Assembly (NCBI RefSeq): GCF_030408815.1
Contig: NZ_CP047355.1
Coordinates: 1,178,001 to 1,242,000, forward strand
Length of the DNA: 64,000 nt
Source of the DNA: Corynebacterium freiburgense
Lineage (GTDB): Bacteria > Actinomycetota > Actinomycetes > Mycobacteriales > Mycobacteriaceae
Direction of reading: 5' to 3'
The translations under genes were made by a program, and so were the position numbers. Below the pieces are notes generated by a model that saw only the letters and a program-made list of their open reading frames with translations, did no database searches and was not told the origin of the DNA. Positions within the stretch are counted from its first letter, which is position 1; each line of letters begins with the position of its first letter. Shown in pieces: positions 1 to 64,000 of this stretch.

Positions 1-1791
1 CGAGTTGAGCTGTGCATACAACGGGAAAAGAATCGCCCAAGCGTGATTTCGTGGTCAGCAGGGAATGAATGTGCGTACGGGAAGACCTTTGAAATTGCAT
101 TGCAATGGATAAAACAATTTGACCCAACACGAGTAACTCACTATGAATCTGCATTTTACCGGTCACAAGACCGCCGTTACGATTACTCCAATATTGACCT
201 GTATTCACGGATGTACCCCTCACTTATTGAAATACAGGAGTATTTAAATTCCGAGCCCGATAAGCCATTTATTCTAGTTGAGTATTGCCACGCCATGGGA
301 AATGGACCTGGTGACTTAGAGGAATACTGGGATCTTATTGTTAATGAACCTCGTATGTGCGGTGGCTTTGTATGGGAATGGTGCGACCATGCCGTAGCTA
401 ATGGTACTGATGCGCAAGGAAATCCACGCTATTTGTATGGCGGCGACCACGGCGAAACAGTCCATGACGGAAACTTCTGCGTCGATGGTTTGGTAAGCCC
501 TGATCGGGTGCCGCATCAAGGTTTACGCGAACTTTGGAATGTGCAGCGCCCGGCTCGAGTGGTTTCTATTGATCAAAAAGCAAACACAATTACGCTGCGC
601 AATGAACTCGATTTCCTGGATTTTGCATCATATGCCGATATCGAATTTGGGCTTTCCATCGATGGTGAAGTGGTTGATTCTGGAAAACTTACGCTAACGC
701 AACCACTACATCCACATAAGACTACGACAATCGAATTACCCGAATCTGTGCGCGAGGTAGCTCAGCAGCAAGGACGCTGTTTTATTACGCTAACCTACCG
801 CCGCAAACATAATGGACCGCTAGCTTCAGCAGGTGAGGAGCTTGGTTTCGATGAGATTGAGATCCCTACTGCGCAGCCGTGCAATAAGTATGTCCAGCGC
901 TTGCTTGAAAATACTCCCACAACGAACCATATTGAGGTGGCAGAGGGGCCCGCGCACATTACAGTAAGCGGTAAAAACTTTGCCTACGAATTCGACATTC
1001 GAACAGGTCTTTGGTCGCGAGCTAGTGCGAGTGGCCGCGAGGTATTTACGCGTCCATGTGAAATAAATATTTGGCGGGCGCCTACTGATAATGATCGCCA
1101 TGCAGAGGTGCAGTGGCGTCGTGCTCGCTACCATCAAGCCACAACCCGTGCGTATTCTTGTTCGGTTTCAACCATTGAAAATGGGGTTATTGTTCACGCC
1201 CAAGCAGCATTGGTAGCACCAACAATTCAACCGATTATGCGCCTTGATATTGCTTGGACTATTCACAATGATGGTGCGATTGATGTAAATATCATTGGCC
1301 ATCGCAATATTGATTTTCCCTATCTGCCGCGGTTTGGTATGAGGTTTTTTCTGCCTCAGGAAGTGCAAACAGTGCGCTACTTCGGGCTTGGCCCGTTCGA
1401 AAACTACATTGATAAGCGACGTTCCTGCAGGCACGCGTGGTATTCCTCAAAAGTTAGTTCGCTTTCCGAACTGTATACACGCCCGCAGGAAAGTGGTTCG
1501 CGCAGCGATTGCGACGTCGTAACGCTACAAGGGGAACAGCAATCAATCACCATTGCTAGCACCTCACCGTTTTCCTTCAATGTTTCCGCGTACACGCAGG
1601 AAGAACTCACCAAACAACACCACGATTTTGAGCTGGAACCGAGCGGTTCAACCGTTGTCTGTGTCGATGCCGCAATGTCAGGCATCGGGTCGAACAGTTG
1701 TGGTCCCGAACTGTTGGAACGCTACCGAGTGAACGATCCCAAACTCGCAATGCGTCTGCGACTGCTGATCGAGAGCGTCGACGCAATATAA
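1..1791 (+). CDS. lacZ: Beta-galactosidase, GH2 family, C-terminal part (5' end outside window)
   Basis: Hydrolyses beta-galactosides such as lactose to galactose and glucose in the cytoplasm. The frame is open from base 1, so only the last 596 residues of a roughly 1000-residue enzyme are present. The acid/base Glu lies in SAGNE (codon at 67-69) and the nucleophile Glu in LVEYCHAMGN (codon at 280-282), both in GH2 positions. The later RAPTDND motif marks the start of the beta-galactosidase small-chain domain, which runs to the C-terminus. A sugar symporter follows 55 bp downstream and galE lies nearby, so lactose is the likely substrate. An internal GTG at 43 is in frame but lies inside the catalytic domain and is not the real start. 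The family is certain; substrate preference is inferred. Confidence 0.93.
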   Translation, partial: RVELCIQREKNRPSVISWSAGNECAYGKTFEIALQWIKQFDPTRVTHYESAFYRSQDRRYDYSNIDLYSRMYPSLIEIQEYLNSEPDKPFILVEYCHAMGNGPGDLEEYWDLIVNEPRMCGGFVWEWCDHAVANGTDAQGNPRYLYGGDHGETVHDGNFCVDGLVSPDRVPHQGLRELWNVQRPARVVSIDQKANTITLRNELDFLDFASYADIEFGLSIDGEVVDSGKLTLTQPLHPHKTTTIELPESVREVAQQQGRCFITLTYRRKHNGPLASAGEELGFDEIEIPTAQPCNKYVQRLLENTPTTNHIEVAEGPAHITVSGKNFAYEFDIRTGLWSRASASGREVFTRPCEINIWRAPTDNDRHAEVQWRRARYHQATTRAYSCSVSTIENGVIVHAQAALVAPTIQPIMRLDIAWTIHNDGAIDVNIIGHRNIDFPYLPRFGMRFFLPQEVQTVRYFGLGPFENYIDKRRSCRHAWYSSKVSSLSELYTRPQESGSRSDCDVVTLQGEQQSITIASTSPFSFNVSAYTQEELTKQHHDFELEPSGSTVVCVDAAMSGIGSNSCGPELLERYRVNDPKLAMRLRLLIESVDAI

Positions 1792-1846
1792 CCCTCATTT
1801 CAACCCTTCAATCCACCACGCCTTTCTCACAGAGAGGAGACCAACA

Positions 1847-3262
1847 ATGAGTACAGAAGCCACCGAAAGGAAGTACCTGAAGTGGTACAACAAAGTGGGC
1901 TACGGTAGCGGCGACATCGCCGGAAATGTTGTCTATGCCTTCCTTTCGGCCTTCGTCATGATTTACCTCACCGATACCATGGGGATGCAGGCTGGCGTCG
2001 TTGCCACGCTCATGATGTTGTCACGTTTCTTCGATGGATTTTCCGACTTTATATTCGGATTCCTTCTTGATAAAACGCAGACCAGAATGGGCAAGGCACG
2101 CCCATGGATGTTTGGGGCATTTTTCGGTTGCGCGGCGATGATCGTCGCTGTTTTCGCAATCCCACCAAGTCTTGGCATGACCGCAAAATATGTGTGGTTC
2201 TTTATTGCATATACCCTGCTGAATTCAGTGTTTTACACTGCGAACAACATTGCGTATTCCGCGTTAACAGCGTTGATTACCAAGAACACTAACGAGCGTG
2301 TGCAGATGGGTTCGATCCGTTTTGTATTCGCGTTCGGTACGAGCCTGGCAATTCAAGCAGTGACGGTGCAAGCGGTCCAGTTCATGGGAGGCGGTGCAGA
2401 AGGCTGGCGAACGGTCGCAATTATTTACGCCTTAATAGGTCTCATCGCAAACTCTCTTTCGGCGTATTCCGTGCGTGAACTCTCCCCGGAGGAACTTGCC
2501 GAGGGGAAGAAGAAAGACGAAGAAAAACTACCCATTTCACAGGCACTGCGGCTAGTGCTCAAAAACAAATATTTCATGATTGTGGTGGTGATGTTTATCA
2601 CCATGCAGCTATATGGCGCGCTCACCGGCATGGGTATTTACTTCATGACGTACGTCCTTGGGAACCCGGACCTTCTCGGGCCGTTCGCATCTGCGATCAA
2701 TATTCCGCAAATGATTGCGTTGATTGTGTTGCCGTTTATCGTCGCTCGCGTTGGCAACATGTATAACGTGAACTTGGTCGGCTACATTGTTGCGATCATT
2801 GCCCGTATCGGCGTTATTGTTGCAGGTTATATGGCTAACGTTCCACTCATGTTGGTGTTTACAGCAATCGCTGCACTCAGTATTGCACCACTGCAAGGAA
2901 CACTCACTGCACTTATCGCAGAAGCAAGTGAACATACATTCTTGAAATCGGGCAAGCGTATTGATGGCCTCATGTTCTCCTGCACATCGTTAGGAACCAA
3001 ACTTGGCGGTGGTTTAGGCACCGCAATGACCGGATGGCTGCTCGACGCCTCAGGGTACATCAGTTCTACTACCGGAGGCGGTGAGACCGTGGCACAACCC
3101 GATTCGGTCATTGCGATGCTTCACGTAACCTACCTCTGGTTACCGGCAATAGCCTGCGTAATTATTGGATTCCTCGCATTCAAACTTGACGTGGAAAAAC
3201 AAAACGATATCTTACGAGCAACCCTGGAAACACCAAAAGAAGGGGCCGTCCCAGCAAAATAA
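1847..3262 (+). CDS. GPH-family sugar:cation symporter (MelB/LacS-like)
   Basis: A 471-residue integral membrane protein with about 12 hydrophobic segments. It belongs to the glycoside-pentoside-hexuronide:cation symporters: the early loop reads RFFDGFSDFIFGFLLDKT followed by GKARPW, matching the Asp-rich helix and following loop of MelB and LacS. No C-terminal PTS IIA-like domain is present, so it resembles MelB rather than streptococcal LacS. GAGAGGAG precedes the ATG at a good distance. The gene is 55 bp downstream of the beta-galactosidase on the same strand and ends at a hairpin terminator. Lactose or another beta-galactoside taken up with H+ or Na+ is the natural inference; neither sugar nor ion can be read from the sequence. 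Confidence 0.88.
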   Translation: MSTEATERKYLKWYNKVGYGSGDIAGNVVYAFLSAFVMIYLTDTMGMQAGVVATLMMLSRFFDGFSDFIFGFLLDKTQTRMGKARPWMFGAFFGCAAMIVAVFAIPPSLGMTAKYVWFFIAYTLLNSVFYTANNIAYSALTALITKNTNERVQMGSIRFVFAFGTSLAIQAVTVQAVQFMGGGAEGWRTVAIIYALIGLIANSLSAYSVRELSPEELAEGKKKDEEKLPISQALRLVLKNKYFMIVVVMFITMQLYGALTGMGIYFMTYVLGNPDLLGPFASAINIPQMIALIVLPFIVARVGNMYNVNLVGYIVAIIARIGVIVAGYMANVPLMLVFTAIAALSIAPLQGTLTALIAEASEHTFLKSGKRIDGLMFSCTSLGTKLGGGLGTAMTGWLLDASGYISSTTGGGETVAQPDSVIAMLHVTYLWLPAIACVIIGFLAFKLDVEKQNDILRATLETPKEGAVPAK

Positions 3263-3272
3263 TCAAAGCCCC

Positions 3273-3318
3273 GCACGCCCAACCAAAACAGGGATCACCC
3301 ATGGGCGTGTGGTTTATT
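3273..3318 (+). terminator. Rho-independent terminator after the symporter gene
   Basis: CACGCCCA at 3274-3281 pairs with TGGGCGTG at 3302-3309, extended by a G-T pair, and is followed by TTTATTTTTCTTT. It ends the lacZ-symporter transcript. Confidence 0.75.
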
Positions 3319-3951
3319 TTTCTTTGTCAAGTGTCCCATTAATTTGTTCGAACAAAATAGATTATGTGACATTTTAATTACAACTGTCACATAAGCCCCT
3401 TTAGCCCCAAAAACTTTGAGCTCACACGATGGTTAAATCCGGCGGTGTCGCCAAAAACACCGTCTTGTGTGCAATTGGTGTAAAAAGCGTCACCGAACGG
3501 CTTCTGGGGCCATAATTTTGTCGCCAAACACACCAATTGGGCACAAGATGGTGTATTAAACGACAATCCCCAGGTAACCAGTCGTCCACTAGATTTCTAG
3601 GTTATGTGTGAAGCATTGCATTTGGCTTTGAAAAGCTGCGAGTTATTGTCTGGCATGGGGTTTTAAAGAGATTGCGTACAAGGGGGTTGAAAAAGATTTG
3701 CATTTACCTTCGGGGTGGCTGGTTAAGGTGTGGTTATTTTGGGCTTGGGTTCGCAAGGGGCTAAAAGGCAAAGAGGAATCTAAGTGTTTTCTGTGATATG
3801 GGTGATATATCATAAAGCGTGCAAGAAATCTCCTATCGCGAATCTGAAATTCGTTTTGTCAAGCGCGTGTTTCATACATTTGTTCGGTTTGTTCGGTTAC
3901 AGTAGCGGAAGAAATACTGGAGACAATTGGATTTAATTTCAAGGAGTAGCT
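3319..3951. other. Gene-free interval with several dyad-symmetric sites
   Basis: About 630 bp without a credible gene. It holds a perfect 14-bp palindrome TTTGTTCGAACAAA (3343-3356), a 10-bp inverted repeat TTATGTGACA/TGTCACATAA (3362-3371 and 3385-3394), and a 98-bp unit bounded by 25-bp imperfect inverted repeats (3457-3554). The last 100 bp should contain the promoter of the downstream membrane protein, but I cannot assign its boxes with confidence. Confidence 0.6.
3457..3554. repeat. 98-bp unit with 25-bp imperfect terminal inverted repeats
   Basis: The left arm (3457-3481) and right arm (3530-3554) are reverse complements at 22 of 25 positions: ACACCGTCTTGTGTGCAATT... against ...GGGCACAAGATGGTGT. 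GTCGCCAAA also occurs just before or at each arm in direct orientation. It could be a MITE-like remnant or a large transcribed hairpin. No flanking target duplication was found. Confidence 0.6.
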
Positions 3952-4437
3952 ATGCACCAGAAGATCCCGCTACCTGGGGTGATATTTGCTGTACTTATGG
4001 TGTTGCTTAATCTCATGGGGTTATATGATTTTGCCATGTCGCTTGGATTGCATGAAGGTTATTTCTCTTCCCAAGGATATGGCAATGAGGCCACAGAATT
4101 CTTCCGTGGTTTTCCGTTTTTATTTACCGCTTTGTGGTTTATTTCCCTGGTCAGTGGGATAGTTGCGCCCGTGCTCTTTTTAATGAAAAGTAAATTCATG
4201 GAACTCATGGCGTTTCTTGCAATGACTTCCTATGGGCTTTTTATATTATTAACCACCTTGTTCCGGGGGCGAATTGCCGCACTAGGGTTTATTGGGTTTG
4301 TAATTGATGTGTCACTTTTAGCACTGCTTGTCTTATTTTATTTGTATAGCAGGCAAATGAATAGGAAATTACAGGGTGCTGCGAACCATTCGCGGGGTTT
4401 GGGGGAGTACGCACATTCATATGAACACACATACTAA
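3952..4437 (+). CDS. Small four-helix membrane protein
   Basis: A 161-residue protein with four hydrophobic segments (about residues 8-30, 53-78, 83-102 and 108-132) and a short polar, His/Tyr-containing C-terminal tail. The pattern NLMGLYDFAMS, then FF--FP-LFTALWF, then a second half-repeat, resembles a family of small membrane proteins often labelled 'sugar transporter' in databases on weak grounds. AAGGAG lies 6 nt before the ATG and decides the start. It stands alone between the lactose genes and galE. I do not know its function. Expression and membrane location are well supported; the family is only an impression. Confidence 0.7.
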   Translation: MHQKIPLPGVIFAVLMVLLNLMGLYDFAMSLGLHEGYFSSQGYGNEATEFFRGFPFLFTALWFISLVSGIVAPVLFLMKSKFMELMAFLAMTSYGLFILLTTLFRGRIAALGFIGFVIDVSLLALLVLFYLYSRQMNRKLQGAANHSRGLGEYAHSYEHTY

Positions 4438-4558
4438 AAAACGTGGGCCGCGCTCATTGTATGGCAGCTTATGTATGCTTAACAGCGCCACTATTAAGCA
4501 TCTATTATTTGGAACTTGCAGTGGTCTAGCATCATAGTTGCTTAAGGTGCATAAAGTT

Positions 4559-4603
4559 GCCGCTGGCAGTATCTGGTAGTAGTTAAAAGATACTGGCAGC
4601 GGC
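4559..4603. terminator. Strong hairpin between convergent genes
   Basis: A 16-bp stem with one mismatch: GCCGCTGGCAGTATCT at 4559-4574 against AGATACTGGCAGCGGC at 4588-4603. It lies between the membrane protein gene and the 3' end of galE. No clear T-tract follows on either strand, so the terminator role rests on position and stem strength. Confidence 0.6.
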
Positions 4604-4627
4604 GAAGGTGGTTTATTCAGGATGCAA

Positions 4628-5623
4628 CTAGAAGCCTTTTAGGATGCTGCCTCGTACTTCAAACCACTTCAGGGTGTCAGAGATCCCTTCAGCAATTGTG
4701 TGTTTTGCTTCCCAGCCTAAGAGTTCTTTTGCCCGGGTGCTTCGGGTGTATACGCCAGCCGCGTCACCTGGGCGTGGTGGGGCGTCGACAGTTTCTAGGG
4801 TTTCGCCGGTCACGGCGTCGAAAGCTGCAACCAGTTCGCGTACCGTTGTGCCTTGACCTGTGCCGAGGTTGATTGGTAGGTAGTGTTGCTCGCCAAGCAC
4901 TTCATCAAATTTTTCTAGTGCCTTGACGTGTGCTTCGGCCAGGTCCCAAACGTGAATATAGTCGCGAATGCCAGAGCCGTCGCGTGTTGGCCAATCTACA
5001 CCGGTGATATTGAAGGGTGTTCCAGTTTCGCGGGCCTCAATCAATTTGCCGAGTGCGTGGGAAGGTGATTTGAGTTGGAGACCGGTGCGCATCTGGGGGT
5101 CGGCGCCGATGGGATTGAAGTAGCGCAGGGAAATAATATGTAGATCAGTTGCGGATGCTACATCGGACATCATGCCTTCAAGTACTGCTTTAGTACGGGC
5201 ATAGGGGCTCATGGGGTCGAAGGGGCAGTCTTCGTCTACGGTGAAATCCTCGGTAAGGGCGTAGATTGATGCGGATCCGGAAAACAGCATGCGGTGACAG
5301 CCGCGCTCATTAAGGTAATCCATAAGCTCAAGGGTTTTGGAAACATTATTTCGGTAGTAGTTAATGGGGTCGGTTACCGAATCTGGAACAACAATCAGTG
5401 CGGCACAGTGCAGAACGGCATCGATATCGGGATGCTCATCAAACACTTTGTCGAGGAGTGTGCGGTCGGCAAAATCACCTTCATAGGTGGTCCGACCTTC
5501 GGTAAATTCGCGGCGACCGGTGCTGAAATTGTCAATAATAACGGCGTCATGCCCATTATCTAAAAGTCGAGAAATAACGGTGCTGCCAATAAAGCCAGCC
5601 CCACCTGTAACAAGAACCTTCAT
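4628..5623 (-). CDS. galE: UDP-glucose 4-epimerase
   Basis: Interconverts UDP-galactose and UDP-glucose in the Leloir pathway, using tightly bound NAD+. The 331-residue product starts MKVLVTGGAGFIGS, the GxxGxxG Rossmann motif of the extended SDR family. It carries the catalytic Ser in SGSASIY and the YARTK (YxxxK) motif. NLGTGQGTTVRELV and RPGDAAGVYT are typical of GalE C-termini. The reading frame is open 11 codons further upstream, but AAAGGA sits at the right distance only from the ATG at 5623. With the upstream beta-galactosidase and symporter it completes a route from lactose galactose into UDP-sugars; it is also needed for arabinogalactan precursors in this order. Confidence 0.93.
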   Translation of the reverse strand: MKVLVTGGAGFIGSTVISRLLDNGHDAVIIDNFSTGRREFTEGRTTYEGDFADRTLLDKVFDEHPDIDAVLHCAALIVVPDSVTDPINYYRNNVSKTLELMDYLNERGCHRMLFSGSASIYALTEDFTVDEDCPFDPMSPYARTKAVLEGMMSDVASATDLHIISLRYFNPIGADPQMRTGLQLKSPSHALGKLIEARETGTPFNITGVDWPTRDGSGIRDYIHVWDLAEAHVKALEKFDEVLGEQHYLPINLGTGQGTTVRELVAAFDAVTGETLETVDAPPRPGDAAGVYTRSTRAKELLGWEAKHTIAEGISDTLKWFEVRGSILKGF

Positions 5624-5702
5624 AAGGTTATCCTTTGCACTGATTATTGGATTCAAACAATTCTGATATTACTCACAGTCAGTGCAAAATGTGGAGAGGC
5701 TG

Positions 5703-6362
5703 CTAATTTAATATCGAGCCAATGATCGTCCCCACATCGCCAAGGTGTTCTACTTCGCTGGCAAGGAAATCTGGGCCGCCGGGTCGTCCAATAACTAAAA
5801 CAAGTGAGGTTCCATCGATGGGGGTCGCGGCCAGCGCGGAGTCTAACATTGCCCAACCTGGTGGAACCCAAGGATCGTGTTCCGGGGTTAATACGCATGC
5901 GGATTCGATATGGATTGCGGGTGAGGATCCATCGTCGGCAGGAGCTGCAGGAGAGGCAGCCACACGGGTTGATCCATCTGCAACATCGAGGACAATGCCC
6001 CAACCAGAAGTCATTGTTCGAGGAATCACAGCAACCAGTTCCTCCATTGCGCGGCATACGTCACGCCGGTGGGTGGCCACAGCGGCGAGCATTTCAATTT
6101 GCCCACGGCGATCAATAGTTCCAGTAAAGGGGCGGATGGAATCCACTTCAACACCGGGAAGCTGTTGAGCAGCGGTAATAAGACTATCGGGGAGTTTGGT
6201 TTTAGGGAGTGTTACTACAATGTCATCAATAACGGTTCCGTCAGGGAAATTATGTACTACATCCACGGATTGAATATTGCCTTCCACCATGCCAAAGGCG
6301 TCTGCTAACTGACCGAGACTGCCAGGTACGTCTGGAAGAACAACGCGGATCAGGTAGGACAT
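5703..6362 (-). CDS. ACT-domain protein upstream of gatCA
   Basis: A 219-residue protein whose first 75 or so residues form an ACT domain (LIRVVLPDVPGSLGQLADAF), a small regulatory fold that usually binds amino acids. The remainder, with stretches such as AAVATHRRDVCRAMEELV, has no catalytic motif I recognise. It is divergent from gatC, with 237 bp between them. Mycobacterium tuberculosis has the same arrangement (an ACT protein beside gatC, Rv3013/Rv3012c). AAGGAG lies 11 nt before the ATG. A role in sensing an amino acid is inferred from the domain; ligand and partner are unknown. Confidence 0.8.
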   Translation of the reverse strand: MSYLIRVVLPDVPGSLGQLADAFGMVEGNIQSVDVVHNFPDGTVIDDIVVTLPKTKLPDSLITAAQQLPGVEVDSIRPFTGTIDRRGQIEMLAAVATHRRDVCRAMEELVAVIPRTMTSGWGIVLDVADGSTRVAASPAAPADDGSSPAIHIESACVLTPEHDPWVPPGWAMLDSALAATPIDGTSLVLVIGRPGGPDFLASEVEHLGDVGTIIGSILN

Positions 6363-6599
6363 AGTAGAGTACGCTCCTTGGGGGCTTTGCCGAACTCGGT
6401 GAAACTACTTTCATGATTTTGAACGCATTACAAATAAGAATAGTTCCCAATCACATTTTTTATGTGAATTACACGAGGTCATTTCATTATTTGCGGCATC
6501 TGATTGGTGTTTCATTATGGCCCAATTACCGAGCAAGGCAGGGCAGTGCGTTAAGCTGATGGAATTGTAGAACCCCCACATGAACAGAAGGACACAACC

Positions 6600-6893
6600 G
6601 TGCCGGAAATTTCGCGCGATGAGGTTGCTCACCTTGCACGACTAGCCCGTTTGGCGCTTACGGATGACGAGCTGGATCAATTTGCGGAGCAGATTGACGG
6701 GATTATCGCCAATGTAAGCGCTGTTGGCCAAGTTGCTGCTGAGGGTGTTGAGCCAATGAGCCATCCACACTCTATTCGCACAACTATGCGTGAAGATATT
6801 GTGGAGAAAACACTCACACCTGAGCAAGCGCTAGATCAAGCACCAGAAGTTGCTGAACAGCGATTTGTTGTACCACAGATTTTGGGGGAGTGA
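6600..6893 (+). CDS. gatC: Asp/Glu-tRNA amidotransferase subunit C
   Basis: The 97-residue small subunit of GatCAB, which converts Glu-tRNA(Gln) and Asp-tRNA(Asn) to the amide forms. The N-terminus ISRDEVAHLARLARLALTDDEL is the classic GatC helix that wraps GatA, and the C-terminus contains the usual R-D-x-V region. It starts at a GTG, with AGAAGGA 8 nt upstream. gatA begins 4 nt after the stop, so the two are co-transcribed. gatB lies about 34 kb away on the same strand, separated by pfkA and accessory genes. Confidence 0.95.
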   Translation: MPEISRDEVAHLARLARLALTDDELDQFAEQIDGIIANVSAVGQVAAEGVEPMSHPHSIRTTMREDIVEKTLTPEQALDQAPEVAEQRFVVPQILGE

Positions 6894-6896
6894 CCA

Positions 6897-8387
6897 ATGG
6901 ATAAATATATTGTCGGTGCTGCTGGGGCCCATGAGCTTACTAAGCTCACTGCGGCGGAATTGGCTGCGAAAATTCATTCGCGTGAAGTTTCTTCGGTTGA
7001 GGTCACACAGGCTCACCTTGATCGCATCACTGATATTGACCAGGATATTCATGCATTTTTGCACGTCGGTGCTGATGCAGCATTGGCGGCGGCCCGGGAC
7101 GTCGATACGCGTTTAGCTGCAGGTGAGCAACCACAATCGCCACTGGCAGGTGTGCCTTTGGCCCTCAAAGATGTGTTCACTACTATCGACGCCCCGACCA
7201 CCTGCGCCTCCAAAATCCTTGAGGGTTATATGGCGCCCTATGATGCAACGGTAACGCGAAAGATTCGCGAAGCCGGTATCCCTATCCTTGGCAAAACAAA
7301 TATGGATGAATTTGCTATGGGTTCATCCACCGAAAACTCTGCCTATGGACCGACGCACAATCCTTGGGATTTGGAACGCACAGCCGGTGGTTCTGGTGGT
7401 GGTTCGTCGGCGGCATTGGCGTCTGGGCAAGCCCCACTGGCCATTGGTACGGATACTGGTGGTTCGATTCGCCAGCCAGCAGCGCTAACCAATACGGTCG
7501 GCGTAAAGCCAACATATGGCACGGTTTCCCGTTATGGTTTGGTTGCGTGCGCCTCTTCCTTGGACCAAGGTGGGCCGACGGCGCGCACCGTGCTTGATAC
7601 CGCATTGCTACATGAGGTTATTGCTGGTCATGATCGTTTCGACGCCACGAGCGTTGATCGTCCAGTAGCGCCTGTGGTGGCTGCGGCTCAGGAAGGTGCC
7701 AACGGCGATTTACGGGGTGTCCGCGTTGGTGTGGTCAAGCAATTTGATCGTGATGGCTACCAGCCTGGTGTCTTGGAGCAATTCCATAAGGCGGTTGCCC
7801 AATTAGAATCGCAAGGCGCTGAAGTTGTAGAGGTAGACTGCCCACATTTTGATGATGCGCTTGCAGCATACTATCTAATCTTGCCTTGCGAAGTTTCCTC
7901 CAATTTGGCTCGATTTGATGGTATGCGCTACGGGCTGCGCGTGGGTGATGACGGTTCGAAATCTGCCGATGAAGTAATGGCCCTTACCCGTGCTGCTGGT
8001 TTCGGCCCCGAAGTAAAACGCCGCATTATTCTTGGCACATACGCACTATCTGTTGGTTACTATGACGCCTACTACCTGCAGGCACAGCGGGTTCGTACGC
8101 TCATCGCACAAGATTTTGCCGCAGCCTATGAGCGTTGTGATGTGCTTATTTCCCCAACCACACCGACAACCGCCTTTAAGCTCGGCGAGAAAATCTCCGA
8201 CCCATTGGCAATGTACAATTTTGACCTTTGCACCTTGCCACTCAATCTTGCAGGCCTGTGCGGCATGTCATTACCAGCAGGTCTTGCCCCTGATACGGGT
8301 CTCCCAGTTGGACTCCAAATCATGGCGCCTGCATTTGCCGACGACCGCCTCTACAAGGTGGGTGCGGCCTTTGAGGCTGGGCAATAA
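6897..8387 (+). CDS. gatA: Asp/Glu-tRNA amidotransferase subunit A (amidase)
   Basis: The 496-residue glutaminase subunit of GatCAB, which releases ammonia from glutamine and channels it to GatB. The amidase-signature Ser-cis-Ser-Lys triad is visible: Lys in LALKDVFTT, and the two serines in [12 protein letters not shown] and [13 protein letters not shown]. The length is normal for the family. It follows gatC by 4 nt and ends at a strong bidirectional terminator. Confidence 0.96.
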
Positions 8388-8405
8388 TTAAGCCCAAAAA
8401 TACAC

Positions 8406-8442
8406 ATGGGGACTAGACAATACTTTTCTAGTCCCCATTTTT
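8406..8442. terminator. Bidirectional terminator after gatA
   Basis: A perfect 12-bp stem: ATGGGGACTAGA (8406-8417) with TCTAGTCCCCAT (8427-8438), followed by TTTTT on the plus strand and preceded by AAAAATA for the minus strand. It serves gatCA and the convergent small gene at 8455-8742. Confidence 0.9.
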
Positions 8443-8454
8443 AATGCGTAAAAA

Positions 8455-8742
8455 TTATGATAAGTGAGCGATTTGGTCAATTGGTACGAATGCTAAAGCT
8501 TGGGCAAAAACACTATAGATTGCCAGTGGAATAAGGTCGGTAATAACCTGCAAACCAAAATTCAAACCACCGGGAGTGACTACTTGGGTGGAACCAAAGA
8601 TTCCGGTGTTTATAAGGTCAGTACTTGATGGCACTGCTACGCCGACTGGTTCTGCGGTTATAGGAGTAGCAGTGGCTGTACCGGCTGCATACAATGAACC
8701 CCCGATTACGCCACCGAACACTGCGGTGATATTTCGAAACAT
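8455..8742 (-). CDS. Small secreted or membrane-associated hypothetical protein
   Basis: A 95-residue product starting MFRNITAVFGGVIGGSLYAA, a Gly/Ala-rich hydrophobic segment that could be a signal peptide or membrane anchor. It is followed by a Thr/Pro/Val-rich stretch and a second hydrophobic segment near the C-terminus (about residues 66-90). The frame is open 22 codons further upstream, but GGAAAGGA before the ATG at 8742 fixes the start. I do not recognise a family. The RBS, hydrophobic pattern and terminator support a real gene. Confidence 0.55.
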   Translation of the reverse strand: MFRNITAVFGGVIGGSLYAAGTATATPITAEPVGVAVPSSTDLINTGIFGSTQVVTPGGLNFGLQVITDLIPLAIYSVFAQALAFVPIDQIAHLS

Positions 8743-8919
8743 AAAATTCCTTTCCATTATGCAAAGAAGTATTGCCATCGATGATGCTGGTCCAAAACGT
8801 CTGACCAAAAGAGCAAACGCACAAATCTATATCGTATTGTGTGCTGCAGAAGCTCGAAAAACAATTTGAAAATCAATACCAGTATGCAGCCTTAGCTGTG
8901 AGTATATACAGTGCGAAGT

Positions 8920-9966
8920 ATGAGCATCACTGTAAAAGCACTCCAAAAGCAAGGTCCAGATTCTCCATTTGAAGTAGTGGAAATACCACGGCGGGAACCC
9001 CGCCCCGATGACGTTGTGATTGATATCAAGGCTGCCGGAATTTGCCATAGTGATATTCACACCATTCGAAATGAATGGGGTGAAGCACATTTTCCACTTA
9101 CGGTAGGCCATGAAATCGCTGGTGTAGTTTCCCAAGTGGGTAGTTCGGTTACAGCTTGGAAGGTTGGCGATCGAGTTGGAGTCGGGTGTTTAGTAAACTC
9201 CTGTGGTACCTGCGAACAGTGTCGCCTAGGGGAAGAACAAAACTGTTTACGTGGGCCGGTAGGCACATATAACTCAGAAGATGTCGATGGCACAATTACG
9301 CAAGGGGGCTATAGTCAAAAGATCGTGGTCAACGAGCGTTTTGTATGCCGCATTCCGGATGAGTTGGATTTTGATAAGGCTGCGCCATTGTTATGTGCTG
9401 GAATTACAACGTATTCTCCGATTGCACGATGGAAGGTAACGCCGGAATCAAAGGTCGCTGTACTGGGCCTTGGTGGTCTAGGTCATATGGGCGTTCAGAT
9501 CGCAGCAGCTTTGGGTGCAGAGGTGACGGTGTTGTCACGCTCATTGGCAAAAGCTGAATCCGCAGCCAAACTTGGTGCAAAGCGGACACTAGCAACAACA
9601 GCAGAGGGATTTTTTAATGAACACCGCGGTGAATTTGATCTGATTATTAATACGGTGAGTGCCAATATTGATGTTGATCGTTATTTGCGGCTTTTAAAGC
9701 CACATGGCGTAATGGCAGTTGTGGGGTTACCGCCAGAGCGCCAAAAGCTTTCCTTTGGCAGTCTGATTATGGGTGGAAAAGTACTCACAGGCTCAAATAT
9801 TGGCGGTATCAGAGAAACCCAGGAAATGCTTGATTTTTGCGCTAAACATGGCATCGGTGCTGTTATTGAGAAAATTGGTGTGCATGAAGTTGATGCAGCA
9901 TATGATCGGGTAGTAGCCGGTGATGTGCAATTCCGATTTGTTATCGACACTGCAACATTCGAATAA
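8920..9966 (+). CDS. Zinc-dependent NAD(P)H alcohol dehydrogenase (YahK/AdhC type)
   Basis: A 348-residue medium-chain dehydrogenase/reductase that interconverts alcohols and aldehydes. Catalytic zinc ligands are in GICHSDIH and GHEIAG. The structural zinc site is the four-cysteine cluster CGTCEQCRLGEEQNC. The Rossmann motif GLGGLGHMGVQIA binds the nicotinamide cofactor. The overall pattern matches the cinnamyl-alcohol dehydrogenase/YahK branch, usually NADPH-dependent and broad for aldehydes. A GTG at 8911 is in frame, but TACAGT at 8907-8912 lies exactly 7 nt before the ATG at 8920, suggesting a leaderless mRNA starting there. Monocistronic; the physiological substrate cannot be told. Confidence 0.88.
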   Translation: MSITVKALQKQGPDSPFEVVEIPRREPRPDDVVIDIKAAGICHSDIHTIRNEWGEAHFPLTVGHEIAGVVSQVGSSVTAWKVGDRVGVGCLVNSCGTCEQCRLGEEQNCLRGPVGTYNSEDVDGTITQGGYSQKIVVNERFVCRIPDELDFDKAAPLLCAGITTYSPIARWKVTPESKVAVLGLGGLGHMGVQIAAALGAEVTVLSRSLAKAESAAKLGAKRTLATTAEGFFNEHRGEFDLIINTVSANIDVDRYLRLLKPHGVMAVVGLPPERQKLSFGSLIMGGKVLTGSNIGGIRETQEMLDFCAKHGIGAVIEKIGVHEVDAAYDRVVAGDVQFRFVIDTATFE

Positions 9967-9977
9967 GCGTTAGGAAC

Positions 9978-10022
9978 GCCCCACCGGTAGCAAATATTCT
10001 ACTTTTGGGGGTGGTGTGGGGC
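9978..10022. terminator. Possible terminator hairpin after the alcohol dehydrogenase
   Basis: GCCCCAC (9978-9984) can pair with GTGGGGC (10016-10022), with an inner GGTAG/CTAC pairing. No T-tract follows, so this is tentative. Confidence 0.35.
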
Positions 10023-10053
10023 TAGGGCTTTATAGCCTCGTAGACTACGAACC

Positions 10054-10935
10054 GTGTTTGAAAGCATTGAAGAACTTAAAAAAGCTCTGCAAGACCCGGA
10101 ATTCGATGTACTGCATCGGTTGATTGATGAGATTGCTCAAATAGCCCGACCATGTGCAGTCTTTCGGCCAGCCTATGTAGACTCTTCAGATCCGACAATT
10201 CCATTAGGTGCCAGCCGGATTGGGGGAAATCCAGATATTCCCAAAGGGTTCATTTGGCCACTAAATTCCTCAGGCACTCCACTTTCTTTTTTCCTGCAAA
10301 TAAATCTTGCTGATATACAAGGATTGCAAATAGACAGTCTCCCAGAAAGTGATCCTTTACGGTTACTCCCCACAACAGGTTTGTTATTGCTCTTTGTAGG
10401 CTCAGATTCTTCAGCGCTTAACATGCCTCATCGACTTATTCTCATTCCAGAAGGTGCATCACTGGAGCGAACGCAACCTCCACTAGAAGCAGCCATTCCC
10501 TCATTCATTGAAGAGTTTGGAAAGAACTCTCCGCTAAACAATGGGGTACCGCTAATAGCTGAAATTGGCTGGGACATCCCTCATTGGAGTAGCGAAATCT
10601 ATGATCAAATCTTTGAAAAATACGAAGACCTAGATGAATATGACGAGATCCTAGATACCTACGAAGAATTCGATGAGGCTTTTGGGGCAATTAACGAATT
10701 TATACGTATTGGCGGATGGCATGCGGGTATTGGGCAGTATCCTGCCGAAGATGCCGTTAAGTATGCACAACATGATGGTGCCGGATCGGATATTAGCCAA
10801 TGGAAAAACTTGCTTTTGGTAAATAGCTACGACGAGTTTCATTTGTGCTTCTGGGATGCTGGCTATTTGCAACTTTTAGCTCATAACAATGACGCTGAGT
10901 TCCGACATACCTATCTTGGGGTTGAAACAAGCTAG
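10054..10935 (+). CDS. DUF1963 (YwqG-like) protein, first of a tandem pair
   Basis: A 293-residue protein of the DUF1963/YwqG family. Typical features are SRIGGNPDIPKGFIWP, then LSFFLQINLADI, and the strand TTGLLLLFVGSD. A strongly acidic stretch with repeated Tyr-Glu/Asp (about residues 188-212) is an insertion the next gene lacks in this form. TAGACT at 10041-10046 lies 7 nt before the GTG start, consistent with a leaderless transcript. A paralogue follows 18 bp downstream. The function of the family is not established; cytoplasmic location is inferred from the lack of signals. Confidence 0.8.
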   Translation: MFESIEELKKALQDPEFDVLHRLIDEIAQIARPCAVFRPAYVDSSDPTIPLGASRIGGNPDIPKGFIWPLNSSGTPLSFFLQINLADIQGLQIDSLPESDPLRLLPTTGLLLLFVGSDSSALNMPHRLILIPEGASLERTQPPLEAAIPSFIEEFGKNSPLNNGVPLIAEIGWDIPHWSSEIYDQIFEKYEDLDEYDEILDTYEEFDEAFGAINEFIRIGGWHAGIGQYPAEDAVKYAQHDGAGSDISQWKNLLLVNSYDEFHLCFWDAGYLQLLAHNNDAEFRHTYLGVETS

Positions 10936-10953
10936 CAAAGGTATTTATTCTCC

Positions 10954-11742
10954 ATGTTTGCAACAAAACAAGCTCTCATTAGCGCACTTAAGCAATTGAA
11001 TAATGGCGTTTTACTGCCCTATATCAATGATCTGAGTGGGTTTATAAAACCTTGCATTTGGTACACGCCTGTTATGGATGAAGATATCCAGACGCCGCCT
11101 CGGTCCAGCAAGTTCGCCGGTGTGCCTGATATTTGGCGCGGATTTGCATGGCCAAAAGATTCTCGTGGTGAATCGTTATCTTTTATTGCGCAAATTTCAA
11201 TGGAAGACTGGTCGAAACACGTATTTAGGCAATGGGATTTAGTAGCACCAAACTCAAGCCATATTTTGATTTTTACTGGGGACGATGAACACGCCAGAAA
11301 TATTGAGCATCAAGTAGTTTGTGTGCCAGCAAGTGAAGATGTAAAACCTGCCACGTTGCCCTACGAACCAGATCTTCTTACGTTCGAAGAAGGTGTACCA
11401 ATTATTCCGCATTTCGGTTTTGATTTGCCAACAAGTTCACTGGATGCGGTGAATACTCTTTTTGCCAAAGATAATGCAGCCTATGAGGCATATAGTGATT
11501 TTCAGCAATCGCTAGCCCCAAAAAACATTATCGCAAGAGTTGGCGGAAACCTGGATTTTTGGATCCATAATCCAGCGGCCGATATTGATCCGGAAGCCCC
11601 AGAAAACTGGGAACACGTATTCTCTCTTTATTCAAATGAGCAGCTAGATATTGAAATTTGGGATCGTGGCACGTTTATGGTTCTAACCGATACCACGAAA
11701 CCAGAATTATCTAGAACGTATGCTTCAATTGAGAGCCTTTAG
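10954..11742 (+). CDS. DUF1963 (YwqG-like) protein, second of a tandem pair
   Basis: A 262-residue paralogue of the preceding gene. The same landmarks occur in order: SKFAGVPDIWRGFAWPKDS, LSFIAQISMEDW and SSHILIFTGDD, and the C-terminal IARVGGNLDFW parallels IRIGGWHAG upstream. The 18-bp gap and shared orientation suggest one operon and a local duplication that has diverged well. No function can be assigned. Confidence 0.8.
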   Translation: MFATKQALISALKQLNNGVLLPYINDLSGFIKPCIWYTPVMDEDIQTPPRSSKFAGVPDIWRGFAWPKDSRGESLSFIAQISMEDWSKHVFRQWDLVAPNSSHILIFTGDDEHARNIEHQVVCVPASEDVKPATLPYEPDLLTFEEGVPIIPHFGFDLPTSSLDAVNTLFAKDNAAYEAYSDFQQSLAPKNIIARVGGNLDFWIHNPAADIDPEAPENWEHVFSLYSNEQLDIEIWDRGTFMVLTDTTKPELSRTYASIESL

Positions 11743-11825
11743 ATGGGGAATACTTAAACCACAGCTTGGGTCTTGGGTGGCGCGGACGTCGGTAAGCAAT
11801 ATCTACGCCCGCACCACAGTGACAC

Positions 11826-13040
11826 TTAAGTTCCCTTCACATTCATAACCTGGCGAAGCTTGTGCTTAATCTCCACCAATTCTTCGGAATCGGCCATGAC
11901 CTGGTCAATATCCTTGTATGCGTCAGGAATTTCATCAACCCAAGCTTCGCCTGGGCGATACACAATGCCCTCCATACGGTTGGCAAGATCGTCCACAGTA
12001 AAGCGGCGCCGAGCCTCACTGCGAGAGTAACGACGCCCCGCCCCATGCGGTGCTGAATTAAGTGCAGGGGCAAATCCTTTCCCCTCAACAACATATGATG
12101 CCGTACCCATTGATCCTGGAATAAGCGCCTTTGTGCCTTTATCTGCACGGATTGCGCCTTTCCGAGTTAACCAAACATTTTTGCCAAAGTGCTGTTCCTT
12201 CACCGTGTAGTTATGGTGGCAGTTAATGCGTTCGATTTCCTCAACTGGTGTGCCCATAAATGCGGACAAGCAGCGAGAAAAACGGTCCATCATCTCTTCA
12301 CGATTTAAAAACGCAAAGTGCTGTGCCCAATGAAGATCCCGAATATAGGCATCAAATTCTGGCGTTCCCTCAACGAAATACGCGAGATCGGCATTTGGAA
12401 TTGGAATCCACCATTTTACCATTTGTTTCTGCGCAATCTCAATATGCTTGCGGGCAATCTTATTGCCAACACCACGGGAACCAGAATGTAGAAACATCCA
12501 CACTGCGTCGGTTTCATCGAGACATAATTCAATGAAGTGATTACCGCCACCTAAGGAGCCAAGCTGCTGGCGCCATTTAGGTGAGTGGGATAAATCAACA
12601 TTGTTTTCTTTGGCAAGGGCATCGAGCTCACGGCAGCGTTCATCCGCAGAAGGCTCCAATTGCCAGTGATTGTAATTACCTGGCGAAAGCGGAATCGAAC
12701 GTTCAATTGCATTGCGGAGTTTGATCAGATCCTTGTTTTCCAAATCAGCAGCCGTAAATTGTGTTCGCACACCGATCATTCCGCAACCGATATCCACACC
12801 AACCGCAGCTGGAATCACTGCACCTTCAGTGCCAAATACTGTGCCCACCGAGGAACCTAAACCAGTATGAGCATCGGGCATGAGTGCAACGTGAGGATAC
12901 ACAAATGGGAGTTTCGCGGTGGCTCGTGCCTGTTCAACAGTAGAATCTTCCACCTCAGAGGCGAAAACATGAACCTTCGGATTATGCTTGGCAATTTCCG
13001 CAATGCGGGACGCGGGATTAGCGCGTCGGTTTCGAGCCAT
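11826..13040 (-). CDS. rtcB: RtcB-family RNA ligase
   Basis: A 404-residue GTP- and Mn2+-dependent ligase joining RNA 2',3'-cyclic phosphate or 3'-phosphate ends to 5'-OH ends. Metal-binding Asp and Cys are in GVDIGCGMIG, further ligands in GGGNHFIE and HSGSRGVGN, and the His that becomes guanylylated in SAPHGAGRRYSR. The frame is open 19 codons upstream, but AAAGGACAGGGG before the ATG at 13040 fixes the start. No rtcA, archease or RNA-repair partner is nearby. A GC-rich hairpin with a T-rich tail lies in its leader. It could repair tRNA or rRNA cleaved by toxins or stress nucleases; that role is inferred. Confidence 0.93.
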   Translation of the reverse strand: MARNRRANPASRIAEIAKHNPKVHVFASEVEDSTVEQARATAKLPFVYPHVALMPDAHTGLGSSVGTVFGTEGAVIPAAVGVDIGCGMIGVRTQFTAADLENKDLIKLRNAIERSIPLSPGNYNHWQLEPSADERCRELDALAKENNVDLSHSPKWRQQLGSLGGGNHFIELCLDETDAVWMFLHSGSRGVGNKIARKHIEIAQKQMVKWWIPIPNADLAYFVEGTPEFDAYIRDLHWAQHFAFLNREEMMDRFSRCLSAFMGTPVEEIERINCHHNYTVKEQHFGKNVWLTRKGAIRADKGTKALIPGSMGTASYVVEGKGFAPALNSAPHGAGRRYSRSEARRRFTVDDLANRMEGIVYRPGEAWVDEIPDAYKDIDQVMADSEELVEIKHKLRQVMNVKGT

Positions 13041-13072
13041 GGGTTTCCCCTGTCCTTTCAAAACAAAACGGA

Positions 13073-13114
13073 GGCGGGGGAGGCGCAGGTTTCTCACAAA
13101 AAACCGCCCCCGCC
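13073..13114 (-). promoter_or_regulatory. Hairpin with T-rich tail in the rtcB leader (possible attenuator)
   Basis: Read on the minus strand, GGCGGGGG (13114-13107) pairs with CCCCCGCC (13080-13073) and is followed by TCCGTTTTGTTTTG, shortly before the rtcB ribosome site. This is terminator-like and sits in the 5' untranslated region, so it could attenuate rtcB. A second short inverted repeat, GTCCTGCG/CGCAGGAC (13134-13141 and 13182-13189), lies just upstream. Confidence 0.45.
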
Positions 13115-13525
13115 AGAAAACTGACTGTGAGGCGTCCTGCGGCTTTGAGCTCGTAAAGTCTGTGCTAATTCAAAACAAGCACGCAGGACAGGTGAATACG
13201 TTCATCACTGCGTTGTCGCAGCGAATTGGGATTACGCAACATTTACCCTGTCCTTTCTTGTGCAAGTATTTTTCACTGACCGAAATCATTCCTATCAGAC
13301 CAACAATGCGGCCTACAAGAATGTTTATGTCGTAGTGATCATAATGAGTGCTTGAAAATGCAGTGGCAAAAAGCTTTCTGAACAGGTATTTTCCGGAAGC
13401 GTTCGTAGCGGAAATTCTAACCCAAATTTGGGGGTGGAAACTGAACTCGCCCCCGAAAAATTAGGCGGGTTTCCTGCTCTAGGCTGCTTGGGAGTGGTGT
13501 TGGTTTTAGAGCGCTGCGGTTTAAG

Positions 13526-13590
13526 CTGTGGGCTGGAACTGTGGGCTGGAACTGTGGGCTGGAACTGTGGGCTGGGACTGTGGGCTGGGA
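13526..13590. repeat. Tandem repeat, 13 bp x 5
   Basis: Five head-to-tail copies of CTGTGGGCTGGAA; the last two end GGGA instead of GGAA. The unit is not a multiple of three, so the repeat is not coding. Copy number probably varies between strains. Confidence 0.9.
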
Positions 13591-13880
13591 GCATTGGGGC
13601 AGGCGTGGAAGGTCTTGGGGAAGACTTTAGGAAAGTCTGGAACAAGCATGGGAAGGCCTAGACTGGCCTGGGAAAGGTTCAGGCCGGCAGATTTGTGTTG
13701 TGGACTCCTGGTCTTGTGGTGCGAGCTGGGAAAATGTTCTGGTGGGTTGTGGATGATGTGAAATCTGCCTGGTTTTCGGGGCGGGTTGGCTGGAAATCCA
13801 GGGTTTCCCGAGCCTTCGAGCCGCTTTCCCGGGTGTTTAATAGGCGCGCCCTATCAAACTAGTGATGTTTTCATGCTGAC

Positions 13881-14070
13881 TGTCGCAGATTCCATAAAAT
13901 CGCCTGAAAAAATGGAATTTGTGACAGCAACCAACATTGCGCACAATCGTTGAACTGGGGTTTGTCGCAGATTCCATAAAAACAGCGAAAAAAATGGAAT
14001 CTGTGACAGGTTCCCTACCTATCGTGTCACAAATTCCATAAAAACAGCCGAAAAAATGGAATCTGTGACA
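13881..14070. repeat. Three 46-bp palindromic repeats
   Basis: Copies at 13881-13926, 13963-14008 and 14025-14070. Each has 15-bp arms, TGTCgCAgATTCCAT and ATGGAATcTGTGACA (lower case varies), around a 16-bp A-rich spacer of the form AAAA-N6-GAAAAA. Copy length is exactly conserved while the DNA between copies is unrelated, as in dispersed palindromic elements (REP/MITE-like). RNA from either strand would fold into a strong stem. Confidence 0.85.
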
Positions 14071-14077
14071 ACACGCC

Positions 14078-14146
14078 CAACCAGCACCCAAGAAGGACCA
14101 ACCAGCACCCGAAAGGACCGACCAGCACCCGAAAAGACCAACCAGC
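14078..14146. repeat. Tandem repeat, 20-21 bp x 3.4
   Basis: CAACCAGCACCCGAAAGGAC and close variants at 14078-14098, 14099-14118 and 14119-14138, with a partial copy at 14139-14146. It directly follows the third palindrome. Confidence 0.8.
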
Positions 14147-14357
14147 TTTCATCCAGAGCCAAGCAAATCCCAGGTCACCGAACGTACACAACCAAATCCC
14201 AACCCCAATAACCCCACGGGCCTCACATAGAAAACCCACCTAGAGAAAACCCACATAGAGAACCAGTCGCAAAGCCCACAAAAACTCCCCACATTGAAAA
14301 GCCCGTCAAAGAACTCAATAAACGGGGGAGCAGTTCAAAACCGATCAGTATGAATGA

Positions 14358-14678
14358 TCAGTATGTATCTGAAAGCGCGTATGCAGCGCCAGCAACACCG
14401 GCAGTGACAGTAAGTACTGCCGGCCATGCGCCAATTTTCTTCGCTAGGGGGTGTGAAAGGCCGAACGCAGATACGTATGCGGTGGTGAGGCCGAGTGCGA
14501 GTGGAAGTCCCCCTTTTGCATACCAACTACGGGCTGCCCAAATGCCAGCGGCACCAAGGATCACGCCACCGATTGGGCGAACTCCAGTTTCACGGGCGGT
14601 TAACCAGCCGCCGATGAGGCCAGTTGCAACGACAGCGGATGTTTGAACTTCGGAAGCATTTTTGAAGGCTGTATTCAT
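14358..14678 (-). CDS. Small Gly/Ala-rich membrane protein
   Basis: A 106-residue protein with three or four hydrophobic segments (about residues 14-27, 35-50, 57-75 and 82-102) rich in Gly and Ala. No catalytic or binding motif is visible. AAGCTA on the plus strand at 14686-14691 (TAGCTT on the coding strand) lies 7 nt before the ATG, the leaderless promoter arrangement seen repeatedly here. It diverges from the cobalamin riboswitch operon. Probably a conserved corynebacterial membrane protein of unknown role. Confidence 0.65.
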   Translation of the reverse strand: MNTAFKNASEVQTSAVVATGLIGGWLTARETGVRPIGGVILGAAGIWAARSWYAKGGLPLALGLTTAYVSAFGLSHPLAKKIGAWPAVLTVTAGVAGAAYALSDTY

Positions 14679-14751
14679 GCTTATAAAGCTACCTTGAATT
14701 GCTAAATTTTGGGTTTTTGAACTTTTGCTGGGTTACAATTCAAACTGTCAG

Positions 14752-14917
14752 TGAGCCGGTCAAGGGAATTTCGGTGAAAGTCCGAAACTGGCGCGCAGCG
14801 GTGATTGGGTACTACCCCCAAGGTGTGCAAATATGCGCACATGCCACTGGTCGGATACGGCTGGGAAGGTGCTTGGGGGTTGGGATGATCCAACGAGTCC
14901 GAAAACCTGCCGGCTCA
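14752..14917 (+). ncRNA. Cobalamin riboswitch
   Basis: An adenosylcobalamin-type aptamer. P1 is TGAGCCGG (14752-14759) with CCGGCTCA (14910-14917). Inside are the conserved GGGAA, GGTGAAAGTCCGAAACTG, GCGCAGCGGTG, GCCACTG, GGGAAGG, GATGATCCAACGAGTCCG and the B12 box ACCTGCCGG. A 9-bp hairpin (14929-14937 with 14945-14953) follows, and GAAGGAG of the first gene comes next. There is no T-tract, which favours control of translation over termination. The ligand should shut the downstream importer off when cobalamin is plentiful. Confidence 0.95.
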
Positions 14918-14973
14918 TCGCTGAGTTTTGCTATTTCCGCGTCCGAGATAGCAGGGCATTGTAGAAGGAGTTT

Positions 14974-16035
14974 TTGGCCGACGTGTCGTTATCGGGTGTG
15001 GGCCGAAGGTTGGCAACACCAGCATTATTTGTGCTGCTCATTGCAATTATAGCTGTGAGTTTTGTGATCTCATTAACCTTCGGTTCGGTTGATTATTCTC
15101 GCGCTCAGGTGTGGGAGGTAGTGCAGGCTCATCTTCAGGGAGGCAATGGGCCAGATCAAGCAATTGACTCAATTGTTTGGGAATTACGTGCCCCCAGAGG
15201 GCTGCTGGCACTTATCGTAGGAGCAGGGCTGGCACTCGCCGGCGTAGCAATGCAAACGCTTGTGCGAAATCCTCTTGCTGATCCATATCTGCTCGGCGTA
15301 TCTGCAGGTGCCAGCGTTGGTGCTACCGCAGTTCTGACATTCGGCGTGCTTTCCAGTTTTGGTTTGTACGCGCTTTCGGGAGGCGCATTAATTGGTGCGC
15401 TGGTGGCAACCGCGACGGTATACGGGATCACTATGGCTCAGGGTGGACTTACGCCATTACGGTTGATTCTTTCTGGTGTCGTACTTTCATCAGCGTTTTC
15501 TGCGCTTGCGAGCTTCTTGGTTTTTAAAGGTCCGGATGCTCGGGCTGCGCAAGGCGTAATGTTTTGGATGCTCGGTTCAGTGGCGGGTGCGCAATGGAAC
15601 AAACTTTTGCTCCCGCTTATTATTGTGGTCATTGCTGCTGTTGGTTTGATGCTTATTTCAAATCAACTTGACGCCCTTGCGGCTGGACCTGATACTGCGG
15701 CTGCGCTTGGCGTTCGAGTAGGCGTTCTGCGTCAAGTGCTGTTTTTTATCCAAGCGTTACTTGTGGGCGCAATGGTTGCCGTTGCCGGAGGCATTGGGTT
15801 TGTTGGTTTGGTTATCCCGCATCTTGCTCGCATGATGGTGGGTTCGCTGCATCGCCGACTTTTGCCTATCGCTATGGCAACGGGTGCATTGTTTTTGCTG
15901 TGGGTTGATGTAATCGCACGTATTTCCGCTCCACCGCAAGAAATTCCGCTTGGTGTTGTGACCGGTGTATTAGGAGCGCCACTATTCCTGATACTTATGG
16001 GCCGCGGCCGCTATCATTTTGGAGGGCAAAACTAA
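14974..16035 (+). CDS. ABC transporter permease, FecCD/BtuC family
   Basis: A 353-residue membrane subunit with 9-10 helices that forms the channel of a type II importer. GFVGLVIPHLARMMVG is the cytoplasmic loop that contacts the ATPase. The cobalamin riboswitch directly upstream points to vitamin B12 or another corrinoid; the family also carries haem and siderophores. Start choice is open: TTG 14974 lies only 3 nt from GGAG, while GTG 14983 lies 12 nt away; both give the same protein apart from three residues. The stop overlaps the next start (TAATG). Confidence 0.9.
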   Translation: MADVSLSGVGRRLATPALFVLLIAIIAVSFVISLTFGSVDYSRAQVWEVVQAHLQGGNGPDQAIDSIVWELRAPRGLLALIVGAGLALAGVAMQTLVRNPLADPYLLGVSAGASVGATAVLTFGVLSSFGLYALSGGALIGALVATATVYGITMAQGGLTPLRLILSGVVLSSAFSALASFLVFKGPDARAAQGVMFWMLGSVAGAQWNKLLLPLIIVVIAAVGLMLISNQLDALAAGPDTAAALGVRVGVLRQVLFFIQALLVGAMVAVAGGIGFVGLVIPHLARMMVGSLHRRLLPIAMATGALFLLWVDVIARISAPPQEIPLGVVTGVLGAPLFLILMGRGRYHFGGQN

Positions 16036-16796
16036 TGTTCTCCATAGAAAAAGTAGCTTGCGGCATCGGTCGAACCACCATTGTTCAAAACATCAATTTC
16101 CGTGTTGAACAGGGGACAATGACAGCACTTGTTGGAATTAATGGTGCCGGAAAATCAACACTGCTCCGCGGTATTGCAGGTATTGCTAAGCTCCATGCAG
16201 GAAAAGTACTTCTCGACGGCGTGGACGTCCATGCAATGCGCCCACGTCAACGTGCCCAGAACATGACGCTTGTTGGGCAAGAAGAATCCCCGCCAGGGGA
16301 CCTCACTATTGCCGAAATGGTTGCTTTAGGTCGCCTTCCACACCTGAAATCCTGGCAGCTTGGTGGAAAAGCCGAACAGAAAATCATCCACAATGCACTA
16401 CAACTCGTCGGCCTTGATGAATTAGCCGATCGTTCCTGTGATCAGCTTTCTGGTGGGCAGCGCCGCCGTGCGCTCCTTGCGCGAGGCTTTGCCCAAGGTA
16501 CCGATTTGATTCTTCTCGATGAACCAACCAATCACCTTGATGTTCACCATCAACTCCACCTATTGAAAGTGTTACGGGAATCAGGGCGAACTATCCTCGC
16601 AACGATTCACGACCTCGACCTTGCTGTAGCGCATTTTGACCAAGTTGTTGTGCTACATGAAGGAACGATGCTTGCGGTCGGAACACCAGAGGAGGTTCTC
16701 AATACCGAAAACCTCCGCAAAGTATTCGACGTTCGTGCACTTTTAGCGAACCTCCCGGAAGCTACCCGCACCCACCTCATTATTGATTCACTCTAG
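16035..16796 (+). CDS. ABC transporter ATPase, BtuD/FecE family
   Basis: A 253-residue ATPase that powers the importer. Walker A GINGAGKST, Q-loop VGQEE, signature LSGGQRRRALLARG, Walker B LILLDEPTNHLD and switch His in ATIHDLD are all intact. Its ATG overlaps the permease stop, and the lipoprotein gene follows 13 nt downstream. Part of the riboswitch-controlled operon, so a corrinoid substrate is inferred. Confidence 0.93.
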   Translation: MFSIEKVACGIGRTTIVQNINFRVEQGTMTALVGINGAGKSTLLRGIAGIAKLHAGKVLLDGVDVHAMRPRQRAQNMTLVGQEESPPGDLTIAEMVALGRLPHLKSWQLGGKAEQKIIHNALQLVGLDELADRSCDQLSGGQRRRALLARGFAQGTDLILLDEPTNHLDVHHQLHLLKVLRESGRTILATIHDLDLAVAHFDQVVVLHEGTMLAVGTPEEVLNTENLRKVFDVRALLANLPEATRTHLIIDSL

Positions 16797-16809
16797 TCAG
16801 GAAGAAACC

Positions 16810-17898
16810 ATGAAAAAATACACCTTGGCGCTTCTTGCAGGCACTGCGCTTGTTCTAGCAAGCTGCGGTGATGCATCAACCACAAATACCAGTGCATCAG
16901 CAAGTAGCACAGTGAGCGCAACGCAAACAGGCGATGGAGTCACCGTTGAAAACTGCGGAGAGCAGGTCACCTTTGCCAAAGCCGATAATCTATTCGTCAA
17001 TGACGGAAACATTATTTCGATTGTTCTTTCAGCAGGTGCGAAAGACAAGATCAAACATGTGAGCTCTGTCCAGCGCGATGCAGATATTCTGAGTGCTAAA
17101 TACGGCAAAGATGTTATAGACGGCCTCGACGATGTGGCCAAAGAATATCCATCCATTGAAGAGGTAGTAAGTAAACAGCCAGACATCTTTGTAGCTGGTT
17201 GGAACTACGGCTTCGATGAGGGTAAAAACCTCACACCAGATGCGCTCAAAGACCAAGGCATTGATTCGTATATTCTTACCGAGTCCTGCCGCCAAGCTGG
17301 ATCGACCAAACGTGGCATTGTTGACCCTTGGACAGCGGTCTCCACAGATATTGCAAATATCGGGGCAATCACCGGCAATACAGAGACAGCAGAAAAGGTC
17401 AATAAAGACCAAGAGACTCGCCTTGACGCTCTCAAGTCTGCACCGCAACCCGATAAAAAGCCTGTAGCTTTTGTGTTTGACTCTGCATCTGACACCATCT
17501 TTACATCCGGAAAATTCGGGGCTCCACAAGCCATCATTGAGGCTGCCGGTGGTAAAAACGGTGCCGAAGATGTCGAGGATACCTGGACAAAGGTGGGATG
17601 GGAACACCTCACCTCTACAACACCTGATGTATTCGTCTTTGTCGAATATCCAAGTCAAGAGTTTGAAGAAAAGGTAAAAATCCTTAAGGAAAACCCTGTC
17701 ACAAAAGATCTTCCTGCAGTAAAGGAAAATCGCTTTATTAACCTGCCATACGCCATGTGGACTTCCGGCCCGCTGAATATTGATGCAGCCGAACACGTGC
17801 GAAAAGGTATGGAAAAATTCGAGCTGGTACCAAAGTCCGATATTCAACCAGCACTCGAACTACCAGAAACCACCCCTGGATTGGAATACTTCCAATAA
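16810..17898 (+). CDS. Corrinoid-type ABC substrate-binding lipoprotein
   Basis: A 362-residue extracytoplasmic binding protein. It begins MKKYTLALLAGTALVLASCG: a signal peptide with lipobox LASC, so it is anchored by a diacylated Cys. A Ser/Thr-rich linker precedes two lobes of the periplasmic-binding-protein-2 fold (BtuF/FepB class), with the usual PSIEEVVSKQPDIFVAGW region. AGGAAG fixes the ATG at 16810, although the frame is open earlier. It is the third gene of the riboswitch operon and so probably captures cobalamin or a precursor. Confidence 0.88.
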   Translation: MKKYTLALLAGTALVLASCGDASTTNTSASASSTVSATQTGDGVTVENCGEQVTFAKADNLFVNDGNIISIVLSAGAKDKIKHVSSVQRDADILSAKYGKDVIDGLDDVAKEYPSIEEVVSKQPDIFVAGWNYGFDEGKNLTPDALKDQGIDSYILTESCRQAGSTKRGIVDPWTAVSTDIANIGAITGNTETAEKVNKDQETRLDALKSAPQPDKKPVAFVFDSASDTIFTSGKFGAPQAIIEAAGGKNGAEDVEDTWTKVGWEHLTSTTPDVFVFVEYPSQEFEEKVKILKENPVTKDLPAVKENRFINLPYAMWTSGPLNIDAAEHVRKGMEKFELVPKSDIQPALELPETTPGLEYFQ

Positions 17899-17937
17899 TT
17901 TGGAGCTCACCTAGCGTCAGCCTTTAACGTTGGGAAT

Positions 17938-18681
17938 ATGACGTTATCAATCAGTGAAGTGGCGGCGTTTGCGCAGGTAACTGTGCGAACGGTCCGCCAC
18001 TATCATCATATTGGGCTTATGCCAGAGCCAAAGCGCGATAGTCTTGACCGGCGCGTATACGAACCTGAAGATGCTTTACGTCTCGCAAGAATCCGAACAC
18101 TTGTTGACAGCGGATTTACACTCCCGGACATTTTGGAAGTTATGCATGAGCACACCATTGATGGTGAGGCTTTTGAGCAAGTCAGGCATCGAGTAGCTCA
18201 ACGCCTCGATGCAGAACTCGAAGCGATTATAGAGCAGCAACACAACCTTCACGCGATTGAAAATGCAGCCAACATTGGAATATCTCAAAATGTGCAGAAA
18301 ATAGTCGCGGAAATGGAAAAAATAGTCGACAATCCGCAGGCCGTTGAAATTATTCGCGATATTTGGCATGCAACCAGCGTGTTATTTCCAGAAGAGCTTA
18401 TGGGTGAGGTCACGGCACAAGAATTAAAATTTCTAAAAAACCAAGAATACCGCTATTGGTATAAGCAGTATATGGATTTATGGGATGCTGAAATCGACGA
18501 CCCTCGGGTCGAAGAGGTCGTGCAAGGCACAATAGAGTTCACCAAGATGAATCTTGACGAATTTAATCCGGATGATTCACTCTATACGGAAGCACCGCGG
18601 ATTCTGGAGTTTATGCTTGATCGTCTACCGCCAGTGTTGGTGCATATCAATAACCGAGTAAAAGAAGCGCTTGAACTATGA
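17938..18681 (+). CDS. MerR-family transcriptional regulator
   Basis: A 247-residue regulator. Residues 3-70 form the winged helix: SISEVAAFAQVTVRTVRHYHHIGLM, then DRRVYEPEDALRLARIRTL. A long helical segment follows, and then about 130 residues of unknown, probably ligand-sensing, domain without the metal-binding cysteines of CadR/MerR. TAACGT at 17925-17930 lies 7 nt before the ATG, so it probably has its own leaderless promoter, separate from the riboswitch. The stop overlaps the next start (ATGA), so it is coupled to the MFS gene, its likely target. Confidence 0.87.
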   Translation: MTLSISEVAAFAQVTVRTVRHYHHIGLMPEPKRDSLDRRVYEPEDALRLARIRTLVDSGFTLPDILEVMHEHTIDGEAFEQVRHRVAQRLDAELEAIIEQQHNLHAIENAANIGISQNVQKIVAEMEKIVDNPQAVEIIRDIWHATSVLFPEELMGEVTAQELKFLKNQEYRYWYKQYMDLWDAEIDDPRVEEVVQGTIEFTKMNLDEFNPDDSLYTEAPRILEFMLDRLPPVLVHINNRVKEALEL

Positions 18682-19850
18682 AAACAGTATGGATTTATTT
18701 AGCCTCTAATGGAATATCTGTTCTAGGCAATAGCGTAGCGTTGGTTGTTTGGCCGTGGCTTGTCCTACAGCGAACTGGTGATCCGGCTGCGGCTGGTTTA
18801 GTTGCTACGTGTATTGCGGTTCCATCGGTTATTTTCGCGCTTATTGGGGGCCAAATTATTGATACTTTTGGCAGGAAACCACTCAGTATAATTTCCGATA
18901 TTATTAGCGGACTATCCGTACTGGCGCTTATTGCGGTCGATAACTGGTTAGGATTAAGCCTGGGCTGGTTTATTGCCATTGGGATTTTTGGGGCTGTTGG
19001 AGATGTTCCAGGAATGGCCGCCCGTGAGGCCTTAGCTGGCGATGTTTCCTTTACTTCAGGCAAGTCGCTGGATTTTCTGTATGGTCTAAATCAAACACTT
19101 ATGGGGCTCGCGATATTCGTGGGACCAGCATTATCCGGTGTATTACTTGCCAGTCTTCCAATCAATCAAGTGCTTTGGATTACCGCTGGTTGTTCTCTTA
19201 TTGCGGCGATGTTTACGTCAATGCTTCGCTTGCGAACCGATCCAACAGCAGCTGCGGAGGATGTTTCAGGAATGAAGGGTTGGCTGGTGTTAGTAAAAAT
19301 CCCTGTAATTCGGCTGCTGGTGGTATTGGTGTTCGTTTCAACTATTTTGGTTACTCCTTACCTTATGTTGCTGATACCGGCGCATTTTGAAAGTGTTAAT
19401 AATCCAACGATGCTGGGAATAGTGCATTCGTCGTATGCAGTCGGCATGATGCTTGGCGGTGGGCTCGTTGCTGCTATTGGCTCTACAAATCGCAAACTTA
19501 TCTGGACCGCAAGTATGGTTGGATTTACGGTTGGTTTTGGTTGTCTAGCAATGCTGCAAAATCAGTGGTTATTACTGTTTGGTATGGCAATAGCTGGTGT
19601 TGCTGGTGGTATTTTAGGTCCGCTACAAATGACCTTGATTACAGAAGCAGTTGCAGAAAATCTTCGAGGCCGCGCCTTTTCGCTATTTTCAGCTATTGGT
19701 AGTTTGGTTAGTCCGTTCGGATTGGCAATTGTTACCGCGGCACTCACTCAGACGACTATTTATACGGTGGCCATTGCGCTTGCTGGCGTATGGATGGTCT
19801 TGGCGGTGTTTTTAACCGGTAGGGGATTGCGTCTGATAAAAACCCCTTGA
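18678..19850 (+). CDS. MFS transporter (probable efflux)
   Basis: A 390-residue major facilitator with 12 hydrophobic segments. The loop between helices 2 and 3 has GGQIIDTFGRKPLSI, the MFS motif A. Translational coupling to a MerR regulator suggests an inducible exporter of a small toxic compound, as in many MerR-MFS pairs. The substrate is unknown. Distance from the riboswitch and a separate promoter before the regulator argue against a direct cobalamin role. Confidence 0.85.
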   Translation: MKTVWIYLASNGISVLGNSVALVVWPWLVLQRTGDPAAAGLVATCIAVPSVIFALIGGQIIDTFGRKPLSIISDIISGLSVLALIAVDNWLGLSLGWFIAIGIFGAVGDVPGMAAREALAGDVSFTSGKSLDFLYGLNQTLMGLAIFVGPALSGVLLASLPINQVLWITAGCSLIAAMFTSMLRLRTDPTAAAEDVSGMKGWLVLVKIPVIRLLVVLVFVSTILVTPYLMLLIPAHFESVNNPTMLGIVHSSYAVGMMLGGGLVAAIGSTNRKLIWTASMVGFTVGFGCLAMLQNQWLLLFGMAIAGVAGGILGPLQMTLITEAVAENLRGRAFSLFSAIGSLVSPFGLAIVTAALTQTTIYTVAIALAGVWMVLAVFLTGRGLRLIKTP

Positions 19851-19859
19851 CCACTGGTT

Positions 19860-19886
19860 TGTCACAATTCCTTCCGATGAAACGTC
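19860..19886 (+). promoter_or_regulatory. ECF41-type sigma-factor promoter
   Basis: TGTCACA (19860-19866), 16 bp, then CGTC (19883-19886). This is the consensus I recall for ECF41 sigma factors, with exact spacing. It lies 54 bp before the ATG of the AhpD-like gene that is coupled to an ECF41-like sigma gene, so the pair is probably autoregulated. Confidence 0.8.
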
Positions 19887-19939
19887 TAGAGAGTGTTCCC
19901 TGAAAACTCGACTGTGTTCCAATGGAAGGAACTTGCCTT

Positions 19940-20350
19940 ATGATTAAAGCATCAAAACGCCTTTATGCGGCGATGAGCGCACTAGAACTTGCTTCAAGGG
20001 CATTGGACCAAAAGCTTAGGTTGCTTATTCAATTGCGTGCTTCAGCCTTAAATCACTGCAATTTTTGTTTTACAATGCACGCCAAAGAAGCACAAAAGTT
20101 AGGATTTTCGCAATCGTGGATCGATTCGATTCAAATGTACCCAAAGAAGGGCGGTTTCTCGCATAAAGAGCAATTGTTGCTGGATTTTACTACCGCAGCT
20201 ACAGATCTCACGCTAGGTCCTGTTTCGCCAGAATTGATTCAAGAAGTTGTAGAAGTATTTGGCGCTAAAACTGCAGGCGATATTTTAACCATGGTCACTA
20301 CAATTAATGCCTGGAATCGTATTGGGGTTATCGCCAAATATGATAGATAA
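19940..20350 (+). CDS. AhpD-like carboxymuconolactone decarboxylase-family protein
   Basis: A 136-residue all-helical protein with the redox motif NHCNFCFTMHAKEA (CxxC plus His), as in AhpD alkylhydroperoxidases. Members reduce peroxides or act as thiol oxidoreductases. GGAAGGA 9 nt upstream fixes the ATG at 19940. Its 3' end overlaps the start of the sigma-factor gene. ECF41 sigma factors are typically encoded beside carboxymuconolactone decarboxylase, oxidoreductase or epimerase proteins, and this is the first kind. It should be the main target of that sigma factor. Confidence 0.88.
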   Translation: MIKASKRLYAAMSALELASRALDQKLRLLIQLRASALNHCNFCFTMHAKEAQKLGFSQSWIDSIQMYPKKGGFSHKEQLLLDFTTAATDLTLGPVSPELIQEVVEVFGAKTAGDILTMVTTINAWNRIGVIAKYDR

Positions 20351-21203
20351 TTGGGAAAACGAACGTCCTCGGCTTTTGGTAATTGCCCATGCAATAAGTG
20401 GTAATTGGCAAGATGCAGAAGATATTGTTCAAGAAGCCGCACTGCGCTGGGATGAACACGCGGAGATTATAAACCAGAGTGCTTGGTTTACAACCGTTGT
20501 TTCCAGAATTGCGATTGATTATTGTCGACGCCGCGCAACTGAACGTCAGAGCTATATTGGTCCATGGTTGCCGGAAGTTATTGTTGCTCCAAGCGCGGAG
20601 GATGAGGCGCTGACACATCTGGATATTAATCTTGCACTTCTCCGCCTGATCCAACTTTTATCCCCAATAAACCGAGCCGTTTTTGTACTGGCTGAAATCG
20701 TGGGGATGCCGGCTTTAGAGATTGCCAAAATAACCGGGATCACTCCTGCGGGTGTCCGTCAACGTATTCGAAGAAGCAAACAGCATCTTGAATCAGTAGT
20801 TCGAGAGGAGCCGGTCACTACTGCTTCCGAGAATAAATTAGCCGAACTAGCAAGTATGCTACAGTCCGGTGATTTAAATTTATTTATTAGCGAACTTTCA
20901 GAAGGCGCTGTGCTTTGGACTGATAGTGGTGGTTTTAGCACGGCTGCCCGGCGCCCGATTGTTGGCAAAGCCAAGGTAGCACGCTTTATAGCAGGCATTA
21001 TCAGTAAGTTTGGCATGCCTGAATTACGTGTGATGCCGGTGGTTGGTGGGTTCGTACTGTGCGCGGCGTCGATAGATATGAGTCGGTACATTACATTGGA
21101 GACGAAAAAGGATCTCATTACAGGTATTCAAATTCAGCAAAATCCAAACAAGATACACTTCCTGCCTGCCACAAAACGCGGTAAGCAATCCTGGGAAATG
21201 TAG
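20340..21203 (+). CDS. ECF41-type RNA polymerase sigma factor (SigJ-like)
   Basis: A 287-residue extracytoplasmic-function sigma factor. Region 2 (GNWQDAEDIVQEAALRWDEH) and region 4 (IAKITGITPAGVRQRIRRSKQHL) are followed by a SnoaL-like C-terminal extension with DSGGFSTAARRPIVGKAKVARF. That fused domain replaces a separate anti-sigma factor and modulates activity in this group. The ATG at 20340 overlaps the end of the AhpD-like gene. The frame is open to 20307, inside that gene. The signal it responds to is unknown. Confidence 0.88.
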   Translation: MIDNWENERPRLLVIAHAISGNWQDAEDIVQEAALRWDEHAEIINQSAWFTTVVSRIAIDYCRRRATERQSYIGPWLPEVIVAPSAEDEALTHLDINLALLRLIQLLSPINRAVFVLAEIVGMPALEIAKITGITPAGVRQRIRRSKQHLESVVREEPVTTASENKLAELASMLQSGDLNLFISELSEGAVLWTDSGGFSTAARRPIVGKAKVARFIAGIISKFGMPELRVMPVVGGFVLCAASIDMSRYITLETKKDLITGIQIQQNPNKIHFLPATKRGKQSWEM

Positions 21204-21236
21204 TTGTGTACGGGGTAAGTAGGTAATATCGCCCGC

Positions 21237-22655
21237 GTGAACACTTCAGTCTTGCCCGAACAATCGGCTTGGCGGGCACTCGCCGCATTATGCATCGGAT
21301 TCTTTATGATCCTTTTGGATCAAACTGTTGTTGCAGTGGCTACGCCGCAATTTCAGGCGGATCTTAGCGCCAGTTTGAACCAAGTTGTTTGGGTTACGTC
21401 AATTTACCTATTGACCTTTGCTGTCCCACTTTTGGTTACCGGTCGTTTGGGAGATCGATTTGGGCAACGAAATGTGTATTTGGTGGGAATGACGGTATTT
21501 ACATTGAGCTCCCTGGCCTGTGGACTAGCACCGGATATTTACACATTAATTGTCGCACGAGCATTCCAAGGGTTGGGGGCGTCGATTATGGCACCGCAAA
21601 CCATGAGTGTGATTAATCGAATTTTTGCTCGTGATCGTCGTGGTGCCGCGATGGGGGTGTGGGGTGCGGTTGCTGGGTTGGCGTCGTTAGCCGGCCCGAT
21701 TCTTGGTGGAGTGATTGTCAATAGTGTTGGTTGGCAGTGGATCTTTTTTATTAATGTGCCACTAGGAGTGCTTTCATTTATTATGGTTTCCCTTTGGGTT
21801 CCCACAATGGCGCGCACCGCACGAAATATTGATGGTGCGAGTGTAGTGGTTTCCATATTGGCAATGTTCGGAATTGTATTCGCAGTGCAGGAAGGCCCGG
21901 AGCGTGGTTGGCCCCTATGGATTTGGGGCGTACTTATTACTGGACTTTTACTTATTGCTCTATTTATTCGAATGCAAGCTACCGCTAATACACGTGGCAA
22001 TGAGGCGCTTATTCCATTGGAAATTTTCCATATTAGAAACTTTTCAATTGGTGCGTTCTCCATTGCGACCATGGGTTTTGCAATCTCTGGAATTATGCTG
22101 CCGATTATGATTTTCTTGCAACAAGGTCATGGTTTAAGCGCGGAAAAAGCTGGATTTGTATTAGTGCCAATGGCAGTGATCTCTGGTGTACTTGCGCCAT
22201 ATGTTGGCAGGCTTTCAGATAAGCTAAATCCGCGCATTCTTTCGGTGACTGGTTTTGTATGTATGACTGCCGCAGTAGTCTCATTAGCCTTGGTTATGCG
22301 CGATGGTGTGGGTTTGTGGTGGATTATATTGCCGATAGTATTGCTTGGTTTTGGCAATGGTTTTGTGTGGTCGCCGAATTCCGCCACAGCTATGCGGGAC
22401 TTGCCAATCACCCAAGTGGGGGCAGCATCTGGTGTTTACAATACAACGCGGCAGGTAGGGGCCGTAGTCGGCGCAGCGGTGATCGGTGCGGCAATGCAAA
22501 TTGGCGTTGCCTCTACGAGTGTTTCTAATGCAATGGGAAATTCGGTGATTCCAGCAGCTGTAATCCTATTTTTGGGGCTCATTGCGGTATCGCGATTTCA
22601 TAAGACACCACCAGGGCAAAGGGAAAAATCAACTGTAACATCTTCTGATGATTAG
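21237..22655 (+). CDS. DHA2-family (EmrB/QacA) MFS drug exporter
   Basis: A 472-residue protein with about 14 hydrophobic segments. LDQTVVAVATPQF matches the DHA2 helix 1 motif, LVTGRLGDRFGQRN is motif A, and GWQWIFFINVPLG is the 14-TM family motif. It probably expels cationic or amphipathic drugs with protons. TAATAT at 21225-21230 lies 6 nt before the GTG, consistent with a leaderless mRNA. It is just downstream of the sigma-factor gene but seems to have its own promoter. Confidence 0.9.
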   Translation: MNTSVLPEQSAWRALAALCIGFFMILLDQTVVAVATPQFQADLSASLNQVVWVTSIYLLTFAVPLLVTGRLGDRFGQRNVYLVGMTVFTLSSLACGLAPDIYTLIVARAFQGLGASIMAPQTMSVINRIFARDRRGAAMGVWGAVAGLASLAGPILGGVIVNSVGWQWIFFINVPLGVLSFIMVSLWVPTMARTARNIDGASVVVSILAMFGIVFAVQEGPERGWPLWIWGVLITGLLLIALFIRMQATANTRGNEALIPLEIFHIRNFSIGAFSIATMGFAISGIMLPIMIFLQQGHGLSAEKAGFVLVPMAVISGVLAPYVGRLSDKLNPRILSVTGFVCMTAAVVSLALVMRDGVGLWWIILPIVLLGFGNGFVWSPNSATAMRDLPITQVGAASGVYNTTRQVGAVVGAAVIGAAMQIGVASTSVSNAMGNSVIPAAVILFLGLIAVSRFHKTPPGQREKSTVTSSDD

Positions 22656-22869
22656 AGATTGTATATAGTTCATCAAGGTTAATGCTGGGTTGGTAGCATG
22701 TTTGTTACGATTTTTTTAAGGGAGCCACGTAATCTTTGTGAAAACCTATTCATCTGAAGCGGTTTTCTGCTAAGAATTTTATGTAACTTCGAATTTCTCA
22801 AGCTGCTGTCTTGCTGGCCGTCTGCCATATAAGGCTAGAGCGTTGTTGTATATAAAGGAGATTAAATCA

Positions 22870-23058
22870 GTGCTTAATCAAACAGCTGTCCCTGTTGCTG
22901 GTGGTATTTCCAGCACCGATATTTTCGGTGAATTTAGGCGGGGCATGGGAATGCTCTTGAATCCTTCAACATTTATTGATGGCATCGTTGTAATGTCTTG
23001 GGATACCCCAGTACTGTTAAGCTACAGCGTTATGGATAAAGTCTTTTTTAGTATCTAG
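22870..23058 (+). CDS. Possible small protein
   Basis: A 62-residue frame starting at GTG, with AAGGAG 9 nt upstream and a good terminator 28 bp after the stop. The product, with AVPVAGGISSTDIFGEF and a moderately hydrophobic C-terminal half, has no family I recognise. The ribosome site and terminator, not the sequence, are the evidence for a gene. Confidence 0.45.
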   Translation: MLNQTAVPVAGGISSTDIFGEFRRGMGMLLNPSTFIDGIVVMSWDTPVLLSYSVMDKVFFSI

Positions 23059-23085
23059 ACCGCACTTAGTTACATTTACAAATAT

Positions 23086-23121
23086 AGTCCAAGGCGAGTA
23101 ATTTGCCTTGGACTTTGTATT
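23086..23121 (+). terminator. Terminator between convergent genes
   Basis: AGTCCAAGGC (23086-23095) pairs with GCCTTGGACT (23105-23114), followed by TTGTATTTT. It lies between the small gene and the oppositely oriented regulator. Confidence 0.8.
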
Positions 23122-23131
23122 TTGCACGGTG

Positions 23132-23626
23132 CTAGTGATCTTGACCGCACGTAATTAGGCAAAGTAAGGGAATAATACGTGCTGCTGGGATTGCGAATGT
23201 TCCGTGACGTTTTTCCACCCAACCTGCTGCTTGTAATGCGGAAAGGTGGTGGTACGCGGTGCCAGCCGATGTGGCGATTTTAGCTGAGACAAGGTCGGCA
23301 GCTGTTGCTTTTCGACGCAGCAGGTGCTGCAGAATCTGCGCACGTACAGGGTGTGCTATCGCCCCGATTCTTTCAATTGATTGCTCCCAAATAGTTTCAG
23401 AAAGAGAATCAGCAGATTGCATCCATGTGTATGTTGCGTCGCCAATAGGTAATGAGATATTCCCGGAAAATTGCAGATTACCTTGCACATCACTAGTAGA
23501 ATCACCGCTATTGATGGCAGCATTAAATATTTTTGGATCTGTAGCTGCCTCGAGCGCATCGAGTCGTTTCTCAATGGCGGCTAACCGCTGAGCTAATGCT
23601 GGTTCAATTGCGTATTGTTCGGGCAC
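23132..23626 (-). CDS. ArsR-like winged-helix regulator
   Basis: A 164-residue protein. The first 60 residues include a short coiled coil (ALAQRLAAIEKRLDALEAA). The C-terminal 80 form a winged helix of ArsR type: RIGAIAHPVRAQILQHLL, then ATSAGTAYHHLSALQAAGWV. No metal-binding cysteine pair of classic ArsR is present. ACGCTA on the plus strand at 23634-23639 (TAGCGT in reading direction) lies 7 nt before the GTG start, indicating a leaderless transcript. It may control itself or the neighbouring serine hydrolase, which lies 46 bp upstream on the same strand. Confidence 0.78.
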   Translation of the reverse strand: MPEQYAIEPALAQRLAAIEKRLDALEAATDPKIFNAAINSGDSTSDVQGNLQFSGNISLPIGDATYTWMQSADSLSETIWEQSIERIGAIAHPVRAQILQHLLRRKATAADLVSAKIATSAGTAYHHLSALQAAGWVEKRHGTFAIPAARIIPLLCLITCGQDH

Positions 23627-23672
23627 GAGCGCTACGCTAACAGAATTTGCAAGCTAATGAGGTGCTACCACA

Positions 23673-24734
23673 CTATTTAGCGCACTCTTGCAGCAATTCT
23701 ATGCCGGTAATATCTACAGAAGCTGTGGTATTTCCCGCGACGAAGACACCGTATTGGCGGGTGGCGTCGATAAGCAATATTGACGTAAAACCGCCGGTAG
23801 CGCCATTATGCCATGTGGTGCCGTCGGGTTCAGTTATCCATGTGTAATCGGGGGTGCCATGCTCATTGAGGTACCGAATCCAACGTTCCATATCCGTTGC
23901 AGTAGACCGCAATGCGCCGGCGGGTTGATAGCCATCCATTTCCCAAGTCGCTGAAATTCGCCCGATCGCATCATATCCGTCTGCCGGAGCATAGGAACTA
24001 TTTAATGAAACTAATGAAGTTTTCTTCATGCCTAGTGGGTCTAAGATCTTTGTTTGCAATAAATCCGCGTAGGTAGTGTGTTCATCAAGTGCAAGAATCT
24101 GGCCTAAAAGAGCAATTCCAAGATTGGAATACTGCTCACTACCTGCGCCTTTCAATGAGACATGGAGTGAAGCGAAAATAACATCCTCCCGTGAAATACC
24201 GCTATATGGGTTGGTATTAAACACTGAAGAAGCAATAATCCTATAGGTAGGTATTCCGCCAATTCTGGGTAGTCCGGAAGTATGTCGAGCCAAATCGCCA
24301 AGGGTTGTATTGGCAAGAGCACTGGAAGTGATTGCTGTTTGTGTTTCTTCAAGAGTTTTGCCAGAAGCCGCCGCAATTGTATTTGCATGTGGAAGTAATG
24401 CATCACCTATCTTGGAATCTTCGTTTAGGCGATCGGATTTTCGTAATAGCTCGGCTGTAAAAGTCTTGGTAATGGAACCAATGTCTACTGCTGAGTGGGC
24501 TGAAAAACCTAAACCGCCGGTGCGTGCTTCAGTTGGCGTGACGCAAACTGCGCTGAGCTGTCGGGCGCCTTGTGGGGCAGTGGTAGCTAACATATTCGCA
24601 ATTTGTGCATCGCCAATATGTTCAGTACTAAGCCGGAGATTGAGTTGGCCGCGCACGATGCTAACAACGCTAAAAAGCCCTAAGGAGATAGCAATAAGGA
24701 GCGAAAACAGTATTGCAAGGTATCGCTTTTTCAT
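23673..24734 (-). CDS. Class C beta-lactamase-like serine hydrolase, membrane-anchored
   Basis: A 353-residue protein with an N-terminal membrane segment (residues 5-27, MKKRYLAILFSLLIAISLGL) and an extracytoplasmic domain of the beta-lactamase/D-Ala-D-Ala carboxypeptidase fold. The nucleophile is in GSITK (SxxK), Tyr in QYSNLG (YxN), and HNGATGG stands for the third motif (H/KxG). Such proteins are esterases or peptidases of the cell wall more often than true beta-lactamases. It lies upstream of the ArsR-like gene on the same strand. Substrate unknown. Confidence 0.82.
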   Translation of the reverse strand: MKKRYLAILFSLLIAISLGLFSVVSIVRGQLNLRLSTEHIGDAQIANMLATTAPQGARQLSAVCVTPTEARTGGLGFSAHSAVDIGSITKTFTAELLRKSDRLNEDSKIGDALLPHANTIAAASGKTLEETQTAITSSALANTTLGDLARHTSGLPRIGGIPTYRIIASSVFNTNPYSGISREDVIFASLHVSLKGAGSEQYSNLGIALLGQILALDEHTTYADLLQTKILDPLGMKKTSLVSLNSSYAPADGYDAIGRISATWEMDGYQPAGALRSTATDMERWIRYLNEHGTPDYTWITEPDGTTWHNGATGGFTSILLIDATRQYGVFVAGNTTASVDITGIELLQECAK

Positions 24735-24911
24735 AGACCTGCCGCCTATTCGTTCATGCGTATAGGAAGTAACTGTGCGCTCTATATTACAAAAATTCTG
24801 AAATTTTGGAATTTTGGTAGATGGTGAATCTGTGAGGGGTTCGCCACAGGGTGTATACCGTATTCACTTCCGATCGGGCAGAATCAAAGCGTTACGGCTA
24901 GTATCGGAATC

Positions 24912-25940
24912 ATGCGTATTGCCACACTAACCTCCGGCGGCGACTGCCCGGGACTTAATGCTGTTATCCGAGGTATTGTCCGTACTGCCTCTTCGTATGG
25001 TTCGACGGTTGTAGGTTATGAAGACGGCTGGGTGGGGCTTATGGAGGATCGCCGAATCCAGCTCTACGATGATGAGGGAATTGATAAAATTCTTCTTCGC
25101 GGCGGCACTATCCTTGGTACTGGCCGACTGCACCCCGACCGCTTTAAGGCGGGGTTAGATCAGATCAAAGAGAATCTTGAAGATGCCGGAATTGATGCAC
25201 TAATCCCAATTGGTGGTGAAGGCACACTCAAAGGTGCTAAATGGCTTTCCGATAATGGAATCCCAGTTGTGGGCGTTCCAAAGACGATCGATAATGACGT
25301 CAATGGAACCGATTACACGTTCGGTTTTGATACTGCCGTTTCAGTAGCAACAGACGCCATTGACCGGCTCCACACCACGGCAGAATCACATAACCGAGTA
25401 ATGATCGTGGAAGTAATGGGTCGTCATGTAGGTTGGATTGCTTTGCATGCAGGAATGGCAGGCGGTGCCCACTATATTGTGATTCCAGAAGTGCCTTTCG
25501 ATATTTCGGAAATCAGTAAAGCCATGGAACGTAGGTTCCAAATGGGGGAGAAGTACGGAATTATCGTGGTTGCCGAAGGGGCGCTGCCAAAAGAAGGCAC
25601 AATGCAATTCGATGAAGGTGGCGTAGATCAATTTGGCCATCAAACATTCAATGGGATCGGCCAAGTTATCGGAGATGAAATCAAACAACGACTAGGCCAT
25701 GATGTTCGAACTACTACACTCGGACATATTCAACGTGGCGGTACACCAACTGCATATGACCGCGTGCTCGCCACGCGTTACGGCGTACACGCTGCTCGCG
25801 CGTGCCACAATGGCGAATTTGGTAAGTGCGTAGCACTCCGTGGTGAACACATTAGGTTGATTGATCTTGAGGAAGCCGTAGGAACGTTAAAGACCGTTCC
25901 GGAAGGCCGCTACCGCACAGCTCAGGCGCTTTTTGGATAG
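24912..25940 (+). CDS. pfkA: 6-phosphofructokinase
   Basis: A 342-residue enzyme phosphorylating fructose 6-phosphate in glycolysis. It begins [39 protein letters not shown] contains the catalytic Asp, and [10 protein letters not shown] binds substrate. The phospho-donor region reads GGEGT, with Gly where PPi enzymes have Asp, while Lys is kept in PKTIDND. That mix places it in the actinobacterial group and argues for ATP as donor. TAGTAT at 24899-24904 is 7 nt before the ATG, so the mRNA is probably leaderless. A strong terminator follows. Confidence 0.95.
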
Positions 25941-25964
25941 GCATATCTATCACAAACTACTGGT

Positions 25965-26008
25965 AACGCCGTTTCTGCTTTTGAACCCCTGGGCAGAAGC
26001 GGCGTTTT
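25965..26008 (+). terminator. Terminator after pfkA
   Basis: A 14-bp stem with one G-T pair: AACGCCGTTTCTGC (25965-25978) with GCAGAAGCGGCGTT (25993-26006), then TTTT. It isolates pfkA from the large-protein cluster. Confidence 0.9.
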
Positions 26009-26110
26009 GCTGTACGGGTGTACGAATATTACCCCTTTGACAACCCGGTTGTTTGGCACTGTTGCTATCTTTGCTGTTGGAGATTATTTCCAACTTGAGA
26101 GGTTTATATT

Positions 26111-27001
26111 GTGGTAACTGACCAAAAAACAACAGAGGTTGAGGATAATAAAGAATGGATTGATGCTGGAGACTACAGCTTTAAATTACATAATGGTGTA
26201 ATTGTTGCCCGAAATGCTAAAGGTAGAGTTTTAAAAACGGTTCCAGCAAAAGCAAAAAAGCTTCAGCAGTATGAACAGCTTGAGGGGTTAAGAATTTTCC
26301 TTGCTCAGCACGAGGAACAATGCCTCGAATATGTGCGTAAGTGGTTTCTGCATGGCTTGCCGGTGCCACTGAGCGTAATTATTGCTGTATGGCCGGATCC
26401 TTCATGGCGAAAGTACCTTAATGATGTGATTGTAAGCGATGGACAAATTACGGGATTTCTACGATCAACAAATGAGCAGGGAATTCAAGTAATTGACCTT
26501 GATGGTGAATCCACATTAATACCATTTACAGATGAGGCGACTGTCCTTTTGCAACACCCAGCAATTCTGGAAGAACTTGAAGAGTGGCGGGAATTTGCAG
26601 TTGAATTAGGTGTACACCAAGGACTCGACCAATTATTCAGGGATGTGTATCAAAAGCCCTCTGATTCAGATGGTCAGAAAGCTGCAGTAAACGCTTACCA
26701 AGATGGAAAATACGATCGTTACGCGCATCTTCTTGGAAGAGCTAGAGGTGGAGGCTTTGTTGCCACAATGGCAATGGTAACGGTCGATGTTTTTGAACAT
26801 GGCGAGACAATTACCGCAGCACTCGATATTGACGCTTGGGATCCCAGTGAAGGTGCAACACTTGGGACATTAACATTCACAAAACAACAAAAGACGATGA
26901 AATTGGAAGAAGTGGGGCCAATTGCATGGTCAGAAGGTATACGAATGAGCGAATTTATATATGCTGGCCGCACAATTGAAACTAAAGGGGAAGGAAACTA
27001 A
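26111..27001 (+). CDS. DUF4132-like domain protein
   Basis: A 296-residue protein consisting almost only of a DUF4132-like module. Landmarks are VARNAKGRVLKTVPAKAKK, WRKYLNDVIVSDGQITGFL, a PFTDEATVLLQHPA segment and LEEWREFAVELGVHQGLDQLFRDVYQ. In larger bacterial proteins this module follows a WGR domain or long helical repeats; here it stands alone. It starts at GTG after AGAGG. The stop overlaps the next start (TAATG), so it is translationally coupled to the 1544-residue protein, which implies a fixed ratio and probably a physical complex. The biochemical role of DUF4132 is not known to me. Confidence 0.75.
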   Translation: MVTDQKTTEVEDNKEWIDAGDYSFKLHNGVIVARNAKGRVLKTVPAKAKKLQQYEQLEGLRIFLAQHEEQCLEYVRKWFLHGLPVPLSVIIAVWPDPSWRKYLNDVIVSDGQITGFLRSTNEQGIQVIDLDGESTLIPFTDEATVLLQHPAILEELEEWREFAVELGVHQGLDQLFRDVYQKPSDSDGQKAAVNAYQDGKYDRYAHLLGRARGGGFVATMAMVTVDVFEHGETITAALDIDAWDPSEGATLGTLTFTKQQKTMKLEEVGPIAWSEGIRMSEFIYAGRTIETKGEGN

Positions 27002-30000
27002 TGGAAAACGGAATTCTTAGTCAGGGTGGGATCCTCCCTAGTTCTCAACAATGCCCCGAAAAAGCATCTAAGCTCCTTGCAATGCAATTCCAAGGAGCTC
27101 AACGGACAATAGTTCGCCTTGTGCCCGAAAAACTCAAGCAAGCGGAAACGATTGCTCTAAAAACTTTCGATATTGAACTTGAAACCGAACAAACAGTAGG
27201 TTCAATCTACCAGCGTGCAATTGGCTTCCCCGCTTGGCCAATCATTCAAGATCCAGCGAATGCTCAACATGCCTTAAACTTAGTAGGAGATTTGGAATGG
27301 GCAAGGCGCAATGCCCGAAACCAAGCCAAAAAAGTAAAAGATCGTTTCGACGCCCTGACCACCACACTTTCCGCGTCAGCCCCGCATTTTGTACCTACCT
27401 TTCTTGAAGAACTCGCTCGAATTTTCTACCAAGTAGAGAATTTTCAATATGCAAAGCAGTACTTTGGTAAAGCGAGAATGATTGAAAGGGCATATGACCT
27501 CCCCATTGATAATGAGCGGCACCGATCTACGCTTTTAGAATTTGCTGTATCCGGAGTCATATCAGCTCGAGAACTCACTGCAGAGGCCAATGCAGCTCCA
27601 TCACGTTTTGAAACCTCTCAAGAAGCCTTTGACTTTATTTTAGAAATAAATATTGACCGAATTCGAGCGGGGGTAGCGCCCTATGCATTCTTGGTCCGTG
27701 ACTTAAGGAAACTGGGAAAGCTTGCAGGCTATAAGTCTGAACAGGTAGATACAATACTTTTAGAAAAACTTTTGCCCCTTGATGGCACATTTTCAGCCCC
27801 AGGAGGATTCTGGAAAGCGCTGGATAAATCTCTGATTACATATCTCCGCGAAAACAGACATGCCCGCGAAATTCTGCGTAAAACAAAGCCGAATGAAATT
27901 GAGGCGAATAAGTATTTTGAAATACTTCATAATGCTGGAGTAATTGCGGAAATTCGGGAGATGCTGGGCGAGCATGCAGTGTGGACACTTGAAACAATAA
28001 ATAGGCTTAGTCATGATCTTGCTTATATAGAAAAAGAAATTAGAGCTGAGGTTGCTTATGCAGGAGATCGAATTCGAGGTGGATATATAACCGCTCAAAC
28101 GCGCTATATACCATTGAATCTTCTTGATGAACTGTTTGAATATGGTGCAGTAGTAGATGCCGCACAGGTCGATGAGTATTCCTGGGCTGCCCGACCACAA
28201 TGGGGCTTGTGGACTAGAGAGCAATTTAAAGAAAATCGGCGTGGTTTGACCTTCCTTTATCAACACGAAGAATTACGGCAACAATTAATCCGCGAGCTTA
28301 GCAGCGAGGACATAGTAGCGAATTTTGATCTTCTAACAGAATTTGAGGGAACCAGGTCAATTCTTAACGATAAATTTGATGCTTTACTTGAACTTAAAAA
28401 AGATGCGTTAGGTAATCATGAAGAAATTGAAAAATATCTCAATTTAGTTAAGCCATTAGCCAAGCCAGAAATTCTAGAATTTGCACCTGAAAAAATATCT
28501 GCTATTTTTGATTTCGATGCTGTGAGTCATTTTCAAAAAATCATTCAACGCGGTAGTTTTGTAGAATATACTTGGCCTGCATTTGAGAAAGCAGTAGAGC
28601 GTTTACAAACGAAAGCTAAGACGGCTAGTTATACGATTCTTGGTTCATATCCGATGGTGATAATTGCTTGCGGAGATTATATCGAGGTCGTTGATGGCGA
28701 TGATATTGTATTCCAGGGGGAATTGCCCGCAGGTTGGGAAGTTATTTCTAGGGCGATGTTTGTTGATGGTGAAGTGGTAATTGGTTTCCGGACTCGAAAT
28801 GATTGGAATCAAAAGGAACACTGGATTGGTTCCTCGATTACAGATACCGTGAACTACTACTATGGAGCTGACGGAGAATACACCTTACCGCTTTCAGGAG
28901 GACGGCTCGGCGCTGGTGGGATAGTTACCACTAGTGATAAAAACGTATTTGAATCTTCAGGTTATGTATTTACTACAAAACAAGATGGCTCCAGCGCATA
29001 TATTAAAGGCCGGTATTCTTATAGCAACCTCAAACATTGGGATGGGCAGTCTGTGCAGCTTTGTGAGTACACTGCCAAAAAGATACTCGAAGATTTAGAT
29101 TTAGCGAATGTTATTGAGGGTTTGGATATTGACCTCACTAACGCGACTATATCTTGGCAGGACGCGACTATTATTCCGATGCAACCAACTACAGCATTAA
29201 GCCCATTTGGTTCGATAAATGGTTCGCACGTTTCAATCCCATTCCAGCTAGGGGAAAAGCGTTACCAATTGATAAGTGGTTTAGGAACTTTCGAATCCTC
29301 AATGGCGCTTGCCGTTTTGCAGCGCCCTGGTGGCGGAGTCTGGTTTGGGTCCGATGATTCGATATTTGATCCAGAATCCATGGCGGAAATTAATGCGCCT
29401 CATGACCTTAGCGGGACAAAGTTAGCTATCGCGCGACTGCCTCGAGAATGCTGGCATCAATTGGTCCCGCGAGACGTATCCGCAAGCCTAGCAATGAGGA
29501 ATTACTCGGATCAGGATGCGCGTGAGGTTATCCGCATTGTGTATGCGAGCCTGCTTGAAGAGTACAGTGAAGACTTGCTGGTGGGGTCAGTGTTCCGGGA
29601 ACTCAGTCTCGCTATGAAGGAACTAAGCCTCGCTTTACTGCATCTAGGTGCGTCTACACGTGTGGAAGACAGCGTAGTTAAAAGCATTAAAAAAGCTCTG
29701 CAACGCCATCTGAATACCGACAACGCAGTACTGATTGAAGCAATCACATCTTCAGTGATGAGAGTACGCTGGCAGATTTCCAAATTCGCAAGCTTTGGAG
29801 AATTGATTCGCCAGCAGCAACGTCGTGACAAACAGGTGAAAATTTCTAAGAAGAACCAGACAGTCCCTGTATTAACGCCAGGTGCTTACAAAGTTTTGGA
29901 AACCCTCGTAGGAAAGCATTATCGAAGTTCACCGGATGCAGTGGCAAACCTGATTTCTGAACTTGCACGATTTTCGGAAAACCAGGATACGAATGTAATA

Positions 30001-31635
30001 GTAGACAATCTTGAAAATCTACTGTGCCTTAATATTGCTTCAAATGAGCGCTATATTTTGGGACGAATGGGGGCTCCTTATATTGCCCGTCTATTAGGTA
30101 AAGAGGCGGTACTGGAGTTTATTCAATGGCTCCGGGCAGGAGTTGCTGCCGGTGTATTCGCTTCTGGATGGCGAATTGGAAAGGTGGATATTCCTAAAAA
30201 TAGTGAAAATAAAAATGTCCTACCCGTGGGGTCCGTGGTTGAGGGTTGTTTAGTCATTGATACAAGCTATAACTGGATTGCTTCACAGCGAGTCGAGCAG
30301 CGCATTCTCTGGATTCCTGATGCCCGTGAATCAGTTGATGGCATGCAAATAAAAGAAAATCAATGTGATGCATTGAAGGCAACACCATTATTGGAAGCTC
30401 TTCAGGCAATTGAAGACAACCTCGATTCTCGTGAGCTTAGCGAGGATGCAGTTGAAGCATTAGCTCTATCAACTCCACTTACACGAAGCGCTGTAAAATA
30501 TATTTACGGTGGAAAGCTGAACCCAAATGATTGGGATGCAAATTTCCTGTCTAAAGAGCAAAGGGCCGTTCTTGGTTTCTCGATTTTGCAAACAAAATCG
30601 GTGCATACGCAAAGCCGAGCGTTCCAAGAAATCATAGAAAAATCTTTAGTCTGTGCTGTTCCGAAAGATGATCCTGTCTCATATATAACGAATGGTTTGG
30701 ATATTAGTGCGGTTTTAAAGGTCTGGGAATCTGAGTATGGTGAAGCGGATATTCCGCTCACCGATGAGGAGATTGTATATCTGCATACGAAAATTGGGGA
30801 AGCACAAAATCGTGTACTCAATGTAAGTATGCCGGCATCCTCTTTGTCCTATAAAAAGATCGGCGATTTCAACGGTGATCATACGTTTTTGGCGGCTCTG
30901 CTTTGGCTCGCTTCCCATCGACCGTTAAATGATCCGCACCGCCCAAAGATCGCCCAAAAACTTATGTGGTTAAAAGAAACTGCGCAGCATGAATACGCTA
31001 AAAACTCTAAACTGCAAAAAGCTTTTGCAAAAGTACAATTGGGCGTTGAATATGAAACAGCGCTTCAGCCATATATTGAGCAACAGGGCGTGCGTTTACT
31101 CCTAGAAGGTCATCTTGATGCTCTAATAGAAGATCTTCAAACGGTTTATAGTACTGATAAGCATGCTTGGGATCCTTTAGTAAGTGCGCCAGAAGTTGTT
31201 GAAAAGGCGATGGAAAAGCTTCAAATTTCAGAGGACGCGGCTCGCTACTATCTCCAACTACTAGCTTTGGTGGATGCTGACGATAAGAACATTCGTTTGT
31301 GGAACGGTTGGCGCAAAAAGAATATTGATTCCGCAGCTGCGGAATTGTTGGAACACGGACTCATTATTGAAGCCGATCGACCAGGTACTGGGCGTAAGCG
31401 TTTCCTTCCTGGTGGGTGGTTGTCGGGAATTGCCGGTAGTAGGCCCATGGAATCCTGGAAGATTCATCATTATTACGTCTGGGCTGATTCTGTTGTTCGG
31501 CCAATCATTCCAGGCAATCCCGTCACAGTTCCCTTAGGGAAGTTGTATGTAGATGTATGGCAGCGCTATGAATCCGGTGACACCCCCGGCTATGAAGCAC
31601 TAACAACCAACCGTTATCGAACGCGACGTCGATAA
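27001..31635 (+). CDS. 1544-residue multidomain protein, first large paralogue
   Basis: Visible regions: an N-terminal beta-rich segment (about 30-70); a helical repeat region with a TPR-like unit (FQYAKQYFGKARMIERAYDL, about 150); long helical stretches to about 510; a beta-rich middle (about 540-830); a conserved block ERYILGRMGAPYIARLLG with a partner VVEGCLVID (about 1015-1085); and a C-terminal winged-helix-like part (ISEDAARYYLQLLALVD, then AAAELLEHGLIIEADR) ending RYRTRRR. No nuclease, ATPase or signal motif is seen. Similar actinobacterial proteins of 1500-1700 residues are, as I recall, annotated 'DNA-binding' and occur near DUF4132 proteins. G+C is clearly below the flanking housekeeping genes. 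Confidence 0.8.
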   Translation: MENGILSQGGILPSSQQCPEKASKLLAMQFQGAQRTIVRLVPEKLKQAETIALKTFDIELETEQTVGSIYQRAIGFPAWPIIQDPANAQHALNLVGDLEWARRNARNQAKKVKDRFDALTTTLSASAPHFVPTFLEELARIFYQVENFQYAKQYFGKARMIERAYDLPIDNERHRSTLLEFAVSGVISARELTAEANAAPSRFETSQEAFDFILEINIDRIRAGVAPYAFLVRDLRKLGKLAGYKSEQVDTILLEKLLPLDGTFSAPGGFWKALDKSLITYLRENRHAREILRKTKPNEIEANKYFEILHNAGVIAEIREMLGEHAVWTLETINRLSHDLAYIEKEIRAEVAYAGDRIRGGYITAQTRYIPLNLLDELFEYGAVVDAAQVDEYSWAARPQWGLWTREQFKENRRGLTFLYQHEELRQQLIRELSSEDIVANFDLLTEFEGTRSILNDKFDALLELKKDALGNHEEIEKYLNLVKPLAKPEILEFAPEKISAIFDFDAVSHFQKIIQRGSFVEYTWPAFEKAVERLQTKAKTASYTILGSYPMVIIACGDYIEVVDGDDIVFQGELPAGWEVISRAMFVDGEVVIGFRTRNDWNQKEHWIGSSITDTVNYYYGADGEYTLPLSGGRLGAGGIVTTSDKNVFESSGYVFTTKQDGSSAYIKGRYSYSNLKHWDGQSVQLCEYTAKKILEDLDLANVIEGLDIDLTNATISWQDATIIPMQPTTALSPFGSINGSHVSIPFQLGEKRYQLISGLGTFESSMALAVLQRPGGGVWFGSDDSIFDPESMAEINAPHDLSGTKLAIARLPRECWHQLVPRDVSASLAMRNYSDQDAREVIRIVYASLLEEYSEDLLVGSVFRELSLAMKELSLALLHLGASTRVEDSVVKSIKKALQRHLNTDNAVLIEAITSSVMRVRWQISKFASFGELIRQQQRRDKQVKISKKNQTVPVLTPGAYKVLETLVGKHYRSSPDAVANLISELARFSENQDTNVIVDNLENLLCLNIASNERYILGRMGAPYIARLLGKEAVLEFIQWLRAGVAAGVFASGWRIGKVDIPKNSENKNVLPVGSVVEGCLVIDTSYNWIASQRVEQRILWIPDARESVDGMQIKENQCDALKATPLLEALQAIEDNLDSRELSEDAVEALALSTPLTRSAVKYIYGGKLNPNDWDANFLSKEQRAVLGFSILQTKSVHTQSRAFQEIIEKSLVCAVPKDDPVSYITNGLDISAVLKVWESEYGEADIPLTDEEIVYLHTKIGEAQNRVLNVSMPASSLSYKKIGDFNGDHTFLAALLWLASHRPLNDPHRPKIAQKLMWLKETAQHEYAKNSKLQKAFAKVQLGVEYETALQPYIEQQGVRLLLEGHLDALIEDLQTVYSTDKHAWDPLVSAPEVVEKAMEKLQISEDAARYYLQLLALVDADDKNIRLWNGWRKKNIDSAAAELLEHGLIIEADRPGTGRKRFLPGGWLSGIAGSRPMESWKIHHYYVWADSVVRPIIPGNPVTVPLGKLYVDVWQRYESGDTPGYEALTTNRYRTRRR

Positions 31636-31647
31636 GTTTAGTAGCAA

Positions 31648-31681
31648 GGCGTCACATTGTAATCGGTGTGGCGCCATTTTT
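31648..31681 (+). terminator. Terminator between the two large paralogues
   Basis: GGCGTCACA (31648-31656) pairs with TGTGGCGCC (31667-31675, one G-T), followed by ATTTTTATT. It lies 13 nt after the first large gene and 20 nt before the second start, so it should lower expression of the second relative to the first. Confidence 0.8.
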
Positions 31682-31700
31682 ATTAAAGAGGAATCTATCA

Positions 31701-34700
31701 ATGAAATCTATTCGCGAATTTGAAGTGCTCCCAGTTTCAGAAGATATACATATTAACCGCGGGAAAATTGATGCTTTGTGTGCGGTTACAACTCACCTTG
31801 GTCATCAAACGGTTGTTCGTTTAACGCCACGACAATTGGTTCCAGTGATCGGGCAGGTTGCACAATTCTTTGGTGGCAGTATTGAACCAGAAAAGATTGT
31901 GGGTATTACGCGTATTCGTGCCGCCGGATTTCCCGAATGGCCAATCTTGCAATACCCAGAACATACTCGCAATGTATTAAATCTGGTGAGCGATTTGGAA
32001 TGGGCGCGTCGCCAAATAAAAGCCAACCCAAATAAAGTAAAAAAACATTTCGACGCCTTGACCGCTGATCTAGGTGCGAGTGTTCCGCAGCTTATTCCGC
32101 CGCTACTTGATGAACTGTCTCGAATATCGGGCTATGCAAATAAACAGAAATTGGCAAAGCAGTTTTTCCAGCGAGCGAGGACCGCAGAACGGGTTCATTC
32201 ATTGCCAATTGACATTGAGCACCATGCAACCGTACTTAAAGAATTCGCTGATTTAGGAATATTGACCTCGAAGGAGCTACAAGCAGAAGTAAAAGACGCA
32301 TCTAAATACACTGGCGAACCTGCTGATATTTTTGCTTTTCTCCTAGATATCCATGCCCGCTATGTTGAAGCTGGAAATCCTCCGTATGCGTATTTGGTGC
32401 GTGATATGCGTAAATTGGGGGAGTCGGCAGGATTAAAGCAGGATGTCATTGATACAAAAATCATGGATGCGCTACTGCATTTGCAAGCCACAAAGAATGC
32501 TCCCCACAAATTCTGGGAAGCTCTACGTCATACCTTGCCGGAATATTTGCAGAATAATCCAGAAATAGCAGAGGAACTATTTTTTGCAAAACCACAAAAT
32601 TTTAATATAAAGAAATACTTTTCTACGTTTACGGCCATTGGATTACTCGATCGAGTTCGAAATGATAGAACGCTCTATTGTCAGTGGTTGGAAAAAGTCC
32701 TTGGTAATTTGCGCGCTGATGAGTATATCCAAGGCACAAGCCTTTTGCTAAGTGAGCTACAAAACGCTTCCAGTCAACTTACAGGCGCAACTATTATGGT
32801 TGATTTCGGAAATATGCCACCAAGCATTCTCGATGCCTTGTGTGAATATGGTGTTGAGATTCGTTCATTGCATAATCATCGATGGATGAGCCGTATTCGG
32901 TGGGATCTGTGGCTAAGTGAGGAACCAAAAGAATTTCGCCGTGATTTGAGTTATATTGCAAAAAATTCCGAATTATCTGAGCGTTTTGCTGAAGAGTTAA
33001 ACCATTGGGAGATTAAAACTTATTGCGACGTTATATACAATAATAGCGGTGCTTTGGAGCTTCTGAAACGAAAAATTGCGACCTACATTTCCCAACTTGA
33101 ACAAGCATTCGGCAGTGTTGCTGAAACGCAAAAAGTCCTGAACCTAGTTAGTGAATTGGCGTTACCGGAATTGCCAAATATGGTTGGCGATCAAATCCGG
33201 CGCTTGTTTTCCTTCCAGGCTGTCCCGAACTTCCAACAAGCTGTGCGTTCAGGGTTGCTTTTTGAACTTACTTGGCCAGCATTTGAATCCGAAGTAAGTT
33301 CACTGCAAAGCGAAAACAATGATGATGCTGTATCCGTGTATGAATCTTATCCGGGCGCAGCTATTGTTTGCGGAAATGATATTTCAATCGTAGAGGGTGA
33401 AAAGGTAGTTTTTCGCGGATCGCTACCTGCTGGTGCATATACCGTTATTGGAGTTCAGTTTGTACAAAATAACGTGATGTTAGTGTATGAACCGCGCACT
33501 GATTGGCGGATTTTTACGCAATGGCTGGGTGCGGTGGAAACAAAAGCTTTTCCATTTTCTTCATTTCCTGGTGACCAATTTTCTTTGCAGGTAGAAGATG
33601 GGCGCCTTACAAGTGATGGACTTATTGTTCCTGGAAAGCTAGTTCATCCAGGATGCCGGGGGACTGTGTTAGCAACCAACCATAAAGGCATTCCAGCTTT
33701 TACATGTGGCGTAAATGATGGGGATCTTACCCGGATTTGGGATGGAAAAAACCTTGCGGTGTTCAAGGGAGAGGCTTTGGAGATTTTGGAAAAGCTCGGA
33801 GTCTTCGATATGGCACTTGATTTTTCAGGAATACAGAACGCTGAGTTTATCCCTGATCACAGTATGATTATTCCGGCTGATAAAACAACAATTTCAAGCC
33901 TTTTAGGTCAAATTGACGGTGTGCACCTTAGTGCACAATTCCGTAATGAAGATGGCACGTATTTTTGTGTCAGCCCGCTAGGTACCTTTAAGACCGCAAA
34001 AAGTGGAATGTTCCCGTTGCAGCGCCCAGGTGGTGGGTTCTGGTTCGTGGGCCAAAACGCCAATCTTTACGATTCGGACACTGAAAATGTATTGGTGGTT
34101 AGGGCAGAAAGTTTGGGGGAAAGCGCTGTGTTAGCGCAACTGCCGGTGTCGGCGTGGCATCAGCTGCGCCCGCGAAGTGTTGCTGCGAGTGTTGCAATGC
34201 GTAATTATTCAGCTGAACAAGCAAATGCAGTTATCGACGCCGTGGAAAACGGCGATAAAGAGTTGGCTCAAGGTATTATCGAACAACAATTACCAGGTGC
34301 CGATTCAGTGTTGTGTAAAGCGGTGCTGGCTTTGGCGGAAAGCATGCATGAACTGGCTGTTGAGTTTTCACGCTGCGCAAACCTTACTGGACAAACGATA
34401 AAAGCAATTGAGCTTCCAGAATTTTCGCTAGAAGCTTTGGCGCTTCTATATAATTTTCACCCTAACTTTTCGTATCCGCACGTATCTTTGTTGAATCGTC
34501 TGGTAGACCTACTTTCAGAATTCTGCAGCACCGGTGGTGTTAGTACACAATACTTCGATTTTTTTGAAGAAGTTCCGTGGCTAAAACTTGTGGGACGCGA
34601 ACGCTACATTATTGGGATATTAGGTGCACCACTTTTGGGGAAGCTCGTCGGCGAGAAAAACGTTATTGAACTGGCGAAATTTTTTAAGGATGGAACCCAG

Positions 34701-36197
34701 AAAGGAATTTTCTGCTCCGACTGGCGGTATCTGCAAGTAAACCTAGGGCAGACAAATGACAAGTTTGATGAGTTTTGGCCTGCTGAAACAGTGATCGATG
34801 GTTGTCTTGTAATTGACCAAGATTGGGATGATTATGATAATGAGATTCGATATGTTTGGGGTTTGAAAGATAAAACTACTGTTGATGGTTTTCCTGTTGT
34901 CCCCCAGGATTATTGTCCACTATCAGCAGACGAGTTTGTAGCGTGCCTAGATGCTATTGAGGCTCAGGTAGCAAACCGAGACCTTGATCTAACAGCCGTG
35001 GAAACTATTGTGGAAAATACTGGGCTTACGTCGCAAGCAGTAAAGCATGTCTTTGGTGGGATTCTCCATGGTGCGTTGAGTCGAGGAACGCAACTTTCAC
35101 CCGAACAGAGAGATGTCTTTGGGTTCACGGCTGAAGAAGCAAAAGGTCTTTGCTTGGAAATTGATTATAGAAGCGACATTATTGCAAAAATGCTTGAGGC
35201 TGCGGTACCTGAAGAAAATGCCGTTTCCTATATATTGCAGGGTTTGGATGCTCAACGCGTAGTAGAGGCTTGGAAGCAATACGGTCCGAGTACAACACTG
35301 CGACTCAGCCCCGCAGAGTTGGTTGTGTTTTCCAAGCACTTTTCGCACAATCTAGGGAATTTGCTGCGCAACTTGGAAGAAGATCCATTCGCTTTTCTTC
35401 GAGAGCATTCTCATGCCTGCTCGACATTGGGAGGTTGTATTGCAGTGTTGCTCTTGGCGGCTGAGTCTGAGGAATGTACTGCTGCGCGTAGAGAGTATAT
35501 CGTCCAGAAACTTCTAAAGCTTCGGGATGCACTGGAGCACAGCTTGCAGACAGATGGTGAATTACGAGGTTACTTATCTGATATTGAGTTCGGTGCCGCG
35601 TATGACGATAAGCGGTTTGAATGGTATACCTACTCAACTAGCAATGATGCATTACGACCACTTCTGGAAGGATATCTCGATGTACTTATCGATGATTTAA
35701 AGCACAACAAGCCCGTGGAAGGTTGCCTGTGGGACCCAATGGTTTCGGCACCAGAGGTGGTGGAAGAAGTCTGCTCACAATTAAAGTTATCAGCGCAAGC
35801 TGCGCGGTATTACTTACAACTTCTTTCTCTTGCGGATCCGAGTGATCGAAATATTCGGCGATGGAACTCCTGGAAAACCTCGGATATTGCCAACGCTTCC
35901 AATGAATTGCTTGATGCTGGACTGATTATTGAGGCAAAACGCCAAAAAGCGGGTAGAACGCGTTTTGTGCCTGGGGCTTGGTTATCAGGAGGACGAAACG
36001 TAACCCCTATGGAGGCGTGGAAAGCCCCGCTCTATTTATTGTGGAAAGACACTCAAGTTCGGCCGATGTATGCAGGGACACCACTGCTTGTGCCTCATGG
36101 TGTGTTATTCAGGGAAGTTTGGGATCGTATTATTGCGGGTGATGTTCCTGGATACCAAGAGCTCACTACTGAGCAGTACCGTACGCGGCGTCGATAA
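31701..36197 (+). CDS. 1498-residue multidomain protein, second large paralogue
   Basis: Collinear with the preceding protein over its whole length. Shared landmarks are FPEWPILQYPE versus FPAWPIIQDPA, NLVSDLEWARRQ versus NLVGDLEWARRN, AYLVRDMRKLGESAG versus AFLVRDLRKLGKLAG, LQRPGGGFWF versus LQRPGGGVWF, ERYIIGILGAPLLGKLVG, QAARYYLQLLSLADPSDRNIRRW, and the identical end YRTRRR. Overall divergence is high, so the duplication is old and both copies are under selection. AGAGG precedes the ATG at 31701; the frame opens earlier at 31668, inside the terminator. No catalytic motif is visible. Heteromer formation is an inference. Confidence 0.8.
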   Translation: MKSIREFEVLPVSEDIHINRGKIDALCAVTTHLGHQTVVRLTPRQLVPVIGQVAQFFGGSIEPEKIVGITRIRAAGFPEWPILQYPEHTRNVLNLVSDLEWARRQIKANPNKVKKHFDALTADLGASVPQLIPPLLDELSRISGYANKQKLAKQFFQRARTAERVHSLPIDIEHHATVLKEFADLGILTSKELQAEVKDASKYTGEPADIFAFLLDIHARYVEAGNPPYAYLVRDMRKLGESAGLKQDVIDTKIMDALLHLQATKNAPHKFWEALRHTLPEYLQNNPEIAEELFFAKPQNFNIKKYFSTFTAIGLLDRVRNDRTLYCQWLEKVLGNLRADEYIQGTSLLLSELQNASSQLTGATIMVDFGNMPPSILDALCEYGVEIRSLHNHRWMSRIRWDLWLSEEPKEFRRDLSYIAKNSELSERFAEELNHWEIKTYCDVIYNNSGALELLKRKIATYISQLEQAFGSVAETQKVLNLVSELALPELPNMVGDQIRRLFSFQAVPNFQQAVRSGLLFELTWPAFESEVSSLQSENNDDAVSVYESYPGAAIVCGNDISIVEGEKVVFRGSLPAGAYTVIGVQFVQNNVMLVYEPRTDWRIFTQWLGAVETKAFPFSSFPGDQFSLQVEDGRLTSDGLIVPGKLVHPGCRGTVLATNHKGIPAFTCGVNDGDLTRIWDGKNLAVFKGEALEILEKLGVFDMALDFSGIQNAEFIPDHSMIIPADKTTISSLLGQIDGVHLSAQFRNEDGTYFCVSPLGTFKTAKSGMFPLQRPGGGFWFVGQNANLYDSDTENVLVVRAESLGESAVLAQLPVSAWHQLRPRSVAASVAMRNYSAEQANAVIDAVENGDKELAQGIIEQQLPGADSVLCKAVLALAESMHELAVEFSRCANLTGQTIKAIELPEFSLEALALLYNFHPNFSYPHVSLLNRLVDLLSEFCSTGGVSTQYFDFFEEVPWLKLVGRERYIIGILGAPLLGKLVGEKNVIELAKFFKDGTQKGIFCSDWRYLQVNLGQTNDKFDEFWPAETVIDGCLVIDQDWDDYDNEIRYVWGLKDKTTVDGFPVVPQDYCPLSADEFVACLDAIEAQVANRDLDLTAVETIVENTGLTSQAVKHVFGGILHGALSRGTQLSPEQRDVFGFTAEEAKGLCLEIDYRSDIIAKMLEAAVPEENAVSYILQGLDAQRVVEAWKQYGPSTTLRLSPAELVVFSKHFSHNLGNLLRNLEEDPFAFLREHSHACSTLGGCIAVLLLAAESEECTAARREYIVQKLLKLRDALEHSLQTDGELRGYLSDIEFGAAYDDKRFEWYTYSTSNDALRPLLEGYLDVLIDDLKHNKPVEGCLWDPMVSAPEVVEEVCSQLKLSAQAARYYLQLLSLADPSDRNIRRWNSWKTSDIANASNELLDAGLIIEAKRQKAGRTRFVPGAWLSGGRNVTPMEAWKAPLYLLWKDTQVRPMYAGTPLLVPHGVLFREVWDRIIAGDVPGYQELTTEQYRTRRR

Positions 36198-36227
36198 TTA
36201 TTTAGTGCCAAGCATTGGAGTGCTGAA

Positions 36228-36275
36228 AGCGACGATGGGTTCACATAGGGGGTAGTAAACCTATCGCCGCTTTTT
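36228..36275 (+). terminator. Terminator after the second large paralogue
   Basis: AGCGACGATGGG (36228-36239) pairs with CCTATCGCCGCT (36260-36271) using two wobble pairs, followed by TTTTT. Confidence 0.75.
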
Positions 36276-36348
36276 AGAAAGTATTTTTGGCATGAACTAC
36301 AGGGGGTTTCAAGGTGTCCCATTGATTTCCTAGCAACTCTATATCCGA

Positions 36349-37293
36349 ATGTGGAAGCGAAAAACGCGGGATTACCTCGAGTTAGTTGATAATACTTTGC
36401 CGTATCCGGGAAGCGGTATCGCTACATTGGGATTTGAATTGGCCGTATCGTTGTATTGGAACAGTGGGGACATGGGGCAATTGGAACCATTACAAATAAA
36501 AAATGGAAAAATACTTCCATTAGTTCGTGAATTTGCCCCAGAAACCGCTCCCATTGCCGCCACTATTTTTACGGTATGTGGGCATAGGGCGGTTGTGAAA
36601 CTTGTTCCCGAATGTCTAGTACAGGCGGAGCGGGCCAATATCGTAACACTTGGTGGTACACAAGAGGGCGTGGTGACTGTTGGGGTGGGTACGCCGGATA
36701 CATTGGGATTTCCAGAGTGCGTATTGGTGGAAAACCCGGAGTGCTTTCACGAAGTATTGCCCTTGATTCATAGTCTTCAAAATGCGCGAACGAGTGTTTG
36801 CGTGAAGCGTCGCCAAACACGAAACGAACTTTTAGAATTTACGGCTCAGGTATGCGGCACCCGACCCGAGTTTGCACCAGTTTTTTTGGAGGAGGCTAGT
36901 AGGATTTTCTGGTACTGCGGAGATATTGCGAGCGCGCGGATGCTATTTAGCAAAGCTAGAAACATCGAGGCGAACTACAGGTTGCCTGTGGATTATGGCA
37001 GACACTGTCGGGTAATCGAACAATTTGCGTCACTTGGGTTGTGTTCGGCAAAAGTGTTCCAAGTAGAAGCCAAAGGCATTGCTGCTATGTCTCCGGGCAG
37101 CAATGCTGCTTTTCTATGGTTGCTTCGCATATATATTGCGAATATTTGCGCTGGTTATGGCCCTTTTGAAACGGTGAAGCGTTGTTTATATCGCTTGGGA
37201 GACAAAGTGCCATTAAGCCGCGCAGCAATTAGCGCTGAAATGCGTAAAGCTATCCAAGCAACTGGAATGAAGCAATCAAATGAGCCTGTGTAA
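36349..37293 (+). CDS. Short third paralogue, N-terminal region only
   Basis: A 314-residue protein matching only the first fifth of the two large proteins: AVVKLVPECLVQAE, LGFPECVLVENPECFHEVLPL, PVFLEEASRIFWYCGDIASARMLFSKARNIEANYRLPVDYGRH and FASLGLCSAK line up in order with both. It ends shortly after the region equivalent to the YLVRDxRKLG block. Start is uncertain: the frame runs from ATG 36349, but the match begins near ATG 36472 and neither has a good ribosome site. It is separated from the operon by a terminator. It may be a decayed third large gene or a free-standing N-terminal adaptor. The intact 314-codon frame favours continued use. Confidence 0.65.
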   Translation: MWKRKTRDYLELVDNTLPYPGSGIATLGFELAVSLYWNSGDMGQLEPLQIKNGKILPLVREFAPETAPIAATIFTVCGHRAVVKLVPECLVQAERANIVTLGGTQEGVVTVGVGTPDTLGFPECVLVENPECFHEVLPLIHSLQNARTSVCVKRRQTRNELLEFTAQVCGTRPEFAPVFLEEASRIFWYCGDIASARMLFSKARNIEANYRLPVDYGRHCRVIEQFASLGLCSAKVFQVEAKGIAAMSPGSNAAFLWLLRIYIANICAGYGPFETVKRCLYRLGDKVPLSRAAISAEMRKAIQATGMKQSNEPV

Positions 37294-38485
37294 GAGACTG
37301 ACCTTTTACTTTTAAAGCTCCAAGCGGGGGTAGTGGGCTTTAAAAGGTAGCGTCACACGCCTGCCGTGTTTGGTGCTAGTTATCAGGGCACATCTAGTGC
37401 GCTAATGTGAACTTAGCCAGAAAGGGTTCTTGGCTGGATCAATATAGTCTGCAAAATGGCCAAATTTTAGCTTTGTGTTCGGTAGGGGAAGCATACTCGC
37501 TGGCCTGGCTATTTGGTTATGTTGATAATAGCAATATTGTTCGGACGTGAGATTGGGGGGTGGCGCGTGAATGACTCGGGCAAAGCAATCATGTGGCGTG
37601 GCATTTCATCATGCATTATCCGTTAGGTCTTTGCAGGGGATGACGGGTACACCCTTTTGGGTGCACATGCTTCTATGCGTGCAAACTCATTGTTGTCTGG
37701 GTTTGGCCAGGGCTAATATCTCCATGTATTGATCGTTTCTACGGTATTTCGGGATTCGAGTTTAAGGTGTACTGCTCTGTGGATGGGGGCACTTGCCAAA
37801 GGGGTGGCGGGCGTACTTTTCTGCAAAATTACAGCACAAGCAGTGTATGCAGTGAAGAGTGCCAATTAATTATTAGAAAGTTATGAGAATTAGATCATTT
37901 ATTATGTGTTGTGATGGCAATATTTTAGATTTTGGTTATTTTTCCAGCGTACTCTTTTTTGCGTTATCTGGTGTTTTGGAGCAAGGAAATATATATGGTA
38001 GGGGGGATTGATTCTAAAATAGTTGTCGCAGTATTCTGGCAAAGTATTCGCACTTCTGCTGCTGAATTGCAGTGTCATTGGGTTTGGTGTTGGTATTGGG
38101 TTGCTTATATTTACGGGGGTCTGGGTATACGCTTTGTGCTGCGATTAAGATAATCTCATGATTCGATTTCTGGCGGGGGTGGCATGCAATCCACGCACTT
38201 CGAATGGTTGTACGCAAACATATCTAAGTCAAATATATTGCGGAAAACCATATAGGGTGATACTAGATTTGAAGCAGCCATTTTTGTTTTGCGATAGCGT
38301 AAAATCTGCCGGCTAACATTTGAAGTAGAACTACCCCTAAATTGGCTATCTCTTTTGAGTAAGTTCCTGAACTAATCCTAAGAATTTGGAAATTGAGTAG
38401 CGTTTTAGCGCTGAATTTGTTTCTAATGGATGGTATGAATACAAGAACTACGTTTTGGCACCATCTTTTGAGGCCACTGAGTACA
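37294..38485. other. 1.2-kb gene-poor interval after the third paralogue
   Basis: No convincing gene; the longest frames are short and lack ribosome sites. A CTTTTAAAGC/GCTTTAAAAG inverted repeat (37309-37318 and 37337-37346) follows the stop and may terminate it. GGGTACACCC...GGGTGCACA near 37648 is a further small hairpin. I searched for remnants of the C-terminal landmarks of the large paralogues (ERYI-G, YRTRRR) by eye and saw none. The last 100 bp must hold the promoter for the VWA gene. Confidence 0.5.
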
Positions 38486-40468
38486 ATGAAACGTTCTGGT
38501 CCCATTGCAGTTTTAGGGGCGTGTGCGCTGCTTGGGGCTGGGGCACCGGTGGCCTGGGCAGCGACTACGGCCACTACGGAAGCCGCCACAGAGGCTGCAG
38601 GAACGTATCCAGATACGGCGTTGATTATCGACGCCTCGGGCTCAATGTGGGCGCCTGATGCTTCTGGGCAGGTACGTATGGACGCTGCGAAGCAAGCTAC
38701 CGTTGGTCTTGTAAATCAGTTACCAAAAGATCAAAAGCTAGCATTATTGACCTATGGTATTGGCACTGGCAATACCGACGCCGAAAAAGAAGCGGGCTGT
38801 AAAGATGTTCATACGCTCGTTAAGTTGGGTGGTTCGCATGAAGAGATCGCCACTCAGGTAGAAGGGCTGCAGGCAAGCGGGTATACCCCTATTGGGCCAG
38901 CTTTATTACAGGCGGAAAAAGAACTTGAGAGCACGGGACCTCGCCAAATCGTGTTGGTTTCGGATGGCATTGATACCTGTGCACCTCCACAAGTTGCCGA
39001 TGTTGCAAAGGAAATTCGCGACCGCTCTGGCGATGAACTTGTAATCAATGTGGTTGGTTTTAATGTCAACGACGAGGCGCGTGCTCAGCTTCAGCAAGTT
39101 GCTGAAGTCAGTGGTGGCGTATACACCGACGCTAGTGATGCCGATTCATTATTGGAGTCTTTGGCAGCCAAGACTAACGGCGGTGACTCAAATAAGACCG
39201 ATAGTTCAAAGACCTCTGGGGAAGAAACCTCCACATCTGAAACCACCGGTAGTGAAGATCCTTCCTCAAGCAAAGAATCGACAACTGCTTCTGAGGAACC
39301 ATCATCCAGTGGTTCTGCAGCCGCAGCAGCACTTGGTGGTCTTAAAGATGATCAACCTGCTCCTGAGGTTTATAAAGGTAACCTTCCTGCCACTGTCCAA
39401 AGCGGCGGTGAAGTAAAAGACCAGGATCTTTCTTGGACTGTGAACCTTGAGCAAGGCCAGCAGCTCAATGCTGGATTCCTGATTCCTGAGCCGGCGAAGA
39501 ACACCACTGGTGGAGGAACCGACATTACTTTGACACCAACGCTTACAAGCCCAGATGGAAAGAGCTGTGAAGCTACTGTTACAGAAGCCAAGGTGCAGGA
39601 TGACTTTGCATTCACACAGTCTGCCTCATTGCTTTCCCCAGTGATTGAAAAGGCAAGCATGTGTAAGCCTGGTGAGTACACACTGTCTCTCAAGCGTTCT
39701 GGTGAACTTGTGGGAGACCAAGAACTGCCTGTTGAGCTTTCCTTGTGGGGCGTGCCACAGGTAGATGAATCGAATATGCCAGCTGCTTCCGATAAGCCTG
39801 AAGTTGGTGAAGTAACTGTTGGCACAGCTACTGGTAAGTTGCCAACAGATACTGATAAGTCCGCTGCACCAAGCGTGAGTGAAGGTACTTACGATGTAGA
39901 ACTAGCCCCAGGTGAAACCCACTGGTTCAAAGTTCCTGTCAAGGACGGACAGCGTCTACAAATGCAGATGCAAGCAGATCCTACTGGTGCCGAAGGCCAC
40001 AATGTTGGGTGGAAAGTCTTTGGCCCAATGTTTAACCCAGTGGAACTCAATGTTGGTGATAAAGGCAATGTTGGTTTGAATGCCAATGCAGAAACAGTTG
40101 CCGATATTGCTACCCAGCCAATTCGTTGGGCAAACCTCAAGACCGAAGGGCCTACGGCAAATGGTTTCCTCGCTGGTGAGCAATACGTAGCCCTCCGCCA
40201 TAATGCTCCTGAAGGCGACACCAAACCTGCCAAGTTCCGGCTAGCCCTCGCAAATACCGGTGAGTCCGAGGCTGCACCAAACTTTGCACAGGCAACTGGT
40301 GTACCGGAAGGTACTGGTACCTCGAATACGGCAGCTAATACCAATAACAGCAGCAAGTCCGCCAATGTGTGGTGGTTGCTCCTCCTGCTGTTCACTTTGG
40401 TAGGTATTGTTTCCTATGTTGCAGCCCGCAAAAAGTGGGATAAGGACGAAGAAGCAGCAAAGGCGTAA
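38486..40468 (+). CDS. Secreted, membrane-anchored von Willebrand factor A-domain protein
   Basis: A 660-residue extracytoplasmic protein. A signal peptide (residues 1-25, MKRSGPIAVLGACALLGAGA, cleavage after AWA) precedes a VWA domain (about 43-205) with an intact metal site: DASGS at 49-53 and VSDGIDTC later. A Ser/Thr/Glu-rich linker (about 215-270), a large beta-rich region and a C-terminal membrane helix (VWWLLLLLFTLVGIVSYVA) with a charged tail complete it. The frame opens at 38393 with internal ATGs at 38426 and 38435; I chose 38486 because it gives a compact signal peptide, but the ribosome site is weak. It may bind a protein or polymer in the cell envelope. A hairpin follows. Confidence 0.8.
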   Translation: MKRSGPIAVLGACALLGAGAPVAWAATTATTEAATEAAGTYPDTALIIDASGSMWAPDASGQVRMDAAKQATVGLVNQLPKDQKLALLTYGIGTGNTDAEKEAGCKDVHTLVKLGGSHEEIATQVEGLQASGYTPIGPALLQAEKELESTGPRQIVLVSDGIDTCAPPQVADVAKEIRDRSGDELVINVVGFNVNDEARAQLQQVAEVSGGVYTDASDADSLLESLAAKTNGGDSNKTDSSKTSGEETSTSETTGSEDPSSSKESTTASEEPSSSGSAAAAALGGLKDDQPAPEVYKGNLPATVQSGGEVKDQDLSWTVNLEQGQQLNAGFLIPEPAKNTTGGGTDITLTPTLTSPDGKSCEATVTEAKVQDDFAFTQSASLLSPVIEKASMCKPGEYTLSLKRSGELVGDQELPVELSLWGVPQVDESNMPAASDKPEVGEVTVGTATGKLPTDTDKSAAPSVSEGTYDVELAPGETHWFKVPVKDGQRLQMQMQADPTGAEGHNVGWKVFGPMFNPVELNVGDKGNVGLNANAETVADIATQPIRWANLKTEGPTANGFLAGEQYVALRHNAPEGDTKPAKFRLALANTGESEAAPNFAQATGVPEGTGTSNTAANTNNSSKSANVWWLLLLLFTLVGIVSYVAARKKWDKDEEAAKA

Positions 40469-40477
40469 CTAGCCTCA

Positions 40478-40528
40478 ATGGGTGTGTTAGTGAAATAGTG
40501 TTCAATATTGCTCTACACACCCATATTG
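40478..40528 (+). terminator. Hairpin after the VWA gene
   Basis: ATGGGTGTGT (40478-40487) pairs with ACACACCCAT (40515-40524). Only a weak T-rich tail follows. Confidence 0.5.
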
Positions 40529-40588
40529 CTTCGCCTTATGCTGGGCTAAAGGTACTTGCGGTGCAGGCAGTCGGTATAGTTTGTCGGT

Positions 40589-42094
40589 ATGACTGCAGCG
40601 TTTATTGACCTTATGGATTATGACGAAGTTTTAGAAAAGTTCGAACCAGTAATGGGCATGGAAGTGCATGTTGAACTGGCTACTGAAACGAAAATGTTTT
40701 CAGCAAGTTCAGCGCATTTTGGTGCAGAACCTAATTCAAACGTCGATCCAGTAAGTCTTGGGCTTCCTGGTGCGCTGCCAGTGGTTAATGCCAAAGGCGT
40801 TGAGTGGGCAATTAAAATCGGGCTCGCCTTAAACTGCTCAATTGCGGAGTCTTCTCGGTTCGCTCGAAAGAATTACTTCTATCCTGATCAGCCGAAAAAC
40901 TATCAAATTTCGCAGTATGACGAGCCGATTGCGTTCGATGGATACCTCGATGTGGTGCTGGATGATGGTACCGAATGGCGTGTGGAAATCGAACGTGCTC
41001 ACATGGAAGAAGACACCGGAAAACTCACACATATTGGTGGAGCTGATGGGCGTATTCATGGTGCACACAGTTCATTAGTGGACTGCAACCGAGCTGGAGT
41101 TCCACTTATTGAGATTGTCACCAAACCAATCGAAGGTGCTGGCGAGCGTGCGCCGGAAGTAGCGCGTGCCTATGTTTCGGCATTGCGTGATTTGGTGAAA
41201 GCTCTTGGTGTTTCGGATGCTCGCATGGATCAAGGATCGATGCGGGTGGATTCCAATGTGTCGCTTAAACGTAAAGGTGCTTCCGAATTTGGCACCCGCA
41301 CCGAAACAAAGAACATTAACTCACTCAGGTCTGTGGAGCAGGCGGTGCGTTTTGAAATGCAACGTCAAGCTCAGGTTTTAGAAGATGGTGGTGAGATTAT
41401 TCAGGAAACCCGCCACTATCAGGAAACTGATGGGACGACTACACCAGGTCGTGTCAAGGAAACTGCGGAAGATTATCGGTACTTTAATGACCCAGATCTT
41501 CCGCCGGTGATTGCACCACGTGAGTGGGTTGAAGAAATCCGTGCAACTCTTCCTGAACTGCCATGGATCCGTAAAGCCCGTATTCAAAAAGAATGGAATC
41601 TTTCTGATGCGGAAATGCGGGATTTAATAAATGCTGGTGCCTTGGAGCTTATTATCCAAACAGTCGAGGCTGGCACGACCTCCGGTGAAGCGCGTTCGTG
41701 GTGGGTGTCTTATTTGGCGCAAAAGGCAAATCAGGCAGGGGTGGAATTGGATGCATTGGAAATCACCCCAAGCCAAGTTGCTCGTGTAGTTGCACTGATT
41801 AATGAAGGCAAACTCACCAATAAACTTGCTCGGCAAGCAGTAGATGGTGTGCTTGCTGGTGAAGGCGATATTGACGATGTTGTAGCCGCTCGCGGACTTG
41901 AAGTAGTCCGCGATGATGGTGCTATTGAAAAAGCCGTTGATGAAGCACTTGCGGCGAATCCTGACATTGTAGAAAAGTACAAGGCAGGCAATAAGAAAGT
42001 TGCTGGCGCAATTGTAGGTGCTGTAATGAAGGCGACTCGTGGTAAAGCCGATCCAGCATTGGTGAACAAGCTTATTGCGGAAAAGTGCAGTTAA
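40589..42094 (+). CDS. gatB: Asp/Glu-tRNA amidotransferase subunit B
   Basis: The 501-residue tRNA-binding kinase/transamidase subunit of Gat[21 protein letters not shown] and the metal/ammonia-channel region [16 protein letters not shown] are diagnostic, and the C-terminal YqeY-like tail is complete. TATAGT at 40575-40580 lies 8 nt before the ATG, suggesting a leaderless mRNA. It is separated from gatCA by pfkA and about 32 kb of other genes. Confidence 0.96.
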
Positions 42095-42126
42095 ATTAGC
42101 TTTCACCTACTGGAGTATTCTGCGTA

Positions 42127-42840
42127 TTAATGCAGGATAAGTCGGACCGCGATTCCGATCATTACTACACCGATTATTGCATTGACAATACGCCAGGTTT
42201 GCGGATTTGATAATGGCGTGGCAAGTTTTGCTGCGCCATAACCGATAGTTGGGAACCATATAAAACTGGCAGCGAGTGCGCCAGCAGCGAAATACCAACG
42301 GCCCGTAAGTCCATGTTGATTTGCAAGGTTGCCTAGCATTACCAATGTGTCTAAATATGCTGCAGGGTTAAGCCATGTCATTACGATCGCGGCAAGCGCT
42401 GGTTTTTTCCAATCTGGTTGGATTTTTTGTTGGCTTACCGTGGTCCGCTGTTTTACCTTTACATTCGAACTTGTAGCAGATTGGTCCGGCGCTACTTGAT
42501 CAAAAGAGTTTGAAGGCGATATTTCTGTCTGTTTTGAACCACTATCGGTGGGTAAAGTTCGAGGTTTCCAAGCATCTTTAAAGCAACTCGCAGCGAAGTA
42601 AAGAAGATAGAAAAACCCAAACCATTTTAGGGCGATAAGTACTATTGGGGCGCGTTCCACGAGGACACCTACGCCGGCGGTACCGCCGAGGATAAGTAGG
42701 ACGTCGGAAAGTAAGCAAATGATTATCACAGCGGTGACTCCGACTCGCGCAATGCCCTGGCGGATTAAGAGTGCATTCTGGGGGCCAATGGCGATAATAA
42801 GGGACAAGCCCATTAGAAAACCGTTGATAAAAATGCTCAT
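42127..42840 (-). CDS. lysE: Basic amino-acid exporter LysE
   Basis: A 237-residue LysE/ArgO exporter that expels L-lysine and L-arginine when they accumulate. MSIFINGFLMGLSLIIAIGPQNALLIRQG is the family N-terminus, and MTWLNPAAYLDTLVMLG the conserved central motif. About 60 polar residues between helices 3 and 4 match the long loop of corynebacterial LysE. The frame opens 29 codons earlier, but the family N-terminus begins at 42840. It diverges from lysG, its activator. No terminator is visible between it and gatB. Confidence 0.92.
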   Translation of the reverse strand: MSIFINGFLMGLSLIIAIGPQNALLIRQGIARVGVTAVIIICLLSDVLLILGGTAGVGVLVERAPIVLIALKWFGFFYLLYFAASCFKDAWKPRTLPTDSGSKQTEISPSNSFDQVAPDQSATSSNVKVKQRTTVSQQKIQPDWKKPALAAIVMTWLNPAAYLDTLVMLGNLANQHGLTGRWYFAAGALAASFIWFPTIGYGAAKLATPLSNPQTWRIVNAIIGVVMIGIAVRLILH

Positions 42841-42912
42841 AATGCAACATTGTGACCCAAACTCTACATAAGTAAAAATTAATGACTTTGAAGTTGGGTT
42901 AGAATCTCTAAT

Positions 42913-43782
42913 ATGAACTTGAAGCATTTAGCCACACTTCTTGCGGTCCTTGATGAAGGTAGCTTTGAAGCAGCGGCGGACTCCCTTGCTGTCACGCCGT
43001 CGGCAGTAAGCCAACGGATAAAAGCACTAGAGGCACAAGCTGGCCGAGTATTGGTAAGGCGTACTGTTCCAGCAACCGCAACGGAAGCGGGAGAAGTGCT
43101 AGCGCAGGCTGCTCGAAGAATGGCGTTATTACAAGCCGAAACTGATGCGCAAATGCGCGGTAGGTTAGCGGAAGTGCCCCTGAGTATTGCAATTAATGCT
43201 GATTCTTTGGCTACTTGGTTTCGTCCCGTCTTAGCGGATGTCGCGCGCTGGGGTGGGGCGTCATTGAGATTATGGGTTGAGGATGAATCACAATCATTGC
43301 AACTACTCCGAAGAGGGGATTGCTTAGGGGCGGTAACGCGGGAATCCAAACCTGTGTCCGGGTGCGACGTTGAGCCTTTGGGGCTCATGCGGTACCGCGC
43401 CGTCGCAACGCCACAATTACGTGATGCCTATACCAAGGATCGAACGCTTGATTGGGCAGCGATGCCGGTGTTGCGTTATGGGCGGAATGACAAGTTGCAA
43501 AATGAAGACCTCCACGGTCGGGTAAGCGAGCTTCCGGCCCAACGTAGGATCTCACAGATCCCCTCATCTGAGGGCTTTTTGGAAGCTGCTCGCGTAGGGC
43601 TTGGTTGGGCGTTGGTTCCTGATATTCAGGCGCAATCTTTATTGGATTCAGGTGAACTTGTGCTCTTAGATAGCCGTGTTTCTGATGTGGAATTATATTG
43701 GCAGCATTGGCGTTTGGAATCGCCCCTTCTCCAGCGACTTTCAGACACGGTTGTTACTGCTGCGCGGAGTGCCTTGAGCTAA
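42913..43782 (+). CDS. lysG: LysR-type activator of lysE
   Basis: A 289-residue LysR-family regulator of the ArgP/LysG branch. The N-terminal helix-turn-helix reads LATLLAVLDEGSFEAAADSLAVTPSAVSQRIKALE. The rest is the effector-binding domain, known in Corynebacterium to sense Lys, Arg or His and then activate lysE. TAGAAT at 42900-42905 is exactly 7 nt before the ATG, so it is probably leaderless. The 72-bp gap to the lysE start should hold the shared operator. Confidence 0.93.
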   Translation: MNLKHLATLLAVLDEGSFEAAADSLAVTPSAVSQRIKALEAQAGRVLVRRTVPATATEAGEVLAQAARRMALLQAETDAQMRGRLAEVPLSIAINADSLATWFRPVLADVARWGGASLRLWVEDESQSLQLLRRGDCLGAVTRESKPVSGCDVEPLGLMRYRAVATPQLRDAYTKDRTLDWAAMPVLRYGRNDKLQNEDLHGRVSELPAQRRISQIPSSEGFLEAARVGLGWALVPDIQAQSLLDSGELVLLDSRVSDVELYWQHWRLESPLLQRLSDTVVTAARSALS

Positions 43783-43856
43783 GGAAGGGTATATATACGC
43801 CACGCCGAACAGGAATTTCACCCACGAACAGGGCAAACTCGCATACTGTTGCAGGT

Positions 43857-45086
43857 ATGAGCGACAACACTCGTGAACCTGAAAATTCTGAAGTAGAGAA
43901 TTTGGAAGTTCCTACGTCCCGTAAAGAAGGAGATGTCTATGCGCGGGCGGGTCGAGTAGCGCCCCAAAAAATTCCTGCGGCGCCTCAACAAACACCGACG
44001 CCTGAAGAAGAACCGGCTCCGGTGCCGTTTTCGGAGCAGACGCCTACCGTGACATTTGATCCTCGGGAGCACCTCGATGAAGATGTAGATATTCCCGTCG
44101 CTCCACCACAATTTGTGCAGGCGCCACAGACCCCAGCGCACCCCTCGGATGCGCCCACAACAGTGTTTGAACCGCAAGCTGCGGAGCCAAAGCCTATTCC
44201 AAGTCGGAGCGCTACTGCAGAAGGTGCAAAGACCTCTCCAAGTGATGATCCGAAAGTAGAGGCTATGCACTCCCCAGCAACGCCAGCAGGTGAGCCAACG
44301 GTAATGTTTGACGCACCTTCAGTGCGCCAAAACCCGGGCTTTACATTGCCGGAGCCAGGGGAAGAGGATCTTCATACTGCGCAAGGCAGATCAGATTTCC
44401 AATCGCGACCGGAGCAAACAACCACGCTACCGCCATATAGTCAGGTAACTGCGGATGAGCAATTCCGTAATAATCCAAGTGATTCTGTGGTGTCTCAAGG
44501 CGCCCCAGTTGCGGTAGCAGAGGAACATAGTGCTGTGCCAGCAGAGAGTCTGCCACCGCAAGCGGATGCGCGGCGCGGCACAATCGATTTCGGCATTTTT
44601 ATTATTCGTGCCGTATTCGGCTTTTTCCTAATCTTTTTATCAGTTAAAACCTTCTTCCAACTTGGCGGAGATACTGGATTAGCCGGGCTGGAAGCGGAAT
44701 ATGCTAATTACCTCCAACCAGGAATACTGGCAGTAGCAATTCCAGCTATGTTGCTTACTGCCGGGGTATTTCTACTTCTTGGTTTAGTCACTCCTGTGGC
44801 CGCAGCGATTGCAACCACTGGTACGGCTTTCGAGGCATTACATCTTATTGATACCGATGGTGAAGCTTTTAACCTGCTCAGGATTGGTGATGGTGTAATT
44901 CTTGGCATTATCTTTGTGGCAATTTCGATTGGATTGCAATTTACTGGGCCGGGACGATTGTCGCTAGACTTTGGCCGCAGTTGGGCTCGTCGTCCACTGA
45001 TTAGCTCCTGGGTGTTTGCCCTTTTAGGGTTGGCGGGTGCTGCAGCACTGTGGTGGTTTGGTGCGGGAGTGAACCCGTTTAACTAA
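43857..45086 (+). CDS. Membrane protein with Pro-rich N-terminus and DoxX-like domain
   Basis: A 409-residue protein. The first 240 residues are Pro/Glu/Ala-rich, with recurrent TVTFDP, TTVFEP and TVMFD motifs, and probably cytoplasmic and disordered. The last 165 form four membrane helices of DoxX type (FGIFIIRAVFGFFLIFLS, AMLLTAGVFLLLGLVTPVAA and two more). TACTGT at 43844-43849 lies 7 nt before the ATG at 43857, fixing the start; the frame opens earlier inside lysG. The repeated T-V/M-F-D/E-P phrases look like short binding or phosphorylation motifs. Function unknown. Confidence 0.8.
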   Translation: MSDNTREPENSEVENLEVPTSRKEGDVYARAGRVAPQKIPAAPQQTPTPEEEPAPVPFSEQTPTVTFDPREHLDEDVDIPVAPPQFVQAPQTPAHPSDAPTTVFEPQAAEPKPIPSRSATAEGAKTSPSDDPKVEAMHSPATPAGEPTVMFDAPSVRQNPGFTLPEPGEEDLHTAQGRSDFQSRPEQTTTLPPYSQVTADEQFRNNPSDSVVSQGAPVAVAEEHSAVPAESLPPQADARRGTIDFGIFIIRAVFGFFLIFLSVKTFFQLGGDTGLAGLEAEYANYLQPGILAVAIPAMLLTAGVFLLLGLVTPVAAAIATTGTAFEALHLIDTDGEAFNLLRIGDGVILGIIFVAISIGLQFTGPGRLSLDFGRSWARRPLISSWVFALLGLAGAAALWWFGAGVNPFN

Positions 45087-45107
45087 TCGCTACATATACA
45101 GATGCGA

Positions 45108-45155
45108 AAAACCTGGTTGCCAGTGGATTATCCCACTTAAAAGCAACCAGGTTTT
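45108..45155. terminator. Bidirectional terminator between the DoxX-like gene and ilvD
   Basis: A 13-bp perfect stem: AAAACCTGGTTGC (45108-45120) with GCAACCAGGTTTT (45143-45155). The loop contains a second small AGTGG/CCACT pairing. T-runs are present on both strands. Confidence 0.9.
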
Positions 45156-45190
45156 GTTATGGTCAGGCCTCTGCTTTAGATCTGCTTGTA

Positions 45191-47029
45191 TTAGATCTGA
45201 CGGACCGCACCTTTATCCGCAGATGTTGCCATTTTTGCATATGCTTGCAGAGCTTTTGTGACCTTCCGATTACGATTTTTCGGTTGCCACGGATGCTCAC
45301 TAGCTTCCATTGCAGCGCGTCGTTCAGCTAGTTCTTTATCGGTGAGTGCAACGGAAAGTTCACGCGTATGTACATCGATCGTAATAATATCGCCGTCTTG
45401 GATAAGTCCAATAACGCCTCCGTGTGCTGCCTCTGGAGAGATATGGCCAATAGATAGGCCGGATGAGCCGCCAGAGAAGCGACCATCAGTAACCAGCGCA
45501 CATTTAGTGCCTAAGCCTGCGCCTTTAAGGAATGCCGTTGGGTGAAGCATTTCTTGCATACCTGGGCCACCTGAAGGCCCTTCATAGCGCACTACAAGTA
45601 CTTCACCTGGTTGAATTTCACGTTTAAGAATTACGGAAACAGCTTCTTCCTGGCTTTCCACCACGCGAGCTGGTCCGGTGAAGTGCCAGAAAGATTCATC
45701 AATGCCAGCTGCTTTAATGATCGCGCCATCAATGGCTAGGTTTCCCCGCAGGACTGCCAATCCACCATCGGTGGTATATGCGTGCGCTACAGAACGAATA
45801 CATCCGTGTTCTTGATCGGTGTCTAGGCTGTCCCATTGATTATTTGTGGAAAATGCCTGGGTGGTTCGCATACCACCAGGGGCGGCATGGAAAAGCCGGA
45901 TTGCCTCTTCGGTGGCTTTACCGCCGCGAATATCCCAATCATTAAGCCACTGTTCCAGGGTTGGAGAGTGCACGGAATGCACTTCGGTGTGTAATAATCC
46001 GCCACGGTTAAGCTCACCAAGAATTGCTGGAATGCCACCAGCGCGGTGAACATCTTCCATGTGATAGTCCGAGTTTGGTGAAACCTTGGAAAGGCACCCT
46101 ACTTTTCTGGAAAGCGCATCAATATCATCAAGGTTGAAATCTACTTCACCTTCTTGTGCTGCCGCCAAAATATGTAGCACCGTATTGGTAGAACCGCCCA
46201 TTGCCATATCGAGTGCCATGGCATTATCAAATGCTTTGCGGGTGGCAATATTTCGCGGTAATACAGATTCATCGCCTTCGCCGTAGTAGCGGCGGCATAG
46301 CTCAACAATGAGCGCGCCAGCGCGTTCAAAGAGCGCTTTACGCGCTTGATGCGTGGCAAGTGTTGAACCATTGCCAGGAAGCGAAAGTCCGAGTGCTTCG
46401 GTAAGGCAGTTCATAGAGTTTGCGGTAAACATACCGGAGCATGAGCCGCAGGTCGGGCATGCGGATCGTTCAACAGAATCGAGTCCAGCGTCAGACACTG
46501 CCTGTGATGCGGAGGCGGAAATTGCGGTAACAAGATCAGTGGGAGCGTGGGCTACACCGTCTACAACGACTGCTTTTCCGGCTTCCATAGGCCCACCTGA
46601 AACAAAAACCACCGGGATATTAAGGCGTAGGGCGGCATTCAGCATGCCTGGGGTGATTTTATCGCAATTGGAAATACACACTATGGCGTCAGCGGTATGC
46701 GCATTGACCATGTATTCGACGCTATCGGCGATAATTTCCCGGCTGGGAAGTGAGTACAACATGCCGCCATGGCCCATAGCAATACCGTCGTCTACGGCAA
46801 TGGTATTAAATTCTTTTGCTACACCACCGGCTTCCTCAATAGCTTTGGCTACTATCTTGCCAACATCCCGGAGATGAACATGCCCGGGTACAAATTCAGT
46901 AAAAGAATTGGCAATTGCGATAATTGGTTTGCCAAAGTCAGTGTCGGTCATACCGGTTGCTCGCCACAGTGCGCGAGCGCCGGCAGCATTTCGTCCGATA
47001 GTGGTGACTTTTGAGCGTAGGGGGATCAT
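45191..47029 (-). CDS. ilvD: Dihydroxy-acid dehydratase
   Basis: A 612-residue iron-sulphur enzyme making 2-oxo acids in valine, isoleucine and leucine synthesis. The N-terminus [20 protein letters not shown] and [13 protein letters not shown] are typical. Cluster cysteines are in [11 protein letters not shown] and [19 protein letters not shown]. The length is that of the long (E. coli-type) enzyme. It is transcribed away from ilvBNC, with the PH-domain and mscCG genes upstream on the same strand. No leader attenuator like that of ilvB was found. Confidence 0.96.
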
Positions 47030-47058
47030 GCAGTATGAGCTTTCGGGAGATAATAGGG

Positions 47059-47562
47059 TCAGTCTTTGGGCTGTTCTGGCTGCTGGGAAGGCTGTTCGGC
47101 TTGATCCGCGTCTTCCCGTGGCTTTAATACTTGCCGACCATCGCGTTGGATTACAACGACTTTATTATGAGCGGCAGCGCGTCCTGCGGTGAGCACATCG
47201 GGTATGCGCCCATTGGAAGCTTCAGCGAGTTTTGGTAGTGAATTAAAGCTAATCCCAGGCAAAGAAAATTCCGAATCGTCGGTGGTTCGTGCGAATGCCT
47301 GTGCGCGTTTAAAACCGATTCCGGCGAAATTTTCCCAGGCAATGGTGTGGCCTTTGGAGAAAGCATAGCGCACTTCTATTCCATGCTCATGAATAACAGT
47401 TGCGGATCTTAGGACCCAAATTACAAATATCAATGGCAGGAAGGGTAGCCAAAAAAGGAGTTCGGGCTTTGCCCCGAATACCAGCAGGCATATAAGAAAG
47501 AGCACCCCTGCAGCCAGGAGGTGGGTTCGTTCGGGACGAAAGGTCATCGGATTCGAACTCAT
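47059..47562 (-). CDS. PH-domain membrane protein (CFP6-like)
   Basis: A 167-residue protein with a two-helix membrane hairpin at about residues 14-50 ([16 protein letters not shown]...), followed by a bacterial PH-like domain ([33 protein letters not shown]) and a Gln/Pro/Glu-rich tail. A similar protein (Rv3004, CFP6) sits beside ilvB in Mycobacterium tuberculosis, so the neighbourhood is conserved across the order. Function unknown. It is 33 bp downstream of mscCG on the same strand and may share its transcript. Confidence 0.82.
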
Positions 47563-47595
47563 GTGGCTTATTGTAGGGGTGCTTCGGATTTGTTC

Positions 47596-49110
47596 TTAAT
47601 TCTCGGGTTGTACGGTGGGGGTGTCAACGCTTGGCTGTTCTTGCGGCGGCGTTGTTACCTCAACTGTAGATGGAGGCTCTGGCACGTCAACGCTTGTCGA
47701 CGTCTCGGGAACAACGGAAGTGGCCGGAGTTGAAGGCTCTGTAGGGGTTACGGAAGCAGTTGTAGGCGTAGGGGTGGTCGAGACTATCGTTGTTGGGGTC
47801 TCTTGGGTGACGGTGCTTTCTTCACTGGTTGGAGTTTCCGATGTTTTTGGAGTGGTGGTGGTCTTCGTAGCTGCCGTTGGGGCAAGCCATCCGCGTGAGT
47901 CCTCCCACTCTTCTCCAGCTTCAACAGTAAAGCCCTTTAAAATAAACAGACCAAATAAAATCGCGAAAAGGCCAGTAGTGGACGGTCGAACACGGCCGCC
48001 AAACGAGAAAAACCGCGCAAACCGTGATGGGTAAGTGACGGTACGGAAAACGCCTTCTGGCTCCATTGATTCTTGCTCGTCTATAGGAGCGTTTTCTGGG
48101 TTTTCTACCGAAATATCATCCCGGCTCGCTTCTTTATTGCGCTTTGGTGCAGAAAATGTTGCAGTGTCGGGTGAAGGGATCGGAACATCAATTTTCGGTT
48201 CTTTGGTGAATACGCGCTCTAAAACTACAGGGGCTTCGCGCTCGAGTTTATTTCGGACTGCGCCTGAAGTAGTCGTTGCTGAGCCATATTCTTCCCAGAA
48301 CTCATCCAAAATGCAGGTGCGTATTGCACGTTCCACAGCCCATTGTCGAGCCGGGTTTACTTGCACAATAAAGCGCATTTCAACAAGCCAGGGCATACCC
48401 ACCGTAGTTGGCTGAGAGATGCCCACCGCCGGATGAACATCGAGTTCGCCAGTGACATCTGGAGCGATATCTGGCCGAGCAAGCGCCCGCCGAGCAGCTC
48501 GCTCGGAACGTGAAATTGCTTCATGAATGGATGTGGATCCCAAAAGTGGTACTGGGATAATAACTACTGCACGTGCCCAAATATTTGAGTGGTTGACACA
48601 AACGCGAGCGGTGCTATTGGGAATAATTACTGTTTCGCCTTGAAGGGTTCGCACTTTTGTGGCGCGCATTGTGATCTGAATTACGTCACCTTCAATATTG
48701 ACTCCAGGTCCTTGGAACGCCACCCAGTCGCCAACACCAAATTGTTTTTCTGAAAGGATAAAAAAACCAGCCAGAAAGTCCGCAATAATGCTTTGTGCGC
48801 CAAGACCAACTGCGGCTGAAATGACAGTCGCGGGAATCGCAGCACCCGCAAGCGGCACGCCAAGCGAGTTCAAGACCGCGACGATCAAGAAGAAATATGC
48901 CACGAGCTGCGCCATGTACACCGCAGTACCGACTAATGCCAGCCGAGTTTTGGAATCTTGCTCGTCCAGGTCAACACGTCGTGTAAAAAACCTGATTGCA
49001 AAACGTCCAATGCGGGGAATAAGGAATGCGATTACTAAGTAGATTGCTAAAGAAATTCCAGGGTCCAGAAGCCAGCGCCAGGCTGAATAAAGGATATACG
49101 CAAAGGGCAT
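47596..49110 (-). CDS. mscCG: MscS-type mechanosensitive channel / glutamate exporter
   Basis: A 504-residue protein that matches corynebacterial MscCG in domains and phrases: GAAIPATVISAAVGLGAQSIIADFLAGFFILSEKQFGVGDWV (pore helix and start of the beta domain), ITMRATKVRT, ETVIIPNSTARVCVNHSN and EFWEEYGSATTTSG. Beyond the usual MscS body it has a polar stretch, a fourth membrane helix (TTGLFAILFGLFILKGFTV) and a Thr/Pro/Val-rich extracellular tail of about 95 residues. Both extensions are MscCG hallmarks. MscCG releases glutamate on membrane tension or cell-envelope stress. On the coding strand TAGCCT lies 7 nt before the ATG, suggesting a leaderless mRNA. Confidence 0.9.
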   Translation of the reverse strand: MPFAYILYSAWRWLLDPGISLAIYLVIAFLIPRIGRFAIRFFTRRVDLDEQDSKTRLALVGTAVYMAQLVAYFFLIVAVLNSLGVPLAGAAIPATVISAAVGLGAQSIIADFLAGFFILSEKQFGVGDWVAFQGPGVNIEGDVIQITMRATKVRTLQGETVIIPNSTARVCVNHSNIWARAVVIIPVPLLGSTSIHEAISRSERAARRALARPDIAPDVTGELDVHPAVGISQPTTVGMPWLVEMRFIVQVNPARQWAVERAIRTCILDEFWEEYGSATTTSGAVRNKLEREAPVVLERVFTKEPKIDVPIPSPDTATFSAPKRNKEASRDDISVENPENAPIDEQESMEPEGVFRTVTYPSRFARFFSFGGRVRPSTTGLFAILFGLFILKGFTVEAGEEWEDSRGWLAPTAATKTTTTPKTSETPTSEESTVTQETPTTIVSTTPTPTTASVTPTEPSTPATSVVPETSTSVDVPEPPSTVEVTTPPQEQPSVDTPTVQPEN

Positions 49111-49440
49111 GGCATCTAGGCTAGCGGTTCTCTCTGAAGTGCGGGGGTGATGTGAGGGGGATGACTCTTCGCTATAAAATGTTAGCTAGACCTGCATATT
49201 TTACTGGAATATGCGAAGTTTTCATGAGCCTTATGTGAGGTTATTCTGTACCTAGCCAGGGTGAGTGGCCCAGGTCATAGCTACCTTAGGGCTAGGCTGC
49301 TCCTTGTTTGCATTTGGGTTGCGGGGAACTCACACGTGCTATGCTGCATAAACTGGCTAACGTTTCATAGTGTGGAATAGGTATCCCGAAAAGGGGTGCT
49401 GGCTATGTGCATTTCACTTCGATGTGTATTATGCAATCTC
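49111..49440. other. Divergent promoter region of mscCG and ilvBNC
   Basis: 330 bp without genes. The mscCG promoter is next to its start. The ilvBNC promoter must lie upstream of the leader peptide at 49441, but I cannot single out its boxes. CCTAGCC near 49252 and GGCTAGG near 49290 form a dyad with a long spacer that could be an operator. Confidence 0.5.
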
Positions 49441-49488
49441 ATGACGAACCTTCGACTTGTGATTATTAGCCACCGGCGCTTGCCGTAG
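49441..49488 (+). CDS. ilvBNC leader peptide
   Basis: A 15-codon frame, ATG to TAG, encoding MTNLRLVIISHRRLP. It is rich in the products of the pathway (Leu x3, Ile x2, Val x1) and closely parallels the leader peptide known for Corynebacterium glutamicum ilvBNC, including the RRLP end. Ribosome stalling at scarce Leu/Val/Ile-tRNA would prevent formation of the terminator that starts 28 bp downstream. Confidence 0.88.
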   Translation: MTNLRLVIISHRRLP

Positions 49489-49516
49489 CGGCTATTATTG
49501 TCGTCGAACGTCAAGC

Positions 49517-49566
49517 GCCCTCGGCGGACACCCATCACGGTGTTCGTACCGAGGGCTTCGGTGTTT
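49517..49566 (+). terminator. Attenuator terminator of ilvBNC
   Basis: GCCCTCGG (49517-49524) pairs with CCGAGGGC (49549-49556), with an inner ACACC/GGTGT pairing, followed by TTCGGTGTTTT. Its position between leader peptide and ilvB fits transcription attenuation by branched-chain amino acids. Confidence 0.85.
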
Positions 49567-49671
49567 TGCAGCCTCCTCACCCGGTGGCTGGGAAATATCA
49601 GGTGCTCACTACAATGTGCCCAAAACCTTGTGAATATTGATCTCTGTGAACCCACTAAGGAGCCCGACGTC

Positions 49672-51552
49672 GTGAACGTGGCACCTCGACCACAACCAAC
49701 ACCCGCCTCGGTTGCCGCTGCGCGGGATCGCCGTAACTCGGCCAAACCAGAACGAATGACCGGCGCCCAGGCGATCGTTCGTTCGTTAGAAGAATTGGGA
49801 ACCGATGTAGTATTCGGACTTCCTGGCGGTGCAGTGTTGCCCCTATATGACCCAATCTATGCATCGACCAAACTTCGTCATATTTTGGTGCGTCATGAGC
49901 AAGGAGCAGGTCACGCTGCCACAGGATATGCGCAGGCGTCTGGGAAAATTGGTGTCTGTATCGCAACTTCAGGGCCGGGTGCTACGAACCTAGTAACACC
50001 CATTGCTGACGCAAACCTTGACTCGGTCCCACTCGTAGCAATTACCGGGCAGGTTGGGCACACACTTCTTGGTACAGATGCGTTCCAAGAAGCGGATATC
50101 CGGGGCATTACTATGCCGATTACTAAACACAATTTTATGGTTACGGATCCGAATGACATTCCAGCGGCGCTGGCAGAGGCATTTCACCTCGCTTCTACCG
50201 GCCGCCCAGGTGCTGTGCTCGTGGATATTCCAAAAGATATTCAAAACGCGCCAATGGATTTTATCTGGCCACCAAAGATTAATTTACCGGGATACCGCCC
50301 AGTAACCACGCCTCATAACCGCCAGATCGAGGAGGCTGTACGCCTTATTTCAAAGGCGAAACGTCCAGTGTTCTACATTGGCGGTGGGGTGATTAAAGCA
50401 AATGCCTCAGCGCAGTTAAAAGACCTTGCGGAGTATTTGGGGATCCCTGTGGTAACCACATTAATGGCGCTCGGAGCGTTTCCTGATTCGCATCCGCTGC
50501 ACGCTGGTATGCCTGGGATGCATGGTTCCGTATCTGCCGTTGCTGCGATGCAGCGTAGTGACTTACTGATTACGATCGGTGCGCGATTTGATGACCGTGT
50601 GACTGGTGATGTGAAATCTTTTGCCCCAGCAGCGAAGGTAATCCATGCCGATATCGACCCTGCGGAAATCGGAAAGATCCGTAAAGCTGATGTGCCGATC
50701 GTGGGTGATGCTGGTGAGATTCTTACTGCATTGCACAAGGTGTATCAGGCTCAAATTGGGGATGCACCTGCGGTTTCCGCGTGGCGGGCATACCTCGATG
50801 GTTTAAAGGAGCGATTCCCTCGTGGGTGGGATCCGCAGGATGGTGGTGAGCTCTCACCCCAGTTTGTAATTAATACTTTGTCCAAGCAGGTAGGGCCAGA
50901 TGCGATCTATTGTGCTGGTGTTGGACAACACCAGATGTGGTCAGCGCAATTTATAGACTTTGAAAAACCACGCACTTGGTTGAATTCCGGTGGTTTGGGA
51001 ACAATGGGGTATGCAGTGCCAGCCGCAATGGGTGCTAAGGCCGCCTGCCCTGATAAAGAAGTATGGGCAGTTGATGGAGATGGTTGTTTCCAAATGACCA
51101 ACCAAGAACTTGTCACTTGTGCCGTTGAAGGTTTCCCAATCAAAATTGCGGTTATCAATAACGGCAATTTGGGCATGGTTCGCCAATGGCAAACACTGTT
51201 TTATGAGGGTCGTTATTCGAATACGAAATTGCGGGAGCAGGATAACTATCTTCCGGATTTTGTTGCGCTTGCTGAGTCCCTTGGGTGTGCCGCGTTCCGC
51301 GTCACCAAAGAGGAGGACGTGATTCCAACCATTGAAAAGGCGCGGCAGATTAATGACCGCCCAGTGGTTATTGATTTTATTGTTGGTGAGGATGCCCAGG
51401 TATGGCCAATGGTTTCTGCTGGTAGCTCCAATTCCGATATCCAGTATGCACGTGGTTTGCGCCCATTGTTTGATGAAGATTCCGCTGGTGAGAATCCTGC
51501 CGCGATCGATTTGGCAGTCGATGCGCAATACGCTCCTAAGGAGATGATCTAA
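49672..51552 (+). CDS. ilvB: Acetolactate synthase, large subunit
   Basis: The 626-residue catalytic subunit, ThDP- and FAD-dependent, condensing pyruvate with pyruvate or 2-oxobutyrate. The catalytic Glu is in [15 protein letters not shown], the FAD region around [11 protein letters not shown], and the ThDP motif [29 protein letters not shown]. The frame opens 58 codons earlier, through the attenuator. AAGGAG 9 nt before the GTG at 49672 and the start VNVAP, as in C. glutamicum, fix the true start. The stop overlaps ilvN. Confidence 0.97.
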
Positions 51553-52073
51553 TGTCTGAAACTGATGTCACTCGCCATACGCTGAGTGTCTTGGTCCACG
51601 ATAGTGAAGGCATTATTTCCCGCGTGGCAGGTATGTTTACGCGCCGTTCCTTCAGCATTGTTTCGATCACGTCGGCTACCACAGAAAACGATGGTATAAA
51701 TCGAATCACCATTGTCGTGGATGCAGACGAGCTCAATATCGAACAGATCACCAAACAACTCAATAAGATCGTTCCGGTGCTTAAGGTTGTTCGGTTACCA
51801 GAAGAAAACTCTGTTTCACGGGCTCTAATGCTTGTTAAGGTTTCGGCTGATGCAACGAACCGTCCACAGGTTGTCGACGCCGCGAATATCTTCCGCGCCC
51901 GCGTTATTGATGTGGCGCCGGATTCGGTGGTGATTGAAGCGACCGGTAGTCCCGGCAAACTAAAGGCTTTGCTAGAAGTTCTTGCTCCGTTTGGTATCCG
52001 CGAGCTTTTGCAGTCTGGCTTGATTGCTTTGAACCGTGGTCCCAAAACGATGGCGCCGAATTATTTAACTTAA
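51552..52073 (+). CDS. ilvN: Acetolactate synthase, regulatory subunit
   Basis: A 173-residue subunit that activates IlvB and confers feedback inhibition by valine, leucine and isoleucine. The N-terminal ACT domain reads HTLSVLVHDSEGIISRVAGMFTRRSFSIVSITSATTE, and the C-terminal domain is complete. Its ATG overlaps the ilvB stop (TAATG), giving 1:1 coupling. Confidence 0.96.
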   Translation: MSETDVTRHTLSVLVHDSEGIISRVAGMFTRRSFSIVSITSATTENDGINRITIVVDADELNIEQITKQLNKIVPVLKVVRLPEENSVSRALMLVKVSADATNRPQVVDAANIFRARVIDVAPDSVVIEATGSPGKLKALLEVLAPFGIRELLQSGLIALNRGPKTMAPNYLT

Positions 52074-52132
52074 CTATTTGTCCCAACAAGTGGACGATGT
52101 TTCCCACATTGTGATACATTTTGTGGCGGTAA

Positions 52133-53179
<1,047 letters not shown>

Positions 53180-53190
53180 GCTGATATAGA

Positions 53191-53226
53191 AAAACGCGCC
53201 ACTGCAATTGAGCAATGGCGCGTTTT
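53191..53226. terminator. Bidirectional terminator after ilvC
   Basis: AAAACGCGCCA (53191-53201) pairs with TGGCGCGTTTT (53216-53226). T-runs on both strands; it also serves the convergent FMN reductase gene. Confidence 0.92.
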
Positions 53227-53287
53227 ATGTTGGCCGCCGTAACTTTAACTAGGGAGGTGGGGTGTCGCGGCGTCAACAAGCATGGTT

Positions 53288-53932
53288 TTAGCCCTCGTGG
53301 CCACGAAGCAACTCTTCAAACGGCGTTGTGGGGGCGGTATTTGCAGTGCTGCCGCCAAAGCCTTCTGCCAGGCCTTTCACGGTGCCGCCTTCAGCGAGCA
53401 CCAAGTTGGCAAGCTCTTTGGCTGCACGGTGAATACGGTCAGTGAGCTCAGCGGCATGACTGCCACCGAAATCTTCTGTTGCTGCGAAAATACCGGTTGG
53501 AACAATTGCCGCGCGTAAATACCCGAGTAGCGGGCGGATCGCATGGTCGAGCACCAGCGAGTGGCGCGCAGTGCCAGCGGTAGCCGCAATAAGCGTTGGT
53601 TTACCATCAAGCGCTTGGTTATCCAGCAAATCGAAGAACATTTTGAATAGGCCGGAATAGCTAGCGGTAAATACAGGGGTGACCGCAATAAGTCCATCGG
53701 CCTGAGCGACCAGATCCTGAGCATTAGCAAGTGCCGTGGTAGTCACACCACCAGCAGATGCCATGGCCTGCGCCATATCGACCGCAAGATCACGCAATTC
53801 GATTGTAGAAACCTCAACGGTTTCGCCTCGAGCAGTGATGGCCGTGGTCGTTGCCTTTGCCAGCTGATCGCTCAGGTTGCGAGTCGAAGAGGGATTTGAA
53901 AGTCCAGCTGAGATTACGACGATATTACGCAT
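53288..53932 (-). CDS. NAD(P)H-dependent FMN reductase (CE1759 family)
   Basis: A 214-residue flavodoxin-like reductase. The flavin phosphate loop is SAGLSNPSSTRNLSDQL, and VTPVFTASYSGLFKMFFDLLD is the second flavin-contact segment. It overlaps by 8 nt the 3' end of a luciferase-like monooxygenase gene and should supply it with reduced FMN. The pair matches the CE1758/CE1759 two-gene family first named from Corynebacterium efficiens. The organic substrate of the system is unknown. Confidence 0.88.
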   Translation of the reverse strand: MRNIVVISAGLSNPSSTRNLSDQLAKATTTAITARGETVEVSTIELRDLAVDMAQAMASAGGVTTTALANAQDLVAQADGLIAVTPVFTASYSGLFKMFFDLLDNQALDGKPTLIAATAGTARHSLVLDHAIRPLLGYLRAAIVPTGIFAATEDFGGSHAAELTDRIHRAAKELANLVLAEGGTVKGLAEGFGGSTANTAPTTPFEELLRGHEG

Positions 53933-55031
53933 TTGGCTTTACCTTGTGGTGAGGGTGATCTGGGTTTGCGCGAAGAGATGCATGGGTTGGCGGATCGCTA
54001 GGAACGTGGTCAGGGCGACGCTCTTCAAAACGACGACGCAGCTCAGGCACAACATCGCGACCAAGGCGCTCGATTTGATCCAAGACAACTTCGGTAGGTA
54101 GGCCGGCGTGATCGATCAGGAAGAGCTGACGCTGATAGTCGCCAACCCAATCGGCGAATTGCAGTGTGCGTTCAATAACCTGTTCGGCGGTACCGACGGT
54201 CAGTGGGGTATAGGAGGTGAATTCTTCCAAGGACGGGCCATGGCCATACACTGGTGCATTGTCAAAGTAAGGACGGAATGTCGCCTTCGCTTCTGCTTCT
54301 GAATCCGCGATAAATACCTGACCACCTAGACCAACGGTCGCTTGGTCAGCTGCGCCATGGCCGTATTGCTCGTAGCGGGTGCGGTAAAGCTTGACCATGC
54401 GTGCGGTGTGCTCTTTGTTCCAGAAAATATTGTTGTGGAAGAAGCCATCACCATAAAAAGCAGCTTGCTCAGCGATTTCGGTGGAGCGGATGGAACCGTG
54501 CCACACGAATGGTGGGACGTCGTCAAGTGGTGCAGGGGTATTGGTGTAGCCCTGAAGCGGCGTACGGAACTTACCTTCCCAATTCACTACCTCTTCACGC
54601 CACAACCGGCGGAGCAAGTGGTAGTTTTCAATAGCTAATGGAATGCCTTGGCGAATATCTTTACCAAACCAAGGGTAGACCGGACCGGTATTACCGCGAC
54701 CCATCATAAGATCAACACGGCCGCCGGAAAGATGCTGCAAGAAAGCATAGTCTTCAGCGATTTTTACTGGGTCATTGGTGGTGATGAGGGTAGTGGACGT
54801 GGACAGTAAAAGCTTTTCGGTTTTTGCGGCGATATATGCCAGGTGAGTCGTTGGAGACGACGGAACAAATGGCGGGTTGTGATGTTCACCAGTGGCAAAA
54901 ACATCGAGCCCTACTTCTTCTGCCTTAAGGGCAATTTCAGTCATGGCATGGATGCGTTCACCTTCGGTTGGAGTGCGTCCAGTAGTTGGATCAGTGGTGA
55001 CATCACCGATGGTAAAGACTCCAAATTGCAT
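53925..55031 (-). CDS. FMN-dependent luciferase-like monooxygenase (CE1758 family)
   Basis: A 368-residue TIM-barrel flavin monooxygenase: MQFGVFTIGDVTTDPTTGRTP, then DVFATGEHHNPPFVPSSP, GGRVDLMMGRGNTGPVYPWFG and the C-terminal FLIDHAGLPTEVVLDQIERLGRDVVPELRRRF. AAGGAG lies 5 nt before the ATG. It is first in an operon with its FMN reductase, with which it overlaps. Such pairs oxidise alkanesulfonates, aldehydes or heterocycles; nothing here picks one. Confidence 0.88.
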   Translation of the reverse strand: MQFGVFTIGDVTTDPTTGRTPTEGERIHAMTEIALKAEEVGLDVFATGEHHNPPFVPSSPTTHLAYIAAKTEKLLLSTSTTLITTNDPVKIAEDYAFLQHLSGGRVDLMMGRGNTGPVYPWFGKDIRQGIPLAIENYHLLRRLWREEVVNWEGKFRTPLQGYTNTPAPLDDVPPFVWHGSIRSTEIAEQAAFYGDGFFHNNIFWNKEHTARMVKLYRTRYEQYGHGAADQATVGLGGQVFIADSEAEAKATFRPYFDNAPVYGHGPSLEEFTSYTPLTVGTAEQVIERTLQFADWVGDYQRQLFLIDHAGLPTEVVLDQIERLGRDVVPELRRRFEERRPDHVPSDPPTHASLRANPDHPHHKVKPNA

Positions 55032-55328
55032 TGCTGCTCCTTTTGTGTAACGCCAATCATGAATATTGACGTATCAACTAACTATAGTCGAGCGTACCCC
55101 ATAGAATCTTTAATGGGGAATTCCGATTGTTTCAACAACAACATGCAAGGTTTATTCCCAGCAGGTTTGTCCAGTTCACAGCGGTATTTATAGGCAAAAG
55201 GCCCAATGCATATAATTGCGTCAGATATTTGGGTTTCCTAGTCGAGGCTTGATTGCGTTTGGAATCGTTTCAGCGTTGTTATTTTCAATAGCTTGCCTTT
55301 ATTGAAAATCGGGCGTAGGGTCCCAAGT

Positions 55329-56267
55329 ATGACCCACGTTCATTCCCATGGAAAATCAGATCTCGAACATGAGCATCATCATGGGCATGCGCATGCTCAT
55401 GTCCCGAATTCACTCAAGGCGCTCGTGGGGGTCATTTCCTTAACGGCGACAGTATTTTTTGCGGAACTGATCGCTGGTTTTCTTTCCGGTTCATTAGCGC
55501 TCCTTGCGGACGCGGCGCACATGTTTTCGGACTCTGCCGGATTGATTATTGCGCTGCTCGCATTGCTTATTGGCCGCAAAGGGGCGTCGAAACGCGCCAC
55601 CTATGGGTATCGCCGAGCAGAAGTTCTGGCAGCTGCCTTTAATGCGGCAACTGTGGGGTTGATTGCTATCTGGATTGGTGTAGAAGCTGTACTTAGGATT
55701 GGGCACCAGCACGAAGTGGAAACCGGAATGATGCTTATTGTTGCGGTTATTGGTTTATTGGTAAATGGAATTTCCGCGTTCGTACTAATGCGTCAGAGCC
55801 ATAAAAATATGAATCTCCGTGGTGCGTATTTGCACGTGCTTACAGATATGTTGGGCTCGATAGCGGTTATTATTGCTGGTTTGGTGATTCGCTTTACTGG
55901 TTTTGTAATTGCAGATACAGTCGCTTCGCTCTTAATCGCACTTTTTATCGTTCCACAGGCATGGAAGTTGTTTAAAAATGCAATCAATGTTCTTCTGGAA
56001 GCTGCACCAGCAGGAGTACATATCGAGCGTATTGAGCATGCAATTGCAGAAATTCCGGGTGTGGTCGGTATTCATGATCTGCATATTTGGAGCGTTACTG
56101 GGGAAGATGTCTTAGTAACCTGCCATGTGGTTACTGATGTGCAGTTTACTGATCAGTGTGCGCTTTTGGATCAAGTCACAGATACTCTTGCGGCCCAGGG
56201 GGTGGGACATTCCACAATTCAGTTGGAGTCTGCAAAACACTACGATCATGAAGTTATCGAACACTAG
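55329..56267 (+). CDS. CDF-family divalent metal exporter (ZitB/CzcD-like)
   Basis: A 312-residue six-helix antiporter, probably for Zn2+ (also Cd2+ or Co2+). It has a His-rich N-terminus (HVHSHGKSDLEHEHHHGHAHAH) and the helix-2 metal site in LLADAAHMFSDSAGL. The second site is HVLTDMLGS, and a C-terminal cytoplasmic domain follows (GIHDLHIWSVTGEDVLVTCHVV). TAGGGT at 55316-55321 is 7 nt before the ATG at 55329, which decides the start; the frame opens earlier at 55293. No metal regulator is adjacent. Confidence 0.92.
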   Translation: MTHVHSHGKSDLEHEHHHGHAHAHVPNSLKALVGVISLTATVFFAELIAGFLSGSLALLADAAHMFSDSAGLIIALLALLIGRKGASKRATYGYRRAEVLAAAFNAATVGLIAIWIGVEAVLRIGHQHEVETGMMLIVAVIGLLVNGISAFVLMRQSHKNMNLRGAYLHVLTDMLGSIAVIIAGLVIRFTGFVIADTVASLLIALFIVPQAWKLFKNAINVLLEAAPAGVHIERIEHAIAEIPGVVGIHDLHIWSVTGEDVLVTCHVVTDVQFTDQCALLDQVTDTLAAQGVGHSTIQLESAKHYDHEVIEH

Positions 56268-56283
56268 GGGGTAGGCTCAAAAC

Positions 56284-58059
56284 ATGGCGTTTACCACCCC
56301 TAGCTATGACCTAATAGACCTTTTCAGCCGGATTGATCGTGGGGATTTACAACTCCCTGATTTTCAACGTGATTACTCCTGGGATGTAGACCGAATCCGT
56401 TCGCTTATAGTTACGGTTCTTCGTGGGTATCCAGTTGGATGTTTGATGGCTTTGGATACTCGAAACGAGCCAATGCGTTTTCGTCCACGTCCACTTGCGG
56501 GAGCTCCGGAGAGGGGCGTAGATCCAGGCTTATTGCTATTGGATGGGCAGCAACGGCTCACCACCTTGTACCAATCACTGCGGGGCGATGGTGAAGTGCA
56601 TACCGTTGATCCGCGCCAAAAACGAATTCGCCGAACATTTTACGTCGATATTGCGCGAGCAGTTTCTGCCGATATTTTGCCTGATGAAGCGGTATTTTCA
56701 GTCGATGAAACCGGTAAAGTACGGTCGCATTTCGGGCCGAAAATCCCCGAGGGTATTTTTGATCATGAATCGGCCATAGCAGCAGGGGTGCTCCCAGTTT
56801 CTGTACTGCTATTTCCCAAGGGTACGGATATGCTGTTCGATCTTATTGATAGTCCAGTTGGGGATCGTGAAACCATTAAACGGTTTTACAATCATGTGAT
56901 GAAGCCACTTGCTGGTTATTCTGTCCCAGTTATTCGGCTTGATAGGGAAACTGCACGTGGTGGCGTGGGTTCTATTTTTGCCAAAGCAAACTCTGCTGGC
57001 GTGCAAATGGACGTATTCGAATTACTTACCGCGGTATTTGGAACCCAGGATCCGGATTTCAAATTAAGTGAACACTGGGCAAAGATTCGGGATGTTTTGC
57101 ATACCCATCCGGTTTTGGAGGGTATTGGCCCGACCGAATTCTTAACCGCCGTGGCCCTTTATGTCACTCATCAACGTGGCAAGGCTCACGGTCAACGGGA
57201 AGATATTCTCGATCTTGATCTTGACGCATATATTCCGGCAGCCGAGACGATGTGCAAAGGTTTTGAAGAGGCAGCGGATTTCCTGCGTCAGCGCTGCATT
57301 TTATTAAAGGAACACGTGCCTTTTACCGCGCAGATTATCCCGCTAGGTGTGATTCTTGCAGCTTTGGATGCGTCAGATTTAGCCAATGCCCATGCATGGG
57401 ATCGATTAAATCGGTGGTTCTGGGCCGGCGTGTTTGGTGAACTTTATGGCTCCCCGGCAGTTGACGTGCGTGCTGGGCGCGATGTTGATGAGGTAGTTGC
57501 GTGGATTAAGGATGTCGACGCCCCGGTGCCAGCGACTGTGGAAAACGCCGTGTTTATGGAATCGAGGTTATTAAGCGCAACTCCAGATACTGGCGTATAC
57601 CGCGGGATCTTTGCCCTGATTATGGGTCGTGGTGCCCGAGATTGGCGTACTGGAAAAACATTCGATTGTTGGACATTTGACGAACTCGGAGCAAAGTTCT
57701 GTTCGATTTTCCCCGCGGCATATGAAGTCGATCCAGTTTTGGCAGAAAGCGTACTAAACCTTACGCCAATGGGGCGGCGCACAGAAATATTTATTGAGGA
57801 TGCTTCGCCATCACGCTATTTGGGACGTATCCAAAATAAGTCGCTTATGGAGGATGCGGAATTTGACCACGTCTTGGCATCCCATTTATTGGATCCAGAA
57901 CTACTTCATAGTGCACGTGCTACCGAATTCTTTACAGATCGACGCCGTAAATTGCTCAATATGGTAGAGGAAGCCATGGGCACCCAAGCGGTACGCGATG
58001 TCGATGAATCCGATCTTGCGGGTGGTGAAGAAGGCCCAGATGCATTTGCAAACGCTTAG
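56284..58059 (+). CDS. DUF262 (GmrS/ParB-like N-terminal) protein without HNH domain
   Basis: A 591-residue protein. The N-terminal DUF262 domain has LPDFQRDYSWD and LLLDGQQRLTTLYQSL, the ParB-like NTP-binding/hydrolysis motifs of GmrSD type IV restriction enzymes and of the BrxU, SspE and DndB-related group. The C-terminal 300 residues are helical and end with FTDRRRKLLNMVEEAMG, usual for stand-alone DUF262 proteins. The HNH nuclease domain (DUF1524) of GmrSD is not visible. TAGGCT at 56272-56277 is 6 nt before the ATG, so it probably has its own leaderless start despite the 16-bp gap to the CDF gene. Anti-phage defence is possible but unproven. Confidence 0.85.
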   Translation: MAFTTPSYDLIDLFSRIDRGDLQLPDFQRDYSWDVDRIRSLIVTVLRGYPVGCLMALDTRNEPMRFRPRPLAGAPERGVDPGLLLLDGQQRLTTLYQSLRGDGEVHTVDPRQKRIRRTFYVDIARAVSADILPDEAVFSVDETGKVRSHFGPKIPEGIFDHESAIAAGVLPVSVLLFPKGTDMLFDLIDSPVGDRETIKRFYNHVMKPLAGYSVPVIRLDRETARGGVGSIFAKANSAGVQMDVFELLTAVFGTQDPDFKLSEHWAKIRDVLHTHPVLEGIGPTEFLTAVALYVTHQRGKAHGQREDILDLDLDAYIPAAETMCKGFEEAADFLRQRCILLKEHVPFTAQIIPLGVILAALDASDLANAHAWDRLNRWFWAGVFGELYGSPAVDVRAGRDVDEVVAWIKDVDAPVPATVENAVFMESRLLSATPDTGVYRGIFALIMGRGARDWRTGKTFDCWTFDELGAKFCSIFPAAYEVDPVLAESVLNLTPMGRRTEIFIEDASPSRYLGRIQNKSLMEDAEFDHVLASHLLDPELLHSARATEFFTDRRRKLLNMVEEAMGTQAVRDVDESDLAGGEEGPDAFANA

Positions 58060-58241
58060 TAGCGTATCTGCTCTGTGAGATGGGTGGGTTTTTCTAAAGT
58101 AATGGTGAGTTTTGGGTGGTAAACGGTTAGACTGTTTCCCAGTCGCACGCCAATGAGTCGGCGTGGGCCTGCTCTAATGTTTGGCGCGGTCGTGTCGAAC
58201 ATTATTGCGGAAGTCAACTTCCTTTAAAGGAGCACAGATCC

Positions 58242-59834
58242 GTGAGCCAGAACGCTCTTCCGGTTGTCCTCATTGCAGATAAATTAGCGCAATCCACTGT
58301 AGATGCGCTTGGAGATTCCGTGGAGGTGCGTTGGGTTGATGGCCCAAACCGCCCGGAACTTCTCGCGGCCGTCGCAGATGCAGACGCTTTACTTGTCCGA
58401 TCCGCCACCACCGTCGATGCAGAGGTATTAGAAGCCGCACCGAAACTCAAGATTGTCGGCCGCGCGGGTGTGGGTTTGGATAATGTTGATATTGCCACCG
58501 CAACAGCTCGCGGTGTGATGGTGGCAAATGCCCCAACGTCGAATATTCACTCGGCGTGCGAGCATGCGATCTCCTTATTGCTTGCAACGGCACGTCAGAT
58601 TCCGGCAGCAGATAAAACCTTGCGTGATGGCGAATGGAAGCGTTCTTCTTTTAGTGGTGTCGAGATCTACGGTAAGGCTGTAGGTATTGTCGGCTTCGGT
58701 CATATCGGACAGTTGTTTGCGCAGCGCCTGGCGGCTTTTGAGACCAATATTATTGCATTCGATCCTTATGCCAACCCGGCTCGTGCTGCACAACTAGGCG
58801 TGGAATTGGTTTCACTGGAAGAGCTTATGTCTCGCTCTGACTTTGTCACTATTCACTTGCCAAAAACCAAAGAAACCGCTGGCATGTTTGATGCTGAATT
58901 GCTGTCCAAGGCAAAGAAGGGGCAGATCATTATCAATGCTGCTCGAGGTGGACTTGTTGATGAGCAAGCACTTGCAGATGCCATTGATTCAGGCCAAATT
59001 CGTGGCGCCGGTTTTGATGTCTATGCCGCAGAGCCATGCACCGATTCGCCATTATTCGGCCGCCCCGAGGTTGTAGTTACTCCTCACCTCGGTGCTTCGA
59101 CTGTGGAGGCACAAGATCGTGCAGGTACTGATGTTGCGGAGTCTGTTCTTAAGGCGCTGGCAGGAGAATTTGTTGCAGATGCTGTGAATATTTCTGGCGG
59201 TGCGGTCGGTGAAGAAGTCGCCCTGTGGCTCGAATTAGTGCGTAAACTTGGATTGGTAGCTGGGCATCTTCTTGATGGCTTCCCGGCAGCGATTGAAGTG
59301 GAAGCTCGCGGTGAGCTTTCTACCGAGGAAGTCAGTGCATTAGGTCTTTCTGCAATGCGCGGTTTGTTCTCCGCAGTTCTTGATGAGACGGTCACGTTTG
59401 TAAATGCTCCACGCATTGCGGAGGAACGCGGCGTACGAGTGAAAACTTCAACCGTTCCACAATCAGTCAGTCACCGGTCTGTTGTAGAGGTCAAGGTTAT
59501 TGCTGGCGACGGCGCGACCGCAAGCGTTGTTGGTGCGCTTACTGGTTTGGAGCGCGTCGATAAGATCGTCCGAATCAATGGACGCGGCCTTGATATGCGT
59601 GCTGAGGGCCGTAATTTGTTCCTGCAGTATGAGGATGCTCCTGGTGCCTTGGGCAAGGTTGGTACGAAGCTCGGCGCTGCTGGCATTAATATTGTGGCCG
59701 CAGCTTTATCGCAAGATTCCGAAGGTACGGGTGCCACGTTGATTTTGCGTGTCGATTCTGAAGTTCCGGCTGAGCTTGTGGAAGATATTGCCGCCGAAAT
59801 CGGAGCTACAGCATTCCAACTCGACTTGGATTAA
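58242..59834 (+). CDS. serA: D-3-phosphoglycerate dehydrogenase
   Basis: The 530-residue first enzyme of serine synthesis, in the long type-I form with an intervening domain and a C-terminal ACT domain (about residues 455-530, NLFLQYEDAPGALGKVGTKLG). The NAD site is VGIVGFGHIGQLFAQRL. Catalytic Arg is in NAARGGLVDE, Glu in YAAEPC and His in TPHLGAST. GTG start with AAAGGAG 9 nt upstream. A strong terminator follows. Confidence 0.96.
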   Translation: MSQNALPVVLIADKLAQSTVDALGDSVEVRWVDGPNRPELLAAVADADALLVRSATTVDAEVLEAAPKLKIVGRAGVGLDNVDIATATARGVMVANAPTSNIHSACEHAISLLLATARQIPAADKTLRDGEWKRSSFSGVEIYGKAVGIVGFGHIGQLFAQRLAAFETNIIAFDPYANPARAAQLGVELVSLEELMSRSDFVTIHLPKTKETAGMFDAELLSKAKKGQIIINAARGGLVDEQALADAIDSGQIRGAGFDVYAAEPCTDSPLFGRPEVVVTPHLGASTVEAQDRAGTDVAESVLKALAGEFVADAVNISGGAVGEEVALWLELVRKLGLVAGHLLDGFPAAIEVEARGELSTEEVSALGLSAMRGLFSAVLDETVTFVNAPRIAEERGVRVKTSTVPQSVSHRSVVEVKVIAGDGATASVVGALTGLERVDKIVRINGRGLDMRAEGRNLFLQYEDAPGALGKVGTKLGAAGINIVAAALSQDSEGTGATLILRVDSEVPAELVEDIAAEIGATAFQLDLD

Positions 59835-59849
59835 TCATTTTTATGTTCG

Positions 59850-59892
59850 ATGGGTTCTGAGGGTATTAAGATACCCAAAGAGCCCATTTTTT
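59850..59892 (+). terminator. Terminator after serA
   Basis: ATGGGTTCT (59850-59858) pairs with AGAGCCCAT (59879-59887) around an inner GGGTAT/ATACCC stem, followed by TTTTTT. Confidence 0.9.
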
Positions 59893-59968
59893 CATACCAA
59901 CTTGGGAAAACGATCATAGCTATACCATTGTGGGCGTCTCTACTCGCACTACCTGTACCGTAGTTACA

Positions 59969-60691
59969 GTGAACACTAGTTTTCTGGATAACGTACTCGC
60001 TGAAAACGGAATTGAATTTTCTAATAATAAGTTCGTATACCGCTGGGATGGTGAGCTTGCTGCAGATGCACAGATTCGTGCATTGGCGCAGGCCAGTGGC
60101 TTTAATGCGCAGTGGAATGCACCAATAATGGTGGTTGATGGCGCTAATGTTATGGGGCGCTGGTATGTACCTTCGGCGGGGGAGCTGACGGTTGGCCAAG
60201 CCCGCGCGGCCGTCGATACGCTGGGCAAGGGGGTGTTGGCAATGCGTGAAGTTTTAGGCGAATCAATAGGAGAATTCAGCGTTGACTGGGAAGCTGATGC
60301 GCCACGAGTGACCTATGGTCGTATAGAAGATTGGTTCGCACAGCGCGGGGTTGCTGAATTGCCACAAGATAATGAGACTGGAGCATTGTGTTTATCTATG
60401 GATGGCACGCCAGTAGATATTCATATAGGGGACGTGTTCTCTGTCCAAGTTTCCGCACATATCCCTGATGGTGATCCGGCGCAAGTACTGCATTTATGTA
60501 ATCTGCTTAATAAATCGGATGGTCCTGCGGTTTGTGGAGTATTGAATGGTGAACAATGGTGGGCCATTGCACGGTATACGGTGGAAGCTCGTGCCGGGCT
60601 AAGTGACGCACAATTAGATGCAGCTATTCGGGAAGGGGTAACCGGTGCGGGTGCAAAAGTACGCGATCTCTTACGTGCTCGCCGTGGGTGA
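59969..60691 (+). CDS. Hypothetical protein, possibly YbjN-like
   Basis: A 240-residue soluble protein that I do not recognise. It seems to have two similar alpha/beta halves (around WDGELAADAQIRALAQASGFNAQWNAP and, later, AVCGVLNGEQWWAIARYTVEARAGLSDAQLDAAIREGV). The second half recalls YbjN/type III chaperone-like folds, in which a strand pair is followed by DEQLxxAL helices. A GTG at 59930 is in frame, but TACCGT at 59956-59961 lies exactly 7 nt before the GTG at 59969, the leaderless pattern of this window, so I prefer the latter. It lies between serA and leuB and may be co-transcribed with leuB, 42 bp downstream. Confidence 0.65.
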   Translation: MNTSFLDNVLAENGIEFSNNKFVYRWDGELAADAQIRALAQASGFNAQWNAPIMVVDGANVMGRWYVPSAGELTVGQARAAVDTLGKGVLAMREVLGESIGEFSVDWEADAPRVTYGRIEDWFAQRGVAELPQDNETGALCLSMDGTPVDIHIGDVFSVQVSAHIPDGDPAQVLHLCNLLNKSDGPAVCGVLNGEQWWAIARYTVEARAGLSDAQLDAAIREGVTGAGAKVRDLLRARRG

Positions 60692-60733
60692 TACACTACC
60701 CATGTTCGTGTAGTGAGAAAGGAATTCCGCATT

Positions 60734-61753
60734 ATGAAACTCGCTGTGATTGGTGGAGATGGCATCGGCCCTGAGGTCACCCCGGAGGCACTTAAAGTTT
60801 TATATGCAGTGCGATCTGATATTGAAACCACCGACTATGATCTCGGGGCACGTCGGTACCTTCGAAATGGCGAACTCTTAACCGATGCGGACCTAGCCTC
60901 ATTACGCGAGCATGATGCGATTCTTTTGGGGGCAATCGGAGCCCCTGGTGAAGTCCCTCCGGGGGTACTTGAGCGCGGACTGCTGCTGAAAATGCGGTTC
61001 GCACTTGACCACCACGTTAATCTGCGACCTGCGAAACTTTACCCAACCTCGACTTCGCCGCTAGCCAATCCGGGTGAAATTGATTTTATTGTGGTGCGTG
61101 AAGGTACCGAGGGCTTGTACTGCGGAAATGGTGGAACGCTCCGAGAAGGAACCAAATATGAAGTTGCATCGGAGGTCAGCCAAAACACTCGTTACGGGGT
61201 AGAGCGAGTAGTGCGAGACGCTTTTGAACGAGCACAAAGCCGCCGTAAGCACCTGACACTTGTGCATAAGACAAACGTACTTGTTTATGCTGGTGGACTT
61301 TGGCAACGTACGGTCAATGAAATCGCAAAAGAATATCCAGAAGTAACCGTTGAATACAACCACATCGATGCAGCGACCATCTATATGGTGACTAACCCCG
61401 AACGTTACGATGTCATTGTGACCGACAACCTGTTCGGCGATATTTTAACGGATCTTGCGGGGGCAGTTACCGGCGGAATTGGGCTGGCTGCCTCTGGAAA
61501 CATTGATGCTACTGGTACGAATCCGTCAATGTTTGAACCTGTTCATGGCTCGGCACCTGATATTGCCGGAAAAGGTATAGCCGATCCAACTGCAGCGATT
61601 CTTTCCGCAGCGATGATGCTGCGCCATCTCGATGATGAAACCAATGCATTACGCATTGAACAAGCAATCGCTAGAGATGTAGCTACCCGTAAAAATACCC
61701 CAATTCGGACCGAAGAAATTGGCGATCGGATTGTAGCAGCGCTTAGTAAGTAA
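60734..61753 (+). CDS. leuB: 3-isopropylmalate dehydrogenase
   Basis: A 339-residue NAD+-dependent, Mg2+-dependent oxidative decarboxylase of leucine synthesis. [15 protein letters not shown], the substrate region [23 protein letters not shown] and the metal-binding [15 protein letters not shown] are diagnostic. AAAGGA fixes the ATG at 60734; the frame opens 7 codons earlier. The gene is intact although an insertion sequence begins 166 bp downstream. Confidence 0.96.
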
Positions 61754-61796
61754 ATTCCTGGTGAGCTTCTTCCGAGGAAAACTACGCATGTAAAAA

Positions 61797-61850
61797 CCCA
61801 AATCACCGGTAGTTCGCCATGGAGACTGGTGGGGAAGCCGGTGATTTGGG
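61797..61850 (-). terminator. Hairpin between leuB and the insertion sequence
   Basis: A perfect 13-bp stem: CCCAAATCACCGG (61797-61809) with CCGGTGATTTGGG (61838-61850). The T-run (GGGTTTTTAC) lies on the minus-strand exit side, so it would stop transcripts entering from the right; it may also end the leuB transcript. It lies outside the insertion sequence and probably once faced a convergent gene. Confidence 0.7.
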
Positions 61851-62005
61851 CATTGCTGGTTGGGTTCATGTAGCGCTCGTAATGGATCTCCTTTCAGTTA
61901 CAGGGCGAGAAACTTTTTGGGTAAGCGGATTAAATGGTTGATCTTACCTTTGCATGAGAGTGAGACAGACCGGCATCTCATCGGATTATCTGGTTGATGC
62001 TTCAC

Positions 62006-62413
62006 CTACTGCTGGTGCATGTTTCCTTCGCTAATTCCAGCAAGAACCCCACACGCCTCAACTTCCCGGTCATCGTTGCAACTCGCTCTCAGTGAAACGA
62101 GTTGTTTCTCAAGCGCTTGCAGAGCGGTTATCTGCGACCGCACATGAGAGATGTGATCATCGAGCAAGGTGTTGACGGCGGTACAAGGCTGATGAGGGTC
62201 GTCCTGATAGCTCTGTAGTTCGTGAATCTCAGCCAGTGACAGGCCCAGGATTCTGCAGCGACGGATGAAGGCCAGCCCCTCACCATGCTTCTCGGTATAG
62301 ACACGGTAACCGTTGTCCTGCCGATCAGGCGGCGGCAACAAGCCCTGCTGTTCATAGAAGCGGATCGTCTGTGTTTCGACCCCTACCAACTGCGCCAACT
62401 GACCAATGCGCAT
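62006..62413 (-). CDS. MerR-family Cd(II)/Pb(II)-type regulator in the IS
   Basis: A 135-residue metalloregulator of the CadR/PbrR group. The winged helix reads MRIGQLAQLVGVETQTIRFYEQQGLLPPP. Metal-binding cysteines are at the expected places: one in DDPHQPC at the start of the long dimer helix, and two in the C-terminal loop, SCNDDREVEACGVL. The short tail lacks the His-rich stretch of CadR. GGGGAGGAGG precedes the ATG at 62413; five codons upstream are also open. It diverges from the exporter and should regulate the shared promoter. The exact metal is not proven. Confidence 0.9.
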   Translation of the reverse strand: MRIGQLAQLVGVETQTIRFYEQQGLLPPPDRQDNGYRVYTEKHGEGLAFIRRCRILGLSLAEIHELQSYQDDPHQPCTAVNTLLDDHISHVRSQITALQALEKQLVSLRASCNDDREVEACGVLAGISEGNMHQQ

Positions 62414-62444
62414 CAGCCTCCTCCCCAACGGATTCTTTACTCTA

Positions 62445-62475
62445 TTGACCTTATAGTAGCTTTATAGTTTAAAAT
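62445..62475 (+). promoter_or_regulatory. MerR-type promoter of the metal exporter
   Basis: -35 TTGACC (62445-62450) and -10 TAAAAT (62470-62475) are 19 bp apart, the over-long spacer needed for MerR-type activation. The spacer TTATAGTAGCTTTATAG holds an imperfect dyad like CadR/PbrR operators. It lies between the divergent regulator and exporter genes. Confidence 0.85.
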
Positions 62476-62508
62476 GGTACCACAACATTGTTCAAGTGGA
62501 GTCGTATC

Positions 62509-63405
62509 ATGAGCAAATCCTGTGGTGGCGCCTGTGGCGGTGATGCAACGTCCGCAGCGGATACCGATATACAGGCCTCCTCCGAGGCGCCAGGGAGATG
62601 GGTCAGTGTTTATGCCGTGCCGAAGATGGACTGTCCATCAGAAGAACGAATGATTCGCCTAGCCCTGAACGGCTTTGAGGAGATTCGGGCGCTGTCCTTC
62701 GACTTGTCGAACCGCCGGCTGAAGGTCGTGCATGACGGCGAGGTCGAGCCCGTCACCTCGAAACTGAAGACCTTGGGGCTAGGCGCCTCGCTTCAGGAAA
62801 CCGTCGCTGCAAATCCGGAGACCATCAAGGCCGCCGAGTTTTCGGCAGCTTCTGCTAAGCAAGAATCCGGGACCCTGCGCTGGTTGCTCGGCATCAATGC
62901 ACTTCTGTTCGTGGTGGAAATGACTGCCGGTCTGATCGCCCGGTCCACCGGCCTGATTGGAGAATCCCTGGACAATTTTGCCGATGCGGCGGTGTACGGG
63001 CTTGCCCTTTATGCGGTTGGACATAGCGTGAAAATGCAGGTACGTGCCGCGCATCTTGCTGGTGTACTGCAACTGATCTTGGCTGTGGGCGTGCTCGTAG
63101 AGGTGGTGAGACGCTTTGTATTCGGTAGTGAGCCTGAATCGCTGGTGATGATGGCTATCGCATTCGTCGCATTGATTGCCAATACCAGTTGTCTGCTGCT
63201 CATATCCAAACATCGGGAAGGTGGGGCGCACATGAAGGCAAGCTGGATATTCTCGGCCAACGACGTGGTGATCAACCTGGGGGTCATCACCGCCGGCGCC
63301 CTGGTCGCGTGGACCGGTTCCAATTATCCGGATCTGATTATCGGCACCATCGCGGGGGGCATTGTACTTAACGGTGCCAGACGCATTTTGGCGTTGAAGG
63401 GTTAA
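62509..63405 (+). CDS. CDF-family metal exporter with N-terminal HMA-like domain, in the IS
   Basis: A 298-residue protein. It begins with a Cys/Gly-rich metal-binding tag (SCGGACGG), then a heavy-metal-associated-like domain in which the usual CxxC is MDCPSEE. Six helices of CDF type follow, with the metal sites ESLDNFADAAVYG and FSANDVVINLG. The cytoplasmic C-terminal domain of most CDF proteins is missing, so the front domain may replace it. The ATG at 62509 is chosen over an earlier frame start because the MerR promoter and a GTGGAG ribosome site precede it. Probably exports Cd, Zn or Pb ions. Confidence 0.88.
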   Translation: MSKSCGGACGGDATSAADTDIQASSEAPGRWVSVYAVPKMDCPSEERMIRLALNGFEEIRALSFDLSNRRLKVVHDGEVEPVTSKLKTLGLGASLQETVAANPETIKAAEFSAASAKQESGTLRWLLGINALLFVVEMTAGLIARSTGLIGESLDNFADAAVYGLALYAVGHSVKMQVRAAHLAGVLQLILAVGVLVEVVRRFVFGSEPESLVMMAIAFVALIANTSCLLLISKHREGGAHMKASWIFSANDVVINLGVITAGALVAWTGSNYPDLIIGTIAGGIVLNGARRILALKG

Positions 63406-63408
63406 ATA

Positions 63409-63921
63409 ATGCTCATTATTGGCAAAAAGCTCTCGCCGTATGCCCTATTGTCCATATCGGGCCTGCTGGCAGCGTCTGATCAGGCTGTAAAGTGGCTGGT
63501 GCAGCAATCAATGGCCTATGGCGAGTATGTTTCGGTGACCCCGTTCTTTAACTGGGTGCACCTATGGAACACCGGTGCCGCATTCAGTCTTTTTGCGAAT
63601 GGTGGAGGCTGGCAGCGCTACTTTTTTATCGGAATCACGGTAGTGGTCTCGATTTTTCTGATCAAGCTGATCCTTGAAAATCGTCATAAAGGAGAAGCCA
63701 TCGCTTACAGTCTTATCCTCGGTGGCGCCATGGGTAACCTGATTGACCGGGTCTTTCGCGGCTATGTTGTGGATTCCTTTGATTTCTATTGGCGAGACTG
63801 GCATTGGCCGGCCTTCAACCTGGCTGATATTGCAATTGTCCTCGGTGCCTTACTTTTCGTTTCCAGCAGCTTGTTGGGTAAAAAAGCAAACACCAATGCC
63901 GAGTCGGATGGATCTGACTGA
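63409..63921 (+). CDS. lspA: Signal peptidase II (lipoprotein signal peptidase) in the IS
   Basis: A 170-residue four-helix aspartic protease that removes lipoprotein signal peptides. The catalytic aspartates lie in GNLIDRVFRGYVVDSFDFYW and FNLADIAI, and NTGAAFSLFAN is the family motif. It starts 3 nt after the exporter stop, forming an operon. This is the extra lspA typical of ISPpu12-like elements and of Gram-negative cadmium/lead clusters. The host must have its own chromosomal lspA elsewhere. Why it travels with metal export is unsettled. Confidence 0.94.
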   Translation: MLIIGKKLSPYALLSISGLLAASDQAVKWLVQQSMAYGEYVSVTPFFNWVHLWNTGAAFSLFANGGGWQRYFFIGITVVVSIFLIKLILENRHKGEAIAYSLILGGAMGNLIDRVFRGYVVDSFDFYWRDWHWPAFNLADIAIVLGALLFVSSSLLGKKANTNAESDGSD

Positions 63922-63942
63922 CACCTACGCCTATACAACACC

Positions 63943-64000
63943 ATGACCGAACTTCCCGACAACATCCTTCACCTGCCGCAATACCAAGTACTGGGCTGCA
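63943..64000 (+). CDS. tnpA: ISL3-family transposase, first 19 codons
   Basis: The frame from ATG 63943 reads MTELPDNILHLPQYQVLGC and continues past the window. This N-terminus and its place after lspA fit ISL3-family transposases. The rest, including the DDE catalytic domain, cannot be seen. Confidence 0.75.
   Translation, partial: MTELPDNILHLPQYQVLGC

Follow-up and report, generated by a model that had tools for sequence, protein, structure and literature searches.

A DUF4132 gene and its giant paralogues between pfkA and gatB of Corynebacterium freiburgense: a candidate satellite of a distant MoxR–VWA system

What might a minimal DUF4132 protein do beside two giant paralogues, in a gene cluster that lies between pfkA and gatB? 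In the window (the whole 64,000-nucleotide stretch of contig NZ_CP047355.1 analyzed here), we reproduced the gene layout reported in a preliminary description: the DUF4132 gene overlaps the start of the first giant gene by 1 nt (at 27001), the two giants are collinear paralogues (33% identity over 1537 columns, E 0.0) with a common C-terminal YRTRRR, and a third paralogue is N-terminal only (Table 1). The shared C-terminus is near the consensus of the giant family, RYRRR. A Pfam scan assigns P0001 to PF13569 (E 1.3e-19, 71.3 bits, cut-off 27), and the protein is 68 to 70% identical to the DUF4132 copies found at the same site in three other species. The protein database entry for giant 2 of this window has 1498 aa. 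P0004 is alignable only to giant residues ~6 to 275 (E 4e-34 and 1e-31 against the two giants), and the alignment makes ATG 36472 (273 aa) its more likely start. When 36150 to 38450 was searched by tblastn with both giants, nothing rose above chance apart from P0004 and the final part of giant 2. Among the database relatives, P0031 and P0032 are named as Corynebacterium glutamicum proteins.

Table 1. Features of the pfkA–gatB cluster and predicted modules of giant 1 (positions within the window)
Feature	Position	Strand	Length	Description
P0001	26111..27001	+	296 aa	Minimal DUF4132 protein (PF13569); GTG start; first gene of unit
Giant 1 (P0002)	27001..31635	+	1544 aa
Giant 1, residues 1–290	27001..27870	+		Conserved head: TPR-like helices preceded by a small alpha/beta unit (model)
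Giant 1, residues 291–540	27871..28620	+		TPR-like helical solenoid, runs on from head
Giant 1, residues 541–805	28621..29415	+		Beta-propeller-like domain
Giant 1, residues 806–1390	29416..31170	+		Variable helical and mixed region (model)
Giant 1, residues 1391–1544	31171..31632	+		Conserved tail, winged helix
Giant 2 (P0003)	31668..36197	+	1509 aa (GTG) or 1498 aa (in-frame ATG 31701)
P0004	36349..37293	+	314 aa	Head-only paralogue, possibly decaying
Gap	37294..38392	.	1.1 kb	No detectable giant remnant

Family searches say little about the giants, which match no family in Pfam, NCBIfam, or PADLOC. Up to E 1, none of P0001 to P0004 matches a defense model of PADLOC 2.0.0, and the best PDB matches by sequence have E 0.33 (P0002) and 0.56 (P0001). 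Fold prediction is more informative. The head of giant 1, which is also conserved across the family, is modeled with a mean pLDDT of 91, and the variable region with 86.2 (residues 837 to 871 below 50); all six modules are present in both giants. The prediction is consistent with TPR and beta-propeller parts, with middling structural matches: Foldseek returned two rows at E < 0.001 for residues 1 to 880 and none for residues 837 to 1544. The preliminary description had allowed that the fold might prove to be that of an ordinary enzyme, and no enzyme fold was recognized. In other species, there are giants that lack the propeller, as well as stand-alone solenoid–propeller proteins, encoded immediately 3' of a giant without a propeller. 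The family also includes multi-copy arrays and copies that are truncated or look recombinant. One copy, at 710 kb, no longer has a head.

The cluster had been described as lacking a local MoxR ATPase. This holds for the window, which encodes neither a MoxR of the yeh type nor a DUF5682, but the whole genome encodes one of each, at a main locus near 1.36 Mb, ~150 kb from the window. There, genes for MoxR, a DUF5682–VWA protein, a SWIM-motif protein, DUF4132, and a giant are followed by SPFH, and the yeh-type component set (MoxR AAA+ ATPase, DUF5682, VWA_CoxE, and SWIM protein) is complete. The MoxR matches PF07728 at E 2.2e-37; DUF5682 (E 2.5e-108) and VWA_CoxE (E 1.1e-49, residues 904 to 1123 of 1128) lie in one protein; and the DUF4132 match exceeds the PF13569 cut-off (E 7.4e-22). 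The SWIM protein scores 10.7, under the Pfam SWIM cut-off of 19.6, and was assigned by CxCx5CxH, which we take to be the SWIM motif. Against PADLOC, the MoxR, DUF5682–VWA, SWIM, and three SPFH proteins gave just one weak local match (E 0.0041).

The association of DUF4132 with MoxR and VWA genes, put forward in the preliminary description, is borne out at this main locus and well beyond it. The order DUF4132, giant, MoxR, DUF5682–VWA, SWIM is found in all six loci of another genus, in S. atratus, and in Corynebacterium loci L075, L076, and L081, while in L038, L058, L062, L064, and L065 the motor genes (MoxR, DUF5682–VWA, SWIM) precede DUF4132 and the giant. DUF4132 stands beside MoxR/VWA genes on a named Streptomyces plasmid. 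All 12 core loci examined have the motifs GEPGTAKS, DxSxS, and CxCx5CxH. In 32 of 38 places, a DUF4132 gene is found no more than 600 bp 5' of a giant. The giant family is present in at least 29 of 242 Corynebacterium genomes (in 3 of the 29 as fragments only), a lower bound because the profile search scored at most two candidates per genome. The family is therefore accessory, as first proposed, and not universally core. Among these 242 genomes, uncorrected for kinship, DUF4132 accompanies the giant in 26 of 29 and DUF5682 in 21 of 29, versus 2 of 213 each in genomes without a giant. Long DUF5682 frames (1098 to 1466 aa) are all in giant-bearing genomes (20/20), and both short ones (729 and 741 aa) are in genomes without a giant; one further frame is interrupted by a contig end.

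Is the cluster a recent arrival? pfkA and gatB share a contig in 61 of 61 genomes, with a median gap of 1907 bp, in line with the closeness claimed for them earlier; the gap is 19 to 6499 bp in 60 genomes and 14651 bp here. DUF4132 and a giant occupy the same site in three other species, so that the site is common to four. In the tree, giant 1 groups with its same-site relatives (genomes G120, G240, and G244), and giant 2 with the second giant that G240 carries at this site. The A+T-rich composition noted previously is real: 44.4% GC for 26111 to 36197 versus 49.4% elsewhere in the window. Yet third-position GC in the giants (36.8 and 38.6%) differs little from the gatB value (39.0%; pfkA, 43.4%), with P0001 alone clearly low (32.0%), and the main-locus DUF4132 and giant (41.8 and 44.5% GC) equal their satellite counterparts; the remaining two giants of the genome have 48.7 and 49.6%. 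Because the giants resemble gatB in third-position GC, the main-locus giant is alike, and the site is shared by four species, we do not take the low GC as a sign of recent horizontal transfer. Carriage by phages or viruses was likewise rejected: there was no case in 50,697 phage records, and none was confirmed in viral contigs, for which two patterns only were used. A scan of genome contigs with one query sequence, a weak search, confirmed no match. Distant relatives are present in 10 of 72,556 plasmid records, all from Streptomyces or Embleya.

We also considered what else lies around these genes. A secreted VWA protein encoded downstream (38393 to 40468) was rejected as a part of the cluster; at E 1e-30, its family is represented in 76 of the 242 genomes. 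Its listed relatives at ≥74% identity come only from the four satellite-bearing species. In a defense-island test, 93 of 118 script-picked neighbors were scanned and 25 excluded by eye, mostly as probable spurious frames. PADLOC at 1e-10 identified Cas5g/Cas7g (csb1, csb2) in two proteins, both at locus L071, as well as one or two proteins each for AbiLii, PDC-S48, DEDDh, and mad2, which we give as raw counts. The Pfam families of neighbors are mostly housekeeping among the 25 of 113 shown.

At the satellite site, pfkA is 95 to 97% identical between species and giant 1 only 39 to 43%. This divergence is uneven, with the ends of giant 1 at 53 to 60% and the core at 27 to 38% (residues 806 to 1390, 27 to 36%). 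Six close giant pairs are under purifying selection, and none shows positive selection. Recent gene conversion among the giants of the genome was also rejected: a stretch of 141 bp at 72% and another of 91 bp at 79% were all that passed.

The nearest familiar system is the yeh locus of E. coli K-12 (yehI, yehL, yehM, yehP, and yehQ), where a MoxR ATPase with a GEPGTAKS P-loop and VWA, SWIM, and DUF4132 proteins are likewise encoded together. E. coli, the control genome, was also matched in the DUF5682 search, presumably through YehM. In E. coli, however, DUF4132 is a portion of YehI (1210 aa) and VWA has a protein of its own, whereas here DUF4132 stands alone (~290 aa) next to a giant and DUF5682 is fused to VWA. 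The gene set resembles the yeh locus, with DUF4132 and the giant taking the position of YehI. The profile of the giant family matched neither of two single YehI-type sequences, a weak test of homology between giant and YehI. MolR proteins share DUF4132 and contain a WGR domain, according to portions of PMC8533742 and PMC7824862; P0001 to P0004 have none in a Pfam scan up to E 1. In the beta-propeller MoxR–vWA ternary conflict systems of Kaur et al. 2020, as outlined in PMC7159879, the third component combines TPR and beta-propeller parts with a highly variable region, much as the giants are predicted to do, and the P-loop takes the form GXXXTAKS, as here. In that outline the vWA protein bears a C-terminal propeller, whereas here the propeller-like domain is in the giant and the VWA domain ends its protein, and the main-locus MoxR scores below the bpMoxR cut-off (21.3 bits versus 27). 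We recognized no description of the giant or its gene set, and found no account of the role of the yeh-type system, in the literature searched, which mostly excluded subscription journals and excluded all preprints.

How, then, might the cluster work? The window contains extra giants and a DUF4132 gene but no motor gene, and the motor set is encoded once, ~150 kb off; we therefore lean, with modest confidence, toward a module that is satellite to a MoxR–VWA system of the yeh type, its giants serving as recognition or scaffold subunits for the distant motor. Genes, neighborhoods, distribution, relative rates, and modular variants are the observations behind this, together with a predicted domain order. 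The motor complex would comprise a MoxR AAA+ ring, the DUF5682–VWA co-factor, and the SWIM-motif protein. The conserved head and winged-helix tail of a giant could dock to common partners (the DUF4132 adaptor and the motor), and the fast-changing solenoid and propeller core could bind a target. Once a target is bound, the giant would be gripped by the VWA protein and remodeled by the ATPase, which would release a response. Two extra specificities and a private DUF4132 would come from the satellite, which would cooperate with the distant motor. We read the giants as modular recognition subunits, for which an immune function is plausible. More tentatively, the motor may possess a genome-encoded repertoire of interchangeable, immune-like giant sensors, a possibility we would not yet bet on. 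The solenoid and propeller would then form a cassette between a constant head and tail, lost as a whole, found as stand-alone genes, and reshuffled among paralogues, so that one motor could serve many specificities.

Most MoxR–VWA pairs covered in part of a review serve complex assembly or metal insertion (PMC7159879). The pair here could be an assembly or stress chaperone like RavA-ViaA or CoxD-CoxE that matures or assembles a large complex, with DUF4132 and the giant as clients or scaffold; its function would then be housekeeping or stress-related rather than immune. Passages of PMC8533742 fit such a role, suggesting a molybdopterin function for a DUF4132 protein and reporting strong induction of its operon upon depletion of DdrO, the Deinococcus DNA-damage repressor, as does the purifying selection on close giant pairs. 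However, patchy presence (29/242), multi-copy arrays, truncated or recombinant-looking copies, and very fast core divergence would be unusual for a housekeeping chaperone, and we regard this reading as rather doubtful.

The motor itself could instead be optional, with DUF4132 and the giant acting as an autonomous pair, for example a DNA-bound sensor or regulator using the winged helix. The window has no motor gene, and DUF4132 and giant persist without a yeh-type MoxR or DUF5682 in G107, G178, and G187 (intact) and G180 (broken), each 99% complete. The intact three argue against strict motor dependence, and in some species the two proteins may literally be without a MoxR. A more distant MoxR could serve these exceptions, though a main-type query found none at E 0.001. 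We consider autonomy unlikely, since DUF4132 and giant adjoin motor genes across distant genera and all four species with the pfkA–gatB satellite own a yeh-type MoxR. It is very improbable that the cluster is a duplicated unit in decay and now functionless: P0004 retains just 29 of 45 near-invariant head positions and the copy at 710 kb is headless, but both giants have every module and same-site relatives are retained in other species.

Even E. coli K-12 has a MoxR–VWA system of the yeh type, and here it comes with a giant family of which we found no description in the literature searched. Since this family combines constant ends with a fast-changing core, modular variants, and chromosomal satellites, the question of what the motor targets becomes testable.

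The window cluster is real and accessory. ORF, domain and alignment checks bore out the four genes of the preliminary description: the first gene, for a minimal DUF4132 protein, and that of a 1,544-aa giant (giant 1) share 1 nt; next come a paralogue of 1,509 aa (giant 2; 1,498 aa if an internal ATG is used) and a 314-aa ORF whose similarity to the giants is limited to their head. The proposed accessory nature likewise held, with giants in at least 29 of 242 Corynebacterium genomes, a lower bound since at most two candidates were scored per genome. The giants gave no match above cut-off in Pfam, NCBIfam or PADLOC, and the best PDB match of giant 1 by sequence reached only E 0.33.

Besides the window, giants are encoded near 0.71, 1.37 and 1.56 Mb in the 2.96 Mb genome. 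DUF4132 was found at two places in it. The second of these, the main locus, carries a set of MoxR ATPase, DUF5682 fused to VWA_CoxE, a SWIM-motif protein, DUF4132 and a giant; its start and the window cluster's end lie ~148 kb apart. A search of the genome found no MoxR of this type and no DUF5682 outside the main locus. The preliminary description inferred a system acting without a local MoxR ATPase; the motor genes occur only at the main locus, but the genome does encode a motor. An SPFH/Band 7 gene sits 3' of the main set; its product is 84-92% identical between species and is a possible membrane scaffold partner.

Most observations fit a reading in which a MoxR–VWA motor would be served by interchangeable giant recognition subunits, with DUF4132 as a putative adaptor between giants and motor, and in which the window cluster would supply additional giants in trans. 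What was observed is the gene sets, the modules and the rates; binding, docking and remodelling would follow the general MoxR–VWA mechanism set out in one review (PMC7159879, section 8). The output could be immunity, stress response or complex assembly.

Gene order associates the same components in other genomes. The order DUF4132, giant, MoxR, DUF5682–VWA, SWIM was found in 6/6 loci of another genus of the class and in Corynebacterium (e.g., fetched loci L075, L076 and L081), where the alternative MoxR, DUF5682–VWA, SWIM, DUF4132, giant also occurs (L038, L058, L062, L064, L065). A Streptomyces atratus plasmid is annotated, in order, 'DUF4132', 'DNA-binding protein', 'AAA family ATPase', 'DUF5682' and 'hypothetical', and the MoxR set of L071 includes a giant and a stand-alone solenoid–propeller protein. 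The E. coli K-12 yeh locus comprises yehI (with DUF4132), yehL (MoxR), yehM, yehP (VWA) and yehQ (SWIM); E. coli, our control, was positive for DUF5682, and YehM is presumably that protein. DUF4132 and the giant occupy YehI's place, because three giant-free loci carry a YehI-like protein there: L095 and L096, immediately before MoxR, and L072 (Corynebacterium), after SWIM.

DUF4132 was found in 28/242 and DUF5682 in 23/242 Corynebacterium genomes, co-occurring with giants in 26 (Fisher p 2e-29) and 21 (p 1e-21), respectively, neither value being corrected for kinship. In a phylum sample, giants were present in 8/296 genomes, all eight with DUF5682. Is the motor then strictly required? Giants without DUF5682 occur in genomes G107, G178, G180 and G187 (99% complete), where a search for main-locus-type MoxR found none, and in G222, G239 and G251, which are incomplete; in G138 (99% complete), also without DUF5682, only a 34-residue giant remnant is present. 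In G107, G178 and G187, where the giants are intact, their dN/dS is 0.20-0.43 by region, pointing to purifying selection, which is the main evidence against strict motor dependence. Conversely, G166 and G124 have DUF4132, and G166 and G135 DUF5682, without giants.

The giants are modular. Among 71 family ORFs of the fetched loci that lie wholly within a stretch (70 distinct, as L066_145 duplicates L049_17145), 44 have all six modules. Propeller-less forms recur (L047_13690, L049_10901 and L063_12698, along with 916-1104-aa proteins from the database), as do front-half forms, 892-918 aa long and present twice in both G026 and G183, all stopping in the same part of module four. Five distinct solenoid–propeller proteins stand alone; they span 505-661 aa, four of them from G026 and the fifth from G141. 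Some truncated ORFs, in L053 and L079, are just halves of a broken gene. In the C. mustelae-like array of G026, a propeller-less giant precedes a run of three genes for stand-alone solenoid–propeller proteins; the last two of these each overlap the preceding gene by 4 nt. At their 5' ends, two paralogues of this array have 365 bp in common at 90% identity; elsewhere they share no stretch of ≥100 bp.

Sequence comparison shows that giants change fast. At the satellite site (the window cluster and its counterparts), pfkA is 95-97% identical to that of three other species; gatB, comparable in the two that have it on the fetched contig, is 94-96% identical; DUF4132 is 68-70% identical between species and giant 1 only 39-43% (residues 1-290, 53-60%; 291-1390, 27-38%; 1391-1544, 59-60%). 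Main-locus core genes change more slowly (MoxR 89-91%, DUF5682–VWA 72-74%, SWIM 59-63%, this genome versus others), with the giant there at 39-41%. Positive selection, sought by region in six close giant pairs, was not shown, dN/dS being ≤0.53 in every region. Synonymous divergence of the G026/G245 giant pair ranges from 1.7 to 0.2 across regions. Of the 54 differences that separate giant 1 from P0005, a 97% relative of metagenomic origin that could be an assembly chimera, 43 lie at residue 1166 or later; both patterns fit recombination.

As the preliminary description stated, pfkA and gatB lie close together in related genomes: they share a contig in 61/61, and the distance between them has a median of 1.9 kb, against 14.65 kb in the window genome. 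G120 and G244, outside that sample, have DUF4132 and a single giant between them, and G240 has pfkA, DUF4132 and two giants before the contig ends. Giant 1 clusters with the first same-site giant of G120, G240 and G244, and giant 2 with the second of G240 (FastTree, local support 99-100). Since several species share the site and the tree groups their giants, the unit looks like an old insertion, vertically kept. The VWA protein encoded between the giants and gatB has relatives ≥74% identical, among the matches listed, only in the four satellite-bearing species; its wider family occurs in 76/242 genomes.

Features near giant genes and MoxR sets, by stretch or fetched locus
Locus	Position	Strand	Feature
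Window	38393-40468		VWA protein between giants and gatB; secreted-looking, C-terminal membrane segment (read from sequence)
L039	17549-19480	-	Paralogue of window VWA protein (E 6.7e-106), 4.8 kb from solitary 1.56 Mb giant
L038	13480-14616		SPFH/Band 7 after main gene set, first of three species
L058	16670-17845		SPFH/Band 7 after main gene set, second species
L062	11828-13012		SPFH/Band 7 after main gene set, third species
L047	16769-17509		246-aa protein in C. mustelae-like array, overlapping adjacent family ORFs; no Pfam match
L049	18920-19528		202-aa protein in C. mustelae-like array, overlapping adjacent family ORFs
L066	1920-2528		Form in which the 202-aa protein was scanned in bulk
L082	7641-9385	-	Tandem DUF4132 pair between two tail-less giants, adjoining MoxR gene set
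L071	384-3158	-	Type I-U csb1/csb2-like CRISPR genes just before MoxR set

A system to compare is the beta-propeller ternary one of Kaur et al. 2020 (PMC7159879), whose third component combines TPR and propeller and whose P-loop is GXXXTAKS. The MoxR P-loop here reads GEPGTAKS in 12/12 core loci, and E. coli YehL has it too. However, the vWA protein here is without the C-terminal propeller that defines their system, and the present system is therefore alike in design but not a member. What is new is the giant family and its modularity.
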